64,000 bases of DNA from NCBI RefSeq assembly GCF_001571225.1, contig NZ_BCTJ01000001.1, positions 310,001 to 374,000 of the forward strand. The letters run 5' to 3'. Shown piece after piece: positions 1 to 64,000 of the stretch. Position 1 is the first letter of the stretch; each line of letters opens with the position of its first letter. Under the pieces are notes generated by a model. That model worked only from the letters and a program-made list of their open reading frames with translations, was not told where the DNA came from and did not search any database. The DNA comes from Hydrogenophaga palleronii NBRC 102513 (lineage in GTDB: Bacteria; Pseudomonadota; Gammaproteobacteria; Burkholderiales; Burkholderiaceae_C). The position numbers were made by a program, and so were the translations under genes.

Positions 1-2
1 CC

Positions 3-785
3 ATGACCGTCAAAGACAAAGTCTGCATCGTCACCGGCGCCGCCAGCGGCATCGGCAGTGAGATCGCCAACACCTATGCCCGCGAAGGCGCCCGCGTCGT
101 CATCGCCGACCTCAACCTCGACGCAGCGCGCGCCGCGGCAGAACAGATCCAGGCCAACGGCGGCCGGGCCATGGCGGTGGCCATGGACGTCACGAGCGAA
201 GAGCAGGTGAACGCGGCCGTGGCCGAGGTGGTCAAGGCCTGGGGCGGTGTGGACGTGCTGGTGAGCAACGCAGGCGTGCAGATCGTGCACCCGCTCGAAG
301 AATTTCCGTTTGCCGACTGGAAGAAGATGCTGGCCATCCACCTCGATGGCGCCTTCCTCACCACCCGGGCCTGCCTGCCGCACATGCAGAAGTCCGGCCG
401 CGGCGGCAGCATCATCTACATGGGTTCGGTGCACTCCAAGGAAGCCTCGGTGCTCAAGTCGGCCTACGTGACGGCCAAGCATGGGCTGATCGGCCTGTGC
501 AAGACCGTGGCCAAGGAAGGTGGCCCACACGGCATCCGCGCCAACGTGATCTGCCCCGGCTTCGTGCGCACCCCGCTGGTCGAGAAGCAGATTCCCGAAC
601 AGGCCAAAGCGCTGGGCATCAGCGAGGCCGAGGTGGTGAAGAACGTGATGCTGAAAGAAACCGTGGACGGTGAGTTCACGACCGTGCAGGACGTGGCGGC
701 GGTGGCCCTGCTGTTCGCGGGTTTCGACTCCAACGCCCTGACGGGCCAGTCGCTGGTGGTGAGCCACGGCTGGTTCATGCAGTGA
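3..785 (+). CDS. bdhA: 3-hydroxybutyrate dehydrogenase (SDR family)
   Basis: A 260-residue classical short-chain dehydrogenase that probably oxidises (R)-3-hydroxybutyrate to acetoacetate with NAD+ in the cytoplasm, the exit step of polyhydroxybutyrate breakdown. The dinucleotide motif TGAASGIG lies at residues 11-18. NAG is at about 89-91, the catalytic Ser in MGSVHS near 142, and the Tyr/Lys pair in SAYVTAKHG near 154-158. The [18 protein letters not shown] lid and the C-terminal GWFMQ are features I associate with BDH rather than generic SDRs. The start ATG lies 2 bases inside the window, so its promoter is not visible. The alternative is another SDR acting on a small hydroxyacid. Confidence 0.88.
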
Positions 786-818
786 ACCAGGGCCCGGTGG
801 TTCAGGCCAGAGCGTTGC

Positions 819-1229
819 TCACCGGGGCCGTGCGCCGTAGGCGGTGACGACGAAGTCGTCGAGCTCGAAGCCCAGCTGGGAGGCCACCACCTTGAGGCGG
901 GCCTCGATCTCGGGGTCAAAGAACTCGTGCACGTCGCCGGTGCGGTTGCACACCAGGTGGCCGTGGTGGCGTTCGCCGTCGTTGAGTTCGTAAACCGCCT
1001 TGCTGTTGCCGAGCTGGCTCTTCTTGAGCAAACCGGTCTGTTCAAACTGGCCCAGCACGCGGTACACGGTGGCCAGGCCGAGGTCGGCCTGTTCGGCGTG
1101 CAGCAGGCGGTACACGTCTTCGGCCGCCAGGTGGCGTTGTTCACAACTGAGAAACAACCCCAGGATCTTCAGGCGCGGCAGCGTCGGTTTGAGGCCGCTG
1201 CGCTTGAGGCCAACGGATGCTTCTTGCAT
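819..1229 (-). CDS. Fur-family transcriptional regulator lacking the CxxC site
   Basis: A 136-residue Fur-superfamily protein with an N-terminal winged helix (about 8-85, ending in LATVYRVLGQFEQTGLL) and a C-terminal dimerisation/metal domain (HHGHLVC near 95). The start is set at the ATG preceded by GGGGAC; a longer reading frame upstream has no ribosome site. In typical Fur the HLVC motif continues as CxxCG. Here it reads CNRTGD, so the second cysteine is gone, and the usual C-terminal Cys pair is also missing. It lies downstream of hemP on the same strand, separated by a terminator-like hairpin. It may be the iron regulator of hemP, but the absent structural-zinc cysteines suggest a paralogue of the housekeeping Fur. 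Confidence 0.85.
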   Translation of the reverse strand: MQEASVGLKRSGLKPTLPRLKILGLFLSCEQRHLAAEDVYRLLHAEQADLGLATVYRVLGQFEQTGLLKKSQLGNSKAVYELNDGERHHGHLVCNRTGDVHEFFDPEIEARLKVVASQLGFELDDFVVTAYGARPR

Positions 1230-1311
1230 GGACGTCCCCGCAAAGAAAGGTTCAGGGCGGTGCGATGGCGTGGGGAAAAAAAGCATGGCTGGCCGGCGTA
1301 CCGATGGCTAG

Positions 1312-1346
1312 CAAAAACGACGCCTGAGAACCAAGCCTCAGGGTCG
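1312..1346 (-). terminator. Rho-independent terminator after hemP
   Basis: On the minus strand, CCTGAG and CTCAGG form a 6-bp stem with an 8-base loop, followed by CGTCGTTTTTG. It sits 15-50 bases past the hemP stop and before the fur-like gene. The stem is short, so termination may be partial. Confidence 0.5.
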
Positions 1347-1360
1347 CCCCACGAAAAAAA

Positions 1361-1594
1361 CTATTTGGTCAGGATCAGCTTGCCCAGCTTGGTGGCTTGC
1401 AGCTTGTACAAGGAGCCGTTGTGCGCAATCTGCACACACTTGCTGCCTCGCAACAGCGCCATGCTGTCGATGCTCAGGCGCGTTTCGGCACCGCTTGCGT
1501 CGGCCTGGTCGATCACCTCTTCGTGTGCCGTCGCAATCACGGCGGCACGGCGCGGCGCGCGCAACACGGGGCGGCTGATCGACAAAGTCTGCAT
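1361..1594 (-). CDS. hemP: HemP family hemin-uptake small protein
   Basis: A 77-residue small protein whose C-terminal 30 residues (LLRGSKCVQIAHNGSLYKLQ, then ATKLGKLILTK) match the HemP fold: an exposed hairpin ending in KLILTK. HemP proteins are iron-repressed and needed for haem uptake; in beta-proteobacteria they have been linked to activation of haem-receptor genes (family knowledge). The start is the ATG with an ideal AGGAGAG 7 bases upstream; a longer frame lacks a ribosome site. The N-terminal 45 residues are poorly conserved. A Fur-box-like sequence and a TATACT -10 hexamer lie about 100 bases upstream. No TonB receptor or haem transporter gene is adjacent, which is unusual for hemP. 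Confidence 0.88.
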   Translation of the reverse strand: MQTLSISRPVLRAPRRAAVIATAHEEVIDQADASGAETRLSIDSMALLRGSKCVQIAHNGSLYKLQATKLGKLILTK

Positions 1595-1689
1595 GGCTTC
1601 TCTCCTGGGCACGCAGCGTGGTGACGTGCGTCATGTGATCGACTCTTGCTGGGAACCACCCCGGTGAACCAGGGCAGCGGCATGGGTGC

Positions 1690-1722
1690 AGTATAGCTTA
1701 ATAATGAGATTGATTCGCATTT
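1690..1722 (-). promoter_or_regulatory. Fur-box-like operator and -10 element of hemP
   Basis: Read on the minus strand, GCGAATCAATCTCATTATT matches 12 of 19 positions of the Fur consensus GATAATGATAATCATTATC by my alignment. It is followed by TATACT (1690-1695), a good -10 hexamer. It lies about 100 bases upstream of the hemP start. A second, weaker match (GCAAATGAGAACGGTTTGC, 11 of 19) occurs about 90 bases farther upstream, near 1820-1838. Confidence 0.6.
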
Positions 1723-1942
1723 ATTTAAAAAGATGAGCGAGCTGAACCGCAGGAACGCCCATGGAAATCCATGGCTTTCTCTGGTCGGCCTCCATCTGAG
1801 CTGCAAACTTGAGTTGCAAACCGTTCTCATTTGCTGGGCGCGCGCGCCCTGCCCCGCGCCACAGCCCTGGCGCGGCAACGAATGCCTGTGCACTACACCC
1901 CTGCCCTGCCGGCGGCGTGGCCACCCGCCAGAGCGGGCCGCC

Positions 1943-2830
1943 TCAACGGCTGAACATGCGGATCACGCTGGAGAAGTCGAGCGCGCCGTTGCCGGCCAGG
2001 CTGTGGGCCGCGTACAGGCTGCGCGCCAGGCCACCGAGCGGTGTGGCCGCACGCACCGCGGCGGCGTTGTCCTGCGCCAGTCCGAGGTCTTTGAGCATGA
2101 GGTCGGTGCCGAAGCCGCCGGCATAGGCGCGGCTGGCGGGCGTGGCTTCCATCACGCCGGGCATGGGGTTGTACTTCTCCAGCGCCCAGTTGCCGCCGGA
2201 GCTGCGGCGCATGATCTCCGAGAGCACCTTGGCGTCGAGCCCGTTGGCCACGCCGAGCGCGAGTGCCTCGCTGGTGCCGATCATCAGGATGCCGAGCAGC
2301 ATGTTGTTGCAGATCTTCGCGGTCTGGCCGGCGCCGGCCTCACCGGCGTGAAAGATGTTCTGCCCCATGCGCTCCAGCAACGGGCGGGCGCGCTCCAGGT
2401 CCCAGGCCGTGCCGCCGACCATGAAGGTGAGCGTGCCCGCGATGGCGCCGCCCGTGCCACCCGAGACCGGCGCGTCCAGGCAGCCGATCTGCGCCTGCGC
2501 CGCGGCGGCCGCCAGCTTGCGCGAGGTGGCCGCGGCGATGGTGCTGCTGTCGATCACCAACGCACCCGGCGCGATCTGCGTCAACAGGCCTGGTGCGCCA
2601 TTGCCGAGGTACAGCGCTTCCACGTGCTGGCTCGCCGGCAGCATGCTGATGACCGTCTCCGCATCCCGCACCGCCTCGGCGGCCGAGGTGGCGATGGGCA
2701 AACCTTCGCTGGCCCAGTGGCGGCAGGCATCGGCAGAGAGATCAAAGGCGCTGAGCTCGTGGCCGGCCTTCAGCAGGTTGTGGGCCATCGGGCCGCCCAT
2801 GTTGCCCAGGCCGATGAATGCGATCTTCAT
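1943..2830 (-). CDS. mmsB: 3-hydroxyisobutyrate dehydrogenase
   Basis: A 295-residue beta-hydroxyacid dehydrogenase oxidising 3-hydroxyisobutyrate to methylmalonate semialdehyde with NAD+, a late step of valine catabolism. The Rossmann motif GLGNMGGPM is at residues 7-15, the substrate motif DAPVSGGTGGA near 120, and the catalytic lysine in GQTAKICNN near 170. Length is typical for the family. It is the last gene of the minus-strand valine array, 25 bases after the HIBYL-CoA hydrolase that makes its substrate. MmsA, which uses its product, is encoded upstream in the same array. About 350 bases between it and hemP contain only the hemP control region and a small CCATGG-AAAT-CCATGG palindrome (1759-1774). 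Confidence 0.93.
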   Translation of the reverse strand: MKIAFIGLGNMGGPMAHNLLKAGHELSAFDLSADACRHWASEGLPIATSAAEAVRDAETVISMLPASQHVEALYLGNGAPGLLTQIAPGALVIDSSTIAAATSRKLAAAAAQAQIGCLDAPVSGGTGGAIAGTLTFMVGGTAWDLERARPLLERMGQNIFHAGEAGAGQTAKICNNMLLGILMIGTSEALALGVANGLDAKVLSEIMRRSSGGNWALEKYNPMPGVMEATPASRAYAGGFGTDLMLKDLGLAQDNAAAVRAATPLGGLARSLYAAHSLAGNGALDFSSVIRMFSR

Positions 2831-2855
2831 TTGGGTGTCTCCTCTTTGTATGGAT

Positions 2856-3989
2856 TCAGGCCAGCGCGGCCAGCGGGTGGGTGGTGGCGAAACGCGGCTC
2901 GAACAGGCTGTGAATCAGTTCCGGCGACACCTGCTCCAGCGTGGCCGGGCTCCAGCGCGGCGTGCGGTCCTTGTCGATCAGCAGCGCCCGGATGCCTTCG
3001 GCGAAATCGCCATGCGCGCAGCAACCAAGCGAGGCGCGGTATTCGAGCCGGAACACTTCGGCCAGCGACAGGCGCGGCACCCGCTGCCAGAGTTCAAACG
3101 CCAAGGCGGCCGAGGTCGGCGAGCCCTTGCTGAAACCGGCCGCGGCAGACATCAACCAGGGCTCGTCGCTCTGCAGGCCACGCAGGCGTTGTGCGATGTC
3201 GTGCAGATCTTCACCCGCCATCAGGGTGTTGATGGTGTCGAAGTGCGTCCGCACGCGTGAGGCCGCAGCCTCGGGTTGCGCCAGCCCGGCCAGCAGGCGC
3301 GAGAGTTCGGCGCGGTTTTCGGCCGGCGCGTCGCTCCAGCGTGCCGCGCCGATGGCTTGCAGCACGCTCGCGCGGCTGTCGGCCGCGAGGTGAAAGTCCG
3401 CCAGGCCGCAGAACAGCGCATCGGCGGCGTTGAGCGGCGCACCGGTGAGTGCCAGGAACAGGCCCACGCGCCCGGGCATGCGGCGCAGGAACCAGCTGCC
3501 GCCCACATCCGGATACAGGCCGATGGCCACCTCGGGCATGGCCAGGCGGCTCTCGGGCGTGACGACGCGGTGCGAAGCACCCGCCAGCAAGCCCATGCCG
3601 CCACCCATCACGATGCCCTGGCCCCAGCACAGCACGGGTTTGGGGAAAGCATGAATCAGGTGGTCGAGTGCGTACTCCTGCGCAAAAAAACCGTGGGCAT
3701 AGGGGTTGGGCCCGGCGCCGCATTCGCGCATCGACTGGTAAAGCTCGCGCAGGTCACCGCCGGCGCAGAAAGCTTTTTCGCCAGTGGCCTGCAGCAGCAC
3801 GCCGGCGATGCCTGGGTCGTTCGCCCATTGCCGCAGCGCCGGCGTCAGCGCCTGCACCATGTTGAGCGACAAGGCGTTGAGCGAGGCCGGCGCGTTCAGC
3901 GTGGCCACACCCCAGCGGCGGCCGCAGGCGGCGGGTTGCTCTTCGAGCAGCACCACATCGGTGACGGTGTCGGTGAGGGTCTCGGTCAT
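2856..3989 (-). CDS. 3-hydroxyisobutyryl-CoA hydrolase (crotonase family)
   Basis: A 377-residue enoyl-CoA hydratase/isomerase-superfamily protein of the long HIBYL-CoA hydrolase type. It releases 3-hydroxyisobutyrate from its CoA ester in valine breakdown. The oxyanion-hole segments are AFCAGGDLREL (near 68) and MGGGMGLLAGASHRV (near 120), followed by YPDVGGSWFLRRMPG (near 155). The C-terminal extension of about 110 residues separates this subfamily from ordinary crotonases of about 260 residues. I start at the ATG with GGGAG 5 bases upstream. Another ATG 12 bases upstream (at 4001) overlaps the previous stop by one base and is also possible. It sits between the enoyl-CoA hydratase and mmsB, in pathway order. 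Confidence 0.9.
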   Translation of the reverse strand: MTETLTDTVTDVVLLEEQPAACGRRWGVATLNAPASLNALSLNMVQALTPALRQWANDPGIAGVLLQATGEKAFCAGGDLRELYQSMRECGAGPNPYAHGFFAQEYALDHLIHAFPKPVLCWGQGIVMGGGMGLLAGASHRVVTPESRLAMPEVAIGLYPDVGGSWFLRRMPGRVGLFLALTGAPLNAADALFCGLADFHLAADSRASVLQAIGAARWSDAPAENRAELSRLLAGLAQPEAAASRVRTHFDTINTLMAGEDLHDIAQRLRGLQSDEPWLMSAAAGFSKGSPTSAALAFELWQRVPRLSLAEVFRLEYRASLGCCAHGDFAEGIRALLIDKDRTPRWSPATLEQVSPELIHSLFEPRFATTHPLAALA

Positions 3990-4000
3990 CGTGGCTCCCA

Positions 4001-4789
4001 TCAGGCGTTGCGCCAGACCGGCGCCCGCTTGTTCAGGAAGGCGTTGACGCCTTCGCGCTGGTCCTCGGTGTCGAACAGGTCCACGAACGCCTCGCGCTCG
4101 GCCACCAGGTTGCCCATGGGCGGCTGCTGGCGCGCGCCATGGATGAGCCGCTTGCAGGCGGCCACGCTGGTCGGGCTTTGTTTGTCCACCCGCGCGGCCA
4201 GCGCGAGCGCCTGGGTCAGGCCCTGGCCACGGGGCACCACCTCTTCCACCAGGCCGATGCGCAGCGCGGTGGCCGCGTCCACACGTTCACCGCAGAGGAT
4301 CAGGCGTTTGGCCCAGGCTTCACCCACCAGCCAGGACAACCACTGCGTGCCGCCCGCGCAGGGCAGCAGGCCCACGCCGGCTTCGGGCAGGGCGAGCTGG
4401 GCGTGTTCTTCGGCAATGCGCAGGTCGCAGGCCAGCGCACATTCGAGCCCGCCACCCATCGCGTAGCCGTTGAGGGCGGCGATGCTCAGGCCACGAAAGT
4501 TCGCCAGTGCCTCGAAGGCCTCACCGAAACGGCGCGCCATGGCGCGGGCCACTGCGCGGTCGCCGTCGGCAAACAGCTTGAGGTCGGCACCGGCGCTGAA
4601 GAACTTCTCGCCGTCGCCGGTGATCACCAGGCTGTAGATGTCGCGGTCGGCGTCGAGGTCGTGCACCAGGGCGGTCAGCGCCGCCAGGCTGTCCAGCGTC
4701 CAGGTGTGCGCGGGTGGGTTGTGCAGGGTCACGAGTGCGGTGTGGCCGCGCTTGTGCAACCGCAGGCCGGGGTAGGCAGAGGATGTCAT
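4001..4789 (-). CDS. Enoyl-CoA hydratase (methacrylyl-CoA step)
   Basis: A 262-residue crotonase-family hydratase. From context it hydrates methacrylyl-CoA to 3-hydroxyisobutyryl-CoA. FSAGADLKLFADGD (near 64) and GYAMGGGLECALACDLRIA (near 107-125) form the oxyanion hole. The two catalytic glutamates are in GGGLE and in LPEAGVGLLP (near 138). The ATG overlaps the stop of the acyl-CoA dehydrogenase by 4 bases (ATGA), so the two are translationally coupled. A longer in-frame reading upstream is only the shadow of the dehydrogenase gene. Crotonase specificity cannot be read from sequence; the pathway assignment rests on the neighbours. Confidence 0.88.
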   Translation of the reverse strand: MTSSAYPGLRLHKRGHTALVTLHNPPAHTWTLDSLAALTALVHDLDADRDIYSLVITGDGEKFFSAGADLKLFADGDRAVARAMARRFGEAFEALANFRGLSIAALNGYAMGGGLECALACDLRIAEEHAQLALPEAGVGLLPCAGGTQWLSWLVGEAWAKRLILCGERVDAATALRIGLVEEVVPRGQGLTQALALAARVDKQSPTSVAACKRLIHGARQQPPMGNLVAEREAFVDLFDTEDQREGVNAFLNKRAPVWRNA

Positions 4790-5946
4790 CGGATGGTCTC
4801 GGTCGCCAGGTCTTGCAACATGCGGCGGGCGACGATCACGCGCATGATTTCGTTGGTGCCTTCCAGGATCTGGTGCACGCGCGCGTCGCGCAGCAACCGC
4901 TCCAGCGGGTATTCGCGGATGTAGCCGTAGCCACCATGGATCTGCAGCGCTTCGTTGCAGACCTGGAAGCCGGTGTCGGTGGCCAGGCGTTTGGCCATGG
5001 CGCAGTAGATGTGGGCATCGGGTTGCCCGGCGTCGAGCTTGCTGGCGGCCAGCCGCACCATCTGGCGCGCCGCCACCAGTTCGGTGGCCATGTCGGCCAG
5101 CTTGAACTGCAGCGCCTGGAACTCGCTGAGCTTGCGGCCGAACTGGGAGCGCTCGTGCATGTAGCGCGCCGCCGCGTTGAGCGCGCCCTGCGCCGCACCC
5201 ACCGAACAGCTGGCGATGTTGATGCGCCCGCCGTCGAGGCCACGCATCGCGATCTTGAAGCCGTCGCCCTCCTCGCCCAGCAGCTGGTGTGCCGGCACGC
5301 GCACGTCGTCGAAGTTCACGCTGCGCGTGGGCTGGCTGTGCCAACCCATCTTGTCTTCGTTGCGTCCGTAGCGGATGCCCGGGCTGTCCGCCGCCACCAG
5401 CAGGGCCGAGATGCCGCCCGTGCCCGGCCCACCGGTGCGCGCCATCACCACCAGCACGTCGCTGGCGCCGGCGCCGGAGATGAAGGCCTTGCTGCCCGAG
5501 AGCACGTATTCGTGGCCCTCCAGCCGCGCGGTCGTTCGCAGTGCGCCAGCGTCGGAGCCGGCACCGGGTTCGGTGAGGCAGTAGGAGGCCAGGCGTTCGC
5601 CGCTGGTGAGCAGCGGCCCCCAGTGCGCCGCAATCTCTTCGCGGGCATAGCGCGTGACCATGGCGGTGGCCATGTTGTGGATGGTCAGGTAGGCGGTGGT
5701 GGACGGACAGGCCGCCGCCAGTTCCTCGAACACCAGGGTGGCGTCCAGCCGCGTCAGGCCCAGGCCGCCATGCGCCTCGTCGGCGTACAGGCCACAGAAA
5801 CCCAGCGCACCGGCAGCGGCCAGGGTGTCGCGCGGGAAATGGCTTTCGGCGTCCCAGCGCGCCGCATGCGGCGCCAGCTCACCGGCCGCAAAATCGCGCG
5901 CGGTCTGCTGGAACGCCAACTGGTCTTCGGACAGTTCAAAGTTCAT
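4786..5946 (-). CDS. Isobutyryl-CoA-type acyl-CoA dehydrogenase
   Basis: A 386-residue FAD-dependent acyl-CoA dehydrogenase of standard length, probably converting isobutyryl-CoA to methacrylyl-CoA and passing electrons to ETF. The flavin/substrate motif YCLTEPGAGSDAG is near 130 and the nucleotide segment LQIHGGYGYIREYPLERL near 340. The catalytic base is the Glu of LEGTNEIMR near 366, the position used by short/branched-chain enzymes. Overlap with the hydratase gene and the presence of HIBYL-CoA hydrolase, mmsB and mmsA favour isobutyryl-CoA over isovaleryl- or butyryl-CoA. Upstream lies a 150-base gap carrying a dispersed repeat. Confidence 0.88.
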   Translation of the reverse strand: MNFELSEDQLAFQQTARDFAAGELAPHAARWDAESHFPRDTLAAAGALGFCGLYADEAHGGLGLTRLDATLVFEELAAACPSTTAYLTIHNMATAMVTRYAREEIAAHWGPLLTSGERLASYCLTEPGAGSDAGALRTTARLEGHEYVLSGSKAFISGAGASDVLVVMARTGGPGTGGISALLVAADSPGIRYGRNEDKMGWHSQPTRSVNFDDVRVPAHQLLGEEGDGFKIAMRGLDGGRINIASCSVGAAQGALNAAARYMHERSQFGRKLSEFQALQFKLADMATELVAARQMVRLAASKLDAGQPDAHIYCAMAKRLATDTGFQVCNEALQIHGGYGYIREYPLERLLRDARVHQILEGTNEIMRVIVARRMLQDLATETIR

Positions 5947-5984
5947 TCAGGGGCTCCATGGCGCCGGAGCGCGACCCGCAGCGC

Positions 5985-6095
5985 ATGAGAAAAACCAGGC
6001 CAGGGGCATCGAGGGACGGCTCCGCCGGCCCCAGATGCCGTCCCCCTCCCGCCGCAGGCGAGAGAGGGGGAAGCCGCAAAGCGGCGCAGGGGGTG
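5985..6095. repeat. GC-rich dispersed intergenic repeat
   Basis: The gap between mmsA and the acyl-CoA dehydrogenase holds nested inverted repeats: GCCGC-AAA-GCGGC (6073-6085) and a CCCCCTC/GAGAGGGGG stem around 6046-6070, next to GGGACGGCTC. I recognise this pattern as a common intergenic repeat of Comamonadaceae genomes (from memory). It could act as a terminator or mRNA-stabilising hairpin between mmsA and the downstream four genes. No coding sequence fits here. Confidence 0.55.
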
Positions 6096-6098
6096 CCT

Positions 6099-7604
<1,506 letters not shown>

Positions 7605-7650
7605 GGTTGTCTCCGGTGTTGTTGGAAGTGAATGCAGGGAAAAAATGGGG

Positions 7651-8511
7651 TCAGCTGTAGCGGCGCTCCAGCTCGTCAAGCAGTGGCTTGCCGACCAGGC
7701 GCTGGCGTTCGGCAAACGGCGCGACCAGGGCCGGGTCTTCCAGCAGGCGGCGGCTGTCGCGCAGCTCGGTGAGCGCTTTCTGCATGCCGGCCAGTGCGCC
7801 CTGCAGGGCCGCGTTGGCGTACAGCACCAGGCCGTAACCCAGGCCGGCGAGTTCTTCTGCGCCGACGATGGGCGTGCGCCCGCCGATCACCATGTTCATC
7901 AGCTGGGGGCGCTGCAGGCGCTGCGGCAGCGCGCGGATTTCTTCCGCCGTGGTGACGGCTTCGACGAACAGGATGTCGGCGCCGGCCTCGCTGAAGCGCT
8001 GCGCTCGCTCGATGGCGGCCTCGAAGCCCTGCGTGGCGCAGGCGTCGGTGCGCGCCATGATGAGCAGGTTCGGGTCCTGACGCGCATCCACCGCGGCCTT
8101 GATCTTGCTCACCGCTTCTTCGGTGGAAATCACGTCCTTGCCCGCGAAGTGGCCGCAGCGTTTGGGGGCGATCTGGTCCTCGAACTGGATGCAGTCGGCC
8201 CCGGCGCGCTCCAGCGTGCGCACGGTGTGGCGCACGTTGAGCGCGTTGCCGAAGCCGGTGTCGGCGTCCACGATCAGCGGCAGCTGCACCGCGTCGCGGA
8301 TGCGCGCCGTGTGATCGGCGATGTCGGCCAGGCCCATGAAGCCCTGGTCGGGCAGGCCGAAGTGCATGTTGGTGACACCGGCGCCGGTGATGTAGATCGC
8401 CTCGAAGCCGAGGTCTTCGATCACCTTGGCCGAGAGTGCGTTGAAGGCGCCGGGCACCAGCACGCCGCGGCGCGCTTCGGCCAGGGCCTTGAGTTGTTGT
8501 CGGGTGGACAT
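7651..8511 (-). CDS. PrpB-like lyase (isocitrate lyase/PEP mutase superfamily)
   Basis: A 286-residue TIM-barrel lyase in the prpB slot of the methylcitrate operon, where it would split 2-methylisocitrate into pyruvate and succinate. The metal motif DADTGFGNA is near 83 and the lyase loop [11 protein letters not shown] near 120 carries the Cys of isocitrate/methylisocitrate lyases. From memory its body differs from enterobacterial PrpB: it lacks the N-terminal INANHA segment and starts [16 protein letters not shown], which resembles dimethylmalate-lyase/oxaloacetate-decarboxylase-type relatives. Start chosen by GAGGAA upstream. It is the fourth cycle enzyme after prpC, acnD and prpF, with 16 bases to prpF. 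Other substrates remain possible. Confidence 0.75.
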
Positions 8512-8527
8512 GGGGGATTCCTCAGGT

Positions 8528-9724
8528 TCAGAAACTGTCGGCGGGCACACGCACCCAGCCTTCCATCAGCACACGCGCGCTGCGGCTCATCAAGGCCTTG
8601 GTGACAGTCCACTGACCGTTCACCTGGCGCGCCTCGGCGCCCACGCGCAGCGTGCCCGAGGGATGGCCGAAACGCACGCTGTGGCGCTCACCGCCACCGG
8701 CGGCCAGGTTGACCAGGGTGCCGGGAATGGCAGCGGCGGTGCCGATGGCCACGGCCGCCGTGCCCATCATGGCGTGGTGCAGCTGGCCCATGGAGAGCGC
8801 GCGCACCAGCAGATCGACGTCGGCGGCGGCCACCGCCTTGCCGCTCGACGCGGTGTAGCTCGCGGGCGGTGCCACGAAGGCGATCTTGGGTGTGTGCTGG
8901 CGCAGCGCGGCGTCTTCCAGCCGCTGGATCAGGCCCATGCGCAGCGCACCATGGGCACGCAGGGTTTCGAAGCGCGCCAGCGCCTGCGCATCGCCGTTGA
9001 TGGCGGCCTGCAGCTCGGTGCCGGCGTAGCCCAGCTCCGCGGCGTTGAGGAAGATGGTGGGAATGCCGGCGTTGATGAAGGTGGCCTGGAAGCTGCCGAT
9101 GCCGGGCACGGCCAGCGTGTCCACCAGGTTCCCGGTGGGGAACATGGCACCACCGCCCTCGCCTTCGCCCTCGTCCGCCGGGTCGATGAATTCGAGCTGC
9201 ACCTCGGCAGCCGGAAAGGTCACGCCGTCGAGTTCAAAGTCGCCGGTCTCCTGCACCGCACCCTGCGCCATCGGCACATGGGCAACGATGGTCTTGCCGA
9301 TGTTGGCCTGCCAGATGCGCACCGTGGCCACGCCATCGCGTGGCACGCGCTCGGCCCGCACCAGGCCGTTGGCAATGGCAAACGGCCCCACGGCGGCGGA
9401 CAGGTTGCCGCAGTTGCCGCTCCAGTCCACGAAGGCCTGGCCGATCGCCACCTGGCCGAACAGGTAGTCCACGTCGTGGTCCGCCCGGCTGCTGCGCGAG
9501 AGGATCACCGCCTTGCTGGTGCTGGAGGTGGCCGCGCCCATGCCGTCGATCTGTTTGCCGTAAGGGTCGGGGCTGCCGATCACGCGCTGCAGCAGCGCGT
9601 CGCGTGCGGGGCCGGGCACCTGTGCCGCCTCGGGCAGGTCTTGCAGGCGGAAGAACACGCCCTTGCTGGTGCCGCCACGCAGGTAGCTGGCGGCGATCTT
9701 GATCTGGGGAAGGTGTTGTGGCAT
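8528..9724 (-). CDS. prpF: 2-methylaconitate cis-trans isomerase
   Basis: A 398-residue PrpF-family protein with the diaminopimelate-epimerase-like double fold, which isomerises the 2-methylaconitate produced by AcnD. The N-terminal YLRGGTSKGVFF (13-24), GNCGNLSAAVGPFAI near 103 and PTGNLVDTL near 200 are family signatures. The ATG overlaps the acnD stop by one base (TGATG), showing coupling. A longer in-frame extension upstream is only the shadow of acnD. AcnD and PrpF occur together as the replacement for PrpD, exactly as here. Length is normal. Confidence 0.93.
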   Translation of the reverse strand: MPQHLPQIKIAASYLRGGTSKGVFFRLQDLPEAAQVPGPARDALLQRVIGSPDPYGKQIDGMGAATSSTSKAVILSRSSRADHDVDYLFGQVAIGQAFVDWSGNCGNLSAAVGPFAIANGLVRAERVPRDGVATVRIWQANIGKTIVAHVPMAQGAVQETGDFELDGVTFPAAEVQLEFIDPADEGEGEGGGAMFPTGNLVDTLAVPGIGSFQATFINAGIPTIFLNAAELGYAGTELQAAINGDAQALARFETLRAHGALRMGLIQRLEDAALRQHTPKIAFVAPPASYTASSGKAVAAADVDLLVRALSMGQLHHAMMGTAAVAIGTAAAIPGTLVNLAAGGGERHSVRFGHPSGTLRVGAEARQVNGQWTVTKALMSRSARVLMEGWVRVPADSF

Positions 9725-12318
9725 CAGCGGCTCTGGGTGGCGGCGAGGAAGTCCTGCGCAAAACGCTGCAGCACCCCGCCGGCTTCGTAGATCGAGACTT
9801 CTTCGGCGGTGTCGAGCCGGCAGAGCATGGGCACCTCCAGGCGCTCTCCGTTGCGGCGCGTCACCACCAGGCTGAGCCGGGCGCGTGGCTGGCGCTCGCC
9901 GACCACGTCGTAGGTCTCGCTGCCGTCCAGGCCCAGCGTGAGGCGGCTGGTGCCGGGCAGAAACTCCAGCGGCAGCACGCCCATGCCGATCAGGTTGGTG
10001 CGGTGGATGCGCTCGAAGCCTTCGGCCGCAATCGCCTCCACACCGGCCAGCCGCACGCCCTTGGCAGCCCAGTCGCGCGAACTGCCCTGGCCGTAGTCGG
10101 CTCCGGCAATGATGATCAGCGGCTGCTTGCGCTGCATGTAGTGCTCGATGCCCTCCCACATGCGCACCACCCGGCCCTCGGGCTCGATGCGCGTGAGGGA
10201 ACCGCGCGTGACCTGGCCGTCCACCACCGCCATCTCGTTCACGAGCTGCGGGTTGGCGAAGGTGGCGCGCTGCGCCGTGAGGTGGTCTCCACGGTGGGTG
10301 GCGTAGGAGTTGAAGTCTTCCTCCGGCAGGCCCATCTTGTGCAGGTACTCGCCGGCCGCGCTGTCGGGCAGGATGGCGTTGGACGGAGACAGGTGGTCGG
10401 TGGTGATGTTGTCCGGCAGCACCGCCAGCGGGCGCAGGCCACGCAGCGTGCGTTCTCCGGCCAGCGCGCCCTCCCAGTACGGCGGGCGGCGGATGTAGGT
10501 GCTCTGCGGTCGCCAGTCGTAGAGCGGGCTGACGGCTTCGCCGCTGGCCACGCCAATCCGGAACATGGGGTCGTAGACGCGCCGGAAGTGTTCGGGCTTG
10601 ACGCTGCGCGCGACGATGGCGTCGATCTCTTCGTCGCTCGGCCAGAGGTCTTTCAGCGTCACCGGCCGGCCGTCGGCGTCGGTGCCGAGCACGTCTTTCT
10701 CGATGTCGAAGCGCACCGTGCCCGCGATGGCATAGGCCACCACCAGCGGCGGTGAAGCCAGGAAGGCCTGCTTGGCATAGGGGTGGATGCGGCCGTCGAA
10801 GTTGCGGTTGCCCGAGAGCACCGCCGTGGCATACAGGTCGCGCTCCACCACCTCTTGCTGGATCACCGGGTCCAGCGCGCCGCTCATGCCGTTGCAGGTG
10901 GTGCAGGCAAAGGCCACGATGCCGAAGCCCAGCTGCTCCAGCTCGCTCAGGAGGCCGGCCTCTTCCAGGTACAGCTGCACGGCTTTGGAGCCGGGTGCCA
11001 GCGAAGACTTGACCCAGGGCTTGCGCGTCAACCCGCGCGCCTTGGCGTTGCGCGCCAGCAGGCCGGCGGCGATCACGTTGCGCGGGTTGCTGGTGTTGGT
11101 ACAGCTGGTGATGGCCGCGATGATCACCGCGCCGTCCGGCATCTGGCCAGGCACTTCCTCCCACGGCGCAGCAATGCCACGCGCCGCCAGCTCCGAGGTC
11201 GGCAGGCGCTTGTGCGGGTTGGAGGGGCCGGCCATGTTGCGCACCACGCTGCTCAGGTCGAAACGCAGCACGCGTTCGTACTCGGCGGTCTGCAGCGCGT
11301 CGGACCACAGGCCCAGGGTTCTGGCGTAGGTCTCGACCAGTTGCACCTGAGCTTCCTCGCGCCCGGTCAGGCGCAGGTAGTCAATGGTCATCTGGTCGAT
11401 GGAGAACATGGCCGCGGTGGCGCCGAACTCCGGCGTCATGTTGGAGATGGTGGCGCGGTCACCCAGCGTGAGCGCGGCCGCGCCTTCGCCGTGGAACTCC
11501 AGGTAGGCGCCCACCACTTTTTCCTTGCGCAGGAACTCGGTGAGTGCCAGCACGGTGTCTGTCGCGGTGATGCCGGGTTGCGGCCGGCCGATCAGTTCCA
11601 CACCCACGATGTCGGGCAGGCGCATCCACGAGGCGCGGCCCAGCATCACGCTCTCGGCCTCCAGGCCGCCGACACCGATGGCGATCACGCCCAGGGCGTC
11701 CACGTGCGGCGTGTGGCTGTCGGTGCCGACGAGGGTGTCGGGGAAGGCCACGCCGTCCTGCGCGTGCACCACCGGGCTCATGCGCTCCAGGTTGATCTGG
11801 TGCATGATGCCGTTCCCCGGCGGGATCACCTCCACGTTCTTGAAGGCCTTCTGGGTCCATTCGATGAAGTGGAAACGGTCCTCGTTGCGGCGGTCTTCCA
11901 CCGCGCGGTTCTTGGCGAAGGCGTCGGGATCGAAGCCCGCGTACTCCACCGCCAGCGAGTGGTCCACGATCAATTGCGTCTGCACCACCGGGTTCACCTG
12001 GGCCGGATCACCGCCCATGTCGGCGATGGCATCGCGCAAACCAGCCAGGTCGACCAGCGCGGTCTGGCCCAGGATGTCGTGGCACACCACGCGCGCCGGG
12101 TACCAGGGAAAGTCCAGATCGCGTTTGCGTTCGATCAGCTGTTTCAGCGCGTCGGTGAGCAGCGCCGGGTCGCAGCGGCGCACCAGGTTTTCAGCGTGCA
12201 CGCGCGAGGTGTAGGGCAGCCCGGCCCAGGCGCCGGGCTGGATGTGATCGACAGCGGCGCGGGCGTCGAAGTAGTCCAGCGCGGTGCCGGGCAGCGGCTT
12301 GCGGTAATCGGTATTCAT
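9724..12318 (-). CDS. acnD: Fe/S-dependent 2-methylcitrate dehydratase
   Basis: An 864-residue aconitase-superfamily enzyme dehydrating 2-methylcitrate to 2-methylaconitate. The three 4Fe-4S ligands are visible in AAITSCTNTSNP and in ACTTCNGMSGA, about 65 residues apart. GTDSHTPHVDALG (near 200) and the C-terminal swivel domain with AGADYGQGSSRDWAA (near 750) complete the aconitase layout. Overlap with prpF identifies it as AcnD rather than housekeeping aconitase A, to which it is closely similar. It begins 20 bases after the prpC stop. No prpD gene is present in the window. Confidence 0.93.
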   Translation of the reverse strand: MNTDYRKPLPGTALDYFDARAAVDHIQPGAWAGLPYTSRVHAENLVRRCDPALLTDALKQLIERKRDLDFPWYPARVVCHDILGQTALVDLAGLRDAIADMGGDPAQVNPVVQTQLIVDHSLAVEYAGFDPDAFAKNRAVEDRRNEDRFHFIEWTQKAFKNVEVIPPGNGIMHQINLERMSPVVHAQDGVAFPDTLVGTDSHTPHVDALGVIAIGVGGLEAESVMLGRASWMRLPDIVGVELIGRPQPGITATDTVLALTEFLRKEKVVGAYLEFHGEGAAALTLGDRATISNMTPEFGATAAMFSIDQMTIDYLRLTGREEAQVQLVETYARTLGLWSDALQTAEYERVLRFDLSSVVRNMAGPSNPHKRLPTSELAARGIAAPWEEVPGQMPDGAVIIAAITSCTNTSNPRNVIAAGLLARNAKARGLTRKPWVKSSLAPGSKAVQLYLEEAGLLSELEQLGFGIVAFACTTCNGMSGALDPVIQQEVVERDLYATAVLSGNRNFDGRIHPYAKQAFLASPPLVVAYAIAGTVRFDIEKDVLGTDADGRPVTLKDLWPSDEEIDAIVARSVKPEHFRRVYDPMFRIGVASGEAVSPLYDWRPQSTYIRRPPYWEGALAGERTLRGLRPLAVLPDNITTDHLSPSNAILPDSAAGEYLHKMGLPEEDFNSYATHRGDHLTAQRATFANPQLVNEMAVVDGQVTRGSLTRIEPEGRVVRMWEGIEHYMQRKQPLIIIAGADYGQGSSRDWAAKGVRLAGVEAIAAEGFERIHRTNLIGMGVLPLEFLPGTSRLTLGLDGSETYDVVGERQPRARLSLVVTRRNGERLEVPMLCRLDTAEEVSIYEAGGVLQRFAQDFLAATQSR

Positions 12319-12338
12319 CAAGCGGGTGTGTTGCGGGT

Positions 12339-13493
12339 TCAGACGCGTTCCTGGATCGGCAGGAAGGCTAGGTCTTCCGGGCCGGTGTAGTTCGCGCTCG
12401 GCCGGATGATCTTGTTGTCGATGCGCTGCTCGATGATGTGCGCGGCCCAGCCGCTGGTGCGGGCGATCACGAACAGCGGCGTGAACATGGCGGTGGGCAC
12501 GCCCATCATGTGGTAGCTCACGGCGCTGAACCAGTCGAGGTTGGGGAACATCTTCTTCACCTCCCACATCACCGACTCCAGCCGTTCGGCGATGTCGTAC
12601 ATCTTGGTCGAACCGGCCTGCCCGGACAAGCGTTTCGCCACACCCTTGATGACCACGTTGCGCGGGTCGCTCACGGTGTAGACCGGGTGGCCGAAGCCGA
12701 TCACCACTTCCTTGGCCTCGACGCGGCGGCGGATGTCGGCCTCGGCCTGGTCGGGGTTGTCGTAGCGCTTCTGGATCTCGAACGCGACCTCGTTGGCGCC
12801 GCCGTGTTTGGGGCCGCGCAGTGCGCCGATGGCACCGGCAATCGCCGAATGCATGTCGCTGCCGGTGCCGGCGATGACGCGCGCGGTGAAGGTCGAGGCG
12901 TTGAACTCGTGTTCGGCGTAGAGGTTGAGCGAGGTGTGCATGGCGCGCTCCCACTCCGCGCTCGGCTTGCTGCCGTGCAGCAGGTGCAGGAAATGGGCGC
13001 CGATGGAGTCGTCGTCGGTTTCCAGCTCGATGCGTTTGCCCTGTGTGGACCAGTGGTACCAGTACAGCAGCATGGAGCCGAGCGAGGCCATCAGGCGGTC
13101 GGCGATGTCGCGCGCGCCGGGCACGTTGTGGTCGTCCTTCTCCGGCAGCGTGCAGCCCAGCGCGGAGACGCCGGTGCGCATCACGTCCATCGGGTGGGCG
13201 TTGGCGGGGATCTGCTCCAGCGCCAGCTTCACGCTGGCCGGCACGCCGCGCAAGGCCTTGAGCTTGGCCTTGTAGGCCGTCAGTTCGGCGCGCGTGGGCA
13301 GCTTGCCGTGCACCAGCAAGTGCGCCACTTCCTCGAACTCGCAGACCTCGGCGATGTCCAGGATGTCGTAACCCCGGTAATGCAGGTCGTTGCCGGTGCG
13401 GCCCACGGTGCAGAGCGCGGTGTTGCCGGCGGTGACGCCGGAGAGTGCAACGGATTTCTTGGGCTTGAAGCCGGGGGTGCTGAGGTCGGTCAT
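12339..13493 (-). CDS. prpC: 2-methylcitrate synthase
   Basis: A 384-residue citrate-synthase-family enzyme condensing propionyl-CoA with oxaloacetate. The catalytic histidines are in [13 protein letters not shown] (near 235) and [14 protein letters not shown] (near 275). The family Asp/Arg region lies in [13 protein letters not shown] near 325. Length and the lack of the N-terminal extension of hexameric citrate synthases fit PrpC. The ATG overlaps the stop of the thioesterase gene by 4 bases. An apparent 1054-residue reading frame here is only antisense read-through of the divergent regulator. Confidence 0.93.
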
Positions 13494-13945
13494 GGGGTCT
13501 CTTCCTGGGTAAAAGGGGTGTGGCGTCGCGGCCGCCCGTGGGCGTCCACCGCGACCATTTCGAAACGGCCTTCGAGCGCGGGGCGCAGCTCGCTGCTGGC
13601 CAGTACCTCGGCCCGGCCCTCGACCTGCACGGTCATGGAACTGCGGCCGCTGCGCGTGACCTGGGCACTGATCTGCAGCGCTTCCCCGACCCGCACCGGG
13701 CTCAGGAAACGCACCTCGTGACAGGCCGCCATCACCACGTTGCCGCGCACATGCCGGCTGGCCGAGAGGAAGGCCGCCTTGGACAGCAGGTTCAGCGCAT
13801 TGCCGGCGAACAAGGTGCCGTAGTGGTTGGCCTGTTCGGGGAACACCACCTCCACCATCTGCGCCTCGCCGGCCGCGGCACGGTGGCTGGCGGCGGCGTT
13901 GTGCGCTGGCACGGACACGCGGGGTTCGGGGGTGGCGGTGGTCAT
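13490..13945 (-). CDS. Hot-dog acyl-CoA thioesterase-like protein
   Basis: A 151-residue single hot-dog domain of the YciA/BACH acyl-CoA thioesterase group, with [12 protein letters not shown] near 44 and [13 protein letters not shown] near 83. It is first in the methylcitrate operon and overlaps prpC by 4 bases. It may relieve CoA trapping when propionyl-CoA accumulates. The helix that usually carries the catalytic Asp (typically LMDEAA in relatives) reads LLSKAAF here, so activity or mechanism may differ. A TTG-initiated form 8 codons longer (MCCVHCEA) is possible; the ATG is preferred though its ribosome site is weak. Confidence 0.75.
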
Positions 13946-13990
13946 GGCTTCGCAATGTACGCAGCACAACGGGGCAGCGGAAGGGCTGAA

Positions 13991-14040
13991 TTGGCGAATG
14001 AAAGCGAAGCGGAATCCGTAAATTTGCGAATCTTGCGAAG
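13991..14040. promoter_or_regulatory. TTTGCGAA repeats in the prp divergent control region
   Basis: Between the thioesterase and the divergent regulator lie two direct repeats, TTTGCGAA (14023-14030) and CTTGCGAA (14032-14039), at a 9-base period, plus a related TTGGCGAA (13991-13998). The units resemble the TTTGCAAA-like core bound by actinobacterial RamB/PrpR regulators (recalled from the literature). The regulator next door belongs to that family, so these are the likely autoregulatory and operon operators. Confidence 0.5.
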
Positions 14041-14072
14041 AGTTGAAAGATCAGAGGAGTACAGTGCGGCGC

Positions 14073-15497
14073 ATGAAAAAGACCTTCATGGGCGTGCGTC
14101 TGCGGCGCTTGCGCGAAGAACGCGGGATGAACCAGAACGCGCTGGCGCTGGCGCTCGGCCTGTCGCCGAGTTACCTCAACCAGCTGGAGCAGAACCAGCG
14201 CCCGCTGACGGTGTCGGTGCTGCTCAAGATCAACCGCGTCTTCGGGCTGGACGTGCAGCTGTTCTCCGAAGACGAAGAGGCGCGCCTGATCTCGGAGCTG
14301 CGCGAGGCCCTGAGCCAGAACGCCGCGCCGGACACCGTCTCGCTGGCCGAGATCAAGGAGCTGGCCTCGGGCATGCCGGCGGTGGCGCGCACCCTGATCC
14401 GCATGCACACGCGGCACCGCGAAGCGCTGGAGCGGCTGGAAGCGCTGGCCGGCCGGCTCGGTGACGACCGCGGCGGCCTGCCCGGCGTGCAGACCATGCC
14501 CTACGAGCAGGTGCGCGATTTTTTCACCGCGCGCCACAACCACATTGCCGAACTCGACAGCGCGGCCGAGCAGCTGGCCGCCGAGTGCCTGGGCAGCGGG
14601 CCGGCCACCGACGGCATTGCGCGCCGCCTGCAGGAGCGGCACGGCGTGCGCGTGCTGCAGGTGGTGCCCGACCACACCGGCAACGTGCAGCGCCGCTACG
14701 ACCCGCAGCAGCGCGTGCTGCAACTCTCGTCCAGCCTGGAGGCCGGCCAGGCCGCTTTCCAGATGGCGACGCAGCTGGCCTTCCTGGAGATGCAGGACGT
14801 GCTGCACCAGCTGTCGCAGAGCAACGACCTGTCGGGCGAGCCGGCGCGCGCGCTGGCGCGCATCGGCCTGGCCAACTACTTCGCCGGCGCCCTGGTGCTG
14901 CCGTACACGCGTTTCCTGGAAGCGGCCGAAGCCCAGCGTTACGACATCGACCGGCTGGCACGCCAGTTCGGTGTCGGCTTCGAGACCGTGTGCCACCGCC
15001 TGAGCACGCTGCAGCGGCCGTCGGCGCGCGGCGTGCCTTTTTTCTTCATCCGGGTTGACCGCGCCGGCAACATCTCCAAGCGCCAGTCGGCCACGCATTT
15101 CCACTTCTCCAAGGTGGGCGGCACCTGCCCGCTGTGGAACGTGTACGAGGCCTTTGCCCAGCCCGGGCGCGTGCTCACGCAGCTCGCCCGCATGCCCGAC
15201 GGCCGCGCCTACCTGTGGGTGGCGCGCACCGTGTCGAGTGCGCCCCTGGCCCACGGCGCGCTGGGCAAGACCTTTGCCATCGGCCTGGGCTGCGACAGCC
15301 AGCATGCCGAGCGCCTGATCTACTCCAAGGGCCTGGATTTGAAAGACCCCGATGTGCCCACGCCCATCGGCATGGGCTGCAAGGTCTGCGAGCGCGAGGA
15401 ATGCCCGCAGCGCGCCTTTCCCTTCATCGGACGGCAGATCGACATCGACGAGAACCGGCGCTCGCCCAACCCCTACGCGGTGCAACTGGGCGGCTGA
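14073..15497 (+). CDS. RamB/PrpR-type short-chain fatty acyl-CoA regulator
   Basis: A 474-residue transcription factor with an N-terminal XRE helix-turn-helix (about 5-65, including [18 protein letters not shown]). A central IrrE/ImmA-like domain lies near 150-300, without a clear HExxH protease motif. The C-terminal ligand domain contains [15 protein letters not shown] near 436-450. That C-x2-C-x4-C pattern matches the cluster-binding region described for mycobacterial PrpR. It is transcribed away from prpC and probably controls the methylcitrate/valine array in response to propionyl-CoA. Start choice: ATG at 14073 is 13 bases after AGGAG, while a GTG at 14064 is only 4 bases after it. Either is possible. 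Confidence 0.85.
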
Positions 15498-15803
15498 AGC
15501 CATTCGATCAGGCCGCGTGCAGCAGCGCCCGGTCGCGGCCGCGACAGGCCGGCCGCCCAGCCTCTTGATGAGTACTTTTTAATTGGCAGGCTGCGCTGTA
15601 GCGCGAGCGCGCAGCAGGGCAACTGGCGTCACAATCGTTCGGCTTGCAAGACGGTTTGTGTGGCGGTTCGTGTGGCGGCCCGGTTGTTGCTAAAGCACTA
15701 GGGGAAACACCGGGGCCAGCCCACAGGCAGCCCGAAAACCGAGCCCTACAATGCCAACACGACCGACCGTTCCCCTGTCACGGAACACCAACGAAAGACC
15801 GTC
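15498..15803. other. Intergenic region before the amino-acid ABC operon
   Basis: 306 bases without a credible gene. The first 60 bases are GC-rich with overlapping GGCCG blocks that could fold as a terminator for the upstream regulator. A TACAAT hexamer (15747-15752) is the best -10 candidate for the ABC operon; I see no convincing -35 partner. Confidence 0.35.
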
Positions 15804-16646
15804 ATGAAAACCCTTCTGCTCTCCCTCAGCCTGATTGGCGCCGTCACCCTGGTCGCCTGCGGCAAGACCGAAACGCCCGCCCCTGCTGCGCCCGAAGCCG
15901 CACCGGCGGCTGCAGCACCGGCAGCGGCGCCCGCCGAACTGCCCGAACTCAAGGTCGCCATCGACCCGACCTACGAACCCTTCACCTACAAGACCGCCGA
16001 CGGCAAGCCCACCGGCTTCGACGTCGACATCGCCGAAGCGCTGTGCGCCGAAATCAAGCGCAAGTGCGTCTACGTCGAACAGGTCTGGGACAGCATGATC
16101 CCCGGCCTGCAAGCCAAGAAGTACGACACCATCGTCAGCTCGATGACCATCACGCCCGAGCGCCTGCAGGTGGTGGACTTCACGGACAAGTATTACTTCA
16201 CGCCCAGCCGCATCGTCGTCAAGACCGGCACGCCGTTCACCGACGCCGCCTCGCTCAAGGGCAAGAAGCTCGGCGTGCTCAAGGGCAGCACGCAAGAGAA
16301 GTACGCCGTGGGTGAGCTCAAGTCGTCGGGCGTGACCGTGGTGCCTTACGAAGCCCAGGATCAGGTCTACCTGGACATCAAGTCCGGCCGCCTGGACGGC
16401 ACGGTGGCCGATCAGGTCGAGGTCAACGGTGGTTTCCTGCGCAAGCCCGAAGGTGCCGACTACGGCTTCGTCGGCCCGGTGCTGAACGATCCCAAGTACT
16501 TCGGCACCGGCGTGGGCGTGGCCCTGCGCAAGGACGAAACGGCGCTGAAGGACGAGCTCAACGCCGCCATCAAGACCATCCGCTCCAACGGCGTCTATGA
16601 CACGGTGAGCAAGAAGTACTTCGACTTCGACGTGTACGGCGACTGA
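15804..16646 (+). CDS. Polar amino-acid ABC transporter substrate-binding lipoprotein
   Basis: A 280-residue periplasmic binding protein of the SBP_bac_3 type (arginine/lysine/histidine-binding group). The N terminus is a lipoprotein signal with lipobox LVAC (Cys 19), then an Ala/Pro-rich linker (about 25-46), so it is probably tethered to the inner membrane. The binding domain starts near 47 with LKVAIDPTYEPFTYK. IVSSMTITPERLQVVDFT (near 112) is the family hinge signature, and LDIKSGRLDGTVAD lies near 193. It is followed by two permeases, a deacylase and an ATPase on the same strand. Basic amino acids are likely ligands; the embedded deacylase raises the option of N-acylated ones. Confidence 0.88.
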   Translation: MKTLLLSLSLIGAVTLVACGKTETPAPAAPEAAPAAAAPAAAPAELPELKVAIDPTYEPFTYKTADGKPTGFDVDIAEALCAEIKRKCVYVEQVWDSMIPGLQAKKYDTIVSSMTITPERLQVVDFTDKYYFTPSRIVVKTGTPFTDAASLKGKKLGVLKGSTQEKYAVGELKSSGVTVVPYEAQDQVYLDIKSGRLDGTVADQVEVNGGFLRKPEGADYGFVGPVLNDPKYFGTGVGVALRKDETALKDELNAAIKTIRSNGVYDTVSKKYFDFDVYGD

Positions 16647-16657
16647 GCCTGAGCGTT

Positions 16658-17344
16658 TTGTCCGGTTACTTCCAGTCCATCCTGCAGGGCGCCCTCCTCA
16701 CGGTGGGCGTGTCCCTGGCAGCGCTGGTCGTGGCCGTGCTGCTGGGCCTGCTCGGCGCAGCGGCCAAGCTCTCGGGACGCCGCGTGCCGGTGGCTCTGGC
16801 CACGGCCTACACCACGCTGGTGCGTGGCGTTCCCGAACTGGTGCTGATGCTGCTGATCTTCTACGGCGGCGCCATCGGCCTGAACCACCTGCTGGCGTCC
16901 ATGGGCAGCAAGTCCTCGGTGGACATCAACCCCTTCATTGCCGGCACGCTGACCATCGGCTTCATCTACGGCGCGTACATGACCGAGACCTTCCGTGGCG
17001 CCATCCTGTCGATCCCCAAGGGTCAGATGGAAGCCGCCTGGGCCTTCGGCATGGGTCCGCTGCGCACCTTCCTGCGCATCACCGCGCCACAGATGGTGCG
17101 CTACGCCCTGCCCGGCTTCACCAACAACTGGCTGGTGCTGATCAAGGCCACCGCGCTGGTGAGCCTCATCGGCCTGAAAGACATGACCTACCTGGCCAAA
17201 CAGGCCAGCGCGGCCACGCGTGAGCCCTTCACCTTCTTCCTGTTTGCGGCGGCCCTGTTCCTGATCTACACCAGCGTTTCCCTGTGGGCGCTGCGCTGGC
17301 TGGAAAGGCGCTACAGCATGGGCGTGAAACGCGCCCGCACCTGA
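16658..17344 (+). CDS. Amino-acid ABC transporter permease (first)
   Basis: A 228-residue HisQ/HisM-type inner-membrane permease with about five membrane segments. The ATPase-contact (EAA) loop is QMEAAWAFGMGPLRTFLRIT near 125-144. It begins with TTG 11 bases after the lipoprotein stop; no ATG or GTG fits in frame, and GAG-rich sequence precedes it. It should pair with the next permease to form the heterodimeric channel. Confidence 0.88.
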   Translation: MSGYFQSILQGALLTVGVSLAALVVAVLLGLLGAAAKLSGRRVPVALATAYTTLVRGVPELVLMLLIFYGGAIGLNHLLASMGSKSSVDINPFIAGTLTIGFIYGAYMTETFRGAILSIPKGQMEAAWAFGMGPLRTFLRITAPQMVRYALPGFTNNWLVLIKATALVSLIGLKDMTYLAKQASAATREPFTFFLFAAALFLIYTSVSLWALRWLERRYSMGVKRART

Positions 17345-17353
17345 AGCACCGCC

Positions 17354-18070
17354 ATGAAATGGGACATCATCTTCCAGCCCAACAACCTCGCCCTGTACGG
17401 CGAGGGGCTGGTCACCACCGCCTGGCTGCTGCTGTCCTCGCTCGGCATCGGCGCGGTGCTGGCGCTGGTGTTTGCGCTCGCGCTCACCAGCTCCATCGCA
17501 CCGCTGCGCTGGATCGTCGGCGCCTACACCTATGTGATCCGCGGCACGCCGCTGCTGATCCAGCTCTACCTCATCTACTACGGCCTGGCCCAGCTCGACT
17601 GGATCCAGGCGCGCTGGAACGACGTCTGGCCCTGGACGCATTTCAAGGAACCATTCTTCTGCGCCTTGCTCGCCTTCAGCCTGAACACCGCCGGCTACAC
17701 CGCGGAAATGCTGGCCGGTGCGATCCGCGAGACCGCGGCGGGCGAAATCGAAGCCGCCCAGGCCATGGGCATGAGCCGCGGCATGGCAATGCGCCGCATC
17801 GTGCTGCCCAGCGCCATGCGCCGCACCCTGCCGGCCTACAGCAACGAGGTGGTGATGATGCTGCACGCCACCAGCCTCGCGAGCACCGTGCCGGCCATGC
17901 TGGACGTGACCTCGGCCGCCAGCCGCATCTACTCCGACTACTACCTGCCGTTCGAGGCCTACCTGTTCGCCGCCGGCATCTACCTCACCATCACCTTCAG
18001 CCTGGTCGGCCTGTTCAAGCTGGCCGAGCGCCGTTTCCTGGCCCATCTGGCGCCACGCAGCGGGCACTGA
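17354..18070 (+). CDS. Amino-acid ABC transporter permease (second)
   Basis: A 238-residue inner-membrane permease of the same HisM/HisQ family. The EAA loop is EIEAAQAMGMSRGMAMRRIV near 132-151, and VIRGTPLLIQLYLIYYG (near 57) is a typical family segment. It starts 9 bases after the first permease. Together with the lipoprotein and the ATPase two genes downstream it forms a complete polar amino-acid importer. Confidence 0.9.
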   Translation: MKWDIIFQPNNLALYGEGLVTTAWLLLSSLGIGAVLALVFALALTSSIAPLRWIVGAYTYVIRGTPLLIQLYLIYYGLAQLDWIQARWNDVWPWTHFKEPFFCALLAFSLNTAGYTAEMLAGAIRETAAGEIEAAQAMGMSRGMAMRRIVLPSAMRRTLPAYSNEVVMMLHATSLASTVPAMLDVTSAASRIYSDYYLPFEAYLFAAGIYLTITFSLVGLFKLAERRFLAHLAPRSGH

Positions 18071-18101
18071 TGCCCTTTGCCCAAGACGCGCCCGCACCGC
18101 C

Positions 18102-19241
18102 ATGCCACGCACCGAATACCCCTTGTTGAGCCCGAGCCTGGGGAGCCAGAAGACCCTGGTCGGTTTTCACTACGGCACACCGGGCGCGCGGCCCAAGGTC
18201 TACATTCAGGCCAGCCTGCACGCAGAGGAACTGCCGGGCATGCTGGTGGCGCACCACCTGCGTGAGCAGCTGCAGGCCGCCGAACAGGCCGGCCGGCTGC
18301 GTGGCGAGGTGGTGCTGGTGCCCGCGGCCAACCCGATCGGCCTGGCCCAGCGCGTGAACCACAAGGCCGCCGGCCGCTTCGAGTTCGACACGGCGCAGAA
18401 CTTCAACCGCCACTACCCCGATCTGGCCGCCGCGGTGCGCGACGAAGCCCTGCCCCGGCTGGGCGCCGACGCTGCAGCCAACGTGGCCACGGTGCGTGAA
18501 CTGGTCGGGCGCTGGCTGCGCCAGTGGCAACCGGCGAGCGAGCTGGAAAGCCTGCGCCGCCAGCTGCTGCTGCTGTCGCACGACGCCGACCTGGTGCTCG
18601 ACCTGCACTGCGACATGGAAGCCGTGCTGCACCTCTACAGCGAAGACAGCTGCTGGGCACCGTTTGAACCGCTGGCCCGGCTGCTGGGTTGCCAGGCCGT
18701 GCTGCTGGCGCACGAATCGGGTGGCGGGCCGTTTGACGAACGCCTCTCGGGCCTGTGGTGGCAACTGGCCGCCGCGTTGCGCGCCGCCGGCAGCCAGGCC
18801 CCGCTGCCACAGGGCTGCGCCAGCACCACCGTGGAGCTGCGCGGCGAGGCCGACGTGGGCCACGCGCATGCAGGCGACGATGCCCGGGCCATCGTGCAGT
18901 TCCTCGAACACGTGGGCGCGCTCGCCTGCACCACCCCACCCAGCCTGCCGCCCATGGCCTGCGAGCCGACGCCGCTGTCGGGCTCGCAGACCCTGCACAC
19001 CGGCGCGCCTGGCGTGCTGGTGTTCCTGGCGCGCCCTGGCGACCGCGTGGCCGTGGGCGACGTGGTGGCCGAGGTGATCGACCCCACCGCCGCCGGCCAC
19101 GCCCGTGTGCACGAGGTGCGCGCCGAAGTGGCCGGCGTGCTCTACGCCACCGTGCGCGAGCGTTACGTCGTCACCGGCGGCGAAATCGGCAAGATCGCCG
19201 GCGCCATGCCGTTTCGCACCGGCGACCTGCTGGGCGCCTGA
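18102..19241 (+). CDS. M14-family deacylase (AstE/aspartoacylase-like)
   Basis: A 379-residue zinc hydrolase of the succinylglutamate desuccinylase/aspartoacylase group. The zinc ligands are seen in [10 protein letters not shown] (His and Glu near 40) and in DLHCDME (His near 168). NFNRHYPD (near 103) is the substrate-carboxylate motif. The C-terminal region (about 290-370) is the beta-rich domain with [11 protein letters not shown]. It lies between the permease and ATPase genes of an amino-acid importer, 31 bases from one and 22 from the other, so it probably deacylates the imported compound. An N-acetyl, N-succinyl or similar amino-acid conjugate is the inferred substrate. Confidence 0.82.
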
Positions 19242-19263
19242 CACCCCTTCACCGGCACCACAC

Positions 19264-20064
19264 ATGACCGCAGAACCCACCACCACCCGCCCCACCGGCC
19301 GCCCGCTGCTGGAGGTGCAGGACATCCACAAACGCTTCGGCAACAACGAGGTGCTCAAGGGCGTCTCGCTGCAGGCCAACGCCGGCGACGTGATCAGCCT
19401 GATCGGCAGCTCCGGCTCCGGCAAGAGCACGCTGCTGCGCTGCATCAACCTGCTGGAGAACCCGAACAGCGGGCGCATCGTGCTCGGCGGCGAAGAGCTG
19501 CAGCTCAAGCCCGACCGCCAAGGCGAGCTGCGCGCGGTGAACGCCGCCCAGTTGCAACGCCTGCGCACCAAGCTGGCCATGGTGTTCCAGCACTTCAACC
19601 TCTGGGCCCACATGACGGTGCTGCAGAACATCATCGAGGCGCCGGTGCACGTGCTCGGCATCCCGAAAGACCAGGCGGTAGAGACCGCGCGGCGTTACCT
19701 GGAACGTGTGGGCCTGCGCGGCGTGGAAGACCGCTACCCCTCGCACATGAGCGGCGGCCAACAACAGCGCGTGGCGATTGCGCGTGCGCTGGCGGTCGAG
19801 CCCGATGTGATGCTGTTCGACGAACCCACCAGCGCGCTCGACCCCGAACTGGTGGGCGAGGTGCTGCGCGTGATAAAGCTGCTGGCCGAAGAAGGCCGCA
19901 CCATGCTGGTGGTGACGCACGAGATGGGCTTTGCGCGCGAGGTGTCGTCGCACCTGATCTTCCTGCACCAGGGCTGCATCGAAGAACAAGGCGTGCCGGC
20001 CGAGGTGCTGGCGCGGCCCAAGAGCGAACGCCTGTCGCAGTTCCTCTCGGGCAATCTCAAGTAA
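19264..20064 (+). CDS. Amino-acid ABC transporter ATP-binding protein
   Basis: A 266-residue HisP/GlnQ-type ATPase. Walker A is GSSGSGKST (near 47), the Q-loop lies in [14 protein letters not shown], the signature is [15 protein letters not shown] (near 161) and Walker B is [14 protein letters not shown] (near 181). The H-loop is [10 protein letters not shown]-like (VVTHEMG). The start is ATG 22 bases after the deacylase stop; earlier in-frame codons overlap that gene. It completes the operon begun by the lipoprotein at 15.8 kb. Basic or modified amino acids are expected cargo. Confidence 0.92.
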
Positions 20065-20074
20065 ATCAAGCAGT

Positions 20075-20100
20075 CGGCCCGCCACCGCAGTGGCCGGCCG
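20075..20100. terminator. Hairpin between convergent genes
   Basis: GGCCcGCCAC-CGCA-GTGGCcGGCC forms a stem of about ten pairs with one mismatch in the gap between the ABC ATPase and the acylase gene. There is no T-run, so its role as a terminator for either strand is only likely from position. Confidence 0.45.
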
Positions 20101-20109
20101 CGGCCCGAC

Positions 20110-22629
20110 TCAGGGGCGGGCGGGCGGGCGCAGCTCCAGCGTCGAACGCCACTGCGCGGGTTTCATGGTCAGCACGCGGTAACGCACATCCACCCAGGTC
20201 TTGCTCATGTCGCGGTAGCGGCTGGAGAACACGTTGCCGCTCTGCCCGGTCTGGTAGATGAAGCGCGAGTTGTCCAGGTTGGCCAGGTCGTAGACCGCGC
20301 GCAGGCTGGCCGCGTGGCGGTTGGCGTACGGTGCGTCGGCCTTGTCCAGGTGGTACTGGCCGACGTTGACGGTGAACGGGTCTCCGCCGGTGGCCGCACG
20401 CACCTCGAACAGGCTGGTCAGCGGCTTCACGCTGCTCAAGGGGCGGTGGATGGAGATTGCGGGGTGCGCGTCGCCCCAGCGCCAGGCGGCCAGGTCGTCC
20501 CCATGCACCGCCTGCAGTTGCGTGAGCGCGGTGGTGAACGCCGCGCTGCTGGCGCTGGCGCAGCCGGCCTCACCACACCAGGCCTTGTCGTCACGCGCCA
20601 GGATGTCTTCCACCGCGTTGCGGAACAGGCGCTTGCCGTACATGGACTCGAAGCGCTCCTTGCCGAGCCGGCCGCCCACCACCTGGCGCGTGAAGACATC
20701 GACCCAGGCGGTGTAGATCAAAGGCGCCACGGCGTCGGCGCGCATCGCGCCCTTGAAGTCGCGCAGCGTGGCCTGGGCGGCGGCGGCCAGCGGATGGTCC
20801 GACCGGGCCTGTTGCAAGAAAGGCAACAGCTTCAGGGTGGCGGCCGATTGTTGATCGGCGTGCATCAGCTGGAACGAGTCCATCGAGTGCTGTGGCGTGG
20901 CGTCCAGCATGGCTTCGATGCGTTCGTAACGGTAGGGCGCGGCCCAGTCCTGCGTGAGGAAGTGGGGGTAATCCGCCGCGTGGATGCGCTGGTTGGCGGT
21001 GGCGATCCAGCCGCGCGCGCCATCGTCCTGCGGGGTTTCCTCGTAGGGCAACCAGCCCTGCCAGTCGTAACGCGTGTCCCAGCCGGGGGCCGGTGCCACG
21101 CCGCGGATGTCGTTGTCGGCGGCGCGCACCGGCACGCGGCCGGCGGTCTTGAAGGCGATGCGCCCGCTGCGGTCGGCCATCAGCACGCTCTGCATCGGCG
21201 CATGGAAATCGCGGAACGCCTCGGTCAGCTCGGCCACCGATTGCGCGCGGTTCGAGTTCAACGAGGCCACCACGTTGCGGCTGTCGCTGTCGAGCGCGCT
21301 CCAGCGCAGCGAGAGCACGAAGCGGCGCGTGTCGAGCACCTCGCCGTGGCGCGCCTGCGCGTCGCTGAGCACGGGGCCGTGGCGCGTGCTGCGCACCATG
21401 TGGCTCACGTCGGGCTCGCCTTTCACGCGGATGGTCTCCATGCGCAGGCCGAAGTTGGCCCAGGCCGGTTCGCTGCCTTGCGACGGCACGCGGTACTGCG
21501 CCGGGTTGGCCGGGTTGATCTGCTCCAGGTACAGGTCCTGCACATCGGGGCCGGTGTTGGTGAAACCCCAGGCCACCTGATCGGTGCGGCCGAGCACCAC
21601 GAAGGGTGTGCCCGGCAGGGTGGCGCCGATCACGTCCATGCCCTTGACGCCATCGGCATCGGGCGCCTGCAGCCGCGCGAAGTACCAGATGGCGGGCGCG
21701 CTCAGGCCCAGGTGCGGGTCGTTGGCCAGCAGCGGCATGCCGGTGACGCTGCGCGCCCCGTTCACCACCCAGTTGTTGGAGCCCTTGCCTTCGATGTTGC
21801 CGAGCTCGTCGGCCCAGCGCTGCAGATCCGCGCCGATTTGCTGGCGCAGCGATGCCACCGGGTTGCCGGCCGCCTGCGGGTTGCTGGAGGTCGTGGTCGT
21901 GGTCTTGGTTTTGGCCCGGTAGATGCCGAGCTCAAGGTAAAGTTTGGCGAGGTCGGCGCTGGCCGCCGGTGTTTCGCCGGGGTACGGCGGGAACAGCTGC
22001 CACAGGGCCGGCGTGTCCAGCACCTCCAGCGCCGACAGCCGCGCGAATTCGTTGCCCCAGTTGCCGCCGAGGTCGAGCGCCATCATGAGCGACCAGGCCA
22101 CGCTGTCGGCTGCATCCCAGTAACGCCCTGCCCTGGCGTCTTCGCGCGGGTCGATGCGCAGCAGCAGGAACTCCGGTGTGAGGGCCTGTTCGGAATCGGC
22201 AAAAAACGCGTTCACGCCATCGGCATAGGCTTGCACCGCGTCACGCGCTTCGGCCGGCAGGCCTTCGAGCTGGCGGCGCGCGGCGTCGCGCAGGCCGAGC
22301 GTGCGCATGAGCTTGTCGGTTTCCAGCGTGGCCGGGCCCAGCACCTCGGACAAGGTGCCGCGCATCACGCGCCGGTTGAATTCAAGTTGCCAGCCGCGCT
22401 CCTGCGCGTGCACATAGCCCATGGCCATCCAGGCGTCGCGCGGTTTGCTGGCAAGGATGTGCGTGACATCGCTGACGTCGCGGTGCACCTTCACCGGTGC
22501 CGACAGCCCCGCCACGTTGAGGCTGCCGTCCATTTTCGGCAGGCTGCGGAAGGCGTAGAAGGCCGCCAGTGCCGCGGCCGTGACCACCAGCAACGACAGC
22601 AGAACAAAGAGTCTTTTGATCCAGCGCAC
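20110..22629 (-). CDS. Penicillin-acylase-family amidohydrolase
   Basis: An 839-residue N-terminal-nucleophile hydrolase of the penicillin G acylase/acyl-homoserine-lactone acylase family. A membrane anchor or uncleaved signal lies near 7-30 (LFVLLSLLVV...). The autocleavage site is GKGSNNWVVNG, whose Ser becomes the catalytic N terminus of the beta subunit. ANDPHLGLSAPAIWY, 17 residues later, is the family substrate motif. Targets could be quorum signals, cyclic lipopeptides or beta-lactams; sequence alone does not decide. I start at a GTG with GGAG 8 bases upstream. An ATG 12 codons earlier (22665) has no ribosome site. Confidence 0.85.
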   Translation of the reverse strand: MRWIKRLFVLLSLLVVTAAALAAFYAFRSLPKMDGSLNVAGLSAPVKVHRDVSDVTHILASKPRDAWMAMGYVHAQERGWQLEFNRRVMRGTLSEVLGPATLETDKLMRTLGLRDAARRQLEGLPAEARDAVQAYADGVNAFFADSEQALTPEFLLLRIDPREDARAGRYWDAADSVAWSLMMALDLGGNWGNEFARLSALEVLDTPALWQLFPPYPGETPAASADLAKLYLELGIYRAKTKTTTTTSSNPQAAGNPVASLRQQIGADLQRWADELGNIEGKGSNNWVVNGARSVTGMPLLANDPHLGLSAPAIWYFARLQAPDADGVKGMDVIGATLPGTPFVVLGRTDQVAWGFTNTGPDVQDLYLEQINPANPAQYRVPSQGSEPAWANFGLRMETIRVKGEPDVSHMVRSTRHGPVLSDAQARHGEVLDTRRFVLSLRWSALDSDSRNVVASLNSNRAQSVAELTEAFRDFHAPMQSVLMADRSGRIAFKTAGRVPVRAADNDIRGVAPAPGWDTRYDWQGWLPYEETPQDDGARGWIATANQRIHAADYPHFLTQDWAAPYRYERIEAMLDATPQHSMDSFQLMHADQQSAATLKLLPFLQQARSDHPLAAAAQATLRDFKGAMRADAVAPLIYTAWVDVFTRQVVGGRLGKERFESMYGKRLFRNAVEDILARDDKAWCGEAGCASASSAAFTTALTQLQAVHGDDLAAWRWGDAHPAISIHRPLSSVKPLTSLFEVRAATGGDPFTVNVGQYHLDKADAPYANRHAASLRAVYDLANLDNSRFIYQTGQSGNVFSSRYRDMSKTWVDVRYRVLTMKPAQWRSTLELRPPARP

Positions 22630-22700
22630 GAAGATGTCTCCGGTAAGTCTTGTTGTTGTCGTCATCGGTGGCCCGTTGCCGGCCACGGCCGCCTCGGCCC

Positions 22701-23645
22701 CTACTTCTGAATGCCGCCGGGTGCGATCAGCACCTGGCCATCGACCAGCCGGAAGCTGACCATGGGCGCGCTGAAATCGCTGAACGGCGCACCCATGGCG
22801 ATCTCGCCATCGCTGTGCAGCAGGCACTCCTGGCGGCGCAGCGCGATCACGTTGTCACCGCCGGAAAAACGCACCCAGGTGCCGTAGCTGCTGATGTCTT
22901 CCAGCACGTAGTTGCCCGAGCGGATGTCGATGCTGGCGTGCATGCGCGACACGCGCGGGTCGCTCACCACGAAATCGGCTTCGGGCACACGGCCGATCTT
23001 CATCGGCAGGTCGGTCAGGCTGAAGGGTTGTGTGTTGTCGAGCCAGGACAGCTCGAAGCCGCCGTACACCGACTCGCGCACCGGGCTCAGCGCGTGCAGG
23101 TCGGCCGGCAGCGTGAGGAACTCGGACAGCATCTCCGGCTGCCATTCGATGCGGAACACCTCGCAGGGTTCGACCCGCCCCTTGATGCGCATCGGCCCCA
23201 GGCTGCGGCTGCGCACGCTGTGGCGCGGGCCGAGTTTGCGGATCACCGTGTCGGTGGCCATGATCTGCTCGGAGCCGGCGAGATCACTCAGGCGCGAGGC
23301 GACGTTGACCGCATCGCCGAAACAGTCCCCGTCGACCACCACGACCTGACCACGCGCCATGCCAATCTGCATCATGAGTTTGAGGCGGTCGGGCCACTGC
23401 ATGACCCGTTTGGCGTGCTCCTGCTGGATCAGCACCATCGCGTCCACCGCGTTGCGGTTGTTGGCGAAGGACATCAACACGCCGTCGCCCAGCATCTTGA
23501 CGACGGTGCCGCCATTCTCTGCGCCCATGGAGCCGATCCACTGGGTCAGCTTGGTCACCGCCTTGGTGGCACGGTCGTTACCCAGTGTTTCGAACACCGA
23601 GACGCTACCGGTCAAATCCACAAAAGCAATAGTCAGTTCGGCCAT
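22701..23645 (-). CDS. Class III adenylate cyclase with C-terminal FHA domain
   Basis: A 314-residue cytoplasmic protein joining a class III nucleotide cyclase domain (about 3-180) to a forkhead-associated phosphothreonine-binding domain (about 215-300). The metal-binding aspartates are in FVDLTGS (residue 9) and KMLGDG (near 53). Substrate and transition-state residues lie in FGDAVNVASRL (Asp, Asn and Arg near 110-120), so it looks catalytically competent. The FHA motifs are IGRVPEADFVV, SRMHASI and SSYGTWV. It should make cAMP (or cGMP) under control of a Ser/Thr-phosphorylated partner. No kinase or phosphatase gene is nearby. It begins on the far side of a 356-base AT-rich gap. Confidence 0.87.
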   Translation of the reverse strand: MAELTIAFVDLTGSVSVFETLGNDRATKAVTKLTQWIGSMGAENGGTVVKMLGDGVLMSFANNRNAVDAMVLIQQEHAKRVMQWPDRLKLMMQIGMARGQVVVVDGDCFGDAVNVASRLSDLAGSEQIMATDTVIRKLGPRHSVRSRSLGPMRIKGRVEPCEVFRIEWQPEMLSEFLTLPADLHALSPVRESVYGGFELSWLDNTQPFSLTDLPMKIGRVPEADFVVSDPRVSRMHASIDIRSGNYVLEDISSYGTWVRFSGGDNVIALRRQECLLHSDGEIAMGAPFSDFSAPMVSFRLVDGQVLIAPGGIQK

Positions 23646-24001
23646 AGGAGAGAGTAAATATCCGCTGGATTACAACACACGGTCTTACAAATAACGGAGC
23701 ACGCGCCCCGCCCGGGTTGCCGCGTGCGACAAGGGCCAGACAGGCAACTCAAAGCGGCTCAAAAACCCTTGAAAAACGTCGAGAGGCCGGCTGCGCCGCA
23801 CCCGGGCGACACCATGAGATTGGACAGCGATCAGGCAATGAATGAATAGGCATTACAAGTCGAAGAAATCAGCTCAAAAATCGTCAGTAAACATATGATT
23901 TCTTTGTTGTTTTTTGACTGACTGGTAGATTTGACATTCACATTTCACAACATGCGACGTATTCTGTAGCCAATTAATACAACGTCGTTGAGGCCACTTC
24001 C
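23646..24001. other. AT-rich intergenic region between divergent genes
   Basis: 356 bases without a supported gene. From about 23820 to 23990 the base composition turns clearly AT-rich (TTTGTTGTTTTTTGAC, CATATGATTTC), unlike the rest of the window. It separates the cyclase-FHA gene from the small gene at 24002, so promoters for both are expected here. TTGACA (23930-23935) and TAATAC (23975-23980) are candidate elements, but their spacing is not canonical. Confidence 0.5.
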
Positions 24002-24334
24002 ATGCGTTGGTTCAAACCTGGTTTACGCAACAGCATTTCTGCACTACTCAGTCCCGAGACGCGCAAAGACTCGCCGGCCGCCCTGGCGCCGGTACGCGAA
24101 GCCATGTTGGAAGCCCTGGGAGAGGACGGCGCCAAGGCCAATCCCCAGCTCACGCGCAAGCTCAAGTACATGCACGACGCCCACGCACTCTGGTTTGCGC
24201 GCGCCGAAATGGTGGCGGTGCTGAGCCAGTTGCACGGCGAAGCCTTTGCGGTCAACCGTGTGCAGGCGCTCTCGCCGGTGTTCCACGGCCTGGTGCCCAA
24301 GAGTCTGGTGGACGCAGGCCGCGCACGCCGCTGA
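24002..24334 (+). CDS. Conserved hypothetical small protein
   Basis: A 110-residue soluble, basic, Ala/Leu-rich protein without a signal peptide or membrane segment. It contains a predicted helical stretch RKLKYMHDAHALWFARAEMV near 52-71. I do not recognise a family. Codon use matches the neighbours, it is preceded by the AT-rich promoter region, and the reading frame is open from a clear ATG. It is therefore probably a real gene rather than a chance frame. It ends 41 bases before the convergent LD-carboxypeptidase gene. Confidence 0.65.
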   Translation: MRWFKPGLRNSISALLSPETRKDSPAALAPVREAMLEALGEDGAKANPQLTRKLKYMHDAHALWFARAEMVAVLSQLHGEAFAVNRVQALSPVFHGLVPKSLVDAGRARR

Positions 24335-24375
24335 CCGCCGGCGGCGCCAGCCATCCTCGGCGCTACCTCGGGGCC

Positions 24376-25356
24376 TCAGCCCCAGTAGATCAGGGCGTCA
24401 CGCCCTTCCACCATCAGATCCACCTTGCGCCCCACGGGCAGCAACACCTTGGTCGCCACGTGGCCGAACGGCAGGCCGGTGAACACCGGCGTCTTGCTCT
24501 GCGTGCGCAACCAGTCCACCACGCTTTGCAGCTTGAAGCCGCGGTCGTAACCGGGCACCAGCTTGAAGTTGTTGAACGAGCCCAGCAACACTGCCTTCTG
24601 CTGGCCGATGATGCCGGCGTTGATCAGTTGCGCGAGCTGGCGCTCGATGCGGTACGGGTGCTCGTTGGTGTCTTCCAGGAACAGGATGCCGCCCTTGACG
24701 GTGGGCAGGTAGGGCGTGCCCACCAGGGAGCAGATCACGTTCAGGTTGCCGCCCCACAGCGTGGCATCTTTCAGCTTGAACACCGGCTCCTGGTCTGCCG
24801 ACTTGCGCTTCATGCTCGCGAGGTCCGACACTGGCAGACGCCAGCCCGTGCCTTCGCCGTGGCCAACCAGCAGGTCGTCGAAGCAGGCTTCCATGATCTC
24901 GTCGGGCGCCTCGGCACCGAAGTCGGCGCCGAGTGCGGGGCCGGCCCAGGTGCTGGCGCCGGTCTTGGCCATCAGCGCCATCTGCAGCGCAGTGAAGTCG
25001 CTCAGGCCGACGAAGCGCGTGCCGCGTTCGATCGCCTTGGCCAGCGGCTTGAACGGCAGTTGCCCCAGGATGCGCGTGAGGCCGTAACCACCGCGTGAGA
25101 TCAGCGCCACGTCGGCACCACTGGCGGCGGCACGGCCGATGGCGGCCACGCGTGTGGCGTCGTCGCCAGCAAAACGCTGGTGGCTGCTCAGCGCGCTCTC
25201 GTCGATCTCCACCTCATGGCCCAGCGCCTTGAGCCGCGCCACGCCGCGTTTGAACGCAGCCTTGTCGCGCACCGCACTCGAGGGCGAATAGATGTAGATA
25301 TGGCTGTGGTCGTGGTTGTGGCTGCAGCCGTGGCTGCAGTGGTGAGCGTTGCTCAT
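24376..25356 (-). CDS. ldcA: LD-carboxypeptidase with His-rich N terminus
   Basis: A 326-residue family S66 LD-carboxypeptidase that removes the terminal D-Ala from cytoplasmic tetrapeptides during murein recycling. The nucleophile Ser is in FVGLSDFTALQ (near 116), the Glu in ILFLEDTNE (near 225) and the His in GLPFGHVATK (near 300), so the Ser-Glu-His triad is complete. The first 20 residues are unusual: seven His, two Cys and one Asp (HHCSHGCSHNHDHSH), a probable metal-binding tail not needed for catalysis. It starts 30 bases from nothing recognisable and is followed by the convergent small gene. Upstream lies the TadA fusion on the same strand. Confidence 0.87.
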   Translation of the reverse strand: MSNAHHCSHGCSHNHDHSHIYIYSPSSAVRDKAAFKRGVARLKALGHEVEIDESALSSHQRFAGDDATRVAAIGRAAASGADVALISRGGYGLTRILGQLPFKPLAKAIERGTRFVGLSDFTALQMALMAKTGASTWAGPALGADFGAEAPDEIMEACFDDLLVGHGEGTGWRLPVSDLASMKRKSADQEPVFKLKDATLWGGNLNVICSLVGTPYLPTVKGGILFLEDTNEHPYRIERQLAQLINAGIIGQQKAVLLGSFNNFKLVPGYDRGFKLQSVVDWLRTQSKTPVFTGLPFGHVATKVLLPVGRKVDLMVEGRDALIYWG

Positions 25357-25386
25357 GGTGGTGTGCTTGCAGGCAAAAGGGGTTGA

Positions 25387-27985
<2,599 letters not shown>

Positions 27986-28109
27986 CGCCCGACCCGCGCG
28001 CGGGGGCACTGCCAGCCCACGCCGGACCGCCGGCCGCGATGGGTTACCTTCGCAGGTCGACCCCCACCCGCAAGCCCTTCTCCCGATTGCATCCGACGAC
28101 AACACCCCG

Positions 28110-29270
28110 ATGAGCCAGGACAACCGCCAGTGGGAACTGGACGCCATGCGCGGCCTGATGCTCGTGCTGATGACGCTGACCCACCTGCCGACGCGACTCG
28201 CCAGCCCGTTCGGCCAGCCGCTGGGCTATGTGTCTGCGGCCGAAGGCTTCGTGCTGCTCTCGGCCTACATGGCCGGCCGGGTGTACGCCGGCAAGGCGCG
28301 CACGCAGGGTGCGGAGGCGATGAAGACCGCGTTCTTCAACCGCGCCCTCAAGCTCTACGCCTGCCAGCTGGCGCTGCTGCTGTTTGCCTTCACCGCCATC
28401 GCCGGCCTCGGCCTGGCGCTGCGCGAAGGCGCGGTGACCGACCTGTTGTCCTTTTTCCTCGAACGGCCCGTCGTCGCCATGGCCAGCGCCGGCCTGTTGC
28501 TGTACAGCCCGGCCTTGCTCGACATCCTGCCGATCTACATCATCTTCATGCTGGTGAGCCCGCTGATCCTGCTGCACGTGGAGGCTCACGGCTGGGCCGG
28601 CGTGATGGGCCTGAGCCTGCTGCTGTGGTTCGGCGCCCAGTTCGGCCTGGGCCCGGCGCTGTACCAGTTCGCCAATGGCTGGTTTGACATGCCGCTGCGT
28701 TACCAGGACATGGGCGCGTTCGAAATCCTGGCCTGGCAGTTCCTCTGGGTCATGGGCCTGTGGATGGGCGAGCAGCACAGCGCGCCGGGCCACCAGCCCA
28801 CCCGCTTCCCGCGCTGGTTGCTGCGTGTGGCGTTGCTGTTTGCGCTCGCCGCCCTCTTCTGGCGCCACGCGGTCGGCCAGTCGCCGATGCCGGCAGGCTC
28901 GGCGATCAACCTGATGTTCGACAAGTGGCATCTCGGCCCCTTGCGCCTGATCAACCTGCTGGCCCTGCTCGCGCTGGTAATGTATTTCGCGCCCTGGCTC
29001 AAGGCCCATCTGCCGCGCTGGCGGCCGCTGGAAACCCTGGGCAAAGCCGCCCTGCCGGTGTTCTGCGCCCACCTGGTGGTGGCCTTGCTGGCGCTGGCGA
29101 TGTTCGGCGCCACGAACCCGGACCGGCCCTGGTCGGTGGACCTGCTGATCCTGTTCGTGGCTTTCTACGCGCTGTGGGCCGTGGCCCGGGTGTCGGTGGC
29201 GCACGACCGGCGCGTGGCCCAGCGGCGGCGGCAGGCGCGGCCGGCAGCGCCGACGCGCCTCAGCCCTTGA
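28110..29270 (+). CDS. OpgC-like membrane acyltransferase (copy 2)
   Basis: A 386-residue paralogue of the gene 124 bases upstream, with the same topology and order of motifs: [52 protein letters not shown] and FDKWHLGPLRLINL. The C terminus is a basic, Arg-rich cytoplasmic tail. The pair is a tandem duplication that has diverged well beyond recent copying. Its last 11 bases overlap the convergent SGNH hydrolase gene. A transferred acyl group is inferred from the family only. Confidence 0.82.
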   Translation: MSQDNRQWELDAMRGLMLVLMTLTHLPTRLASPFGQPLGYVSAAEGFVLLSAYMAGRVYAGKARTQGAEAMKTAFFNRALKLYACQLALLLFAFTAIAGLGLALREGAVTDLLSFFLERPVVAMASAGLLLYSPALLDILPIYIIFMLVSPLILLHVEAHGWAGVMGLSLLLWFGAQFGLGPALYQFANGWFDMPLRYQDMGAFEILAWQFLWVMGLWMGEQHSAPGHQPTRFPRWLLRVALLFALAALFWRHAVGQSPMPAGSAINLMFDKWHLGPLRLINLLALLALVMYFAPWLKAHLPRWRPLETLGKAALPVFCAHLVVALLALAMFGATNPDRPWSVDLLILFVAFYALWAVARVSVAHDRRVAQRRRQARPAAPTRLSP

Positions 29271-30048
29271 TGTGCTGGGCGATGATGCGCTGCCAGATGG
29301 CGTAACCGTCGGCGTTGAGGTGCAGGCGATCACCCAGGAACAGTTCCGGACGCGGCTGCCCCTGCGCATCGAGCATGGCGGAGAAGATGTCGATGAAGTC
29401 GAGCTGCGGCTCGGTGGTGCTGTAGGCCTGGATCAGCGCGTTGGTCTCCTTCACCGCCGCCATCATGCCGGCGCGTGAGGGGCTGGGCTTGATGGAGACG
29501 AAGGCGATGCGCGCCTCGGGCAAGGCCGCCTTCACCGCCTGCACGAAGGCGGCGAAGCGCTCGGCCACCTGCTGTGGCGTGGCGCCTTCGGACAGGTCGT
29601 TCTCACCCGCGTACACCACCACCTGGCGTGGTTGGTAGGGCAGCACCAGCCGGTCGACCAGCTTCACGCAGTCCAGCAGCTGCGAGCCACCGAAACCGCG
29701 CTTGATCACCACCGGCTGTCCGGAGAAGCTGGTTTCCAGGTCGTTCCAGAGCCGGATCGACGAACTGCCCACGAACACCACGCCACCGGCCTGCGGGGCT
29801 TGGCGCTGGTCGGCGGCGGCAAATGCCTCGAAGCTGGCGCTCCAGCGGGGGTCGATCGCGGCCAGCTGCACCGGCGCCGCAGCGGGCGCCACCGCCGCAA
29901 CGGGGCTGGGCGCTGCGGCTACGATGGCGGCCGTGCTGCCGTCGGCCGACGCCGCGGCATGCAGCCCCAGGCCCAGCAGAACGGCCAGCGCCAGCTGGCG
30001 GGAGCGTGCGTGAGGCGATCGGAAAGAGGTGTATGGCACGGTGTTCAT
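29260..30048 (-). CDS. Exported SGNH/GDSL hydrolase
   Basis: A 262-residue esterase/acyl-hydrolase with an N-terminal signal peptide (about 17-36, ending LHAAASA) and an Ala/Pro-rich linker to about residue 65. Catalytic blocks are VFVGSSSIRLW (Ser near 96), RGFGG (Gly), AGENDLSEG (Asn near 150) and GDRLHLNADGY (Asp/His near 242). It is probably periplasmic. It converges on, and overlaps by 11 bases, the second OpgC-like acyltransferase, so an esterase role on the same modified glycan is an attractive inference. The ATG is immediately preceded by a C9 tract and has no visible ribosome site. Confidence 0.83.
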   Translation of the reverse strand: MNTVPYTSFRSPHARSRQLALAVLLGLGLHAAASADGSTAAIVAAAPSPVAAVAPAAAPVQLAAIDPRWSASFEAFAAADQRQAPQAGGVVFVGSSSIRLWNDLETSFSGQPVVIKRGFGGSQLLDCVKLVDRLVLPYQPRQVVVYAGENDLSEGATPQQVAERFAAFVQAVKAALPEARIAFVSIKPSPSRAGMMAAVKETNALIQAYSTTEPQLDFIDIFSAMLDAQGQPRPELFLGDRLHLNADGYAIWQRIIAQHIKG

Positions 30049-30166
30049 CGGGGGGGGGAAGAGGTCTGTGGACCCGCGCCCGGCGCGGGAAGTTCACAGC
30101 CGCCAAGTGTAAATATCCGTTTCCGGCGCGTCCACGCGCATGGAGCCGATCCGTTGTATGCGGGCC

Positions 30167-30799
30167 TCAGGCGGGGCCGCCGCCCGTCAGCCCGAGGCGG
30201 CGCATCCAGCCGGCCAGGGCTTGTTCGTCGGCATTGCCGGCGTCGTAGTGCGACAGCATGCTGGCGTGTGATTCCGGGCGGTGCTGGTTGAGCTTGACCT
30301 TGCACTGCAGCGCGGTCACGCGCAGCTCGAAGGCGGTGATGCCCTGCATCAGCCGGTGCTGGAACTCCATGTCCAGCGCGCGCCATTGCTCGGCATAGGC
30401 CGGGTCGTGGTCGTGAATGAGGTGCTTGAGCAGGCGGTCCTTGTCGTCGAAGCTGTCGACAAAGCGCGCCTCCACGGTGGCCTGCACCGCCAGGTAGTTC
30501 CAGGTCGGCACGCGCGCCAGGTCGGGGTAGACGCGTGGCGTCATGTAGGCGTGCGGCCCGAGAAAACTCACCACCGCCTTCGGCCGCGCGCGCAGGTAGC
30601 GCCCGTGCGGGTTGGGCCGCGCGCAATGGCCGAGCAGGGTCAGCGTGCCGTCGCCTTCCTCCAGCAGGTGCAGCGGCAGCTGCGTCACGAAGGGCAGGCC
30701 TTCGTCGTCGGTGGAGATCAGGCTGGCGAACGGGTGGGCGCGCATCAACTCAAGCGCGATGGCAGGGTCTTTGGCCGTGAACTGGGGAGGCAGGTACAT
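30167..30799 (-). CDS. PaiB-family FMN-binding protein
   Basis: A 210-residue FMN-binding split-barrel protein of the PaiB/negative transcriptional regulator family, with the hallmark N terminus MYLPPQF, then LISTDDEGLPFVTQLPL near 30 and VVSFLGPHAYMTPRVY near 82. VPTWNYLAVQATVEARF near 105 and KVKLNQHRPESH near 175 are also typical. Family members are described as regulators of protease and sporulation genes in Bacillus, but their role in proteobacteria is unclear. Starts 4 and 3 codons upstream (30811, 30808) are possible; MYLPP is the conserved start. Confidence 0.85.
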   Translation of the reverse strand: MYLPPQFTAKDPAIALELMRAHPFASLISTDDEGLPFVTQLPLHLLEEGDGTLTLLGHCARPNPHGRYLRARPKAVVSFLGPHAYMTPRVYPDLARVPTWNYLAVQATVEARFVDSFDDKDRLLKHLIHDHDPAYAEQWRALDMEFQHRLMQGITAFELRVTALQCKVKLNQHRPESHASMLSHYDAGNADEQALAGWMRRLGLTGGGPA

Positions 30800-30864
30800 G
30801 CACCGCATCATGCCGATGGCGCAAGGCCCGCGCCAGCCCGGGGATACGCGCAGGTTGCGCTGAT

Positions 30865-31758
30865 TCAGTCGGGCGCGGTACCGGGCACCACCAGCACGTC
30901 GTTTTCGGCGATCTCGAGCGCGCGCTGCGCCGCGCTGCCCAGCAGCAGGCCCAGCACACCACCACGCTGCCGCGTGCCCAGCACCACTAGGTCGGCCGGG
31001 TTGGCCTGGCCGTGGTGGTGCAGCAGCAGGCCGACGTCACCATGCTCCAGCCAGGTGCGCAAGCTTTGCGCCACCTCGGCCGGCAGCTCGCAGGAACGGA
31101 TGAAGGCCTCGGCCTCGCGCTCGGCGCGGGCCAGGCCGTCGGCCCGCACCTGCGCCGGGTCCACCCCGCCGATGGCGGGATAGGGGTTGTCGAAGGCGTG
31201 GAACAGCGTGAGCGTGGCGCCGGGAAACAAGGCTGCCGCCGTGCGCAGGCTGTGGCGCGAGGCGGGTGAAAAATCGCTCGCGACCACCACCTGGCGGTAA
31301 CTCTCGCGCGCCCGGTTGCGCACCACCAGCAGCGGCACGGGCGAACGGCGCGCCAGTGCATCGACGGTGGAACCCAGCACCACGCGGCTGAGCGCCTCGT
31401 TGCGCGCCACGCCGGTGACGATCAACCCGCTGCCTTCGGCGGCGGCCACCGTCAACACGGTGTCGGTCACGGCGCCCTGCTCCACGCGGGGCACCAGCGG
31501 CAACGCGCCCTCGCCCGCCAGGTCGGCACGCAGGCGGCGTTCGGCCAGGGCGCGGCGCGAGGTGCCGGCGGCCTCGCCCGAGGCGCGCGCCAGCACCGCC
31601 AGGCGCGACTCGACCGGCTCGGGCTCGACCACGGTGAGCGCGAGCAACTGGGCCTGCCAGTCGCGTGCCAGCAGCACCGCGCGGTCCAGGGCGCGGTCGC
31701 TGCGGCTGCTGAGGTCGGTGGCCAGCAGGATGTGGGCGGGTGTGGTGATGGTGCTCAA
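30865..31758 (-). CDS. Tandem universal stress protein
   Basis: A 297-residue protein with two UspA domains (about 8-147 and 153-293). Each carries an ATP-binding G-x2-G-x9-G-(S/T)-like region: GVARNEALSRVVLGST near 116-131 and GTRQRGGVLGLLLGSA near 263-278. The second is the closer match. UspA tandem proteins act in survival of stasis, hypoxia and redox stress. An FNR/Anr-type box about 110 bases upstream (31864-31877) suggests induction when oxygen is low. The upstream same-strand HPP-CBS gene ends 132 bases earlier. Confidence 0.9.
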   Translation of the reverse strand: MSTITTPAHILLATDLSSRSDRALDRAVLLARDWQAQLLALTVVEPEPVESRLAVLARASGEAAGTSRRALAERRLRADLAGEGALPLVPRVEQGAVTDTVLTVAAAEGSGLIVTGVARNEALSRVVLGSTVDALARRSPVPLLVVRNRARESYRQVVVASDFSPASRHSLRTAAALFPGATLTLFHAFDNPYPAIGGVDPAQVRADGLARAEREAEAFIRSCELPAEVAQSLRTWLEHGDVGLLLHHHGQANPADLVVLGTRQRGGVLGLLLGSAAQRALEIAENDVLVVPGTAPD

Positions 31759-31863
31759 TCGTCTGTCCTTTCACGAAAGCTAACGTGGCCAACCCCGGGA
31801 GAGTGGCGTGCGGCGCGCAAGTTCCAGGCGCAGGCACTGTGCGGCGCCCGAAGCGCGCGCGGT

Positions 31864-31877
31864 TTGATCTGCGTCAA
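31864..31877. promoter_or_regulatory. FNR/Anr-type operator upstream of the usp gene
   Basis: TTGATCTGCGTCAA fits the FNR/Anr consensus TTGAT-N4-ATCAA with one mismatch (9 of 10 fixed positions). A class II promoter would place the transcript start near 31829 on the minus strand, giving a leader of about 70 bases to the UspA-tandem gene. Confidence 0.65.
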
Positions 31878-31890
31878 AGGCGCGTGGCCT

Positions 31891-33042
31891 TCAGCTGCCC
31901 GGCCGGGCCGCGCGGTACAGCGCGCGCACCAGGTCCGACTGCGTGATGATGCCGGCCAGGCGCCGGTCGGCGTCGATGATGGGAATGTGGTGGTGGCCGC
32001 CTTCGGAGAACAGCGGCACCAGTTCGATCAGGTGGCGGTTCACGCTGGCCACGCGCACCTCGCGCGTCATGATCTGGCCGACCACCTCGGGCTTGTCGGA
32101 GTGCAGCGTGCCGCTGCGGCGCACCAGGTTGCGCAGGCGCTGCGCGATGCCGTCGTGCCGGTCCAGTTCGGCGTGGCGCATGAAATCGGCCACGGTCACG
32201 ATGCCGACGATGCGCTGCGCCCGGTCCACCACCGGCAGCGCCTTGATGCGCCGCTGCCGCATCAGCGCCCAGGCTTCGTGCAACGGCGTGCCGAAGGACA
32301 CGGCCAGCGGGTCGCGGCTCATGATGTCGCCGCAGCGCAGGTTGCCGAAGTTGCGCTCGTAGGCGGCCGACTCGGCGTGGTGCAGCAGCGCCTCCAGGTC
32401 GTCGCGGCTCACGTCCAGCACCTGGTTGTAGTGGGCCAGCGCGGCGTCCAGGTCGGCAGCGCTGAAGCGCGCCGGCTCACCCGCCGGCCGCAACTGCGTG
32501 TGCGGGTAAGGCCGGCCGGTCAGGCTGTTGTAGAGCACACCCGCCAGCACCAGCAGCACGGAATTGGCCAGCATGGGAAACAGCGCAAACTGGAAACTGG
32601 TGGCGCTCATCGCGGTCAACAGTGCGGTGGCACCGCCCGGCGGGTGCAGGCAGCGCAGCGCGAACATGAGCGCAATCGCTACCCCCACCGCCAGCGCCGC
32701 GGCCCAAGCCGGATCGGGCAGCAGCATGGCGCAGGCCGCACCCACCAGGGCCGACAGCGTATTGCCGCCCACCACCGACCAGGGCTGAGCCAAGGGGCTG
32801 GCCGGCACGGCGAACACCAGCACTGCGCTCGCGCCCAGGGGCGCCACCAGCCAGGGCCCGAGCGCACCCGCGCCGGCCCACCAGCGGCTCAACAAGGCGG
32901 CGAACAGAATGCCCAGACTGGCCCCGGCGGCGCTGCGCCAGCGTTCGCGTGCATCGACGCGCACCGGCGCGGGCCAGAAGGCGCGCAGAAAACGCGTCAC
33001 GCCGGAGGCACTTGGGGGCAATGGCTCGCCTTCGAGGCTCAA
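31891..33042 (-). CDS. HPP-family membrane protein with CBS pair
   Basis: A 383-residue protein. Residues 35-170 form an HPP domain of about four or five membrane helices with the signature LRCLHPPGGATALL (near 130-143). Residues 235-375 form two CBS motifs (GDIMSRDPLAVSFGTPL; IMTREVRVASVNRHL ending IIDADRRLAGIITQSDLV). HPP proteins have been linked to nitrite transport in chloroplasts and cyanobacteria; CBS pairs sense adenine nucleotides. The start is TTG with an excellent GGAG 7 bases upstream; no ATG fits. It could share the low-oxygen context of the usp gene downstream. Confidence 0.85.
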   Translation of the reverse strand: MSLEGEPLPPSASGVTRFLRAFWPAPVRVDARERWRSAAGASLGILFAALLSRWWAGAGALGPWLVAPLGASAVLVFAVPASPLAQPWSVVGGNTLSALVGAACAMLLPDPAWAAALAVGVAIALMFALRCLHPPGGATALLTAMSATSFQFALFPMLANSVLLVLAGVLYNSLTGRPYPHTQLRPAGEPARFSAADLDAALAHYNQVLDVSRDDLEALLHHAESAAYERNFGNLRCGDIMSRDPLAVSFGTPLHEAWALMRQRRIKALPVVDRAQRIVGIVTVADFMRHAELDRHDGIAQRLRNLVRRSGTLHSDKPEVVGQIMTREVRVASVNRHLIELVPLFSEGGHHHIPIIDADRRLAGIITQSDLVRALYRAARPGS

Positions 33043-33221
33043 TCAAGGTCTCCGCAGGGGTTCATGGGTTGCGTGGCAAGGCCGGGGCGCGCTGCAGCCG
33101 GGCGTTTCATTCTAGGTGCCTGCCTCGCCCGCAGCGCCGGCCTTGTGTGCGCTGACGCACCGGGGAAAGCCCTTGCTTCTGGCTTGCGCATCGCGCGCTC
33201 AAACTGCGATGATGGCCGCAC

Positions 33222-33938
33222 ATGGCCGTACTGCTGCACCACCCCGCGTTTGAAAGCCTGCTGCTGCCCGCCCTGCTGTCGTGGCTGGGCGTGTGGCTGC
33301 TGCTGCGACTGGCCGGCCCGCGCTGGGCCGTGCTGGGTGGTGTGGCCGCGCTGTTGCTGGCCCTGGCCGTGATGCCCGGCTACGTGTGGCCGGCCACTGC
33401 TCGCGCCGCCAAGCTGCCCTGGGCGGTGCTGGCCGCTGCCTTGCTGGCGGCCCTTGCCCACAGGCAGGGCTGGCACCAAAGCAGCACGGGACGGCTTGGC
33501 CTGTGGGGCGCAGCCGCACTGCTCTGGGCCGCCGTGCAGGTCTGGCTCGGTGGGCCGCCGTGGCCCACCATGGCGCTTGGCGTACTGGCTGGTGCTTCGC
33601 TGCTGGCCCTGTTGCTGCTGCCTGCGAACCGTGGCCGCGGCGTGGTGCCGTCTGCCATCACCGTGATCCTCCTTCTCGCCATGGCCGCGCTAGCGGGCAC
33701 CGGCGGCTCGCTGCTGCTGGCGCAGCTGGTCTTGCTGGCAGCCAGTGCAGGCGCGGTGCCGGGCCTGTGGGCCTGGTGGCGGCCGGCGTCTGGCCTGCAG
33801 GTGCCGCGCGCGGCGCTGCTGCCCTTTGCCATCGCCGGCCTGGTGGTGGCCGCCTCGTTGCCCACGCTGTCGAACCCCGGTGCCGCCGCGGCGGACGCGG
33901 GCGCCGACGACGCCTATTACGCCCCTCAGTGGAAGTGA
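33222..33938 (+). CDS. Hypothetical polytopic membrane protein
   Basis: A 238-residue, very hydrophobic protein with seven or eight predicted membrane helices (Leu/Ala/Trp-rich throughout) and a short acidic, polar tail ending DDAYYAPQWK. I recognise no family motif. It is followed after 34 bases by the RibD-like gene on the same strand, so they may be cotranscribed. The 179 bases upstream separate it from the divergent HPP-CBS gene and must hold both promoters. Confidence 0.7.
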   Translation: MAVLLHHPAFESLLLPALLSWLGVWLLLRLAGPRWAVLGGVAALLLALAVMPGYVWPATARAAKLPWAVLAAALLAALAHRQGWHQSSTGRLGLWGAAALLWAAVQVWLGGPPWPTMALGVLAGASLLALLLLPANRGRGVVPSAITVILLLAMAALAGTGGSLLLAQLVLLAASAGAVPGLWAWWRPASGLQVPRAALLPFAIAGLVVAASLPTLSNPGAAAADAGADDAYYAPQWK

Positions 33939-33972
33939 GCAGCCCATGCGCCGACCGGCCCAGGAACGCGCG

Positions 33973-34950
33973 ATGACCCACACCCTGCCCGCGCACGCCA
34001 GGCCCGCCGCCGCACCCGAAGCCGACGCACCGGACAGCGACATTCCCGCCGACTGGCCCGCGCTGTGGCAACAGATGCTGCAGGCGCGCACCGCCACCGG
34101 ACGGGAGCACCACAGCAACCGCGCGCCGGGCGCGCTGCGCTGGGCCGATGGCTTGGGCTGGCAGCCCGGCATGGCCTGCAGCGAACGCAGCGCGGCGCTG
34201 TTCACGCTCTACAAACCCTTGCTCGACGCGCGCCACAGCACGCGCCTGGCGCCCTGGGTGGTGGCCCAGCTCGGCCAGAGCCTGGACGGTTTCGTGGCCA
34301 CCGCCACCGGCGACTCCTACTACGTCAACGGCCCGCACGGCCTGCTGCACCTGCACCGGCTGCGCGCCTTGTGCGACGCGGTGCTGGTGGGCGCGGGCAC
34401 CGTCGCCATCGACAACCCGCAGCTCACCACGCGGCGCGTGCCGGGCCCGCAACCGGTGCGCGTGGTGGTGGACCCGGGCTTGCGGCTGGACGGCCGCTCG
34501 CGCGTGTTCAGCGACGCCCAGGCACCCTCGCTGTGGCTGTGCGACGCGCGGCACGCCAGCGCCGCGCGCGAACGGCTGGACGCCAACGGCCACCGTGAAC
34601 GGGGCCCGCACCCGGCCGAGGTGTTGGCGGTGCCCGGCCTGCTGGACGACGAAGATGCCCGCCGGGGCTACCGGCCCGAACGTGCGGTCGCCGCGCTGGC
34701 GCAGCGCGGCCTGCGCCAGCTGTTCGTGGAAGGTGGCGGCACCACGGTGTCGCGCTTCTTCGGCGCGGGTGCGCTGGACCGGCTGCACCTGGTGGTGGCG
34801 CCGGTGCTGATCGGCCACGGCCGGCGCGGCCTGTGCGTGCCCGCGCACGACGTCATGGCCGACTGCCCGCGCCCACCCACGCGCACGCTGGCGCTGGGCG
34901 AAGACGTGCTCTGGGATCTGGACCTGAGTGCGCGCCGCCAGCTGCGCTGA
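33973..34950 (+). CDS. RibD C-terminal reductase-like protein (no deaminase domain)
   Basis: A 325-residue protein whose residues 85-320 match the NADPH-dependent pyrimidine reductase domain of RibD/dihydrofolate-reductase-like fold. LGQSLDGFVATATGDSYYVNG starts the domain, DAVLVGAGTVAIDNPQLTTR near 137 and LRQLFVEGGGTTVSRFF near 251 are cofactor and substrate segments. The N-terminal 80 residues are not a CMP/dCMP deaminase domain and lack HAE and PCxxC. A free-standing reductase beside a PTPS-fold gene suggests work on a pterin or related diaminopyrimidine rather than riboflavin. ATG 33973 has AGGAA 6 bases upstream; ATG 33946 is an alternative. Confidence 0.8.
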   Translation: MTHTLPAHARPAAAPEADAPDSDIPADWPALWQQMLQARTATGREHHSNRAPGALRWADGLGWQPGMACSERSAALFTLYKPLLDARHSTRLAPWVVAQLGQSLDGFVATATGDSYYVNGPHGLLHLHRLRALCDAVLVGAGTVAIDNPQLTTRRVPGPQPVRVVVDPGLRLDGRSRVFSDAQAPSLWLCDARHASAARERLDANGHRERGPHPAEVLAVPGLLDDEDARRGYRPERAVAALAQRGLRQLFVEGGGTTVSRFFGAGALDRLHLVVAPVLIGHGRRGLCVPAHDVMADCPRPPTRTLALGEDVLWDLDLSARRQLR

Positions 34951-34965
34951 GCGGTTTCGCTGCCG

Positions 34966-35859
34966 TCAGCGCGGCAAGGCCAGCAGATCCACATGGCCGA
35001 CCCGCACCGCGCCGTGCGCGGCATGGGCCAGGCGCCGCTCGCGCCAGGCCAGCACCTCGGCGGCATGGGCCGGCTGCTGTTCGGCCGCGGCGCTGGCCAT
35101 GCCTTCAATGAGCGCGGCCATCAAGGCTGAACCTGCACCGCCGTCACCCGGCACGCGCCAGTCGCTGCTCGCGGTGAACACGCGGTAACCATGGGCAAGC
35201 AAGGCGGCCTGCAGGCTTGGCACCGCCTGCGCGCCCAGGGCCGGGCCGAAACCTTTGTCGCGCCGCTGGTGGGCGGCGAAGCGCGCGCCGACGCTGGCGT
35301 CCAGCGGGTCGCGTGGTGTCCAGGCGTGTTCGCCGTCCACGCTGAGCGTGAACAGCAGGGCCACGCGCGCATCCACCGCCAGCCGCACCAGGCGCTGCAG
35401 CCAGGCCTCGCTGACCAGATCGAGCAGCGCCGAGGCCGTGACCAGCCCGGCCGCGTGCCAGGGCAAGGCTTCGAGGTTCGCGGCCAGATCGACCTGCTGG
35501 CGTTGCACCGTGGCCTTGAAGCCCGGCCCATCAAGCTTCAGCGGATGGTGCAGCGCCTTGCGCGCCGGCGCGAGGCCCAGGCGTTCGGGCCAGCGCTGCA
35601 GCAGCGCGGCGTCGTGGTCCACCACCAGCCATTCCTGCGCACCACTCAGCCGCGGCGCCAACCAGCGCAGATTGGCGCCGGTGCCGCAGGCCAGGTCGAT
35701 CACGCGCCAGGGGGCGGGTGGCGTGGGCCGCCAGGCCTGCAGCCGCGCCAGCAGGCGCAGCCGCTCGGCGGCGTGCTCGCGTGCCCGTGCGTCGAACGGC
35801 TCGCGCTGCGCCAGCCACTCGGCGCTGAAGCCTTCGGCGGTGGAAGGCGCTGTGCTCAT
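34966..35859 (-). CDS. Class I SAM-dependent methyltransferase
   Basis: A 297-residue Rossmann-fold methyltransferase. Motif I is VIDLACGTGAN (near 53), the acidic residue of strand beta2 is in WLVVDHD (near 80), and ALPWHAAGLVTASALLDLVS near 131 corresponds to the motif IV/post-motif region. The acceptor is unknown. It is the last gene of the four-gene minus-strand operon and overlaps the glycosyltransferase gene by 4 bases. It converges on the RibD-like gene with a 15-base gap. Confidence 0.85.
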   Translation of the reverse strand: MSTAPSTAEGFSAEWLAQREPFDARAREHAAERLRLLARLQAWRPTPPAPWRVIDLACGTGANLRWLAPRLSGAQEWLVVDHDAALLQRWPERLGLAPARKALHHPLKLDGPGFKATVQRQQVDLAANLEALPWHAAGLVTASALLDLVSEAWLQRLVRLAVDARVALLFTLSVDGEHAWTPRDPLDASVGARFAAHQRRDKGFGPALGAQAVPSLQAALLAHGYRVFTASSDWRVPGDGGAGSALMAALIEGMASAAAEQQPAHAAEVLAWRERRLAHAAHGAVRVGHVDLLALPR

Positions 35860-36914
35860 GCGTGCAATGCCTCCAGCAGGGCCGCAAACCGCGCGGCCTG
35901 CTGCGGCCAGCCCGGCAGCGCCGCGGCGGCGGTGCGGGCACCCTCGGCCAGGCGCTCGCGCAAGGCCGCGTCACCCAGCACCTGCGCCAGCGCGCCCTGC
36001 AGTGCGGCCACGTTGCCGGCGCGCACCTGCAGGCCGGCACCGGAGGGCAAGGTGTGGGCCAGCGCACCGCCGTCGGTGGTGACCACCGGCAGGCCCTGCG
36101 CCACCGCCTCGGCCACCACCATGCCGTAACCCTCGTACAGGGAAGGCAACACGAACACGTCGGCCGACGCGTAGTGCGCGGGCAGCGCCGTGCCGGGCAC
36201 CTCGCCATGCCAGTGCACGCGCGTGCCCAGTGGTTCGGCCAGCGTGCGCAGGCCGGCGCTGGTGGCGGGGTCGCGCTCGGTGCTGCCCACCAGGTGCAGC
36301 TCCCAGGGCAGGTGCAGCAGCCCGGCCAGGGCCTGCAGCAGCACCGCGTGGCCCTTGCGCGGCGTGAGCGTGGCCACGCACAACAGGCGCAGTGGCGCAC
36401 CGGCCTGCCGCAGCCGGCGCACTTGCGCGACCGCGTCGGTGCCAGGCTCCACCACCGCGATGCGCGCGGCCGGCACCCCCATGGCGGCGACATCGGCCAG
36501 CGTACTGCGGCTGGTCACCACCACCTGCTGCGCCAGCGCCAGCGCCGCGCTTTCGGCGCTGCGCAGTTCCTGCCGTTCGGCCTCCGTCAGGCCGGTTTCC
36601 AGGTGCAGCGGGTGGTGCACCAGGGCGAGCCAGCGCAGGCGCTGGGCGTGTGGCCGCACCACCGCGGCCAGGCAGGCAAAGGCCAGGCCGTCGGCGACCA
36701 CGCGGGTGCCGTCGGGCAGTGCGGCAATGTGTGCGGCGGCGTCGTCGAGATCGCTCTCGTCCGGCCAGGGCCAGGCACCCGTCAGCACGTGGGGCGTGAC
36801 GCACCAGCCGGCCTCGCGCAGGGCCAGGCCCAGGCGGCGGTCGTAGGTGTAGCCGCCGGTGGGCGTGTGCCAGTCGCCGGGCAGCAGGAAGTGGCAGTGG
36901 CGCGGTGCGCTCAT
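35856..36914 (-). CDS. Family 4 glycosyltransferase
   Basis: A 352-residue GT-B fold enzyme of the GT4 type. The N-terminal acceptor domain has GGYTYDRRLG near 20 and the donor domain LLCVATLTPRKGHAVLLQAL near 183. The EX7E motif is in SLYEGYGMVVAEAVAQG near 268-276. GT4 members use nucleotide sugars with retention of configuration. No signal or membrane segment, so the acceptor is cytoplasmic or at the inner leaflet. It starts 15 bases after the PTPS-like gene and overlaps the methyltransferase, suggesting sugar and methyl are added to the same product. Confidence 0.88.
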   Translation of the reverse strand: MSAPRHCHFLLPGDWHTPTGGYTYDRRLGLALREAGWCVTPHVLTGAWPWPDESDLDDAAAHIAALPDGTRVVADGLAFACLAAVVRPHAQRLRWLALVHHPLHLETGLTEAERQELRSAESAALALAQQVVVTSRSTLADVAAMGVPAARIAVVEPGTDAVAQVRRLRQAGAPLRLLCVATLTPRKGHAVLLQALAGLLHLPWELHLVGSTERDPATSAGLRTLAEPLGTRVHWHGEVPGTALPAHYASADVFVLPSLYEGYGMVVAEAVAQGLPVVTTDGGALAHTLPSGAGLQVRAGNVAALQGALAQVLGDAALRERLAEGARTAAAALPGWPQQAARFAALLEALHA

Positions 36915-36929
36915 CGTTCAGTCCGGCAT

Positions 36930-37352
36930 TCAGTCCGGCAGACGGCCTTCGTACGAGGCCCAGGCCACATGCGATTCGTGCAGCGTCACCTTGAGGCTCT
37001 GCAGCCCCGGCGCGTCGGCGCTGGGCAGGGCCTGGGCACCGAGCGCGCCTTCGGCAATGCGCGCGGCGATGTGCTCGAAGATCACGCGCGCCAGAAACTC
37101 GGTGGTGGTGTTGACGCCCTTGAAGTCGGGCATCTCGTCCAGGTTCTGGAAGTTGAGCACCGCCAGCGTGTCGCGCAGCACCTGGGTGGCCAGGCCGATG
37201 TCGACCACGATGCCGTCGCTGTCCAGCGCCCCGCGGCGCAGCTCCAGGTCCACCACGTAGGTGGCGCCGTGCATGCGCTGCGCGGGGCCGAACACCGCGC
37301 CCTGGAAACTGTGGGCGATCATGAAATGGTCTCTGACGTTGACGGCGTACAT
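36930..37352 (-). CDS. PTPS/QueD-fold protein with catalytic residues replaced
   Basis: A 140-residue T-fold protein of the 6-pyruvoyl-tetrahydropterin synthase/6-carboxytetrahydropterin synthase family. The first zinc His (MIAHSF) and the pterin-anchoring Glu (TLHESHVAW) remain. By my alignment to QueD and PTPS the catalytic Cys-x3-HGH reads AQRMHGA, so the Cys is Ala and the third zinc His is Ala. The catalytic Asp-His of LDHxxLD reads LNFQNLD, so those are Asn and Phe. All three members of the Cys-Asp-His triad are therefore absent. It may bind a pterin without the usual chemistry or catalyse something else. It sits between the MDR dehydrogenase (10 bases) and the glycosyltransferase (15 bases). 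Confidence 0.82.
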
Positions 37353-37362
37353 GGTGATGGTC

Positions 37363-38376
37363 TCAGCGAAGTGGGGTTGGGTAATCGATGCGATGGCACA
37401 GCACGTCCGGGGCGCCGCTGCCCGCCAGGCGCTCCAGCACCTGCGGCAGTTCGTGGAACGGCGCGCTGTGGGTGATCAGGCGGTCCAGCACCGGGTCGAC
37501 CAGCATGGACAGTGCCAGTGCCAGCCGCTGGCGGTGGCTCCAGCGTGCGCGCTGGCGTGCGGCTACGTGACCGACCTGCGAGCTCTTGAGCGTGAGGCGC
37601 TGCGAATGAAAGGCCTCGCCCAGCGGCACGTTCACCGCACGGTTGCCGTACCAGCTGAGTTCGATCACCGTGGCCTCGAAGGCCGCCAGGCGCAAGGCGG
37701 TGGCCAGGCCGGCGGCCTGCGCGCTGGTGTGGAACACCAGCTGGGCACCCGGCTCGGCCTGTTCGGGCAATGCGAAGCGGGCACCGAGCGCCTGCGCCAT
37801 CTCGGCGCGCGCCGGGTTCGTGTCCACCACCTGCACCGTGCTCTCGGGCAGGCGGCCGGCGAGCCAGGCCACCAGTAGGCCCAGCGTGCCGCCGCCCACC
37901 ACCGCAAAACGGTCACCCGGGTTGGGTGCGGCATCCCACAGCGCGTTGAGCGCGGTCTCGAGCTGCGCCGCCAGCACGGCGCGCGCGACCGGCACGCCGG
38001 CTGGCAGCGGCAACACCGCCTCGGCCGGCACCTGAAAAAACGTCTGGTGCGGGTGCAGGCAGAACACCTGCTGGCCCAGCAACCCGGCCGGCCCGGCCTC
38101 GACCACACCCACCGCCACGTAACCGTATTTCACCGGCCCGGGAAACTCACCGGCCTGGAACGGCGCACGCATGCGCTCCGCTTCGCTCGCCGGCACCTCG
38201 CCACGGAACACCAGGCCCTCGGTGCCACGGCTCACGCCGCTGTGCAGCGTGCGCACGCGCACCCAGCCGTCGGGCAGCGGCGGCAGGGTTTCTTCCCGGA
38301 GCTCGGCCTGGCCGGGGGCCACCACCCAGCAAGCCGACGCGGGCACGGAAGCGGAAGGGTCGGAAGCAAAAGCCAT
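37363..38376 (-). CDS. Zinc-free MDR-family dehydrogenase
   Basis: A 337-residue medium-chain dehydrogenase/reductase. The cofactor motif is [16 protein letters not shown] near 148-163. The N-terminal catalytic region reads [17 protein letters not shown], a BchC-like pattern with Ser and no catalytic zinc Cys. The structural zinc lobe is missing. It is thus closer to bacteriochlorophyllide-type or quinone-type oxidoreductases than to alcohol dehydrogenases. It is first in the minus-strand operon with the PTPS-like, glycosyltransferase and methyltransferase genes. The start ATG (no strong ribosome site) is in the 114-base divergent gap; longer frames upstream are antisense to the next gene. 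Confidence 0.83.
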
Positions 38377-38490
38377 GAACGAATGTGTGGAAGTGGTGTC
38401 GGAACGGTAGAGCGTGCCATGATCGCCGAGAACCGCCCCCGTGGTGCTGCCCAGCCGCGAAACGAGACCGCCCTCACCGCACATGCGCCC
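38377..38490. promoter_or_regulatory. Divergent control region of the pterin-like locus
   Basis: The 114 bases between the minus-strand MDR gene and the plus-strand CDP-alcohol phosphotransferase must hold both promoters. It has no good consensus hexamer pair that I can see. If the phosphotransferase starts at the ATG at 38419, the gap is only 42 bases. Confidence 0.4.
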
Positions 38491-39303
38491 ATGAAAGCCG
38501 TCCGCCCGCCCCCTCTGGCTCCCGATGCCGCGCCGGCCCAGGCCCAGGGCGGCGCGGGTGCAGCCAGCACGCTGCGGCAACACACCGCGCGCGTGCTGCT
38601 GGCAGTGGGTGTGCTGGTGGCGGTGCTGGCCGTGGCCTCGGGCACCGCATTCGGCCTGGGCCTGGACCACGCCGCCAAGGCCTTGCTGGCCTACGGCCTG
38701 GGCGCCAGCCTGGTCTGGCGCGGCCTCGCCACCCACCCGCATGCCCGCTTCGGGCCGGCCAACGGCGTCACCCTGCTGCGGCTGGCCTCGGTGGCCCTGC
38801 TCGCCGCACTGGTGGGCGAGCCCCTGCCCCGCCCGCCGCTGGCCGGCATGCCCGAGGTGGCCTGGTCGCTGGTGCTGATCGCCACCGTCACCGCCCTGTG
38901 TGACGCGGTGGACGGTGCGCTGGCCCGCCGCAGCGGCCTGGCCAGCGCCTTCGGCGCGCGTTTCGACATGGAGACCGACGCCGCCTTCACCCTGGTGCTG
39001 TGCGCCCTGGTGCTGCAGGCCGGACAGGCCGGCCCCTGGGTGCTGGCCTCGGGCCTGATGCGGTATGCCTTCGTGGCAGCGGCACGCGTCTGGCCCTGGC
39101 TGGACGGCGCGCTGCCTCCGAGCAAGCGCCGCCAGACCGTCTGCGTGGTGCAGATCACCACCCTCATCGCCTGCCTCGGCCCCATCGTGCCGCCGCCGCT
39201 GGCAGCCGGGCTGGCGGCCGCCAGCCTCGCCCTGTTGACCCTCTCGTTCGCCATCGACGTGCGGACCCTGGCGCGGCAGCGCCCCACCCCAACGGAGACC
39301 TGA
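38491..39303 (+). CDS. CDP-alcohol phosphotransferase
   Basis: A 270-residue inner-membrane enzyme of the CDP-alcohol phosphatidyltransferase family with about six membrane helices. The complete signature D-x2-DG-x2-AR-x8-G-x3-D-x3-D is present in DAVDGALARR...FGARFDMETD near 134-160. Such enzymes join a CDP-activated alcohol (usually CDP-diacylglycerol) to a second alcohol. The acceptor is unknown. The N-terminal 20 residues are low complexity. ATG 38419 would add 24 poorly conserved codons. It begins the plus-strand half of a divergent locus and ends 3 bases before the yceI-like gene. Confidence 0.83.
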   Translation: MKAVRPPPLAPDAAPAQAQGGAGAASTLRQHTARVLLAVGVLVAVLAVASGTAFGLGLDHAAKALLAYGLGASLVWRGLATHPHARFGPANGVTLLRLASVALLAALVGEPLPRPPLAGMPEVAWSLVLIATVTALCDAVDGALARRSGLASAFGARFDMETDAAFTLVLCALVLQAGQAGPWVLASGLMRYAFVAAARVWPWLDGALPPSKRRQTVCVVQITTLIACLGPIVPPPLAAGLAAASLALLTLSFAIDVRTLARQRPTPTET

Positions 39304-39306
39304 GCC

Positions 39307-39906
39307 ATGCGCACTGCTTTCCTGCTCCCCCTGGCGCTGAGCGCCCAGCTGCTGGCCCTCGCGCCCGCGCAGGCCCAGGCCGCGAAATACGAACTCGACC
39401 CCGACCACATCAGCATCGGTTTCCTGGTCGACCACATCGGTTACGCCAAGGTGCTGGGCATGTTCCGCTCGGCGCGCGGCAGCTACCGCTTCGACGAGGC
39501 CACGGCCACGCTGACGGAGGTGCGCATCGAAGTGGAGACCGCCAGCGTGTTCAGCAACCAGCGCAAGCGCGACGAACACCTGAAGGGGCCGGACTTCCTC
39601 AACAGCGGCGAGTTTCCGCGCATGGTGTTCACCGCCAGTAGCGCCAAACGCACCAGCGATCGCCAGTTTGAAATCCAGGGCCAGCTGGAGCTGCTGGGCA
39701 AAAGCCAGCCGCTCACCCTGCAGGCCACCTGGAACAAGAGCGCCGAATCGCCCATGGGCGGCCCGCTGCGCAAGCCCTATGTGATGGGCGTGTCGGCGCG
39801 TGGCAGCTTCAAGCGCAGCGCCTACGGCATGGCTTACGGCGTGGGCAATGGCTGGGTTGGCGACGAGGTGCCGCTGATCATCGAGTTCGAAGCGGTGCGC
39901 CAGTGA
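39307..39906 (+). CDS. YceI-family periplasmic lipid-binding protein
   Basis: A 199-residue exported protein with a signal peptide cleaved after AQAQA (near residue 25). The mature domain is a YceI lipocalin-like barrel: YELDPDHISIGFLVDHIGYA opens it, VETASVFSNQRKRDEHLKGPDF lies near 80 and MVFTASSAKRTSDRQ near 105. YceI proteins bind polyisoprenoids or similar lipids in a hydrophobic tunnel. Its position behind a CDP-alcohol phosphotransferase and before a membrane sulfatase-family enzyme suggests it carries the lipid product through the periplasm. Length is typical. Confidence 0.88.
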   Translation: MRTAFLLPLALSAQLLALAPAQAQAAKYELDPDHISIGFLVDHIGYAKVLGMFRSARGSYRFDEATATLTEVRIEVETASVFSNQRKRDEHLKGPDFLNSGEFPRMVFTASSAKRTSDRQFEIQGQLELLGKSQPLTLQATWNKSAESPMGGPLRKPYVMGVSARGSFKRSAYGMAYGVGNGWVGDEVPLIIEFEAVRQ

Positions 39907-39937
39907 GCATGCGGCCCGCAACGGCGGCGCACCCACC

Positions 39938-41674
39938 TTGAGCCGAGCCACCCTGCCCCAGCCGGCACCCACGCGGCGCGAACCGCCGCTGGCCGGCTGG
40001 CTGCTGCGCTTCGGGCTGGCGTTCGGGCTGCTCAACACACTGTGGACTTTCGAGAACCGCTGGCCGGGTTTCGGCGTGGCCTACATGCCGCGCCTGTCGT
40101 TTGAACTCTGCCTGGCGGTGGCGGCGCTCACAGCGTGGGTCGCCTGGCGCGGTGCGCTGTCGAAGCGCGCACACCATGTGCTGAGCGGCCTGTTCGTGGC
40201 CCTGGTGCTGGTGCGTTATGCCAACGTGACCGCGCCCGCGGTGCTAGGGCGCCCGGTCAACCTGTACTGGGACGGCCGCCACGCCGCCCAGCTGCTGCGT
40301 GTGGCCGTGCACGACCTGCCGGGCTGGCAGCGGTTGGCCGCGTTGCTGGCGCTGCTGCTGGGCACCGCCCTGCTGTGGTGGCTGGTCCTCAGTGCCATCC
40401 GTTGCCTGGCGCAGGCCGCGAGCTGGCCACGCCCGCGGCCCTGGTTGTGGCTGGGCACGGCAGCGCTCGCGCTGAGTTTTGTCGCCTACGTGCCGGGCCA
40501 GCGCGACACTCGCTGGTTCTTCTCCTTGCCGCTGGCGCCCACCCTGCTGCACCAGGGCCAGCTGCTGGCGCGGGTGTGGTGGCCGGGCTCGGCGGTGGCG
40601 GTGCTCGGCACCGGCCCGGCGTTCGACGGCGACCTCTCCGGCCTGCGCACGGCACAAGGGCCCGTCGACGTGTTGCTGGTGTTTGCCGAGTCCTACGGCA
40701 TGGCCAGTTTCGACCGGCCCGAGCAGGCCGAGGCCCTGGCCGCACCACGCGCGGCGCTGGCCCAGGCCATCGCGGCCGGCGGGCGCCATGTGGTCTCGGG
40801 GCGGGTGAATGCGCCGACCTTTGGCGGTGCGTCCTGGTTGTCTCATGCCAGCCTGCTGGCCGGCCTGGACATCCAGGACCCGGCCGCACACGACCTGCTG
40901 CTGACCAGCGAACGGCCCACACTGGTGCGGCACTTTGCGCGCCACGGCTACCGCACGGTGGGCTGGATGCCGGGCCTCAAACGGCCCTGGCCCGAAGGCG
41001 CCTTCTACGGTTTTGACCGGCTGGCGGACGATGCCGGCATCGGCTACAGCGGGCCCGACTTCGGCTACTGGCGCATTCCCGACCAGGCCTCCATGGCCTT
41101 GCTGCATGCGCAGGAATTGCAGCGCGGAGAAGGCCGTGCTTCACACATGCCGAGGTTCGTGGTGTTCGCCACCACCAGCACCCACGCGCCCTTCCACCCG
41201 CTCGCCCCGTTCAGCAGCGACTGGACACGCCTGCTGGGCCCCCAGGCCTACAGCGCGGCGCAGGCCGAGGCAGCGCTGGCCGCGCCGCGTGCGCTGCAGC
41301 AGCCGGTGCCGCTGTACCTGGAGAGCCAACGTTACCAATACGCCTGGTGGACCGATTACCTGCGGCAGCTCGCGCCGCACCCGCTGGTGATGGTGGTGGT
41401 GGGTGACCACCAGCCAGCCGCCCTGGTGAGTGGCCAGGGCGCGACCTGGGACGTGCCGGTGCACGTGGTGAGCGACGACCCCGCCCTGCTGCAGCGTCTG
41501 CTCGGCAACGGCTTCGTGCCGGGCATCACACCGCCAGCGCACTGCGTGGGGCCGATGCACCAGCTGACCCGGGTGCTGCTGCACGCCTTCGACAGCTCCG
41601 ATGGCCACAGCGGCCCGCCGATGGAACACGCCGGCCTGCCGGCATCAAGCCCGGTGCAGGGCGGCGGCTCATGA
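39938..41674 (+). CDS. Membrane sulfatase-family transferase (LtaS/EptA-like)
   Basis: A 578-residue protein with about five N-terminal membrane helices (to about residue 200) and a periplasmic alkaline-phosphatase-superfamily domain. VLLVFAESYGMASF near 246 contributes the first metal Glu. The nucleophile region is PTFGGASWLSHAS near 292, where a Thr or Ser would be the nucleophile. VVVGDHQPAALV near 486 supplies the Asp-His metal ligands. Family members move phosphoglycerol or phosphoethanolamine onto glycans or lipids. The start is TTG since no ATG fits. Its 3-prime end overlaps the convergent FkbM methyltransferase gene by 6 bases. Confidence 0.78.
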   Translation: MSRATLPQPAPTRREPPLAGWLLRFGLAFGLLNTLWTFENRWPGFGVAYMPRLSFELCLAVAALTAWVAWRGALSKRAHHVLSGLFVALVLVRYANVTAPAVLGRPVNLYWDGRHAAQLLRVAVHDLPGWQRLAALLALLLGTALLWWLVLSAIRCLAQAASWPRPRPWLWLGTAALALSFVAYVPGQRDTRWFFSLPLAPTLLHQGQLLARVWWPGSAVAVLGTGPAFDGDLSGLRTAQGPVDVLLVFAESYGMASFDRPEQAEALAAPRAALAQAIAAGGRHVVSGRVNAPTFGGASWLSHASLLAGLDIQDPAAHDLLLTSERPTLVRHFARHGYRTVGWMPGLKRPWPEGAFYGFDRLADDAGIGYSGPDFGYWRIPDQASMALLHAQELQRGEGRASHMPRFVVFATTSTHAPFHPLAPFSSDWTRLLGPQAYSAAQAEAALAAPRALQQPVPLYLESQRYQYAWWTDYLRQLAPHPLVMVVVGDHQPAALVSGQGATWDVPVHVVSDDPALLQRLLGNGFVPGITPPAHCVGPMHQLTRVLLHAFDSSDGHSGPPMEHAGLPASSPVQGGGS

Positions 41675-42451
41675 GGGCGGGCAACGCCAGGCGTGCACGT
41701 CGCCCGAAGGCGCGTTCTGCGGCAAGGCCTGCAGCCAGGCGCACATCGCCACCGCGTCTTCGCCCTCGGGCCGCAGCAGGCGCTGCCGTTCGCCCAGCGA
41801 GACGGCGTAGCGGTAGGCACCCGCGCCGGCCTGCGACTCCAGCCGTTCGACGCAGCCCAGCGCCACGTCGCGCACCGCCGGCACGAACTCGAACGACAAC
41901 GCCGGCAGCGGCTGGCTCAGGCCGAGCAGCACCTCCAGCTCGAAACCTTCGACGTCGATCTTCACGAAGTCGGGCACGCCGTGTTGTGCGATCAGTGCGT
42001 CCAGTGTGTTCACTGACACCAGTGGCCCGTGCTGCCAGCGCACGCGGCGAAACGCGGGGTCGGCACCGGCGCGTCGCACGAAGTCGTCGGACAGCGTGGC
42101 CACAGTGGGCGTGCGCGGGCTGGCCAGCAGGCGGGCCTGGCCGACCGCGCGGCCCAGTGCCTGCGGCAACACGGTGACTTGTGCGTCGCCGCCGAAACGC
42201 TTCTGCAGACGCTGGACGAACACCGGCTGCGGCTCCAGCGCAACCACGCGCGCACCGAGCTGGCGAAACGCCGCCACGCGGTTGCCCTCGTGCGCGCCGA
42301 CATCAAAGGCCAGGCCACCCACGGGCACAAAGCGGCGGTAGAAACGCCGCAACTGCGCCGCGCGCCAGGGAATGGCGCGGTAGACCAGCCAGGAGCGCCA
42401 CACGCCCAGCCGCTGGTCCAGGCGCTGCCAGAAAGGGGTGTCGGGGTGCAT
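41669..42451 (-). CDS. FkbM-family methyltransferase
   Basis: A 260-residue SAM-dependent methyltransferase of the FkbM family, generally acting on sugar or polyketide hydroxyls. Motif I is LAFDVGAHEGNRVAAF near 56, the acidic loop VVALEPQPVF near 78, and the FkbM hallmark is VNTLDALI...PDFVKIDVEGFELEVL near 155-180. It converges on the sulfatase-family gene and could add the last modification to a locus product, but it is transcribed alone. Start at ATG 42451; an earlier in-frame ATG lies 9 codons upstream. Confidence 0.85.
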   Translation of the reverse strand: MHPDTPFWQRLDQRLGVWRSWLVYRAIPWRAAQLRRFYRRFVPVGGLAFDVGAHEGNRVAAFRQLGARVVALEPQPVFVQRLQKRFGGDAQVTVLPQALGRAVGQARLLASPRTPTVATLSDDFVRRAGADPAFRRVRWQHGPLVSVNTLDALIAQHGVPDFVKIDVEGFELEVLLGLSQPLPALSFEFVPAVRDVALGCVERLESQAGAGAYRYAVSLGERQRLLRPEGEDAVAMCAWLQALPQNAPSGDVHAWRCPPS

Positions 42452-42493
42452 GGCCGCATTGTGCGGCGCGGGCCGCACGCGGTTGCGGTGAAG

Positions 42494-42520
42494 CCGTCGC
42501 CAGCAGAACGCTGGCGACGG
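42494..42520 (-). terminator. Hairpin after livF
   Basis: CCGTCGCCAGC-AGAAC-GCTGGCGACGG is a perfect 11-bp stem with a 5-base loop, 10 bases past the livF stop. There is no T-run on the minus strand, so it may protect the mRNA end or need Rho. Confidence 0.55.
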
Positions 42521-42529
42521 GGTCGGGTG

Positions 42530-43248
<719 letters not shown>

Positions 43249-43252
<4 letters not shown>

Positions 43253-44064
43253 CGTGCACCCCCTTCCACCAGCGCGGCATCGCCGCCGGCTTCGTCTTCC
43301 TCGCGGCCGAGGTAGGCCTCGATCACCTGCGGGTCGTTGCGAATGTGATCCGGGTCGCCGCGCGAGATGATGCGGCCGAAGTTCAGCACGGCGATGTGTT
43401 CACACAGGCCCATCACGAAACGCATGTCGTGTTCGATCATGAAAACGGTGTAGCCGCGCGCGCTGATGTTGCGGATCTCGACCATCAGGTCGGTCTTCTC
43501 GGCGCTGTTCATGCCGGCCACGGGTTCGTCCAGCAGCAGCAGCTTGGGCTCGGTGGCCAGCGCACGCGCCAGCTCGAGCTTGCGCTGCTCGCCATAAGAG
43601 AGGTTGTCGGCGATGTCGCCGGCCTTGTGGTCCAGCTTCACCCACGACAGCAGTTCACGCGCACGGTCGCGCGCGCGGCGCTCTTCGCTACGGAACAGGC
43701 CACTGGATGCCAGCAGGCCGACCGCGCCATAACGCAGGTGCGAATGCATGCCGACCATCACGTTCTCCAGCAGCGACATTTCCTTGAACACACGGATGTT
43801 CTGGAAGGTGCGTGCAATGCCGGTGCGCGTGATCTGGTGCGGCTTGAGGCCGGCCAGGTCCTGACCCTGGTAACGGATGCTGCCACCCGAGACCGGCAGC
43901 AGGCCGGTGGTGAGGTTGAACACCGTGGTCTTGCCGGCGCCGTTGGGGCCGATCAGGCCGAAGATGCCGCCTTGCGGCACCTCCAGGTGCACGTCCTGCA
44001 GCACCTTCAGGCCACCGAAGTGGCGCGACACGCCGTCGAATGTCAACAAGGGTGCGTTGCTCAT
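43249..44064 (-). CDS. livG: Branched-chain amino acid ABC transporter ATPase LivG
   Basis: A 271-residue ATPase of the LivG branch. Walker A is GPNGAGKTT (near 42), LSYGEQRKLELARAL near 155 is the signature (LSYGEQ is the common LivG variant) and Walker B LLLLDEPVAGMN near 175. The C-terminal IISRGDPDHIRNDPQVIEAYLG is typical. ATG start has an ideal GGGAGG 6 bases upstream and overlaps the livM stop by 4 bases; an in-frame extension into livM is unsupported. Confidence 0.93.
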
Positions 44065-44924
44065 TGCGCACCTCCCTTGCGGCCGAACCACTGGCGCATG
44101 CGCGCCGGGTCCCAGATGCCCTTGGGCAGGAACAGCACGATCAGCACCAGGATGATGCCGTTGATGACCATGCGGAAATCACCGAAGGCGCGCAGCGACT
44201 CGGGCAGCATGGTGAGGATCACCGCGCCGAGCACCGGGCCGAACAGGCTGTTGATGCCACCGAGCACGGCCATGGTGAGGATGTCCACGCCACGGTCGAA
44301 ACCGAACTCGTTCGGGCCGATGAAGAAGGTCAGGTGCGCGTTCAGCGCGCCGGCCAGGCCCGCGATGGCGGCCCCGAGCACGAAGGCCAGCATCTTGCTG
44401 GCGCCGACGTCGATGCCCATCAGGCCGGCGGCGGTTTCGTCTTCCTTGATCGACTCAAAGGCCCGACCGACCTTGGAGCGGCGCAAGCGCCAGAGGCCGA
44501 ACAGCACCAGCACCAGGGCCAGCAGCACATGCCACCACTGCGTGACCGCGGGAATGCCGTTCAGGCCCAGCGCGCCGCCGGTGAGGTCTTCGGTGTTGAG
44601 GATGGCGATGCGCACCACCTCACCGAAGGCCAGCGTGGCCATGGCCAGGTACACGCCCGACAGGCGCAGCGTGGGCTTGCCGATGACGAAGGCCATCAGC
44701 GCCGGTGCTGCCATGCCGCCGGCAATCGCCACCGGGAACGGCACGCCGAAATTCATCGTCAGGATGGCCGAGGTGTAGGCGCCGATGCCCATGAAGGCGG
44801 CATTGGCCATGGCGAGCATGCCGCAGGCCAGCGTGAGCCAGATCGACAAGGCCAGCAGGGAGTTGGTGCCGAGCGACAGCACCACGTTGCTGTAAACAGC
44901 CCAGAAATTGGAGAGCGCTTCCAT
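44061..44924 (-). CDS. livM: Branched-chain amino acid ABC transporter permease LivM
   Basis: A 287-residue polytopic permease with about eight membrane helices. LACGMLAMANAAFMGIGAYTSAI near 35, and the conserved cytoplasmic loop RRSKVGRAFESIKEDETAAGLMGID near 150 that docks the ATPases, identify LivM. The protein starts 2 bases before the livH stop, so they are effectively contiguous. Length is shorter than E. coli LivM (about 425), as usual in this lineage. Confidence 0.93.
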   Translation of the reverse strand: MEALSNFWAVYSNVVLSLGTNSLLALSIWLTLACGMLAMANAAFMGIGAYTSAILTMNFGVPFPVAIAGGMAAPALMAFVIGKPTLRLSGVYLAMATLAFGEVVRIAILNTEDLTGGALGLNGIPAVTQWWHVLLALVLVLFGLWRLRRSKVGRAFESIKEDETAAGLMGIDVGASKMLAFVLGAAIAGLAGALNAHLTFFIGPNEFGFDRGVDILTMAVLGGINSLFGPVLGAVILTMLPESLRAFGDFRMVINGIILVLIVLFLPKGIWDPARMRQWFGRKGGAQ

Positions 44925-44926
44925 CG

Positions 44927-45808
44927 TCAGACCTTGCGCTCTTGCAGCGTGCCGAACAAACCCTTGGGTCGCAGCAGCAACACCAGGAACAACAGGCCGA
45001 AGCCGACCGCGTCACGCATGGTCGAACCGATGTAGGCCACCGACAGCACCTCGGCAAAACCGAGGAACAGGCCACCCAGCAGCGCACCGCGGATGTCGCC
45101 CATGCCGCCGAGGATGATGACCGCGATGCCCTTGTGCAGGATCGGCTGGCCCATCAGCGGGAACACCGCGTTGGAGTACAGGCCGATCAGCACGCCGGCC
45201 AGGCCACCGAGGGCGGCGGCCGCGAACGAGGTCATGTAGAACAGGCCCTCGACGTTGATCCCGAGCAGGTGCGCCGCCTTCGGCGACTCGGAGATGGCGC
45301 GCAGCGCGCGGCCGAGCTGGGTGCGCTTGAGCACCAGCAGCAGCACGGCCATGAGCGCGAACGACAGCACGATGATGCCGAGCTCCAGCGCCGTCAGGTG
45401 CAGGTTGCCCAGGTTGATGGACTCTTCCGACACCACACCGGCCGGGAAGCGGATGTTCTGCGCACCGAAGATGCCCTGGATGCCGTTGTTCAGGATGATG
45501 GCCACGCCGATGGTGGCGATCATCGGGATCAGGTGGGGTGCATTGCGCGCACGCAGCGGCCGCAGCACCAGGAAGTCGATCAACAGGCCGAGCGCGCCGC
45601 AGAACAGGAAGGCAAACAGCAGCCCGCCCCACAGCGGCAGGCCGAGCACGGCCATGGCTTCCACCGCCGCATAGGCGCCGACCATGAACACCGCGCCGTG
45701 AGACAGGTTGATGACGCCAAGAACGCCGAAGATGAGTGTGAAGCCCAGCGCAAAGAGCGCATACACGCACCCCAGCGAGAGGGCATTGACGAGTTGCTGT
45801 TCGAGCAA
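44927..45808 (-). CDS. livH: Branched-chain amino acid ABC transporter permease LivH
   Basis: A 293-residue inner-membrane permease. FGVLGVINLSHGAVFMVGAYAA near 30-50 and the ATPase-docking loop KRTQLGRALRAISESPKAAHLLGI near 170 mark LivH. The start is a TTG with GGAGG 7 bases upstream. Thirty-nine further codons upstream are open but have no ribosome site and would include the hairpin after livK. It pairs with LivM. It is separated from livK by a 156-base spacer with an attenuator-like hairpin. Confidence 0.92.
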   Translation of the reverse strand: MLEQQLVNALSLGCVYALFALGFTLIFGVLGVINLSHGAVFMVGAYAAVEAMAVLGLPLWGGLLFAFLFCGALGLLIDFLVLRPLRARNAPHLIPMIATIGVAIILNNGIQGIFGAQNIRFPAGVVSEESINLGNLHLTALELGIIVLSFALMAVLLLVLKRTQLGRALRAISESPKAAHLLGINVEGLFYMTSFAAAALGGLAGVLIGLYSNAVFPLMGQPILHKGIAVIILGGMGDIRGALLGGLFLGFAEVLSVAYIGSTMRDAVGFGLLFLVLLLRPKGLFGTLQERKV

Positions 45809-45861
45809 AGCGGTGCCTCCGGGTCCCGCGCAAAACGCGGAACCGAAATCTAAAGAAAAGC

Positions 45862-45904
45862 AACCTCTGCCGACGGTCCCCGGGTGTCCGTCGTCGCAGA
45901 GGTT
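45862..45904 (-). terminator. Attenuator-like hairpin between livK and livH
   Basis: On the minus strand AACCTCTGC/GCAGAGGTT (9 bp) plus CGACGG/CCGTCG (6 bp), with a 2-base bulge and an 11-base loop, is followed by GCTTTTCTTTAG. This is a rho-independent-type terminator placed inside the operon. Partial termination here would give more binding protein than permease, as transporters of this class need. Confidence 0.72.
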
Positions 45905-45964
45905 TGCATGGTCGTCTGCCGGCACCCTCCCCGCTGGCGCGAAGAAGGTGCGTGGTGCAGCGGC

Positions 45965-47107
45965 TTACTTGGTGATGACGAACTCCGTGCCCTTGGTCAC
46001 GCTGACGATGGGCGTTTGCTGGGCGTCGTAGCCGGCCGGCTTGCCGGCCTTGTCGGTGGCGCGGCGGAACTGGAACGCGCCGGTGGCACCGGTCCACTTC
46101 ACGTTGGGCAGTGCATCGCGCAGTGCGGTGCGGTCGGCAGGCAGGTTGCCCGAGAGCTTCACCGTCTTGAGCGCTTGCGCGGCGATGTGCAGCGCGTCGT
46201 AGGACTGGGCGGCGAACTGGTCGGGTGCAACCTTGTACTTCTCGGTGTAGGCCTTGATGAACTTGGTGTTCTCGGGCGTGGCGTTGCTGGCCGACCAGGG
46301 GCTGCCGACGTACAGGTTGTCGGACTGGCCCTTGGCCAGGTCAAACACCTTGGTCGAGTTCATGCCGTTGCCGCCGATGACCGGCACGTTCAGGCCGAGC
46401 TGGCGGGCCTGCACCATGATGGGCGCGCCTTCGGCCAGCAGGGCCGACAGCACAATCGCATCGGCACCGCTGGCCTTGATCTTGGTCAGCTGGGCTTTAA
46501 AGTCCACGTCGCCCTTGGCGAAGGTTTCGGTCGTGGTGACCGGGATCTTCAGGTCTTCCAGGGCCTTCTTGAAGTTGTCGTAGCCGCTCTTGGTGAACAC
46601 GTCGTCGTTGCCGTACATCACGGCAACCTTCTTGATGCCGGCGTTCTTCACCGCGACCTTGATGGTCTCGGGCAGCACGTCGGCTTCGGTCACGGAGTTG
46701 CGGAACACGTAGTCGCCAATGGCGGTGATGCCGTCGGCGGTGGTCGAGGTGCCGAAGGCGACGGTCTTGCCGGCCTGGGCGATCGGGTGGCCGGCCTGGG
46801 CCGAGTTCGACAGGGTGGGGCCGAAGACCATCAGCACGCGGTCCTGGAACACCAGCTTCTTGAAGACGTTGATCGCCTCTTCCTTCTTGCCTTGTTCGTC
46901 GGCCACGACCAGCACCAGCTGATCGCCGTTGACGCCACCGGCGGCGTTGATCTCGGCCGCGGCCAGTTCAAAGCCGTTGCGGATGGCCACGCCGTACTGG
47001 GCGGCACCGCCCGACAGCGCTTCGGCAACGCCGATCTTGATATCTGCAGCGTTGGCAGCAAAGCCCAGGGCTGCCAATGAAAGGACGGCGGTTTTCTTGA
47101 AACTCAC
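45965..47107 (-). CDS. livK: Branched-chain amino acid-binding periplasmic protein
   Basis: A 380-residue periplasmic binding protein of the Leu/Ile/Val type, exported by a signal peptide cut near residue 20 (LGFAANA). The mature protein begins ADIKIGVAEALSGGAAQYG. DEQGKKEEAINVFKKLV near 75 and the ligand-site segment SGADAIVLSALLAEGAPIM near 213 are typical. It is a GTG start with AGAGGT 6 bases upstream. First gene of livKHMGF. The family also binds amides, aromatic acids or ureas, so ligand identity is not certain. Confidence 0.9.
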   Translation of the reverse strand: MSFKKTAVLSLAALGFAANAADIKIGVAEALSGGAAQYGVAIRNGFELAAAEINAAGGVNGDQLVLVVADEQGKKEEAINVFKKLVFQDRVLMVFGPTLSNSAQAGHPIAQAGKTVAFGTSTTADGITAIGDYVFRNSVTEADVLPETIKVAVKNAGIKKVAVMYGNDDVFTKSGYDNFKKALEDLKIPVTTTETFAKGDVDFKAQLTKIKASGADAIVLSALLAEGAPIMVQARQLGLNVPVIGGNGMNSTKVFDLAKGQSDNLYVGSPWSASNATPENTKFIKAYTEKYKVAPDQFAAQSYDALHIAAQALKTVKLSGNLPADRTALRDALPNVKWTGATGAFQFRRATDKAGKPAGYDAQQTPIVSVTKGTEFVITK

Positions 47108-47364
47108 GGAGATACCTCTTTGGATGGGTTGACGGAGTCGGGGTCTCCCGACAGCGGCTGACAGGGGTGCCAGAACCGCCCACTCCGTTCAGGAGCGCCC
47201 GATTGTGTGGCCGCTCGCAAGCCGAAGCAGCCGGGTTTGTACGGGGAAACTATAGCAAATTGAGAGGCTTCCATCTGCATATTGGATAGATCGGTGTACT
47301 CGCATGGCGTTGCGGCATGGCTGTGCATGCGCAACCGCCCTGCCCGGCGCAACGCGCTCAGGCA
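47108..47364. promoter_or_regulatory. livK promoter region
   Basis: 257 bases with no gene. On the minus strand a TATAGT -10 hexamer lies about 140 bases upstream of livK, in an AT-richer stretch (CTCAATTTGCTATAGTTTCC). I see no matching -35 at standard spacing, so it may depend on an activator such as the LysR protein encoded upstream. Confidence 0.4.
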
Positions 47365-48324
47365 TCACAACACCGGCGCGCCAACGTCCAGGTAATGGGC
47401 GCCCGGCCACTGTTTCTTCACACACATGTCACGCGCCGTGTGCCGGATCATGTTGCAGATGGCCTGGCGCGCTTTTGATTCGGTGAGGTGCAGCGGCTCG
47501 CAGATGCCCAGCGTGCGGCGCAGCCGGCCCGCCGCAATGCGGTGCGCGACCAGGCGCCCGTCCGCCACCTCGCGCTCGGCCAGCGCGAGCGGCATCACCG
47601 AACAGCCGAGTCCCGCTTCCACCGCGCTCTTGATCAGGTGGATGGAATTCATCTCGGCGACGATCTGCAAGGGTGGCAAGCCACCGGCTTGCAGTGCGGC
47701 CTCGATCACCCAGCGCGTGGTGTGGCCGTTGTCCTGGCTGGGCATGATCATCGGCCGCGAACAGGCGGCCGCCAGCGACAGGTTGCTGGCGGTGGGCGCG
47801 TCCACAGCATGGGGCGCCCGCAGCAGCACGAACTCTTCTTCCAGCAGGGGCGTGAACCGCAGGTTCTGCTGGGCGCCGGGGTTGCACAGGATCGTCAGGT
47901 CGATCACGCCACGGTGCATCTGGTCCACCACGTTGCCCGACAACTCTTCGTTGAGCCGGAACGCAATGCCGGGAAAGGTGGCGGCGGCAGCCCGCATCAG
48001 CGGCAGCGCCAGCACCGAGGTGACGGTCTGCGGCAAGGCCAGCACGATGGAGCCCGTCACCGCGTCGCTGGCGTTGCGCACGGCGGCGCGCAGGTTGCCC
48101 ATCTGTTTGGTGATGCCCAGGGCGTAGTCGTACAGCACCTCGCCTTCGGGTGTGAGCGACACACCGCTGCGGCCACGCAGCAGCAGGGTGACCTCCAGCT
48201 CGGCCTCCAGCTCCATGATCTGTCGGCTGAGCGCCGATTGGGCAACGTGCAACTTCTTCGAGGCACGCGACAGGCTGCCGCTATCGGCGATGCACAAAAA
48301 GTACTTGAGCTGGCGAAATTCCAA
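47365..48324 (-). CDS. LysR-family transcriptional regulator
   Basis: A 319-residue LysR regulator. The winged helix-turn-helix occupies residues 1-60 (FRQLKYFLCIADSGSLSRAS, LHVAQSALSRQI), a linker helix follows, and the effector-binding domain runs 90-300. The last 20 residues are variable. It lies upstream of livK on the same strand with 257 bases between, so it may regulate the transporter, but LysR genes more often sit divergent from targets. No effector can be read from sequence. Confidence 0.87.
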   Translation of the reverse strand: MEFRQLKYFLCIADSGSLSRASKKLHVAQSALSRQIMELEAELEVTLLLRGRSGVSLTPEGEVLYDYALGITKQMGNLRAAVRNASDAVTGSIVLALPQTVTSVLALPLMRAAAATFPGIAFRLNEELSGNVVDQMHRGVIDLTILCNPGAQQNLRFTPLLEEEFVLLRAPHAVDAPTASNLSLAAACSRPMIMPSQDNGHTTRWVIEAALQAGGLPPLQIVAEMNSIHLIKSAVEAGLGCSVMPLALAEREVADGRLVAHRIAAGRLRRTLGICEPLHLTESKARQAICNMIRHTARDMCVKKQWPGAHYLDVGAPVL

Positions 48325-48494
48325 AACGACTTCCTCTCAGGTCCGGTCTGCCACGGCACGCCGCGGCAAGGGCCTGTTTTTGTCTTTCTTCTCTGTTGCC
48401 GGCATCCAGGGGCGATGCCGATGGCGTCGAAGCCAGAGGCCGCAACAGGCGAGCAGGAAGCATAGTCGCACACGGCAGCAGGGCCGCCGCCGGT

Positions 48495-49319
48495 TCACGC
48501 TTCCGTCTTGACCTCACCCGGCCAGTAGTGGCTGTCAGGCAAAGGTCGGGCCCCGAAGATGGCCTGGCCGACACGCACCACGGTGGCGCCCTCCTCGACC
48601 GCGATCTCGAAGTCGCCAGACATGCCCATCGACAGCTCATCCAGGCAGATGCCCCCAGGGGCGCTCTGGCGCAGTTCATCGCGCAGATCACGCAGCAGGA
48701 TGAAGCACTGCCGCACGCGTTCGGCCTCGCTGGAGAACAGCGCCAGCGTCATCAGCCCGCGGACCCGCAGCGCCGAAAACGCCGGCAACGCCTGAACGAA
48801 GGCCGCAACGTCCTCCGGTGCCAGGCCGTACTTGCTGGCTTCGCCCGAGGTGTTGACCTGCACAAACACATCGAGTGAACGGCCTTCGGCCTGCAGCCGG
48901 CGGTCCAGCGCCTCGGCCAGGCGCAGGCTGTCGAGCGCCTGGAATTCGGTGGCGAAGCGGGCCACCAGCTTGGCCTTGTTGGTCTGCAGGTGGCCGATCA
49001 CCGACCATTGGAGATCGCTCAAGTCCTGCATGGCCTCCCATTTCTGGTGGGCCTCCTGCACCTTGTTCTCGCCCAGCATGTTGCAACCCGCGGCATGGGC
49101 CAGGCGCAGGCTGGCTTCGGGCTTGGTTTTGCTGACCGGCAGCAGGCGCACCGAAGCCGGCTCGCGTCCCGCGCGCAGGCAGGCGGCGTTGATGCGCGCC
49201 TGCACCGCCGCCAGGTTGCGCCGGAAATCCTCGACCGTGCTGGCCTCGGGGTAGCGGCCATGCTGCTCGTGGCGGGTTGGGGTGTCGGCAGGCATTGGCA
49301 TCGATTGCTTCGGCTCCAT
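48495..49319 (-). CDS. PLP homeostasis protein (YggS/PROSC family)
   Basis: A 274-residue pyridoxal-phosphate-binding barrel protein of the YggS/PLPBP family, which controls PLP availability in the cytoplasm. The PLP lysine lies in RLLPVSKTKPEASL near 79. GENKVQEAHQKWE (near 98), WSVIGHLQTNKAK (near 118) and the phosphate-binding LSMGMSGDFEIAVEEGAT (near 235) are family signatures. It is translationally coupled to the benE-like transporter by a one-base overlap (TGATG), with AGAGGA 7 bases before the ATG. An N-terminal tail of about 40 residues is longer than in E. coli. Confidence 0.9.
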   Translation of the reverse strand: MEPKQSMPMPADTPTRHEQHGRYPEASTVEDFRRNLAAVQARINAACLRAGREPASVRLLPVSKTKPEASLRLAHAAGCNMLGENKVQEAHQKWEAMQDLSDLQWSVIGHLQTNKAKLVARFATEFQALDSLRLAEALDRRLQAEGRSLDVFVQVNTSGEASKYGLAPEDVAAFVQALPAFSALRVRGLMTLALFSSEAERVRQCFILLRDLRDELRQSAPGGICLDELSMGMSGDFEIAVEEGATVVRVGQAIFGARPLPDSHYWPGEVKTEA

Positions 49320-50575
49320 CAGTTCGTCCTCTCGTTGAGCACGGTGGGTGCATTGGGTGCCAGGGCCGGCGCCTGGCGCGGCCAACGCCCGTTGAGCACC
49401 GCATGGGCGAGCAGCCCGATCACCAGCCCCCAGAACGCGCCGCCAATGCCCAGCAAGCTGATGTTGGCAGCGGCCGCCAGAAAGGTGATCAGCGAGGCCT
49501 CACGGGTGCGGGCATCGGCCAGCGCGCTGGCCAGGCTGCCGCCGATGGTGCCCAGCAGTGCCAGACCGGCCAGCGTGGTGATGAAAGTCGCCGGGAAGGC
49601 CATGAAGACGGCGGCCAGCGTGACGCCGAACACGCCGACCAGGATATAGAACACCCCGGCCGCGATGCCGGCGATCCAGCGCCTGGACGGGTCTTCGTGC
49701 GCCTCGCGGCCGGTGCAGATGGCGGCGGTGATGGCGGCAATGTTGAAGGCGTGCGAGCCGAATGGCGCCATCAGCAGCGAACCCAGCCCGGTGACGGTCA
49801 CGATGGGGTTGGCGCTGGTCTTGAAGCCATCGTTGCGCAGCACCAGCATGCCCGGCATGTACTGGCCGGTCAGGGTGATGAGGAACAGCGGCAGGGCCAC
49901 GCTCAACAGCGCGTTCAGCGAGAACGCTGGCATCGTGAACACCGGCGCCGCCAGTTGCAGGCTCAAGCCCGACAGATCGACGCGGTCCTGCGCCAGCAGG
50001 AAAGCCAGCCCGAGCACCAGGATGCCCACCACCGCGTAACGCGCCGAGAAACGCTTGAGCACCACATAGGCCAGGATCAGCAGCCCGGCCAGCAGCGGAT
50101 CGACGCTCATGCCGCCAAAGGCCTTGATGCCGAACTGCAGCAGGATGCCCGCCAGCAGGCCGGCGGCCACGCCCGGCGGAATCAGGCGGATGACGCGCTC
50201 GAACCAGCCCGACAGGCCCAGCAGCACGAAGGCCACGGCCGAGATCAGATACGCGCCGACGGCCTCGGCGTAGGGTGTGGCCGCCAGCGCCGTGACGAGG
50301 AAGGCCGCCGCCGGGGTGGACCAGGCGGTGATGATGGGCTCGCGAAAGCGCCAGCTCAGCAGGATGCCCGTCACGCCCACGCCGATGGAGATGGACCACA
50401 CCCACGAAGCCGTCAGCGCCGGGCTGAGGCCGGCCACCTTGGCGGCCTGGAACACCAGGATGAAGGTGCCGCCGTAGTTGACGATGACCGAGATCAGGCC
50501 GGCGACGACGGGATGGGTGAGATCGCTCCAGCGCAGGGGCGAACGGGAGGGGGAAGAAGAGGAAACGGTGGACAT
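49319..50575 (-). CDS. BenE-family membrane transporter
   Basis: A 418-residue polytopic inner-membrane transporter of the BenE (benzoate/H+ symporter) family, with about eleven or twelve helices. STPAAAFLVTAL near 82 and FGGMSVDPLLAGLLILAY near 155, and GSHAFNIAAITAAICTGREAHEDP near 290 are family blocks. The usual benzoate-degradation genes are not around it. It is divergent from a MocR regulator and coupled to a YggS gene, which suggests import of a B6 vitamer or PLP-linked amino compound instead. Start ATG 50575; a TTG 19 codons upstream is less likely. Confidence 0.85.
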   Translation of the reverse strand: MSTVSSSSPSRSPLRWSDLTHPVVAGLISVIVNYGGTFILVFQAAKVAGLSPALTASWVWSISIGVGVTGILLSWRFREPIITAWSTPAAAFLVTALAATPYAEAVGAYLISAVAFVLLGLSGWFERVIRLIPPGVAAGLLAGILLQFGIKAFGGMSVDPLLAGLLILAYVVLKRFSARYAVVGILVLGLAFLLAQDRVDLSGLSLQLAAPVFTMPAFSLNALLSVALPLFLITLTGQYMPGMLVLRNDGFKTSANPIVTVTGLGSLLMAPFGSHAFNIAAITAAICTGREAHEDPSRRWIAGIAAGVFYILVGVFGVTLAAVFMAFPATFITTLAGLALLGTIGGSLASALADARTREASLITFLAAAANISLLGIGGAFWGLVIGLLAHAVLNGRWPRQAPALAPNAPTVLNERTN

Positions 50576-50642
50576 GGCCTGAAAAGGCTCCGGGGCAGAG
50601 GGATGGAGGGACCATGAAACGATAGACTTCAAATGGCATGTT

Positions 50643-50680
50643 TAGTCCCACCACTTTATTGAATAAGTACAGACCAATTG
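50643..50680. promoter_or_regulatory. Candidate MocR/PdxR operator in the benE-mocR gap
   Basis: Minus-strand AAAGTGGTGGGACTA (50643-50657) resembles the AAAGTGG-type core I recall for PdxR of Corynebacterium. CAATTGGTCT (50671-50680) overlaps the TTG start of mocR. The 102-base divergent gap would place the operator over both promoters. Confidence 0.4.
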
Positions 50681-52192
50681 TTCAAGCACGCCCAACTTGA
50701 ATCCGTCAAAGCCTGGATCGGCGACCCCGCGCACGGCGCCTGGCCGCTGCATGCGCGCCTGCAGCGGGCGATTCGCCAGCTGATCCTGGACGGCACGCTC
50801 GACCGGGGCCGCCCCTTGCCCGCCTCACGCGCGCTGGCGAAGTCGCTCGGGGTGTCCCGCGACACGGTGGAGTCGGCCTACAGCCAGTTGCACGCCGAAG
50901 GCTTCATCGAGCGGCGGGTGGGCAGCGGCAGCTTCGTCTCGGCGCAGGCCCAGCGGCTGCCCGGGCGCGGCAAACCGCAGCGCACGGCCGTGGGCCGCCT
51001 GGCGGCGCCGAGCCTGAGCCAGCGCGGCCACGCCATGCTCCAGGGCGGCGGCGTGCGCGACTTCCTCATGCCGCGCCCCTTCGCACCGGGCGTGCCGGAG
51101 ACGCGCAGCTTTCCGCTGCCAACCTGGGAGCGCCTGCAGCGCCAGGTGCTCAAGGAGCACGGCACCCTGGCGCTGCTGCACAGCCCGCCGCAAGGCATGG
51201 CACCCTTGCGGCGCGCCATTGCCGACTACATCAACCTCGAACGCGGCGCTCGTGCCACGCCCGAACGGGTGCTGGTGCTGACCAGTTCCCAACAGGCCCT
51301 GACCCTCTGCGCCACCGTGCTGCTCGACGCCGGCGAGCGCATCTTCATCGAAGACCCCGTTTACCACGGCGCGCGCAAGGCTTTCGACGCCGCCGGACTG
51401 GCCTGTGTGCCGGTGCCACTGGACGCCGACGGCATGCAGGTCGATCACCTGCTGGCGGCCGCACAGGTGCCCGGCGAGGCGGCGCGGGTGGTGTTCCTGA
51501 CGCCCTCGCACCAGTTCCCCAGCGGGGCCACGCTGGCGCTGGACCGGCGCCTGGCCGTCATCGAATGGGCCCGCCAGCACCAGGGCTGGATCATCGAGGA
51601 CGACTACGACAGCGAGTTCCACTACGCCGGCAAGCCCACCGCCTGCGTGCAGGGGCTCGATCCGCACGAGCGCACGATCTACATCGGCACCTTCACCAAA
51701 TCGCTGTTCCCCGGCCTGCGCATCGGCTACATGGTGCTGCCGGAGGCACTGGTGGCGCCCATGACCGTGGCGCGAACCCTCCTGGACGGCCACAGCGCGC
51801 CGATTCCACAGCTCACCCTGGCGCGCTTCATCGAAGGCGGCCACTTCGGCGCCCACGTGCGCACCATGCGGGCCGTCTACGCCGAACGCCGCGACGTGCT
51901 GGCACGGCTGGTGCGCCAGCACCTGGCCGACTTCGTGGAACCTCGGGTGCCCACCGGCGGCATGCAGATGCCGTGCGTGTTCATCCGCGACATCCCCGAA
52001 CACGAGGCGGTGGAATCGGCGCGGCGGGCCGGCATCGACCTGCTGGGTCTGACGGCATTGCATGCGTCGAGCCGCCCTGCTCCGGGCCAAGCCAGGGCCG
52101 GTTTCCTCATGGGCTTCGCCGCCCACGCGCCCCACGAACTGGAAGTTGCCGTCAGAAAGCTGGCGGATGTGCTGCGTGCGCTGTGCCGCTGA
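50678..52192 (+). CDS. MocR-family regulator (GntR-aminotransferase fusion)
   Basis: A 504-residue PdxR/MocR-type transcription factor. An N-terminal GntR winged helix (about 20-90, LPASRALAKSLGVSRDTVESAY) precedes a type I aminotransferase-like domain (about 130-500). The PLP Lys is expected in YIGTFTKSLFPGLRIGY near 350, and EDDYDSEFHYAGKP near 306 is the PLP-ring region. MocR proteins bind PLP and commonly regulate vitamin B6 or GABA/taurine genes. The start is TTG; no other in-frame start exists nearby. It is divergent from benE-yggS, whose product is a PLP-binding protein. Confidence 0.9.
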   Translation: MFKHAQLESVKAWIGDPAHGAWPLHARLQRAIRQLILDGTLDRGRPLPASRALAKSLGVSRDTVESAYSQLHAEGFIERRVGSGSFVSAQAQRLPGRGKPQRTAVGRLAAPSLSQRGHAMLQGGGVRDFLMPRPFAPGVPETRSFPLPTWERLQRQVLKEHGTLALLHSPPQGMAPLRRAIADYINLERGARATPERVLVLTSSQQALTLCATVLLDAGERIFIEDPVYHGARKAFDAAGLACVPVPLDADGMQVDHLLAAAQVPGEAARVVFLTPSHQFPSGATLALDRRLAVIEWARQHQGWIIEDDYDSEFHYAGKPTACVQGLDPHERTIYIGTFTKSLFPGLRIGYMVLPEALVAPMTVARTLLDGHSAPIPQLTLARFIEGGHFGAHVRTMRAVYAERRDVLARLVRQHLADFVEPRVPTGGMQMPCVFIRDIPEHEAVESARRAGIDLLGLTALHASSRPAPGQARAGFLMGFAAHAPHELEVAVRKLADVLRALCR

Positions 52193-52216
52193 TGCGCCGG
52201 CGGCGCGCTCGCCGCA

Positions 52217-52759
52217 TCAAGCTGCCGCGGCGCGGGCCAACCACTCGCGCCGCAGCAGCGCGTACTGCATGGTGTTCTCGTAGACCGGCACGCCATCGTC
52301 GTCGTTGCGGAACGAGACGAACTCCTTGAAAAATCCCTCCTGCCGCATGCCGAGCTTTTCGCACAGCCGCTGCGAAGATGTGTTGGTGTCTTCCACGTAG
52401 GCATACAGCCGGCGCGCCGCCCGCTCGGTGAACAGGTGCGTGAGCAGCGCCTCAGCCGCTTCATGCGCGTAGCCCTGCCCACCAAAGCCCGGGTGGAAGT
52501 TCCAGCCCACCGAAAAGGTGTCGCCCTCCGGCTCGGCGAACAGATCCCCGATGAGCTTGCCGGAGGCGCGCAAGCACACCGCAATGCTGTTGTCGGTTGT
52601 GCTTCGCTCCGCCGCTTCGCGCTCGGCATCGGCCATGCTGGCGAGCGCGAGCGACAGAAAGCAGCTCGCCCCCGGCTGGTGCAGGTACTCGAACAGATCC
52701 GCCGCATCGGCCTGCGTGAACCGCCTCAGCACGAGGCGGGGGGTATCCAGGGTTTCCAT
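52217..52759 (-). CDS. GNAT-family N-acetyltransferase (RimJ/RimL-like)
   Basis: A 180-residue GNAT acetyltransferase of the RimJ/RimL subgroup: TPRLVLRRFTQADAADLF opens the domain, FGGQGYAHEAAEALLTHLF near 98-116 is the acetyl-CoA loop (normally RGxGxA), and NTSSQRLCEKLGMRQEGF near 127 is motif B. The CoA loop begins GGQGYA, close to the consensus. The acceptor is unknown. ATG with AAAGAGAA upstream. It is convergent to mocR with a 24-base gap and divergent from the antiporter gene. Confidence 0.85.
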   Translation of the reverse strand: METLDTPRLVLRRFTQADAADLFEYLHQPGASCFLSLALASMADAEREAAERSTTDNSIAVCLRASGKLIGDLFAEPEGDTFSVGWNFHPGFGGQGYAHEAAEALLTHLFTERAARRLYAYVEDTNTSSQRLCEKLGMRQEGFFKEFVSFRNDDDGVPVYENTMQYALLRREWLARAAAA

Positions 52760-52978
52760 TTTTCTCTTTGCTCGGTTGGTCCAAGCGGCAGCCGTTCCAG
52801 ATCGAGGACGGCCACGGCAGGGTGGGCAGGATAGGGCATGCACGGTCTCTGCGCCGCCTCGCCCACGCAAGCCCGTCGGGCCATGCTTGCCACTGCGGCG
52901 GTGTCATGCACGTTCCCGATAATCCACCTTGCAACTTTCGTGCTTCAATTTGCGCCAGAGTGCTTCCCTCCTACGCCC

Positions 52979-54721
52979 ATGCACACCGTTGAAACTGTCC
53001 TCTTGGTCCTGATGCTGGGCGCGCTGACCGGCATCGCCGCCCGCTACGTCCGGGCCATCCCCCTCCCCCTGATCCAGATCGTGCTCGGGGCCTTGTTGTC
53101 CTGGCCCCAGAAGGGCCTGCACATCGCCTTCGATCCGGAGTTGTTCCTGCTCCTGTTCATTCCGCCGCTGCTGTTCGCCGATGGCTGGCGCATTCCGAAA
53201 CGCGAGTTCTTCGCGCTCTACAAACCCATCCTGAAACTGGCGCTCGGCCTGGTGCTGTTCACCGTGATCGGCCTGGGTTACCTCATCCACTGGCTGATTC
53301 CAGAGATTCCGCTGACGGTGGCCTTCGCACTGGCCGCCGTGGTGTCGCCAACCGATGCGGTGGCCGTGTCCGCCATCACGCGCAACCTGGGCATGCCCGC
53401 CCAGACCATGCATGTGCTGGAAGGCGAGTCGCTGTTGAACGACGCCTCGGGCCTGGTGGCGCTGAAGTTTGCGGTGGCGGCCACGCTCACCGGCCTGTTC
53501 TCCTGGACCGACGTCGCCAAGGACTTCATGTGGATGGCCTTGGGTGGGCTCGGTGCCGGTGCGCTCATCGGCTGGGGCTTTGCCGTTGCGCGCGACACGG
53601 TGACACGCCGCCTCGGCGACGTGGCGGCCACGCAGATGGTGCTGCTGCTCGTGCTGCTGCCCTTCGCGGCCTACATCGTGGGCGAGCGCATCGGCGTCTC
53701 GGGCATCCTGGCCGCCGTGGCCGCGGGCATCACGACCAACTTCGCAGACCTCAGCCGCAGCGAATTCGTGGCCGAACGCCTGCAGACCGAAGGCACCTGG
53801 GCCATGGTGGAGTCGGGCTTCAACGGCGCCATCTTCCTGCTGCTGGGCCTGCAACTGCCATCCATCATCGGCGTGACACTGCAGGAAGCCGGCCACCGCT
53901 GGTGGATGCTGGCAGGCTACGCCCTGGCGATTTCCACGGCGCTTCTGGCGCTGCGCTGGATCTGGCTCACGCTGGGTGTCCAGGGCAGCCTCTGGAAGGC
54001 CCACCGGGAGGGCAAGATGGCCGAGAAGCCCTCGCACCTGCTGACCCTGGCCACCACGCTGGCGGGCATTCGCGGCGCGGTGACGCTGGCAGGCGCCCTC
54101 TCGGTGCCGCTGCTGCTCCACAACGGCCAGCCCTTCCCCAGCCGCGACCTGCTCATCTTCCTGGCCACTGGCACCATCCTGTTCACGCTGGTGATTGGCA
54201 GTGTGGGCCTGCCACTGGTCTTGCGCCGCATGCCACCGCCCGGTGAACCCGAATCGGCACACGAAGAACGCCATGCCCGGCTCGTGGCCTGCAAGGCGGC
54301 CATAGCCGCCATGGCGCTGGTCAAGGAACAGGCGGAGGCGGCCGACCCGCTGTGGCTCGCGCAGTACCAGGAGTCCGCCGGACGGCTCACACAGGAGTAC
54401 CGCCGGCGCATCGATCTGCTCGAAGAACCCTCACAGCTGGCAACGGCCGAGGCGCACACCGATGCGCCCGATGCTGTTCTTCAGCGGCGCCAGCGCTATG
54501 TGGTGGAACTGGAACTGCGGCTCAAATCCCTGCACGTCGAACGCGATGCACTGTATGCAGAACGGCATGCACACCGCATCAACGACGAGTCCTTGCGCAG
54601 CCTCGTTGCCGAGCTCGACCTGTCAGAGATCTCATTGCGCAAGCGGCTGGAGGTTGCGCGCCGCACCCTGGCGCCGGACCCGATGCCGATGCCCGAGAAG
54701 GACCCTCAAAACACAGAGTGA
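52979..54721 (+). CDS. CPA1-family Na+/H+ antiporter (NhaP/YjcE-like)
   Basis: A 580-residue protein with twelve or thirteen membrane helices (about 1-420), then a hydrophilic, partly coiled-coil cytoplasmic C-terminal region (about 430-580). The ion-binding segments are FALAAVVSPTDAVAVSAITRN (near 112) and LEGESLLNDASGLVALKF (near 140), where the ND pair typifies CPA1. GIRGAVTLAGALSVPLL near 360 is a conserved helix. It exchanges Na+, K+ or Li+ for H+. Upstream frame is open for 47 codons but lacks a ribosome site. Confidence 0.9.
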   Translation: MHTVETVLLVLMLGALTGIAARYVRAIPLPLIQIVLGALLSWPQKGLHIAFDPELFLLLFIPPLLFADGWRIPKREFFALYKPILKLALGLVLFTVIGLGYLIHWLIPEIPLTVAFALAAVVSPTDAVAVSAITRNLGMPAQTMHVLEGESLLNDASGLVALKFAVAATLTGLFSWTDVAKDFMWMALGGLGAGALIGWGFAVARDTVTRRLGDVAATQMVLLLVLLPFAAYIVGERIGVSGILAAVAAGITTNFADLSRSEFVAERLQTEGTWAMVESGFNGAIFLLLGLQLPSIIGVTLQEAGHRWWMLAGYALAISTALLALRWIWLTLGVQGSLWKAHREGKMAEKPSHLLTLATTLAGIRGAVTLAGALSVPLLLHNGQPFPSRDLLIFLATGTILFTLVIGSVGLPLVLRRMPPPGEPESAHEERHARLVACKAAIAAMALVKEQAEAADPLWLAQYQESAGRLTQEYRRRIDLLEEPSQLATAEAHTDAPDAVLQRRQRYVVELELRLKSLHVERDALYAERHAHRINDESLRSLVAELDLSEISLRKRLEVARRTLAPDPMPMPEKDPQNTE

Positions 54722-54806
54722 GAAGGCACAGGCGCTGCGTCCTGCCGAGCAAGCGGGTGCGACGATGCGCCTGCTCAGGGGGCTGGCACGCGCAGCGTGG
54801 CGAGTC

Positions 54807-56447
54807 TCACTCGATCGCGCTGGCAGCGCGCGTGCGTTCGCGCAGCGCAAACTTCTGGATCTTGCCGGTAGAGGTTTTCGGCAGCTCGCCAAACACAATG
54901 CGTTTCGGCGCCTTGAATCGCGCCAGCCGCGAGCGGCAAAACTCGATCAGCTCCTCTTCGGAAACCGTCTGGCCCGCTTTCAACTCGACGAAGGCGCAAG
55001 GCACTTCGCCCCACTTCGGGTCTGGCTGAGCCACCACCGCGGCGCTCAGCACGGCGGGGTGGTGGTGCAGCGTGTCTTCCACCTCGATGGACGAGATGTT
55101 CTCGCCGCCCGAAATGATCACGTCCTTGCTCCGGTCCTTGATCTTCACGTAACCGTCGGGGTGCAGCACACCGAGGTCTCCGGTGTGGAACCAGCCGCCG
55201 GCAAAAGCCTCTTCGGTGGCTTCCGGGTTCTTCAGGTAACCCTTCATCACCACGTTGCCGCGAAAGACGATCTCGCCGATGGTTTCACCATCGGCTGGTA
55301 CCGGCTCGAACGTCAAAGGGTCCAGCACCCTCACGTCTTGCTGGAGCGGGTAAGGCACACCCTGGCGGCCATTGAGGCGCGCACGTTCGTCACCGGCAAG
55401 CGCCGCCCACTCCGGCTTTTTGGTGCAGATCGCCGACGGGCCATACACCTCCGTGAGTCCGTAGACGTGGGTCAGCTCAATGCCAGCGGTCTCGCAGCCT
55501 TCCATGACCGCGGCCGGTGGTGCCGCGCCGGCCACCAGTCCACGAATGGGGTGGTGAATGCCCTCGCGCAGTTGCGCCGGCGCGTTGATCAACATGCTGT
55601 AGACGATCGGGGCGCCGCACAGGTGCGTCACGTGGTGTTCGCGGATCAGCGCATAGATCTGGGCTGCTTCGACGCGGCGCTGGCAGACGCTGGTGCCGGC
55701 CACGAGCGCCAGGGTCCAGGGGAAACACCAGCCGTTGCAATGGAACATCGGCAGCGTCCACAAGTAGACCGCGCCGTCTCCGAGGTTCCACGCAATCGCG
55801 TTGCTCGCAGCGTTCAGGTATGCGCCCCGGTGGTGGGTCACCACGCCTTTCGGGTTGCCGGTGGTGCCCGAGGTGTAGTTGAGCGCGATGGCATCCCATT
55901 CGTCGCTGGGCAGGTGCCACGGCAGGCTCGGGTCGCCACCAGCCAGAAAGCTCTCGTAGTCCAGGTCACCGAGAGGCTGGCCTGGTGGCGCGGTCTCGTC
56001 TTCCACCTCGATCACGGTGGGCCGCGGGCCTTCCATGATCGACAGCGCCTGCGCGATGACCGCCGAAAACTCGCGGTCCATGAGCAGCACCTTGGCCTCG
56101 CCGTGCTGCAGCATGAAGGCGATGGCAGGCGCATCGAGCCGGGTGTTGAGTGTGTTCAGCACGGCGCCGTTCATGGGCACACCAAAGTGCGCTTCGAACA
56201 TGGCCGGCGTGTTGGGCAGCATCACCGCCACGGTGTCGCCGGGGCCAATGCCTCGTGCGCTCAGCGCAGCGGCAAAACGCCGGCAGCGCTCGTAGGTGTC
56301 TGCCCAGCTCTGGCGAAGGTCCCCATAGACCAGCGCGGCCCTTTGCGGGTGCACACGTGCGGCACGCTCGAGGAAGCTGACCGGCGACAACGCAACAAAG
56401 TTGGCCGCATTCTTCGCCAACCCCATGGAGTAAGGATTCTCGTTCAC
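54807..56447 (-). CDS. Acyl-CoA synthetase (AMP-binding, medium/short-chain)
   Basis: A 546-residue ANL-superfamily ligase that adenylates a carboxylic acid and transfers it to CoA. ATP loop NYTSGTTGNPKGVVTHH near 190, adenine motif YGLTEVYGP near 320, hinge GWFHTGDLG and DRSKDVIISGGENISS near 435-460. The catalytic Lys is in PKTSTGKIQKF near 528. The start is GTG with GGGGAGA 6 bases upstream; 52 earlier codons lack a ribosome site. Sequence style is that of ACSM/AlkK-type enzymes for medium-chain or branched acids, so isobutyrate or 3-methylthiopropionate types are possible substrates. Confidence 0.87.
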   Translation of the reverse strand: MNENPYSMGLAKNAANFVALSPVSFLERAARVHPQRAALVYGDLRQSWADTYERCRRFAAALSARGIGPGDTVAVMLPNTPAMFEAHFGVPMNGAVLNTLNTRLDAPAIAFMLQHGEAKVLLMDREFSAVIAQALSIMEGPRPTVIEVEDETAPPGQPLGDLDYESFLAGGDPSLPWHLPSDEWDAIALNYTSGTTGNPKGVVTHHRGAYLNAASNAIAWNLGDGAVYLWTLPMFHCNGWCFPWTLALVAGTSVCQRRVEAAQIYALIREHHVTHLCGAPIVYSMLINAPAQLREGIHHPIRGLVAGAAPPAAVMEGCETAGIELTHVYGLTEVYGPSAICTKKPEWAALAGDERARLNGRQGVPYPLQQDVRVLDPLTFEPVPADGETIGEIVFRGNVVMKGYLKNPEATEEAFAGGWFHTGDLGVLHPDGYVKIKDRSKDVIISGGENISSIEVEDTLHHHPAVLSAAVVAQPDPKWGEVPCAFVELKAGQTVSEEELIEFCRSRLARFKAPKRIVFGELPKTSTGKIQKFALRERTRAASAIE

Positions 56448-56808
56448 TCTGGATCTCCCCCGACTCCTTGCGCTGTGCGCACGCGGAGTTTGTGTTGAAT
56501 GGATGGGATCACGTTCCGCTCGACCAGGCGTGGCACGACCCCTGAATTCAGGCCAGACAGAGAGGCGGCTCAGCGTCTCTGTTCCAGCGCCAGAGGAAAT
56601 CATATCGGTGAACGCCCGGGCGATACCTTGTCGTAGAACAAGGTCCGGGCCAGTTCGCCATGCGAATTGCGCTTCTGCGCCGGCACCCTACGGCAAACAG
56701 CAGGTGCTTCGGGCCGGCAGGTGCTCGGTGCGGCAGCTCACCCACCAAGGCCCTTCGCGGTGCTGCGACGCGGGTCGATCGATGACGATCAACCCGTTGC
56801 CGCCGATG
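56448..56808. other. Intergenic region between guaA and acyl-CoA synthetase
   Basis: 361 bases without a supported gene. It contains a nested inverted repeat, GCCCGG...ACCTTGT-CGTAGA-ACAAGGT-CCGGGC (56613-56649), which could be a guaA terminator or an operator for the synthetase. The outer arms are 6 bp, the inner arms 7 bp. Confidence 0.45.
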
Positions 56809-58425
56809 TCATTCCCACTCGATGGTGGCTGGTGGCTTGGAGCTCACGTCGTAGGTCACGCGGTTGATGCCGCGCACTTCGTTGATGATGCGGCCCGACA
56901 CCTTCTTGAGCAGCGCGTACGGCAGCTCGGCCCAGTCGGCGGTCATGAAGTCGCTGGTCTGCACGGCGCGCAGTGCCACCACGTAGTCGTAGGTGCGGCC
57001 GTCGCCCATCACGCCCACGCTCTTCACCGGCAGGAACACGGTGAAGGCCTGGCTGGTCAGGTCGTACCAGGTCTTGCCGCTGGCTTCGTCGCGGAAGTTG
57101 CGCAGCTCTTCGATGAAGATCGCATCGGCGCGGCGCAGCAGGTCGGCGTACTCCTTCTTCACTTCGCCGAGGATGCGCACACCCAGGCCCGGTCCCGGGA
57201 AGGGGTGGCGGTAAACCATGTCGTGCGGCAGGCCCAGGGCCACGCCCAGTTCGCGCACCTCGTCCTTGAACAGGTCGCGCAGCGGCTCCAGCAGCTTCAG
57301 GCCCAGCTGCTCGGGCAAACCGCCCACGTTGTGGTGGCTCTTGATGGTCACGGCCTTCTTGCTCTTGGCGCCGCCCGACTCGATCACGTCGGGGTAGATC
57401 GTGCCCTGCGCCAGCCACTTGGCGCCCTTCGTCGAGGCACCGCTCGAAATGAGCTTGGCGGCTTCTGCCTTGAAGACTTCGACAAACTCGCGGCCGATGA
57501 TCTTGCGTTTGGCCTCCGGCTCGCTCACGCCGGCCAGGTGGCCGAGGAACTGGTCGGCGGCGTCGACGCGGATCACCTTGGCATGCAGCTTGCCAACGAA
57601 CATGTCCATCACCATGTCGCCCTCGTTCAGGCGCAGCAGGCCGTGGTCGACGAAGACGCAGGTGAGCTGGTCGCCAATGGCGCGGTGGATTAGGGCCGCG
57701 GCCACCGACGAGTCGACCCCGCCGGAGAGGCCCAGGATGACCTCTTCGTCACCCACCTGCTCACGGATCTTCTGCACCGCTTCTTCGATGTGGTCGCGCA
57801 TCACCCAGTCCGCGCGGGTGGCGCAGATGTCGAGCACGAAGCGGTCGAGCAGCGCGCGGCCCTGCACCGTGTGCGTGACTTCGGGATGGAACTGCACGCC
57901 GTAGAAGCAACGCTCTTCGTCGGCCATGCCGGCAATGGGGCAGGAATCGGTGCTGGCCATGAGCTTGAAGCCGGGCGGCAGTTCGGTGACCTTGTCGCCG
58001 TGGCTCATCCAGACCTTCAACATGCCATGGCCCTCGGCCGTGGTGAAGTCGGCAATGTCCTTGAGCAGCGCGGTGTGGCCACGCGCACGCACCTCGGCGT
58101 AGCCGAATTCGCGCGTGTTGGAGCCTTCGACCTTGCCACCCAGCTGCTGCGCCATGGTCTGCATGCCGTAGCAGATGCCCAGCACCGGCACGCCGAGCTG
58201 GAACACCGCGTCGGGCGCCTTGTCGTCCACCTCGTACACGCTGGCGTGGCTGCCGGAGAGGATGACGCCCTTGAGCTGCCCATCGGCGGCGAACTCGCGC
58301 ACCCACTCGTCGCTCACGTCACAAGGATGCACCTCGCAATACACATGGGCTTCGCGCACGCGGCGTGCGATGAGCTGGGTGACCTGGGAGCCGAAATCGA
58401 GGATGAGGATTTTCTGGTGTTGCAT
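56809..58425 (-). CDS. guaA: GMP synthase (glutamine-hydrolysing)
   Basis: A 538-residue bifunctional enzyme making GMP from XMP, ATP and glutamine. The class I glutaminase domain (1-205) has [10 protein letters not shown] with the nucleophile Cys near 90 and FHPEVTHT with the His near 185. The ATP-PPase domain (about 215-410) has the P-loop [14 protein letters not shown] near 236. The dimerisation domain ends [15 protein letters not shown], a universal GuaA end. The gene is usually partnered with guaB, which is not adjacent. Instead vapBC lies only 17 bases upstream on the same strand. Confidence 0.97.
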
Positions 58426-58442
58426 GGCGGGTTCCGGGGTTT

Positions 58443-58865
58443 TCAAAAGGTGTCGGTGGCAATGCCACAGGCTTTGGCAGCCTGCAGCAGCGCGGCCTGG
58501 CGCGAAACCAGCGTGCCGTTGAAGCGCACGACGAGTTCGAGGTAGGCGGCGTCGAAATAACTGATGTGGTGAGACTCGGCCAGCCGCAGCACCTGGCTGC
58601 GCCGATGCAGGCTCAGGGGCGGGTCGATATCGACCTGGGCCTGGGCCACGAGCTCCAAGCCACGTTCGTAATGGGCGCGCGGCAGCCGGCCGCTGCGGCA
58701 AGCCATCAGCAGCGACTCGCCGAGTTGCCAGTGCCACAGGCTGGAGGCATGGTACTGGCCGGCGCGGCTGCGCGCCTGGCTGTAGTGGTGGTCGGCGCGC
58801 GCGCTCTGCTGCTCGGGGATCAACCAGGCCAGCGCCACCGAGGCATCGATCACCCAGGGCCTCAC
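58443..58865 (-). CDS. VapC-type PIN-domain toxin
   Basis: A 140-residue PIN-domain ribonuclease. The acidic metal ligands are [10 protein letters not shown] (Asp near 6), the Glu in LGESLL near 46, and [13 protein letters not shown] (Asp near 108). VapC toxins cut specific tRNAs or rRNA when freed from VapB. The GTG start overlaps the antitoxin stop (GTGA) and follows GAGGAA by 5 bases. No ATG fits. It sits 17 bases upstream of guaA, which is an unusual place for a toxin-antitoxin pair. Confidence 0.85.
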
Positions 58866-59086
58866 CGCGGTTCCTCTGCAGACCAGGCCGCGCGAAAGGA
58901 CCGGAGCTCTATCAGCGCCTGGGCCGCCACGCGCTCGCGTTCGGCCTCGTCCACGTCGGCCACCTCGGCCACCAGCCGCACCACAGGCTTGCCGTGCCGC
59001 GTGAGCACGACCTGCTCCCCCTGCTCGGCCGCGCGAATCAGCTCGGACAGCTGGCCCTTGGCCTGGTGGATGGGGACGGACAACAT
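58862..59086 (-). CDS. Phd/YefM-like antitoxin of the VapC-type toxin
   Basis: A 74-residue antitoxin with an N-terminal Phd/YefM DNA-binding fold: [20 protein letters not shown] opens it, then [17 protein letters not shown] near 23-39. A charged C-terminal tail ([22 protein letters not shown]) should bind the toxin. Start chosen at the conserved MLSV; 41 codons upstream are not typical. It is translationally coupled to the toxin. As in other TA pairs it probably represses its own promoter, in the 107-base gap shared with the divergent LysR gene. Confidence 0.82.
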
Positions 59087-59137
59087 GGACAATGGAGTGG
59101 CGCCGGGAAAACCGGGTATTGTGCCAGATCCACTCTG

Positions 59138-59165
59138 TTTTGGACCCAATACTTCTGGTCCAGAA
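59138..59165. promoter_or_regulatory. LysR operator between vapB and lysR
   Basis: The inverted repeat TTTTGGACC-N10-GGTCCAGAA (one mismatch in nine) lies 29 bases upstream of the LysR start. It includes TCTGGTCCAGA. It is a likely autoregulatory binding site and also overlaps the region expected to drive vapBC on the other strand. Confidence 0.55.
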
Positions 59166-59193
59166 TTTGCAACCCCCGGTGCAACGCCACACC

Positions 59194-60099
59194 ATGCTCC
59201 ACCCTCCACGCGCCTACCTGTACCTCGATGCCGTGGCCCGCGCCGGTTCCATCCGCAAGGCGGCCGAGAAGCTGCACGTTGCCTCCACCGCGCTCAACCG
59301 CATGATCCTGGAGCTGGAGGAGCAAGCGGGCACGCCGCTGTTCGAGCGTCTGCCGCGCGGCGTGCGCCTGACGGCGGCGGGCGAGGTGCTGGTGCACACC
59401 GTGCGGCGTTCGCTCTCCGACCTGCGCTCGGCACAGTCGCAAATCGAGCAATTGCGCGGCCTGGTGCGCGGCACCGTGCGCCTGGGTTGCGCCGAATCGG
59501 TGGTCACCGATCTGGTGCCCAGCGCCGTGGCGCAGTATCAGGCCCAGCACCCGGGCGTGCAGTTCCAGGTGGCTTCGGGCGTCACCCACCATCTCGTGCA
59601 GCTGCTGGGCCAAGACGACGTCGAGTTGGTGCTGGTGCACGATCCGGCACCGAGCGACGACCTGCAAGTCATCAGCCGCCTGCACCAGCCGCTGTGCGCC
59701 ATGGTGCGCCCCGACCACCCGCTGGCCGGACGCTCCAGCCTGCGCCTGGCCGAGTGCCAGCCCTACGCGGTGGCGCTGGGCGACCAATCGTTCGGGAGCC
59801 GTCGCCTGCTCGACGCCGTGATGGCGCGTTCGCGCATCGCCATGCGCCCGATGATCGAAGCCAGCACGGTGCAGCTGCTCAAGGAGTTCACACGGCAGAC
59901 CGGCGCCATCAGTTTCCAGTTCGAGATCGGTACCCTGCAGGAAAAGCGCCGGGGCGAGCTGGTGTCGATTCCACTGGTGGATGCCGCACTCGGCCGCAGC
60001 GAGCTGGTGCTGGCGGTGCGCGAGGGCCGCCGCCTGCCCAGCGCCACACTCTCGTTCGTGGAATTGTTGGTGGGCCGTCTGGCCGAGATCACGCCCTGA
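59194..60099 (+). CDS. LysR-family regulator of the N-heterocycle cluster
   Basis: A 301-residue LysR protein. The helix-turn-helix is at 5-65 (RAYLYLDAVARAGSIRKAAE, LHVASTALNRMILELE) and the effector domain at about 95-290. It precedes the ring-opening amidohydrolase, amidase and monooxygenase genes on the same strand with a 118-base gap, so it probably controls them. Its start is the ATG after an inverted-repeat operator; 34 codons upstream overlap the promoter region. Confidence 0.88.
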   Translation: MLHPPRAYLYLDAVARAGSIRKAAEKLHVASTALNRMILELEEQAGTPLFERLPRGVRLTAAGEVLVHTVRRSLSDLRSAQSQIEQLRGLVRGTVRLGCAESVVTDLVPSAVAQYQAQHPGVQFQVASGVTHHLVQLLGQDDVELVLVHDPAPSDDLQVISRLHQPLCAMVRPDHPLAGRSSLRLAECQPYAVALGDQSFGSRRLLDAVMARSRIAMRPMIEASTVQLLKEFTRQTGAISFQFEIGTLQEKRRGELVSIPLVDAALGRSELVLAVREGRRLPSATLSFVELLVGRLAEITP

Positions 60100-60143
60100 G
60101 GCCGCTTTCGACGCCGGTTGACGGCCCCACTGCACACATTTCT

Positions 60144-60158
60144 CGCTCACCCTGAGCG
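60144..60158. promoter_or_regulatory. Inverted repeat before the ring-opening gene
   Basis: CGCTCA-CCC-TGAGCG, flanked by TTTCT and AAAC, lies about 60 bases upstream of the chosen start of the amidohydrolase gene. It may be a terminator of lysR or an operator site. The T/A flanks favour a hairpin. Confidence 0.45.
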
Positions 60159-60217
60159 AAACATTGAGCTTCCGCGCAGCACTGGTGTTCCAGATACTGC
60201 GCTGCATGAACCGCTCG

Positions 60218-61330
60218 ATGTCCCCCCGGCAACTCCAGGTGTTCCGCCTGTCGATGGCCCACCCTGGCGACCTGTCGGCCCTCGCCGCCTTGCTGGACGA
60301 CGGGCGCGTGCGCGCCGACGACGTGGTGGCGGTGATCGGCAAGACCGAGGGAAATGGCGGCGTCAACGACTTCACGCGCGGCTACTTCACCCAGAGCCTG
60401 ATGCACCTGCTGGGTGAGCGCCTGGGCCGCGCGCCCGCCGAGCTGCAGGCCGAACTGCCCTGTGTGCTCTCGGGCGGCACCGAGGGCGTGCTTTCGCCGC
60501 ACTACAGCGTGTTCGTGCGCACCGCTGCGGCCCACGATGCACCAGCCGGCCCGGCGCTGGCCATCGGCCGCGCCTTCAGCCCACCCACGCCGGCGGCCAT
60601 GATCGGCCGCTGGGCGCAGGTGCGCGCCGTGGCCGATGCGGTGCGCCATGCCATGGCCGATGCCGGGATCGACGACCCGGCCGACGTGTGCTTCGTGCAG
60701 GTCAAAGGTCCGTGCGTGACCGCCGCCCGTGCCGCCGCGGCGCTGGCGGCCGGCCAGCAAGTCGCCAGCGCCGACCCGAACCGCTCCATGGCCTTGTCGC
60801 GGGCGGCGGGCGCCTTTGGGGTGGCGCTGGCGCTGGGCGAGATGGCCGACGACCCGGCGCTGGAGGCCGGGTTGCTGACACGTTTCGACCTCTGGTGTGG
60901 CCGCGCGGGTGTCTCCACCGGCGTGGAAGTGCAAGCCAATGAAATCGTGTTGCTGGGCCACAGCGCCGGCTGGCGCGGCCCGCTGCGCATGGCTTGCGAA
61001 CCCATGGCCGACGCATTGGACCTGCCCGCCATCACCCGCGCTCTGGCGCGGCTGGGTCTGCGTGCCGAGCCCCAGCTCGGTGCACCGGAACGCGCCCGTG
61101 TGGCTGCCGCACTCGTCAAGTGCGAGCCCGACCGCCGGGGCGACGTGCGCGGCGCGCGCCACACCATGCTGGACGACACCGACATCAACGCCCAGCGCCA
61201 CATCCGCGCGGCGGTGGGTGGCCTGGTGGCGGGTGCCCTGGGCGATGGACGCGTGTTCGTCTCGGGTGGCGCTGAGCACCAGGGCCCCGACGGTGGCGGG
61301 CTGGTGGCGGTGATCGCGGAGGTCGCATGA
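60218..61330 (+). CDS. Cyanuric acid amidohydrolase/barbiturase family enzyme
   Basis: A 370-residue ring-opening amidohydrolase, built of three repeated alpha/beta units. Compared with AtzD (from memory) all three Lys-Ser pairs remain: Lys in VIGKTEGNGGVND with Ser in LSGGTEGVLSP, Lys in FVQVKGPCV with Ser in AGVSTGVEVQ, and Lys in ALVKCEPDR with Ser in FVSGGAEHQGPDGGG. These enzymes hydrolyse cyanuric acid, barbituric acid or a related cyclic ureide. The start ATG at 60218 fits the family N terminus (VFRL near residue 8); an ATG at 60206 and a TTG at 60164 are alternatives. It overlaps the amidase by 4 bases. Confidence 0.87.
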   Translation: MSPRQLQVFRLSMAHPGDLSALAALLDDGRVRADDVVAVIGKTEGNGGVNDFTRGYFTQSLMHLLGERLGRAPAELQAELPCVLSGGTEGVLSPHYSVFVRTAAAHDAPAGPALAIGRAFSPPTPAAMIGRWAQVRAVADAVRHAMADAGIDDPADVCFVQVKGPCVTAARAAAALAAGQQVASADPNRSMALSRAAGAFGVALALGEMADDPALEAGLLTRFDLWCGRAGVSTGVEVQANEIVLLGHSAGWRGPLRMACEPMADALDLPAITRALARLGLRAEPQLGAPERARVAAALVKCEPDRRGDVRGARHTMLDDTDINAQRHIRAAVGGLVAGALGDGRVFVSGGAEHQGPDGGGLVAVIAEVA

Positions 61331-62715
61331 ACACGGCCACGCGCGCACCGTTGTGGCAACTCGATGCCTGCGACCTGGGTGAGGCATACCGCACCGCGGC
61401 AACCACCCCGCTGGCCGTGCTGGACGCGCACCTGACACGCCTCGCTATGGTGCAGCCGGTGATCAACGCCCTGGCATGGCTCGACGCCGATGGCGCGCGC
61501 CGTGCGGCCGAAGCCAGCACCAAGCGCTGGCACCAGGGGCGGCCGCTCTCGGCGTTGGACGGCGTGCCCGTCACCGTGAAGGACAACATCCCCCTGGCTG
61601 GCCTGCCTTGCCGCTGGGGCAGCCGGCTGTGGCAAGACCACCTGCCCGAGGCGGACGAATCCCCCGTGGCCCGGCTGCGTGCGGCCGGTGCCGTGTTCCT
61701 GGGCAAGACGGCAGTGCCCGAATTCACCCTGCAGGGATACACCGGCAGCCCCGTCACCGGTGTCACCCGCAATCCGTGGGACCCGGCGCTCACGCCCGGT
61801 GGCTCCAGCGGTGGCGCGGTGGCCGCGCTGGCCGCAGGCGTGGGCGTGCTCGCGCTGGCCACTGACGGCGGTGGCTCGATCCGCCGCCCGGCCGGGCACA
61901 CCGGCCTGTACGGATTCAAACCCGGGTGGGATGTGGTACCGCGCGAACATGGCCTGCCCGAGGTGCTGCCCGGCATGGAAGTCATCGGCGCGGTCACCCG
62001 GCGTGCGCGCGACCTGCCGCTGGCCATGGACGTGATCGGCTCTGCGGGCACCTGGCACGCGGCCGGTGTACCACCTCGGCGTCAGCGCATCGCCTATTGG
62101 CGCCACATTGCCGGTTCACCGGTGGACGCCGATGTGCTGGCGCGCTGCGATGACGCTGCGCAACGGCTGCGCGCACTCGGCCATGCCGTGGAAGAGGCAG
62201 ACGCGCCGGCCACCATCCAGGCCTTCAACCAGCAGGCCTGGCCCGTCATCAGCACCACGGGCCTGGCCCACGTGCTGCGCGACCACCCGCGAGCAGCCGG
62301 CGAACTTTCGCCCGCGCTGGCCGCCATGTGGTCCGCCGGCCAGGCGTGGCGCGCCACCGATCTGTTCGAGGCCCAGGCTGTGGTGCGCCGCCTGGTGCGC
62401 ACGCTGGCCGGCGTCTTCAGCGCGCACGACCTCGTGCTCACACCTTGCTCGGCCGCCTTGCCCTGGCCTGCCGCGGAGAGCCACCCACCTGTCATCGCCG
62501 CGCAGCCGGTGGACGGGCGCGGCCATGCCGTGTTCACCGCCTTCGCCAACGCCTCCGGTCTGCCCGCCCTGGCCCTGCCCGCCGGCCTCGCCGGGCACCT
62601 GCCTGTGGGGGTGCAACTGGTGGGGCCGGTCGAGAGCGACGCGCTGCTGCTTGCCCTGGCCCTGGAGTGGGAGCAAGCCGGCGGCTCCACAACCGAATGG
62701 CCACTGTGGCCCTGA
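61327..62715 (+). CDS. Amidase-signature hydrolase
   Basis: A 462-residue amidase-signature enzyme with the Ser-cisSer-Lys triad: Lys in VTVKDNIPL near 80, the cis-Ser in GGSSGGAVAAL near 160 and the nucleophile Ser in DGGGSIRRPAG near 182. It overlaps the ring-opening gene by 4 bases, so the two act on one pathway. In s-triazine breakdown, AtzE/AtzF act after AtzD; in oxidative pyrimidine breakdown a ureidomalonase acts after barbiturase. The small AtzG partner of AtzE is not present. The gene ends 28 bases before the monooxygenase. Confidence 0.87.
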   Translation: MNTATRAPLWQLDACDLGEAYRTAATTPLAVLDAHLTRLAMVQPVINALAWLDADGARRAAEASTKRWHQGRPLSALDGVPVTVKDNIPLAGLPCRWGSRLWQDHLPEADESPVARLRAAGAVFLGKTAVPEFTLQGYTGSPVTGVTRNPWDPALTPGGSSGGAVAALAAGVGVLALATDGGGSIRRPAGHTGLYGFKPGWDVVPREHGLPEVLPGMEVIGAVTRRARDLPLAMDVIGSAGTWHAAGVPPRRQRIAYWRHIAGSPVDADVLARCDDAAQRLRALGHAVEEADAPATIQAFNQQAWPVISTTGLAHVLRDHPRAAGELSPALAAMWSAGQAWRATDLFEAQAVVRRLVRTLAGVFSAHDLVLTPCSAALPWPAAESHPPVIAAQPVDGRGHAVFTAFANASGLPALALPAGLAGHLPVGVQLVGPVESDALLLALALEWEQAGGSTTEWPLWP

Positions 62716-62743
62716 TCCTGCTTATCTGGAGTAACCCCTGACC

Positions 62744-63961
62744 ATGTCCACTTCTCGAAAAATCGTCATCGTCGGCGCCGGCGTGGCCGGTGCCATCCTG
62801 GCGCGGCGCCTCTCCGCCCTGCCTGGCCTGTCGGTCACCTGCCTGGAACGCGTGGCGCCGGACGACCACAGCGAGGCCGGCACCGGCCTGAACGTGGGCC
62901 CCAACGCCATCAAGGCCCTGCGCGCCTGCGACCCGTCGCTGGCAGACGAAGTCATCCGGCAGAGCCTGCCCTGGGCGCGGTGGCGCACGTCGCTGGCCGA
63001 CGGCACGGTGCTCTTCGACCTGCCACTGGCGCGCGTGGCCGACAACGCCGGCATCCGCATCCGCATCCGCTGGTCGGAGCTCTACCGCATCCTGCGCAGC
63101 GGCGCGGGTCCGGCCATCCGCTATGGCTGCGAGGTCACGTCCATCGGGCCGGACCCGGCCGACGCTCTCCGCACCCGGGTGAGCTGGACCGAAAACGGCA
63201 TGCCGCACGCGATCGACGGCGTCGACCTGCTGATCGGCACCGACGGACGTTACTCGGCCACCCGCGCCGCCTTCTCCGGCCTGCCCGAGGCGCGGCATGT
63301 GGGGGTCGCGATTCTGCGGGTGCTGGTGCAAGACCGCAGCAACGGCCTGGTAGACGACTACGAGCAGTGGTTCAACCGCCACCACCGCCTGCTGGCCTTT
63401 CGTGTGCCGCCGGATCACATCTACATCGCCGGCACCTACCCCATCGAGTCCGGCACAGCCATTCCGGACGAGTGGAAAACGCCCGAGGGCATGCGCCGGG
63501 CCTTTTTGCCCGAAGGCCGTGAGGCTTCGCCCGCTGTGCGCTGGCTGGTGGATGCCATGTGCGAACAATCCGCCCACGCGCACTGGGCGCGCATGCAGGA
63601 ATCGGACGTGCGCTTCGCGGAGCCGGTTCGGCAGGTGCTCTACCTGGGCGACAGCGCCCACGGCATGGCCCCCACGCTGGGCCAGGGCGCCACGCAGGCG
63701 ATGGAAGACGCAAGCTGCGCGGCCATGTTGATCGAAGCCGCGGTGCGCGCCGGCCAGAACGAGGTTCGCCAGTGGCTGGACTCGATCGAGATCGCCCGGC
63801 GCGAGCGCATTCGCTTCGCCATGGAACTCTCGGTGCGCGCCACCGACACCATGCTGCACGGCGCCGACCCGGTGGCTGGCGCGCAATGGAAAACCGAGGC
63901 CCCCTTCATCAACGACCTCACGCGCCTGTTCCGCGACGTCGCTCTGGGCCAGCCGTCATGA
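62744..63961 (+). CDS. FAD-dependent aromatic-ring monooxygenase
   Basis: A 405-residue group A flavoprotein monooxygenase of the salicylate/6-hydroxynicotinate/urate hydroxylase type. It has the FAD dinucleotide motif IVGAGVAGAILARRL (near 8), the NAD(P)H DG motif LLIGTDGRYSATR (near 160) and the second FAD motif YLGDSAHGMAPTLGQGA (near 302). It would hydroxylate an aromatic or N-heteroaromatic ring with NAD(P)H and O2. Transcribed with the ring-opening hydrolase and amidase, it probably acts first in the route. Its TGA overlaps the ATG of the next gene. Confidence 0.87.
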   Translation: MSTSRKIVIVGAGVAGAILARRLSALPGLSVTCLERVAPDDHSEAGTGLNVGPNAIKALRACDPSLADEVIRQSLPWARWRTSLADGTVLFDLPLARVADNAGIRIRIRWSELYRILRSGAGPAIRYGCEVTSIGPDPADALRTRVSWTENGMPHAIDGVDLLIGTDGRYSATRAAFSGLPEARHVGVAILRVLVQDRSNGLVDDYEQWFNRHHRLLAFRVPPDHIYIAGTYPIESGTAIPDEWKTPEGMRRAFLPEGREASPAVRWLVDAMCEQSAHAHWARMQESDVRFAEPVRQVLYLGDSAHGMAPTLGQGATQAMEDASCAAMLIEAAVRAGQNEVRQWLDSIEIARRERIRFAMELSVRATDTMLHGADPVAGAQWKTEAPFINDLTRLFRDVALGQPS

Positions 63962-64000
63962 CCCTCCACGCTCCGTTGCAGTCCACAACACCTTATGGTG
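63958..64000 (+). CDS. Start of a further cluster gene, cut by the window edge
   Basis: An ATG overlaps the monooxygenase stop by 4 bases (ATGA) and opens MTLHAPLQSTTPYG, then runs off the window. The overlap shows it belongs to the same operon as the ring-opening hydrolase. Fourteen residues are too few to name a family. Confidence 0.6.
   Translation, partial: MTLHAPLQSTTPYG

What the first reader, a model, noticed from the sequence alone, without database searches (positions are those of the whole stretch)
36930..37352. PTPS/QueD-fold protein stripped of its catalytic triad in a biosynthetic operon
Aligned by eye to QueD and PTPS, Cys becomes Ala, the third zinc His becomes Ala, and the Asp-His pair becomes Asn-Phe. 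The pterin-anchoring Glu and first His stay. A dead or repurposed pterin-binding fold, conserved enough to keep its barrel and placed in an operon, suggests a new reaction or a pterin sensor/carrier.
Basis: partly seen in the sequence, partly recalled or inferred. Interest (0 to 1): 0.75.

Follow-up and report, generated by a model that had tools for sequence, protein, structure and literature searches.

The report
Zinc-less PTPS-fold protein in conserved cassette
The gene encodes a pterin-enzyme fold that has lost its zinc and catalytic residues; a solved protein of the same kind (SCO6650) was already known, but here it sits in a widely conserved, seemingly uncharacterised gene cassette that appears to start from the same GTP-derived pyrimidines as vitamin B2.

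Summary
The 140-aa ORF at 36930-37352 (-) is a PTPS/QueD-fold protein (Pfam PTPS, 85 bits). It has no cysteine: the Cys site is Ala24, the third zinc His is Ala30 and the Asp-His pair is Asn67-Phe68; His14, His28, Glu85 and Glu126 stay. Ala24, Ala30 and the four retained residues are identical in 90 of 90 relatives examined. As a protein type it is not new: the nearest solved structure is SCO6650 of Streptomyces coelicolor (3d7j; 61% identity, TM 0.91), which I recall was published in 2008 as zinc-less, triad-less and without PTPS activity. What seems under-described is the context. Dehydrogenase > PTPS-like > GT4 glycosyltransferase > methyltransferase keep order and strand in 69 of 71 loci with room for them, and recur in Actinobacteria and haloarchaea. 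A RibD-type reductase is close by in most proteobacterial loci; GTP cyclohydrolase II and creatininase-family genes join in a minority. Best reading: a metal-independent T-fold enzyme in an uncharacterised pathway branching from the first GTP-derived pyrimidines of riboflavin synthesis, perhaps towards a glycosylated, lipid-linked product. 'Dead' is unlikely; the reaction is unknown.

The parts
36930..37352 (-). PTPS/QueD-fold protein of the SCO6650 type, 140 aa, no Cys, HGAT in place of HGH
   Evidence: Pfam PTPS 85.3 bits; 3d7j best structure; residues fixed in 90 of 90 rows
37363..38370 (-). MDR-type dehydrogenase, distantly like BchC (start codon not certain)
   Evidence: ADH_zinc_N 22.6 bits, below cut-off; BchC 47.8 bits, below cut-off; found in 76 of 80 loci
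35856..36914 (-). GT4-type glycosyltransferase
   Evidence: Glycos_transf_1 105 bits; in 80 of 80 loci
34966..35859 (-). Methyltransferase-like protein
   Evidence: Methyltransf_25 23.5 bits, below its cut-off of 27; in 78 of 80 loci
33970..34950 (+). RibD C-terminal-type reductase, convergent with the operon (ORF open from 33745; start inferred)
   Evidence: RibD_C 130 bits; in 68 of 80 loci
38491..39303 (+). CDP-alcohol phosphatidyltransferase family protein (ORF open from 38047; start inferred)
   Evidence: PF01066 52 bits; in 56 of 80 loci
39307..39906 (+). YceI family protein, frequent neighbour
   Evidence: PF04264 124 bits; in 39 of 80 loci
39938..41674 (+). Sulfatase-like membrane protein, frequent neighbour, membership in the module uncertain
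   Evidence: PF00884 19.4 bits, below cut-off; in 42 of 80 loci
41669..42478 (-). FkbM-type methyltransferase, occasional neighbour
   Evidence: PF05050 51 bits; in 21 of 80 loci

Best explanation
The gene is a SCO6650-type member of the PTPS/COG0720 T-fold family. SHOWN by sequence: the fold, the loss of the Cys, of the third zinc His and of the Asp-His pair, a fixed new set of invariant residues, and a conserved cassette. INFERRED: GTP is opened by GTP cyclohydrolase II (a cassette copy in a minority of loci, the housekeeping enzyme in this genome) and, where needed, deformylated by a creatininase-family formamidase to 2,5-diamino-6-ribosylamino-4(3H)-pyrimidinone 5'-phosphate; the RibD-type enzyme reduces this to the ribitylamino compound; the PTPS-like protein holds that pyrimidine, or a pteridine made from it, through Thr83/Glu85/Glu126 and, without zinc, catalyses a ring-forming or side-chain step (as metal-free T-fold enzymes such as dihydroneopterin aldolase do), using the clade's own invariant residues (candidates H9, H14, H28, D72, H128); dehydrogenase, glycosyltransferase and methyltransferase then tailor the product. 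Attachment to a lipid by the CDP-alcohol phosphatidyltransferase is a further, weaker inference.
For: Nearest structure 3d7j. 33 invariant positions in 90 rows, including anchoring-type T83, E85, E126 and new H9, H128, D72. Dehydrogenase > PTPS > GT4 > methyltransferase on one strand in 69 of 71 loci with room; RibD-type gene in 58 of 61 loci with 9 kb downstream, always on the opposite strand. The RibD-type protein of the Halomonas cassette is closest to solved 2,5-diamino-6-ribosylamino-4(3H)-pyrimidinone 5'-phosphate reductases. GCHII in 15 and creatininase in 13 of 80 loci; creatininase-family formamidases make this same diaminopyrimidine in Sinorhizobium and Brucella (PMC9478397, abstract and passages). 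The core recurs in Streptomyces, Microbacterium, Rhizobiaceae, Methylosinus, Thiodictyon and three haloarchaea, and the module is kept in two genomes of 1.0-1.1 Mb.
Against: No activity, ligand or product is known. 65 of 80 loci show no GCHII and 67 of 80 no creatininase within the DNA held (some loci are cut short). No RibD-type match was found in the Streptomyces locus L160 or in the three haloarchaeal loci. The formyl-retaining Met variant of GCHII occurs only in the Streptomyces copy; 19 of 20 copies have Tyr, so the creatininase is not explained there. A carrier would look the same. Conservation was judged on rows chosen for similarity.
Confidence: 0.5

Rival explanations
1. A non-catalytic pterin- or pyrimidine-binding protein: a carrier, scaffold or sensor that keeps the anchoring residues but performs no chemistry and hands an intermediate to the neighbouring enzymes.
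For: All three known catalytic residues and one zinc ligand are gone in 90 of 90 rows (N67 in 89) while the anchoring-type residues stay.
Against: Polar residues with no counterpart among the known catalytic ones (H9, D72, H128) are just as invariant; metal-free T-fold enzymes exist (recalled).
Confidence: 0.22
2. It supplies the QueD (or a related pterin) step for queuosine in genomes that lack a canonical QueD.
For: Nine of ten clade genomes in the family sample have no other PTPS match, and nine of ten have a strong QueC match.
Against: 57 of 89 genomes with no PTPS match at all also have strong QueC, including the same-genus G114, so a missing QueD does not depend on this gene; Cys, Asp-His and the zinc triad are lost; the neighbours are not queuosine genes; QueC lies on another contig here.
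Confidence: 0.07
3. It is an unusual zinc-dependent PTPS-type enzyme in which H14, H28 and another residue still bind a metal.
For: Two of three zinc histidines are invariant (90 of 90) and haloarchaeal cassette members keep the full HxH pair.
Against: SCO6650 was, as I recall, reported without zinc; no third ligand is evident from the alignment; coordinates could not be inspected.
Confidence: 0.1
4. A decaying, functionless relic of a PTPS gene.
For: Loss of known catalytic residues only.
Against: 33 invariant positions in 90 rows, 575 confirmed relatives, retention in 1.0-1.1 Mb genomes.
Confidence: 0.02

Closest known systems
SCO6650 of Streptomyces coelicolor (PDB 3d7j)
   Same: Same fold and length, 61% identity over 137 columns, TM 0.91; same HGAT and no-Cys pattern (alignment)
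   Different: Different phylum; I did not see the neighbourhood of SCO6650 itself. A related Streptomyces plasmid locus (L160) has the core with GCHII and creatininase but no RibD match
QueD / PTPS-I, PTPS-II, PTPS-III (COG0720)
   Same: T-fold, first two zinc-type His, anchoring Glu
   Different: Cys, third His and Asp-His lost; about 20% identity, TMq about 0.7 to E. coli QueD; different neighbours
Early archaeal/rhizobial riboflavin route (formamidase ArfB or BrbF, then pyrimidine reductase)
   Same: Creatininase-family and RibD-type reductase genes, GCHII in some loci (PMC9478397)
   Different: PTPS-like, dehydrogenase, GT4, methyltransferase and CDP-alcohol genes are extra; the window genome has a separate RibD-like match about 1.5 kb from its only GCHII domain on another contig
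Bacterial pterin glycosides such as cyanopterin (recalled)
   Same: Would also need a glycosyltransferase and a methyltransferase on a pterin
   Different: Those start from GTP cyclohydrolase I; here the linked genes are of the GCHII/RibD type. No sequence comparison was made

Membership tests
PTPS/COG0720 fold family (PF01242) | Profile match above the curated cut-off | tested here: met
   85.3 bits against 22.4; 55 of 55 members of A3 match
PTPS/COG0720 fold family (PF01242) | PTPS T-fold | tested here: met
   AlphaFold2 pLDDT 95.8; Foldseek to 3d7j, QueD, PTPS
QueD / PTPS-I | CxxxHGH motif and Asp-His pair | tested here: not met
   A24, HGAT, N67-F68; invariant or nearly so in 90 rows; motif as given in PMC5041015 section 5
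QueD / PTPS-I | NCBI QueD equivalog cut-off | tested here: not met
   42.9 bits against 89.25
QueD / PTPS-I | Makes 6-carboxytetrahydropterin | not testable with these tools
   needs an assay
PTPS-II and PTPS-III | CxxxxxHGH or ExxHGH motif | tested here: not met
   sequence [10 protein letters not shown]; motifs from PMC5041015
SCO6650-type subfamily | Close full-length similarity to SCO6650/3d7j | tested here: met
   E 1.9e-63 over profile positions 1-131; 61% identity
SCO6650-type subfamily | No zinc, no PTPS activity (recalled for SCO6650) | not testable with these tools
   needs purified protein
PTPS-V (function unclear in PMC5041015) | Its signature motif | not tested
   the motif was not given in the text I read
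Anti-phage defence systems | PADLOC-DB profile match | tested here: not met
   five cassette proteins, one weak match only (mad2, 17.2 bits, 39 residues of the methyltransferase-like protein)

The most novel reading that the evidence does not exclude
The cassette makes an undescribed GTP-derived pteridine or ribitylaminopyrimidine cofactor, glycosylated, methylated and joined to a membrane lipid by the CDP-alcohol phosphatidyltransferase, made by bacteria of several phyla and by haloarchaea and kept even in genomes of about 1 Mb, with the zinc-less T-fold protein catalysing its committed step by a metal-free mechanism new to the PTPS family.
Probability: 0.25. Interest if true: 0.88.

Novelty: new member of a known kind. 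Interest (0 to 1): 0.5.

Why it matters
The nearest relative has had a structure since 2008 (PDB release date), and I found no function for it in the open library (subscription papers are not held). The plasmid copies that carry a product name are annotated as 6-carboxytetrahydropterin or 6-pyruvoyl tetrahydropterin synthase, names that their residues contradict for the bacterial ones. The cassette offers a concrete substrate guess, the first pyrimidines of riboflavin synthesis, and could turn an orphan structure into an assignable enzyme and perhaps reveal a new cofactor.

Tried and rejected
Queuosine role: PTPS and QueC matches counted in the same 200 family genomes. A missing QueD is common without this gene, so the role was not adopted, but the anti-correlation (9 of 10) is real and reported. 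Defence role: PADLOC, nothing useful. Dying gene: rejected on invariance. A first count of the CDP-alcohol gene (66 of 80) was inflated by matches antisense to the dehydrogenase, because my query ORF was too long; recounted as 56 of 80. A first family alignment held one sequence read on the wrong strand and was replaced. GCHII residue test: I expected the Met variant throughout; only the Streptomyces copy has it and 19 of 20 have Tyr. Of those 20, L033 and L057 are the same contig, and L069 and L113 carry the gene away from the RibD position. The canonical comparison caught only 4 usable rows, so the 50 rows are used for HGH. The tree has long branches; the joining of haloarchaeal and bacterial cassette rows (95/91) may be partly long-branch attraction. 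PTPS is the best-conserved of five cassette genes in 45 of 67 loci, but loci were picked by PTPS similarity, so this is not used as evidence. Coordinates of 3d7j or of the model could not be inspected; the pocket and metal site were judged by alignment only.

Full report
Observation. The ORF at 36930-37352 on the minus strand encodes 140 residues and matches Pfam PTPS with 85.3 bits, while NCBI's QueD equivalog model stays below its cut-off (42.9 against 89.25 bits). The profile alignment to E. coli QueD pairs Ala24 with the catalytic Cys site, His28 and Ala30 with the two histidines of HGH, and Asn67-Phe68 with Asp-His. His14 and Glu126 stay. The protein has no cysteine.

More than chance. 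In 200 genomes of the family, 40 match; ten of these (window included) are close relatives (55-77% identity for the other nine), the rest weak matches. Over 90 rows Ala24, Ala30, His14, His28, Glu85, Glu126 and His128 never vary and Asn67 varies once; 33 positions are invariant. At least two loci occur twice in this set. In a class-wide sample 13 of 274 genomes match at E 1e-15 or better: eleven read HGAT, one (G452) HGTT, and one (G345) is a canonical HGH protein. The loss is thus fixed in the bacterial clade, and new residues are as strictly kept as the old anchoring ones.

What it is. Profile and fold searches agree on SCO6650, PDB 3d7j, as the nearest solved protein (E 1.9e-63; TMq 0.91, 61% identity; model pLDDT 95.8). 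Other PTPS and QueD structures are much further off (best TMq about 0.74, about 20% identity). From memory, the 2008 Acta Crystallographica F paper reported a hexameric T-fold lacking zinc and the catalytic triad, without PTPS activity, with pterin-binding residues kept and function unknown. That paper is not held (look-ups failed), so this rests on recall; the PDB title and release date are. At the level of the protein, the finding is a rediscovery. In the tree the ten bacterial rows lie on one side of a branch (99/97) and, with the caveat of long branches, next to three haloarchaeal cassette members (95/91).

The cassette. In the window the minus-strand order is dehydrogenase (37363-38370), PTPS-like, GT4 glycosyltransferase (35856-36914), methyltransferase-like protein (34966-35859). 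A RibD-type reductase (to 34950, plus strand) converges on it; on the other side lie a CDP-alcohol phosphatidyltransferase and a YceI protein. Of the nine other family loci, all nine have dehydrogenase, PTPS and GT4 and eight have methyltransferase and RibD; the ninth is cut by its contig end. Of 80 loci, GT4 is found in 80, methyltransferase in 78, dehydrogenase in 76, RibD in 68, CDP-alcohol gene in 56, sulfatase-like in 42, YceI in 39, FkbM-type methyltransferase in 21, GCHII in 15, creatininase in 13 and an LPG-synthase-TM-like gene in 5 with a Halomonas query. Of 71 loci with room, 69 keep dehydrogenase > PTPS > GT4 > methyltransferase on one strand; L103 and L104 lack a detectable dehydrogenase. 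Of 61 with 9 kb downstream, 58 have the RibD-type gene, all on the opposite strand, 55 within 4 kb.

Beyond proteobacteria. Nine plasmid loci were opened of 24 records found. Eight have the core, including Streptomyces fungicidicus, Microbacterium, Peteryoungia, Methylosinus trichosporium OB3b, Thiodictyon and three haloarchaea; Streptomyces anthocyanicus (L167) has the PTPS-like gene alone. A RibD-type match is found in Thiodictyon, Peteryoungia, Methylosinus and Microbacterium, but not in S. fungicidicus or the three haloarchaea within the DNA held; a CDP-alcohol gene is found in five of the nine. The window's dehydrogenase and GT4 match their haloarchaeal counterparts in three of three loci, its methyltransferase in two of three. 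The haloarchaeal PTPS-like proteins are 30-32% identical to the window's, keep an HSH pair and have Glu at the Cys column; so the cassette exists both with and without the zinc motif.

Which pathway. The RibD-type protein of a Halomonas cassette is closest to solved 2,5-diamino-6-ribosylamino-4(3H)-pyrimidinone 5'-phosphate reductases. The window's genome has a separate RibD-like match about 1.5 kb from its only GCHII domain on another contig, so the cassette copy is presumably dedicated. A creatininase-family protein was shown in 2022 to be a formamidase making this same diaminopyrimidine (PMC9478397; abstract and passages read). In the Streptomyces cassette the GCHII has Met where E. coli RibA has the Tyr of its RAY motif, the change that, as I recall, makes SCO6655 stop at the formylated intermediate; 19 of 20 copies keep Tyr, so the creatininase is not explained there. 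The common denominator is entry from GTP through the first riboflavin intermediates. What follows is not shown. That the PTPS-like protein acts on a pyrimidine or pteridine is inferred from its fold, the kept Thr83/Glu85/Glu126 (role recalled from rat PTPS) and the neighbours; that it is catalytic is inferred from the new invariant residues.

Importance to the cell. Two genomes of 1.0-1.1 Mb (96-99% complete) keep YceI, CDP-alcohol, dehydrogenase, PTPS-like, GT4, methyltransferase, LPG-synthase-TM-like and RibD genes side by side. Retention in such small genomes argues against a dispensable or dead gene and suggests that the lipid-type genes belong to the module.

Against my reading. No activity or product is known; most loci lack GCHII and creatininase; the RibD gene is not seen in every lineage; a carrier would look the same; and the queuosine rival has an anti-correlation behind it (nine of ten clade genomes have no other PTPS match), though 57 of 89 genomes without any PTPS match also have strong QueC (strong meaning E below 1e-15).

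Literature. PMC5041015 (section 5 and passages read) lists COG0720 subfamilies I-VI and calls PTPS-V unclear; I could not tell whether this clade is PTPS-V. PMC3509567 was read in passages only. Nine searches of the open library found nothing on the function of SCO6650 or on the cassette; subscription papers are not covered.

Verdict. Observation confirmed; protein type already known from SCO6650; 'dead' unlikely; a conserved, apparently uncharacterised cassette makes it a good target. Interest 0.5.

Noticed in passing
L189-L192 (family genomes G057, G103, G007, G062); more: Many family genomes carry a 365-450 aa ORF with two or three PTPS domains; in the four read, one central domain has the full CxxxHGH motif and the outer ones are altered. 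In several (G057, G073, G089, G103, G137, G179) it lies within about 1 kb of queC.
   Followed up: partly
200 family genomes: 57 of 89 genomes with no PTPS match at E 0.001 still have a strong QueC match, so how they make the QueD product is open; of 101 genomes with a non-clade PTPS, 100 have strong QueC.
   Followed up: partly
L165, L166, L168 (haloarchaeal plasmids): The same dehydrogenase-PTPS-GT4-methyltransferase order in haloarchaea, with an HSH pair and Glu at the Cys column: a possible zinc-bearing version of the same step.
   Followed up: partly
window 37363-38370 (-): The dehydrogenase annotated elsewhere as zinc-binding reads SGVSRGTE and KYGY where alcohol dehydrogenases usually carry zinc ligands (usual motifs recalled), so it too may be zinc-free.
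   Followed up: no
L161 and L162: A cytochrome b gene sits inside or beside the cassette in Thiodictyon and Peteryoungia; with YceI this hints at a membrane redox link.
   Followed up: no
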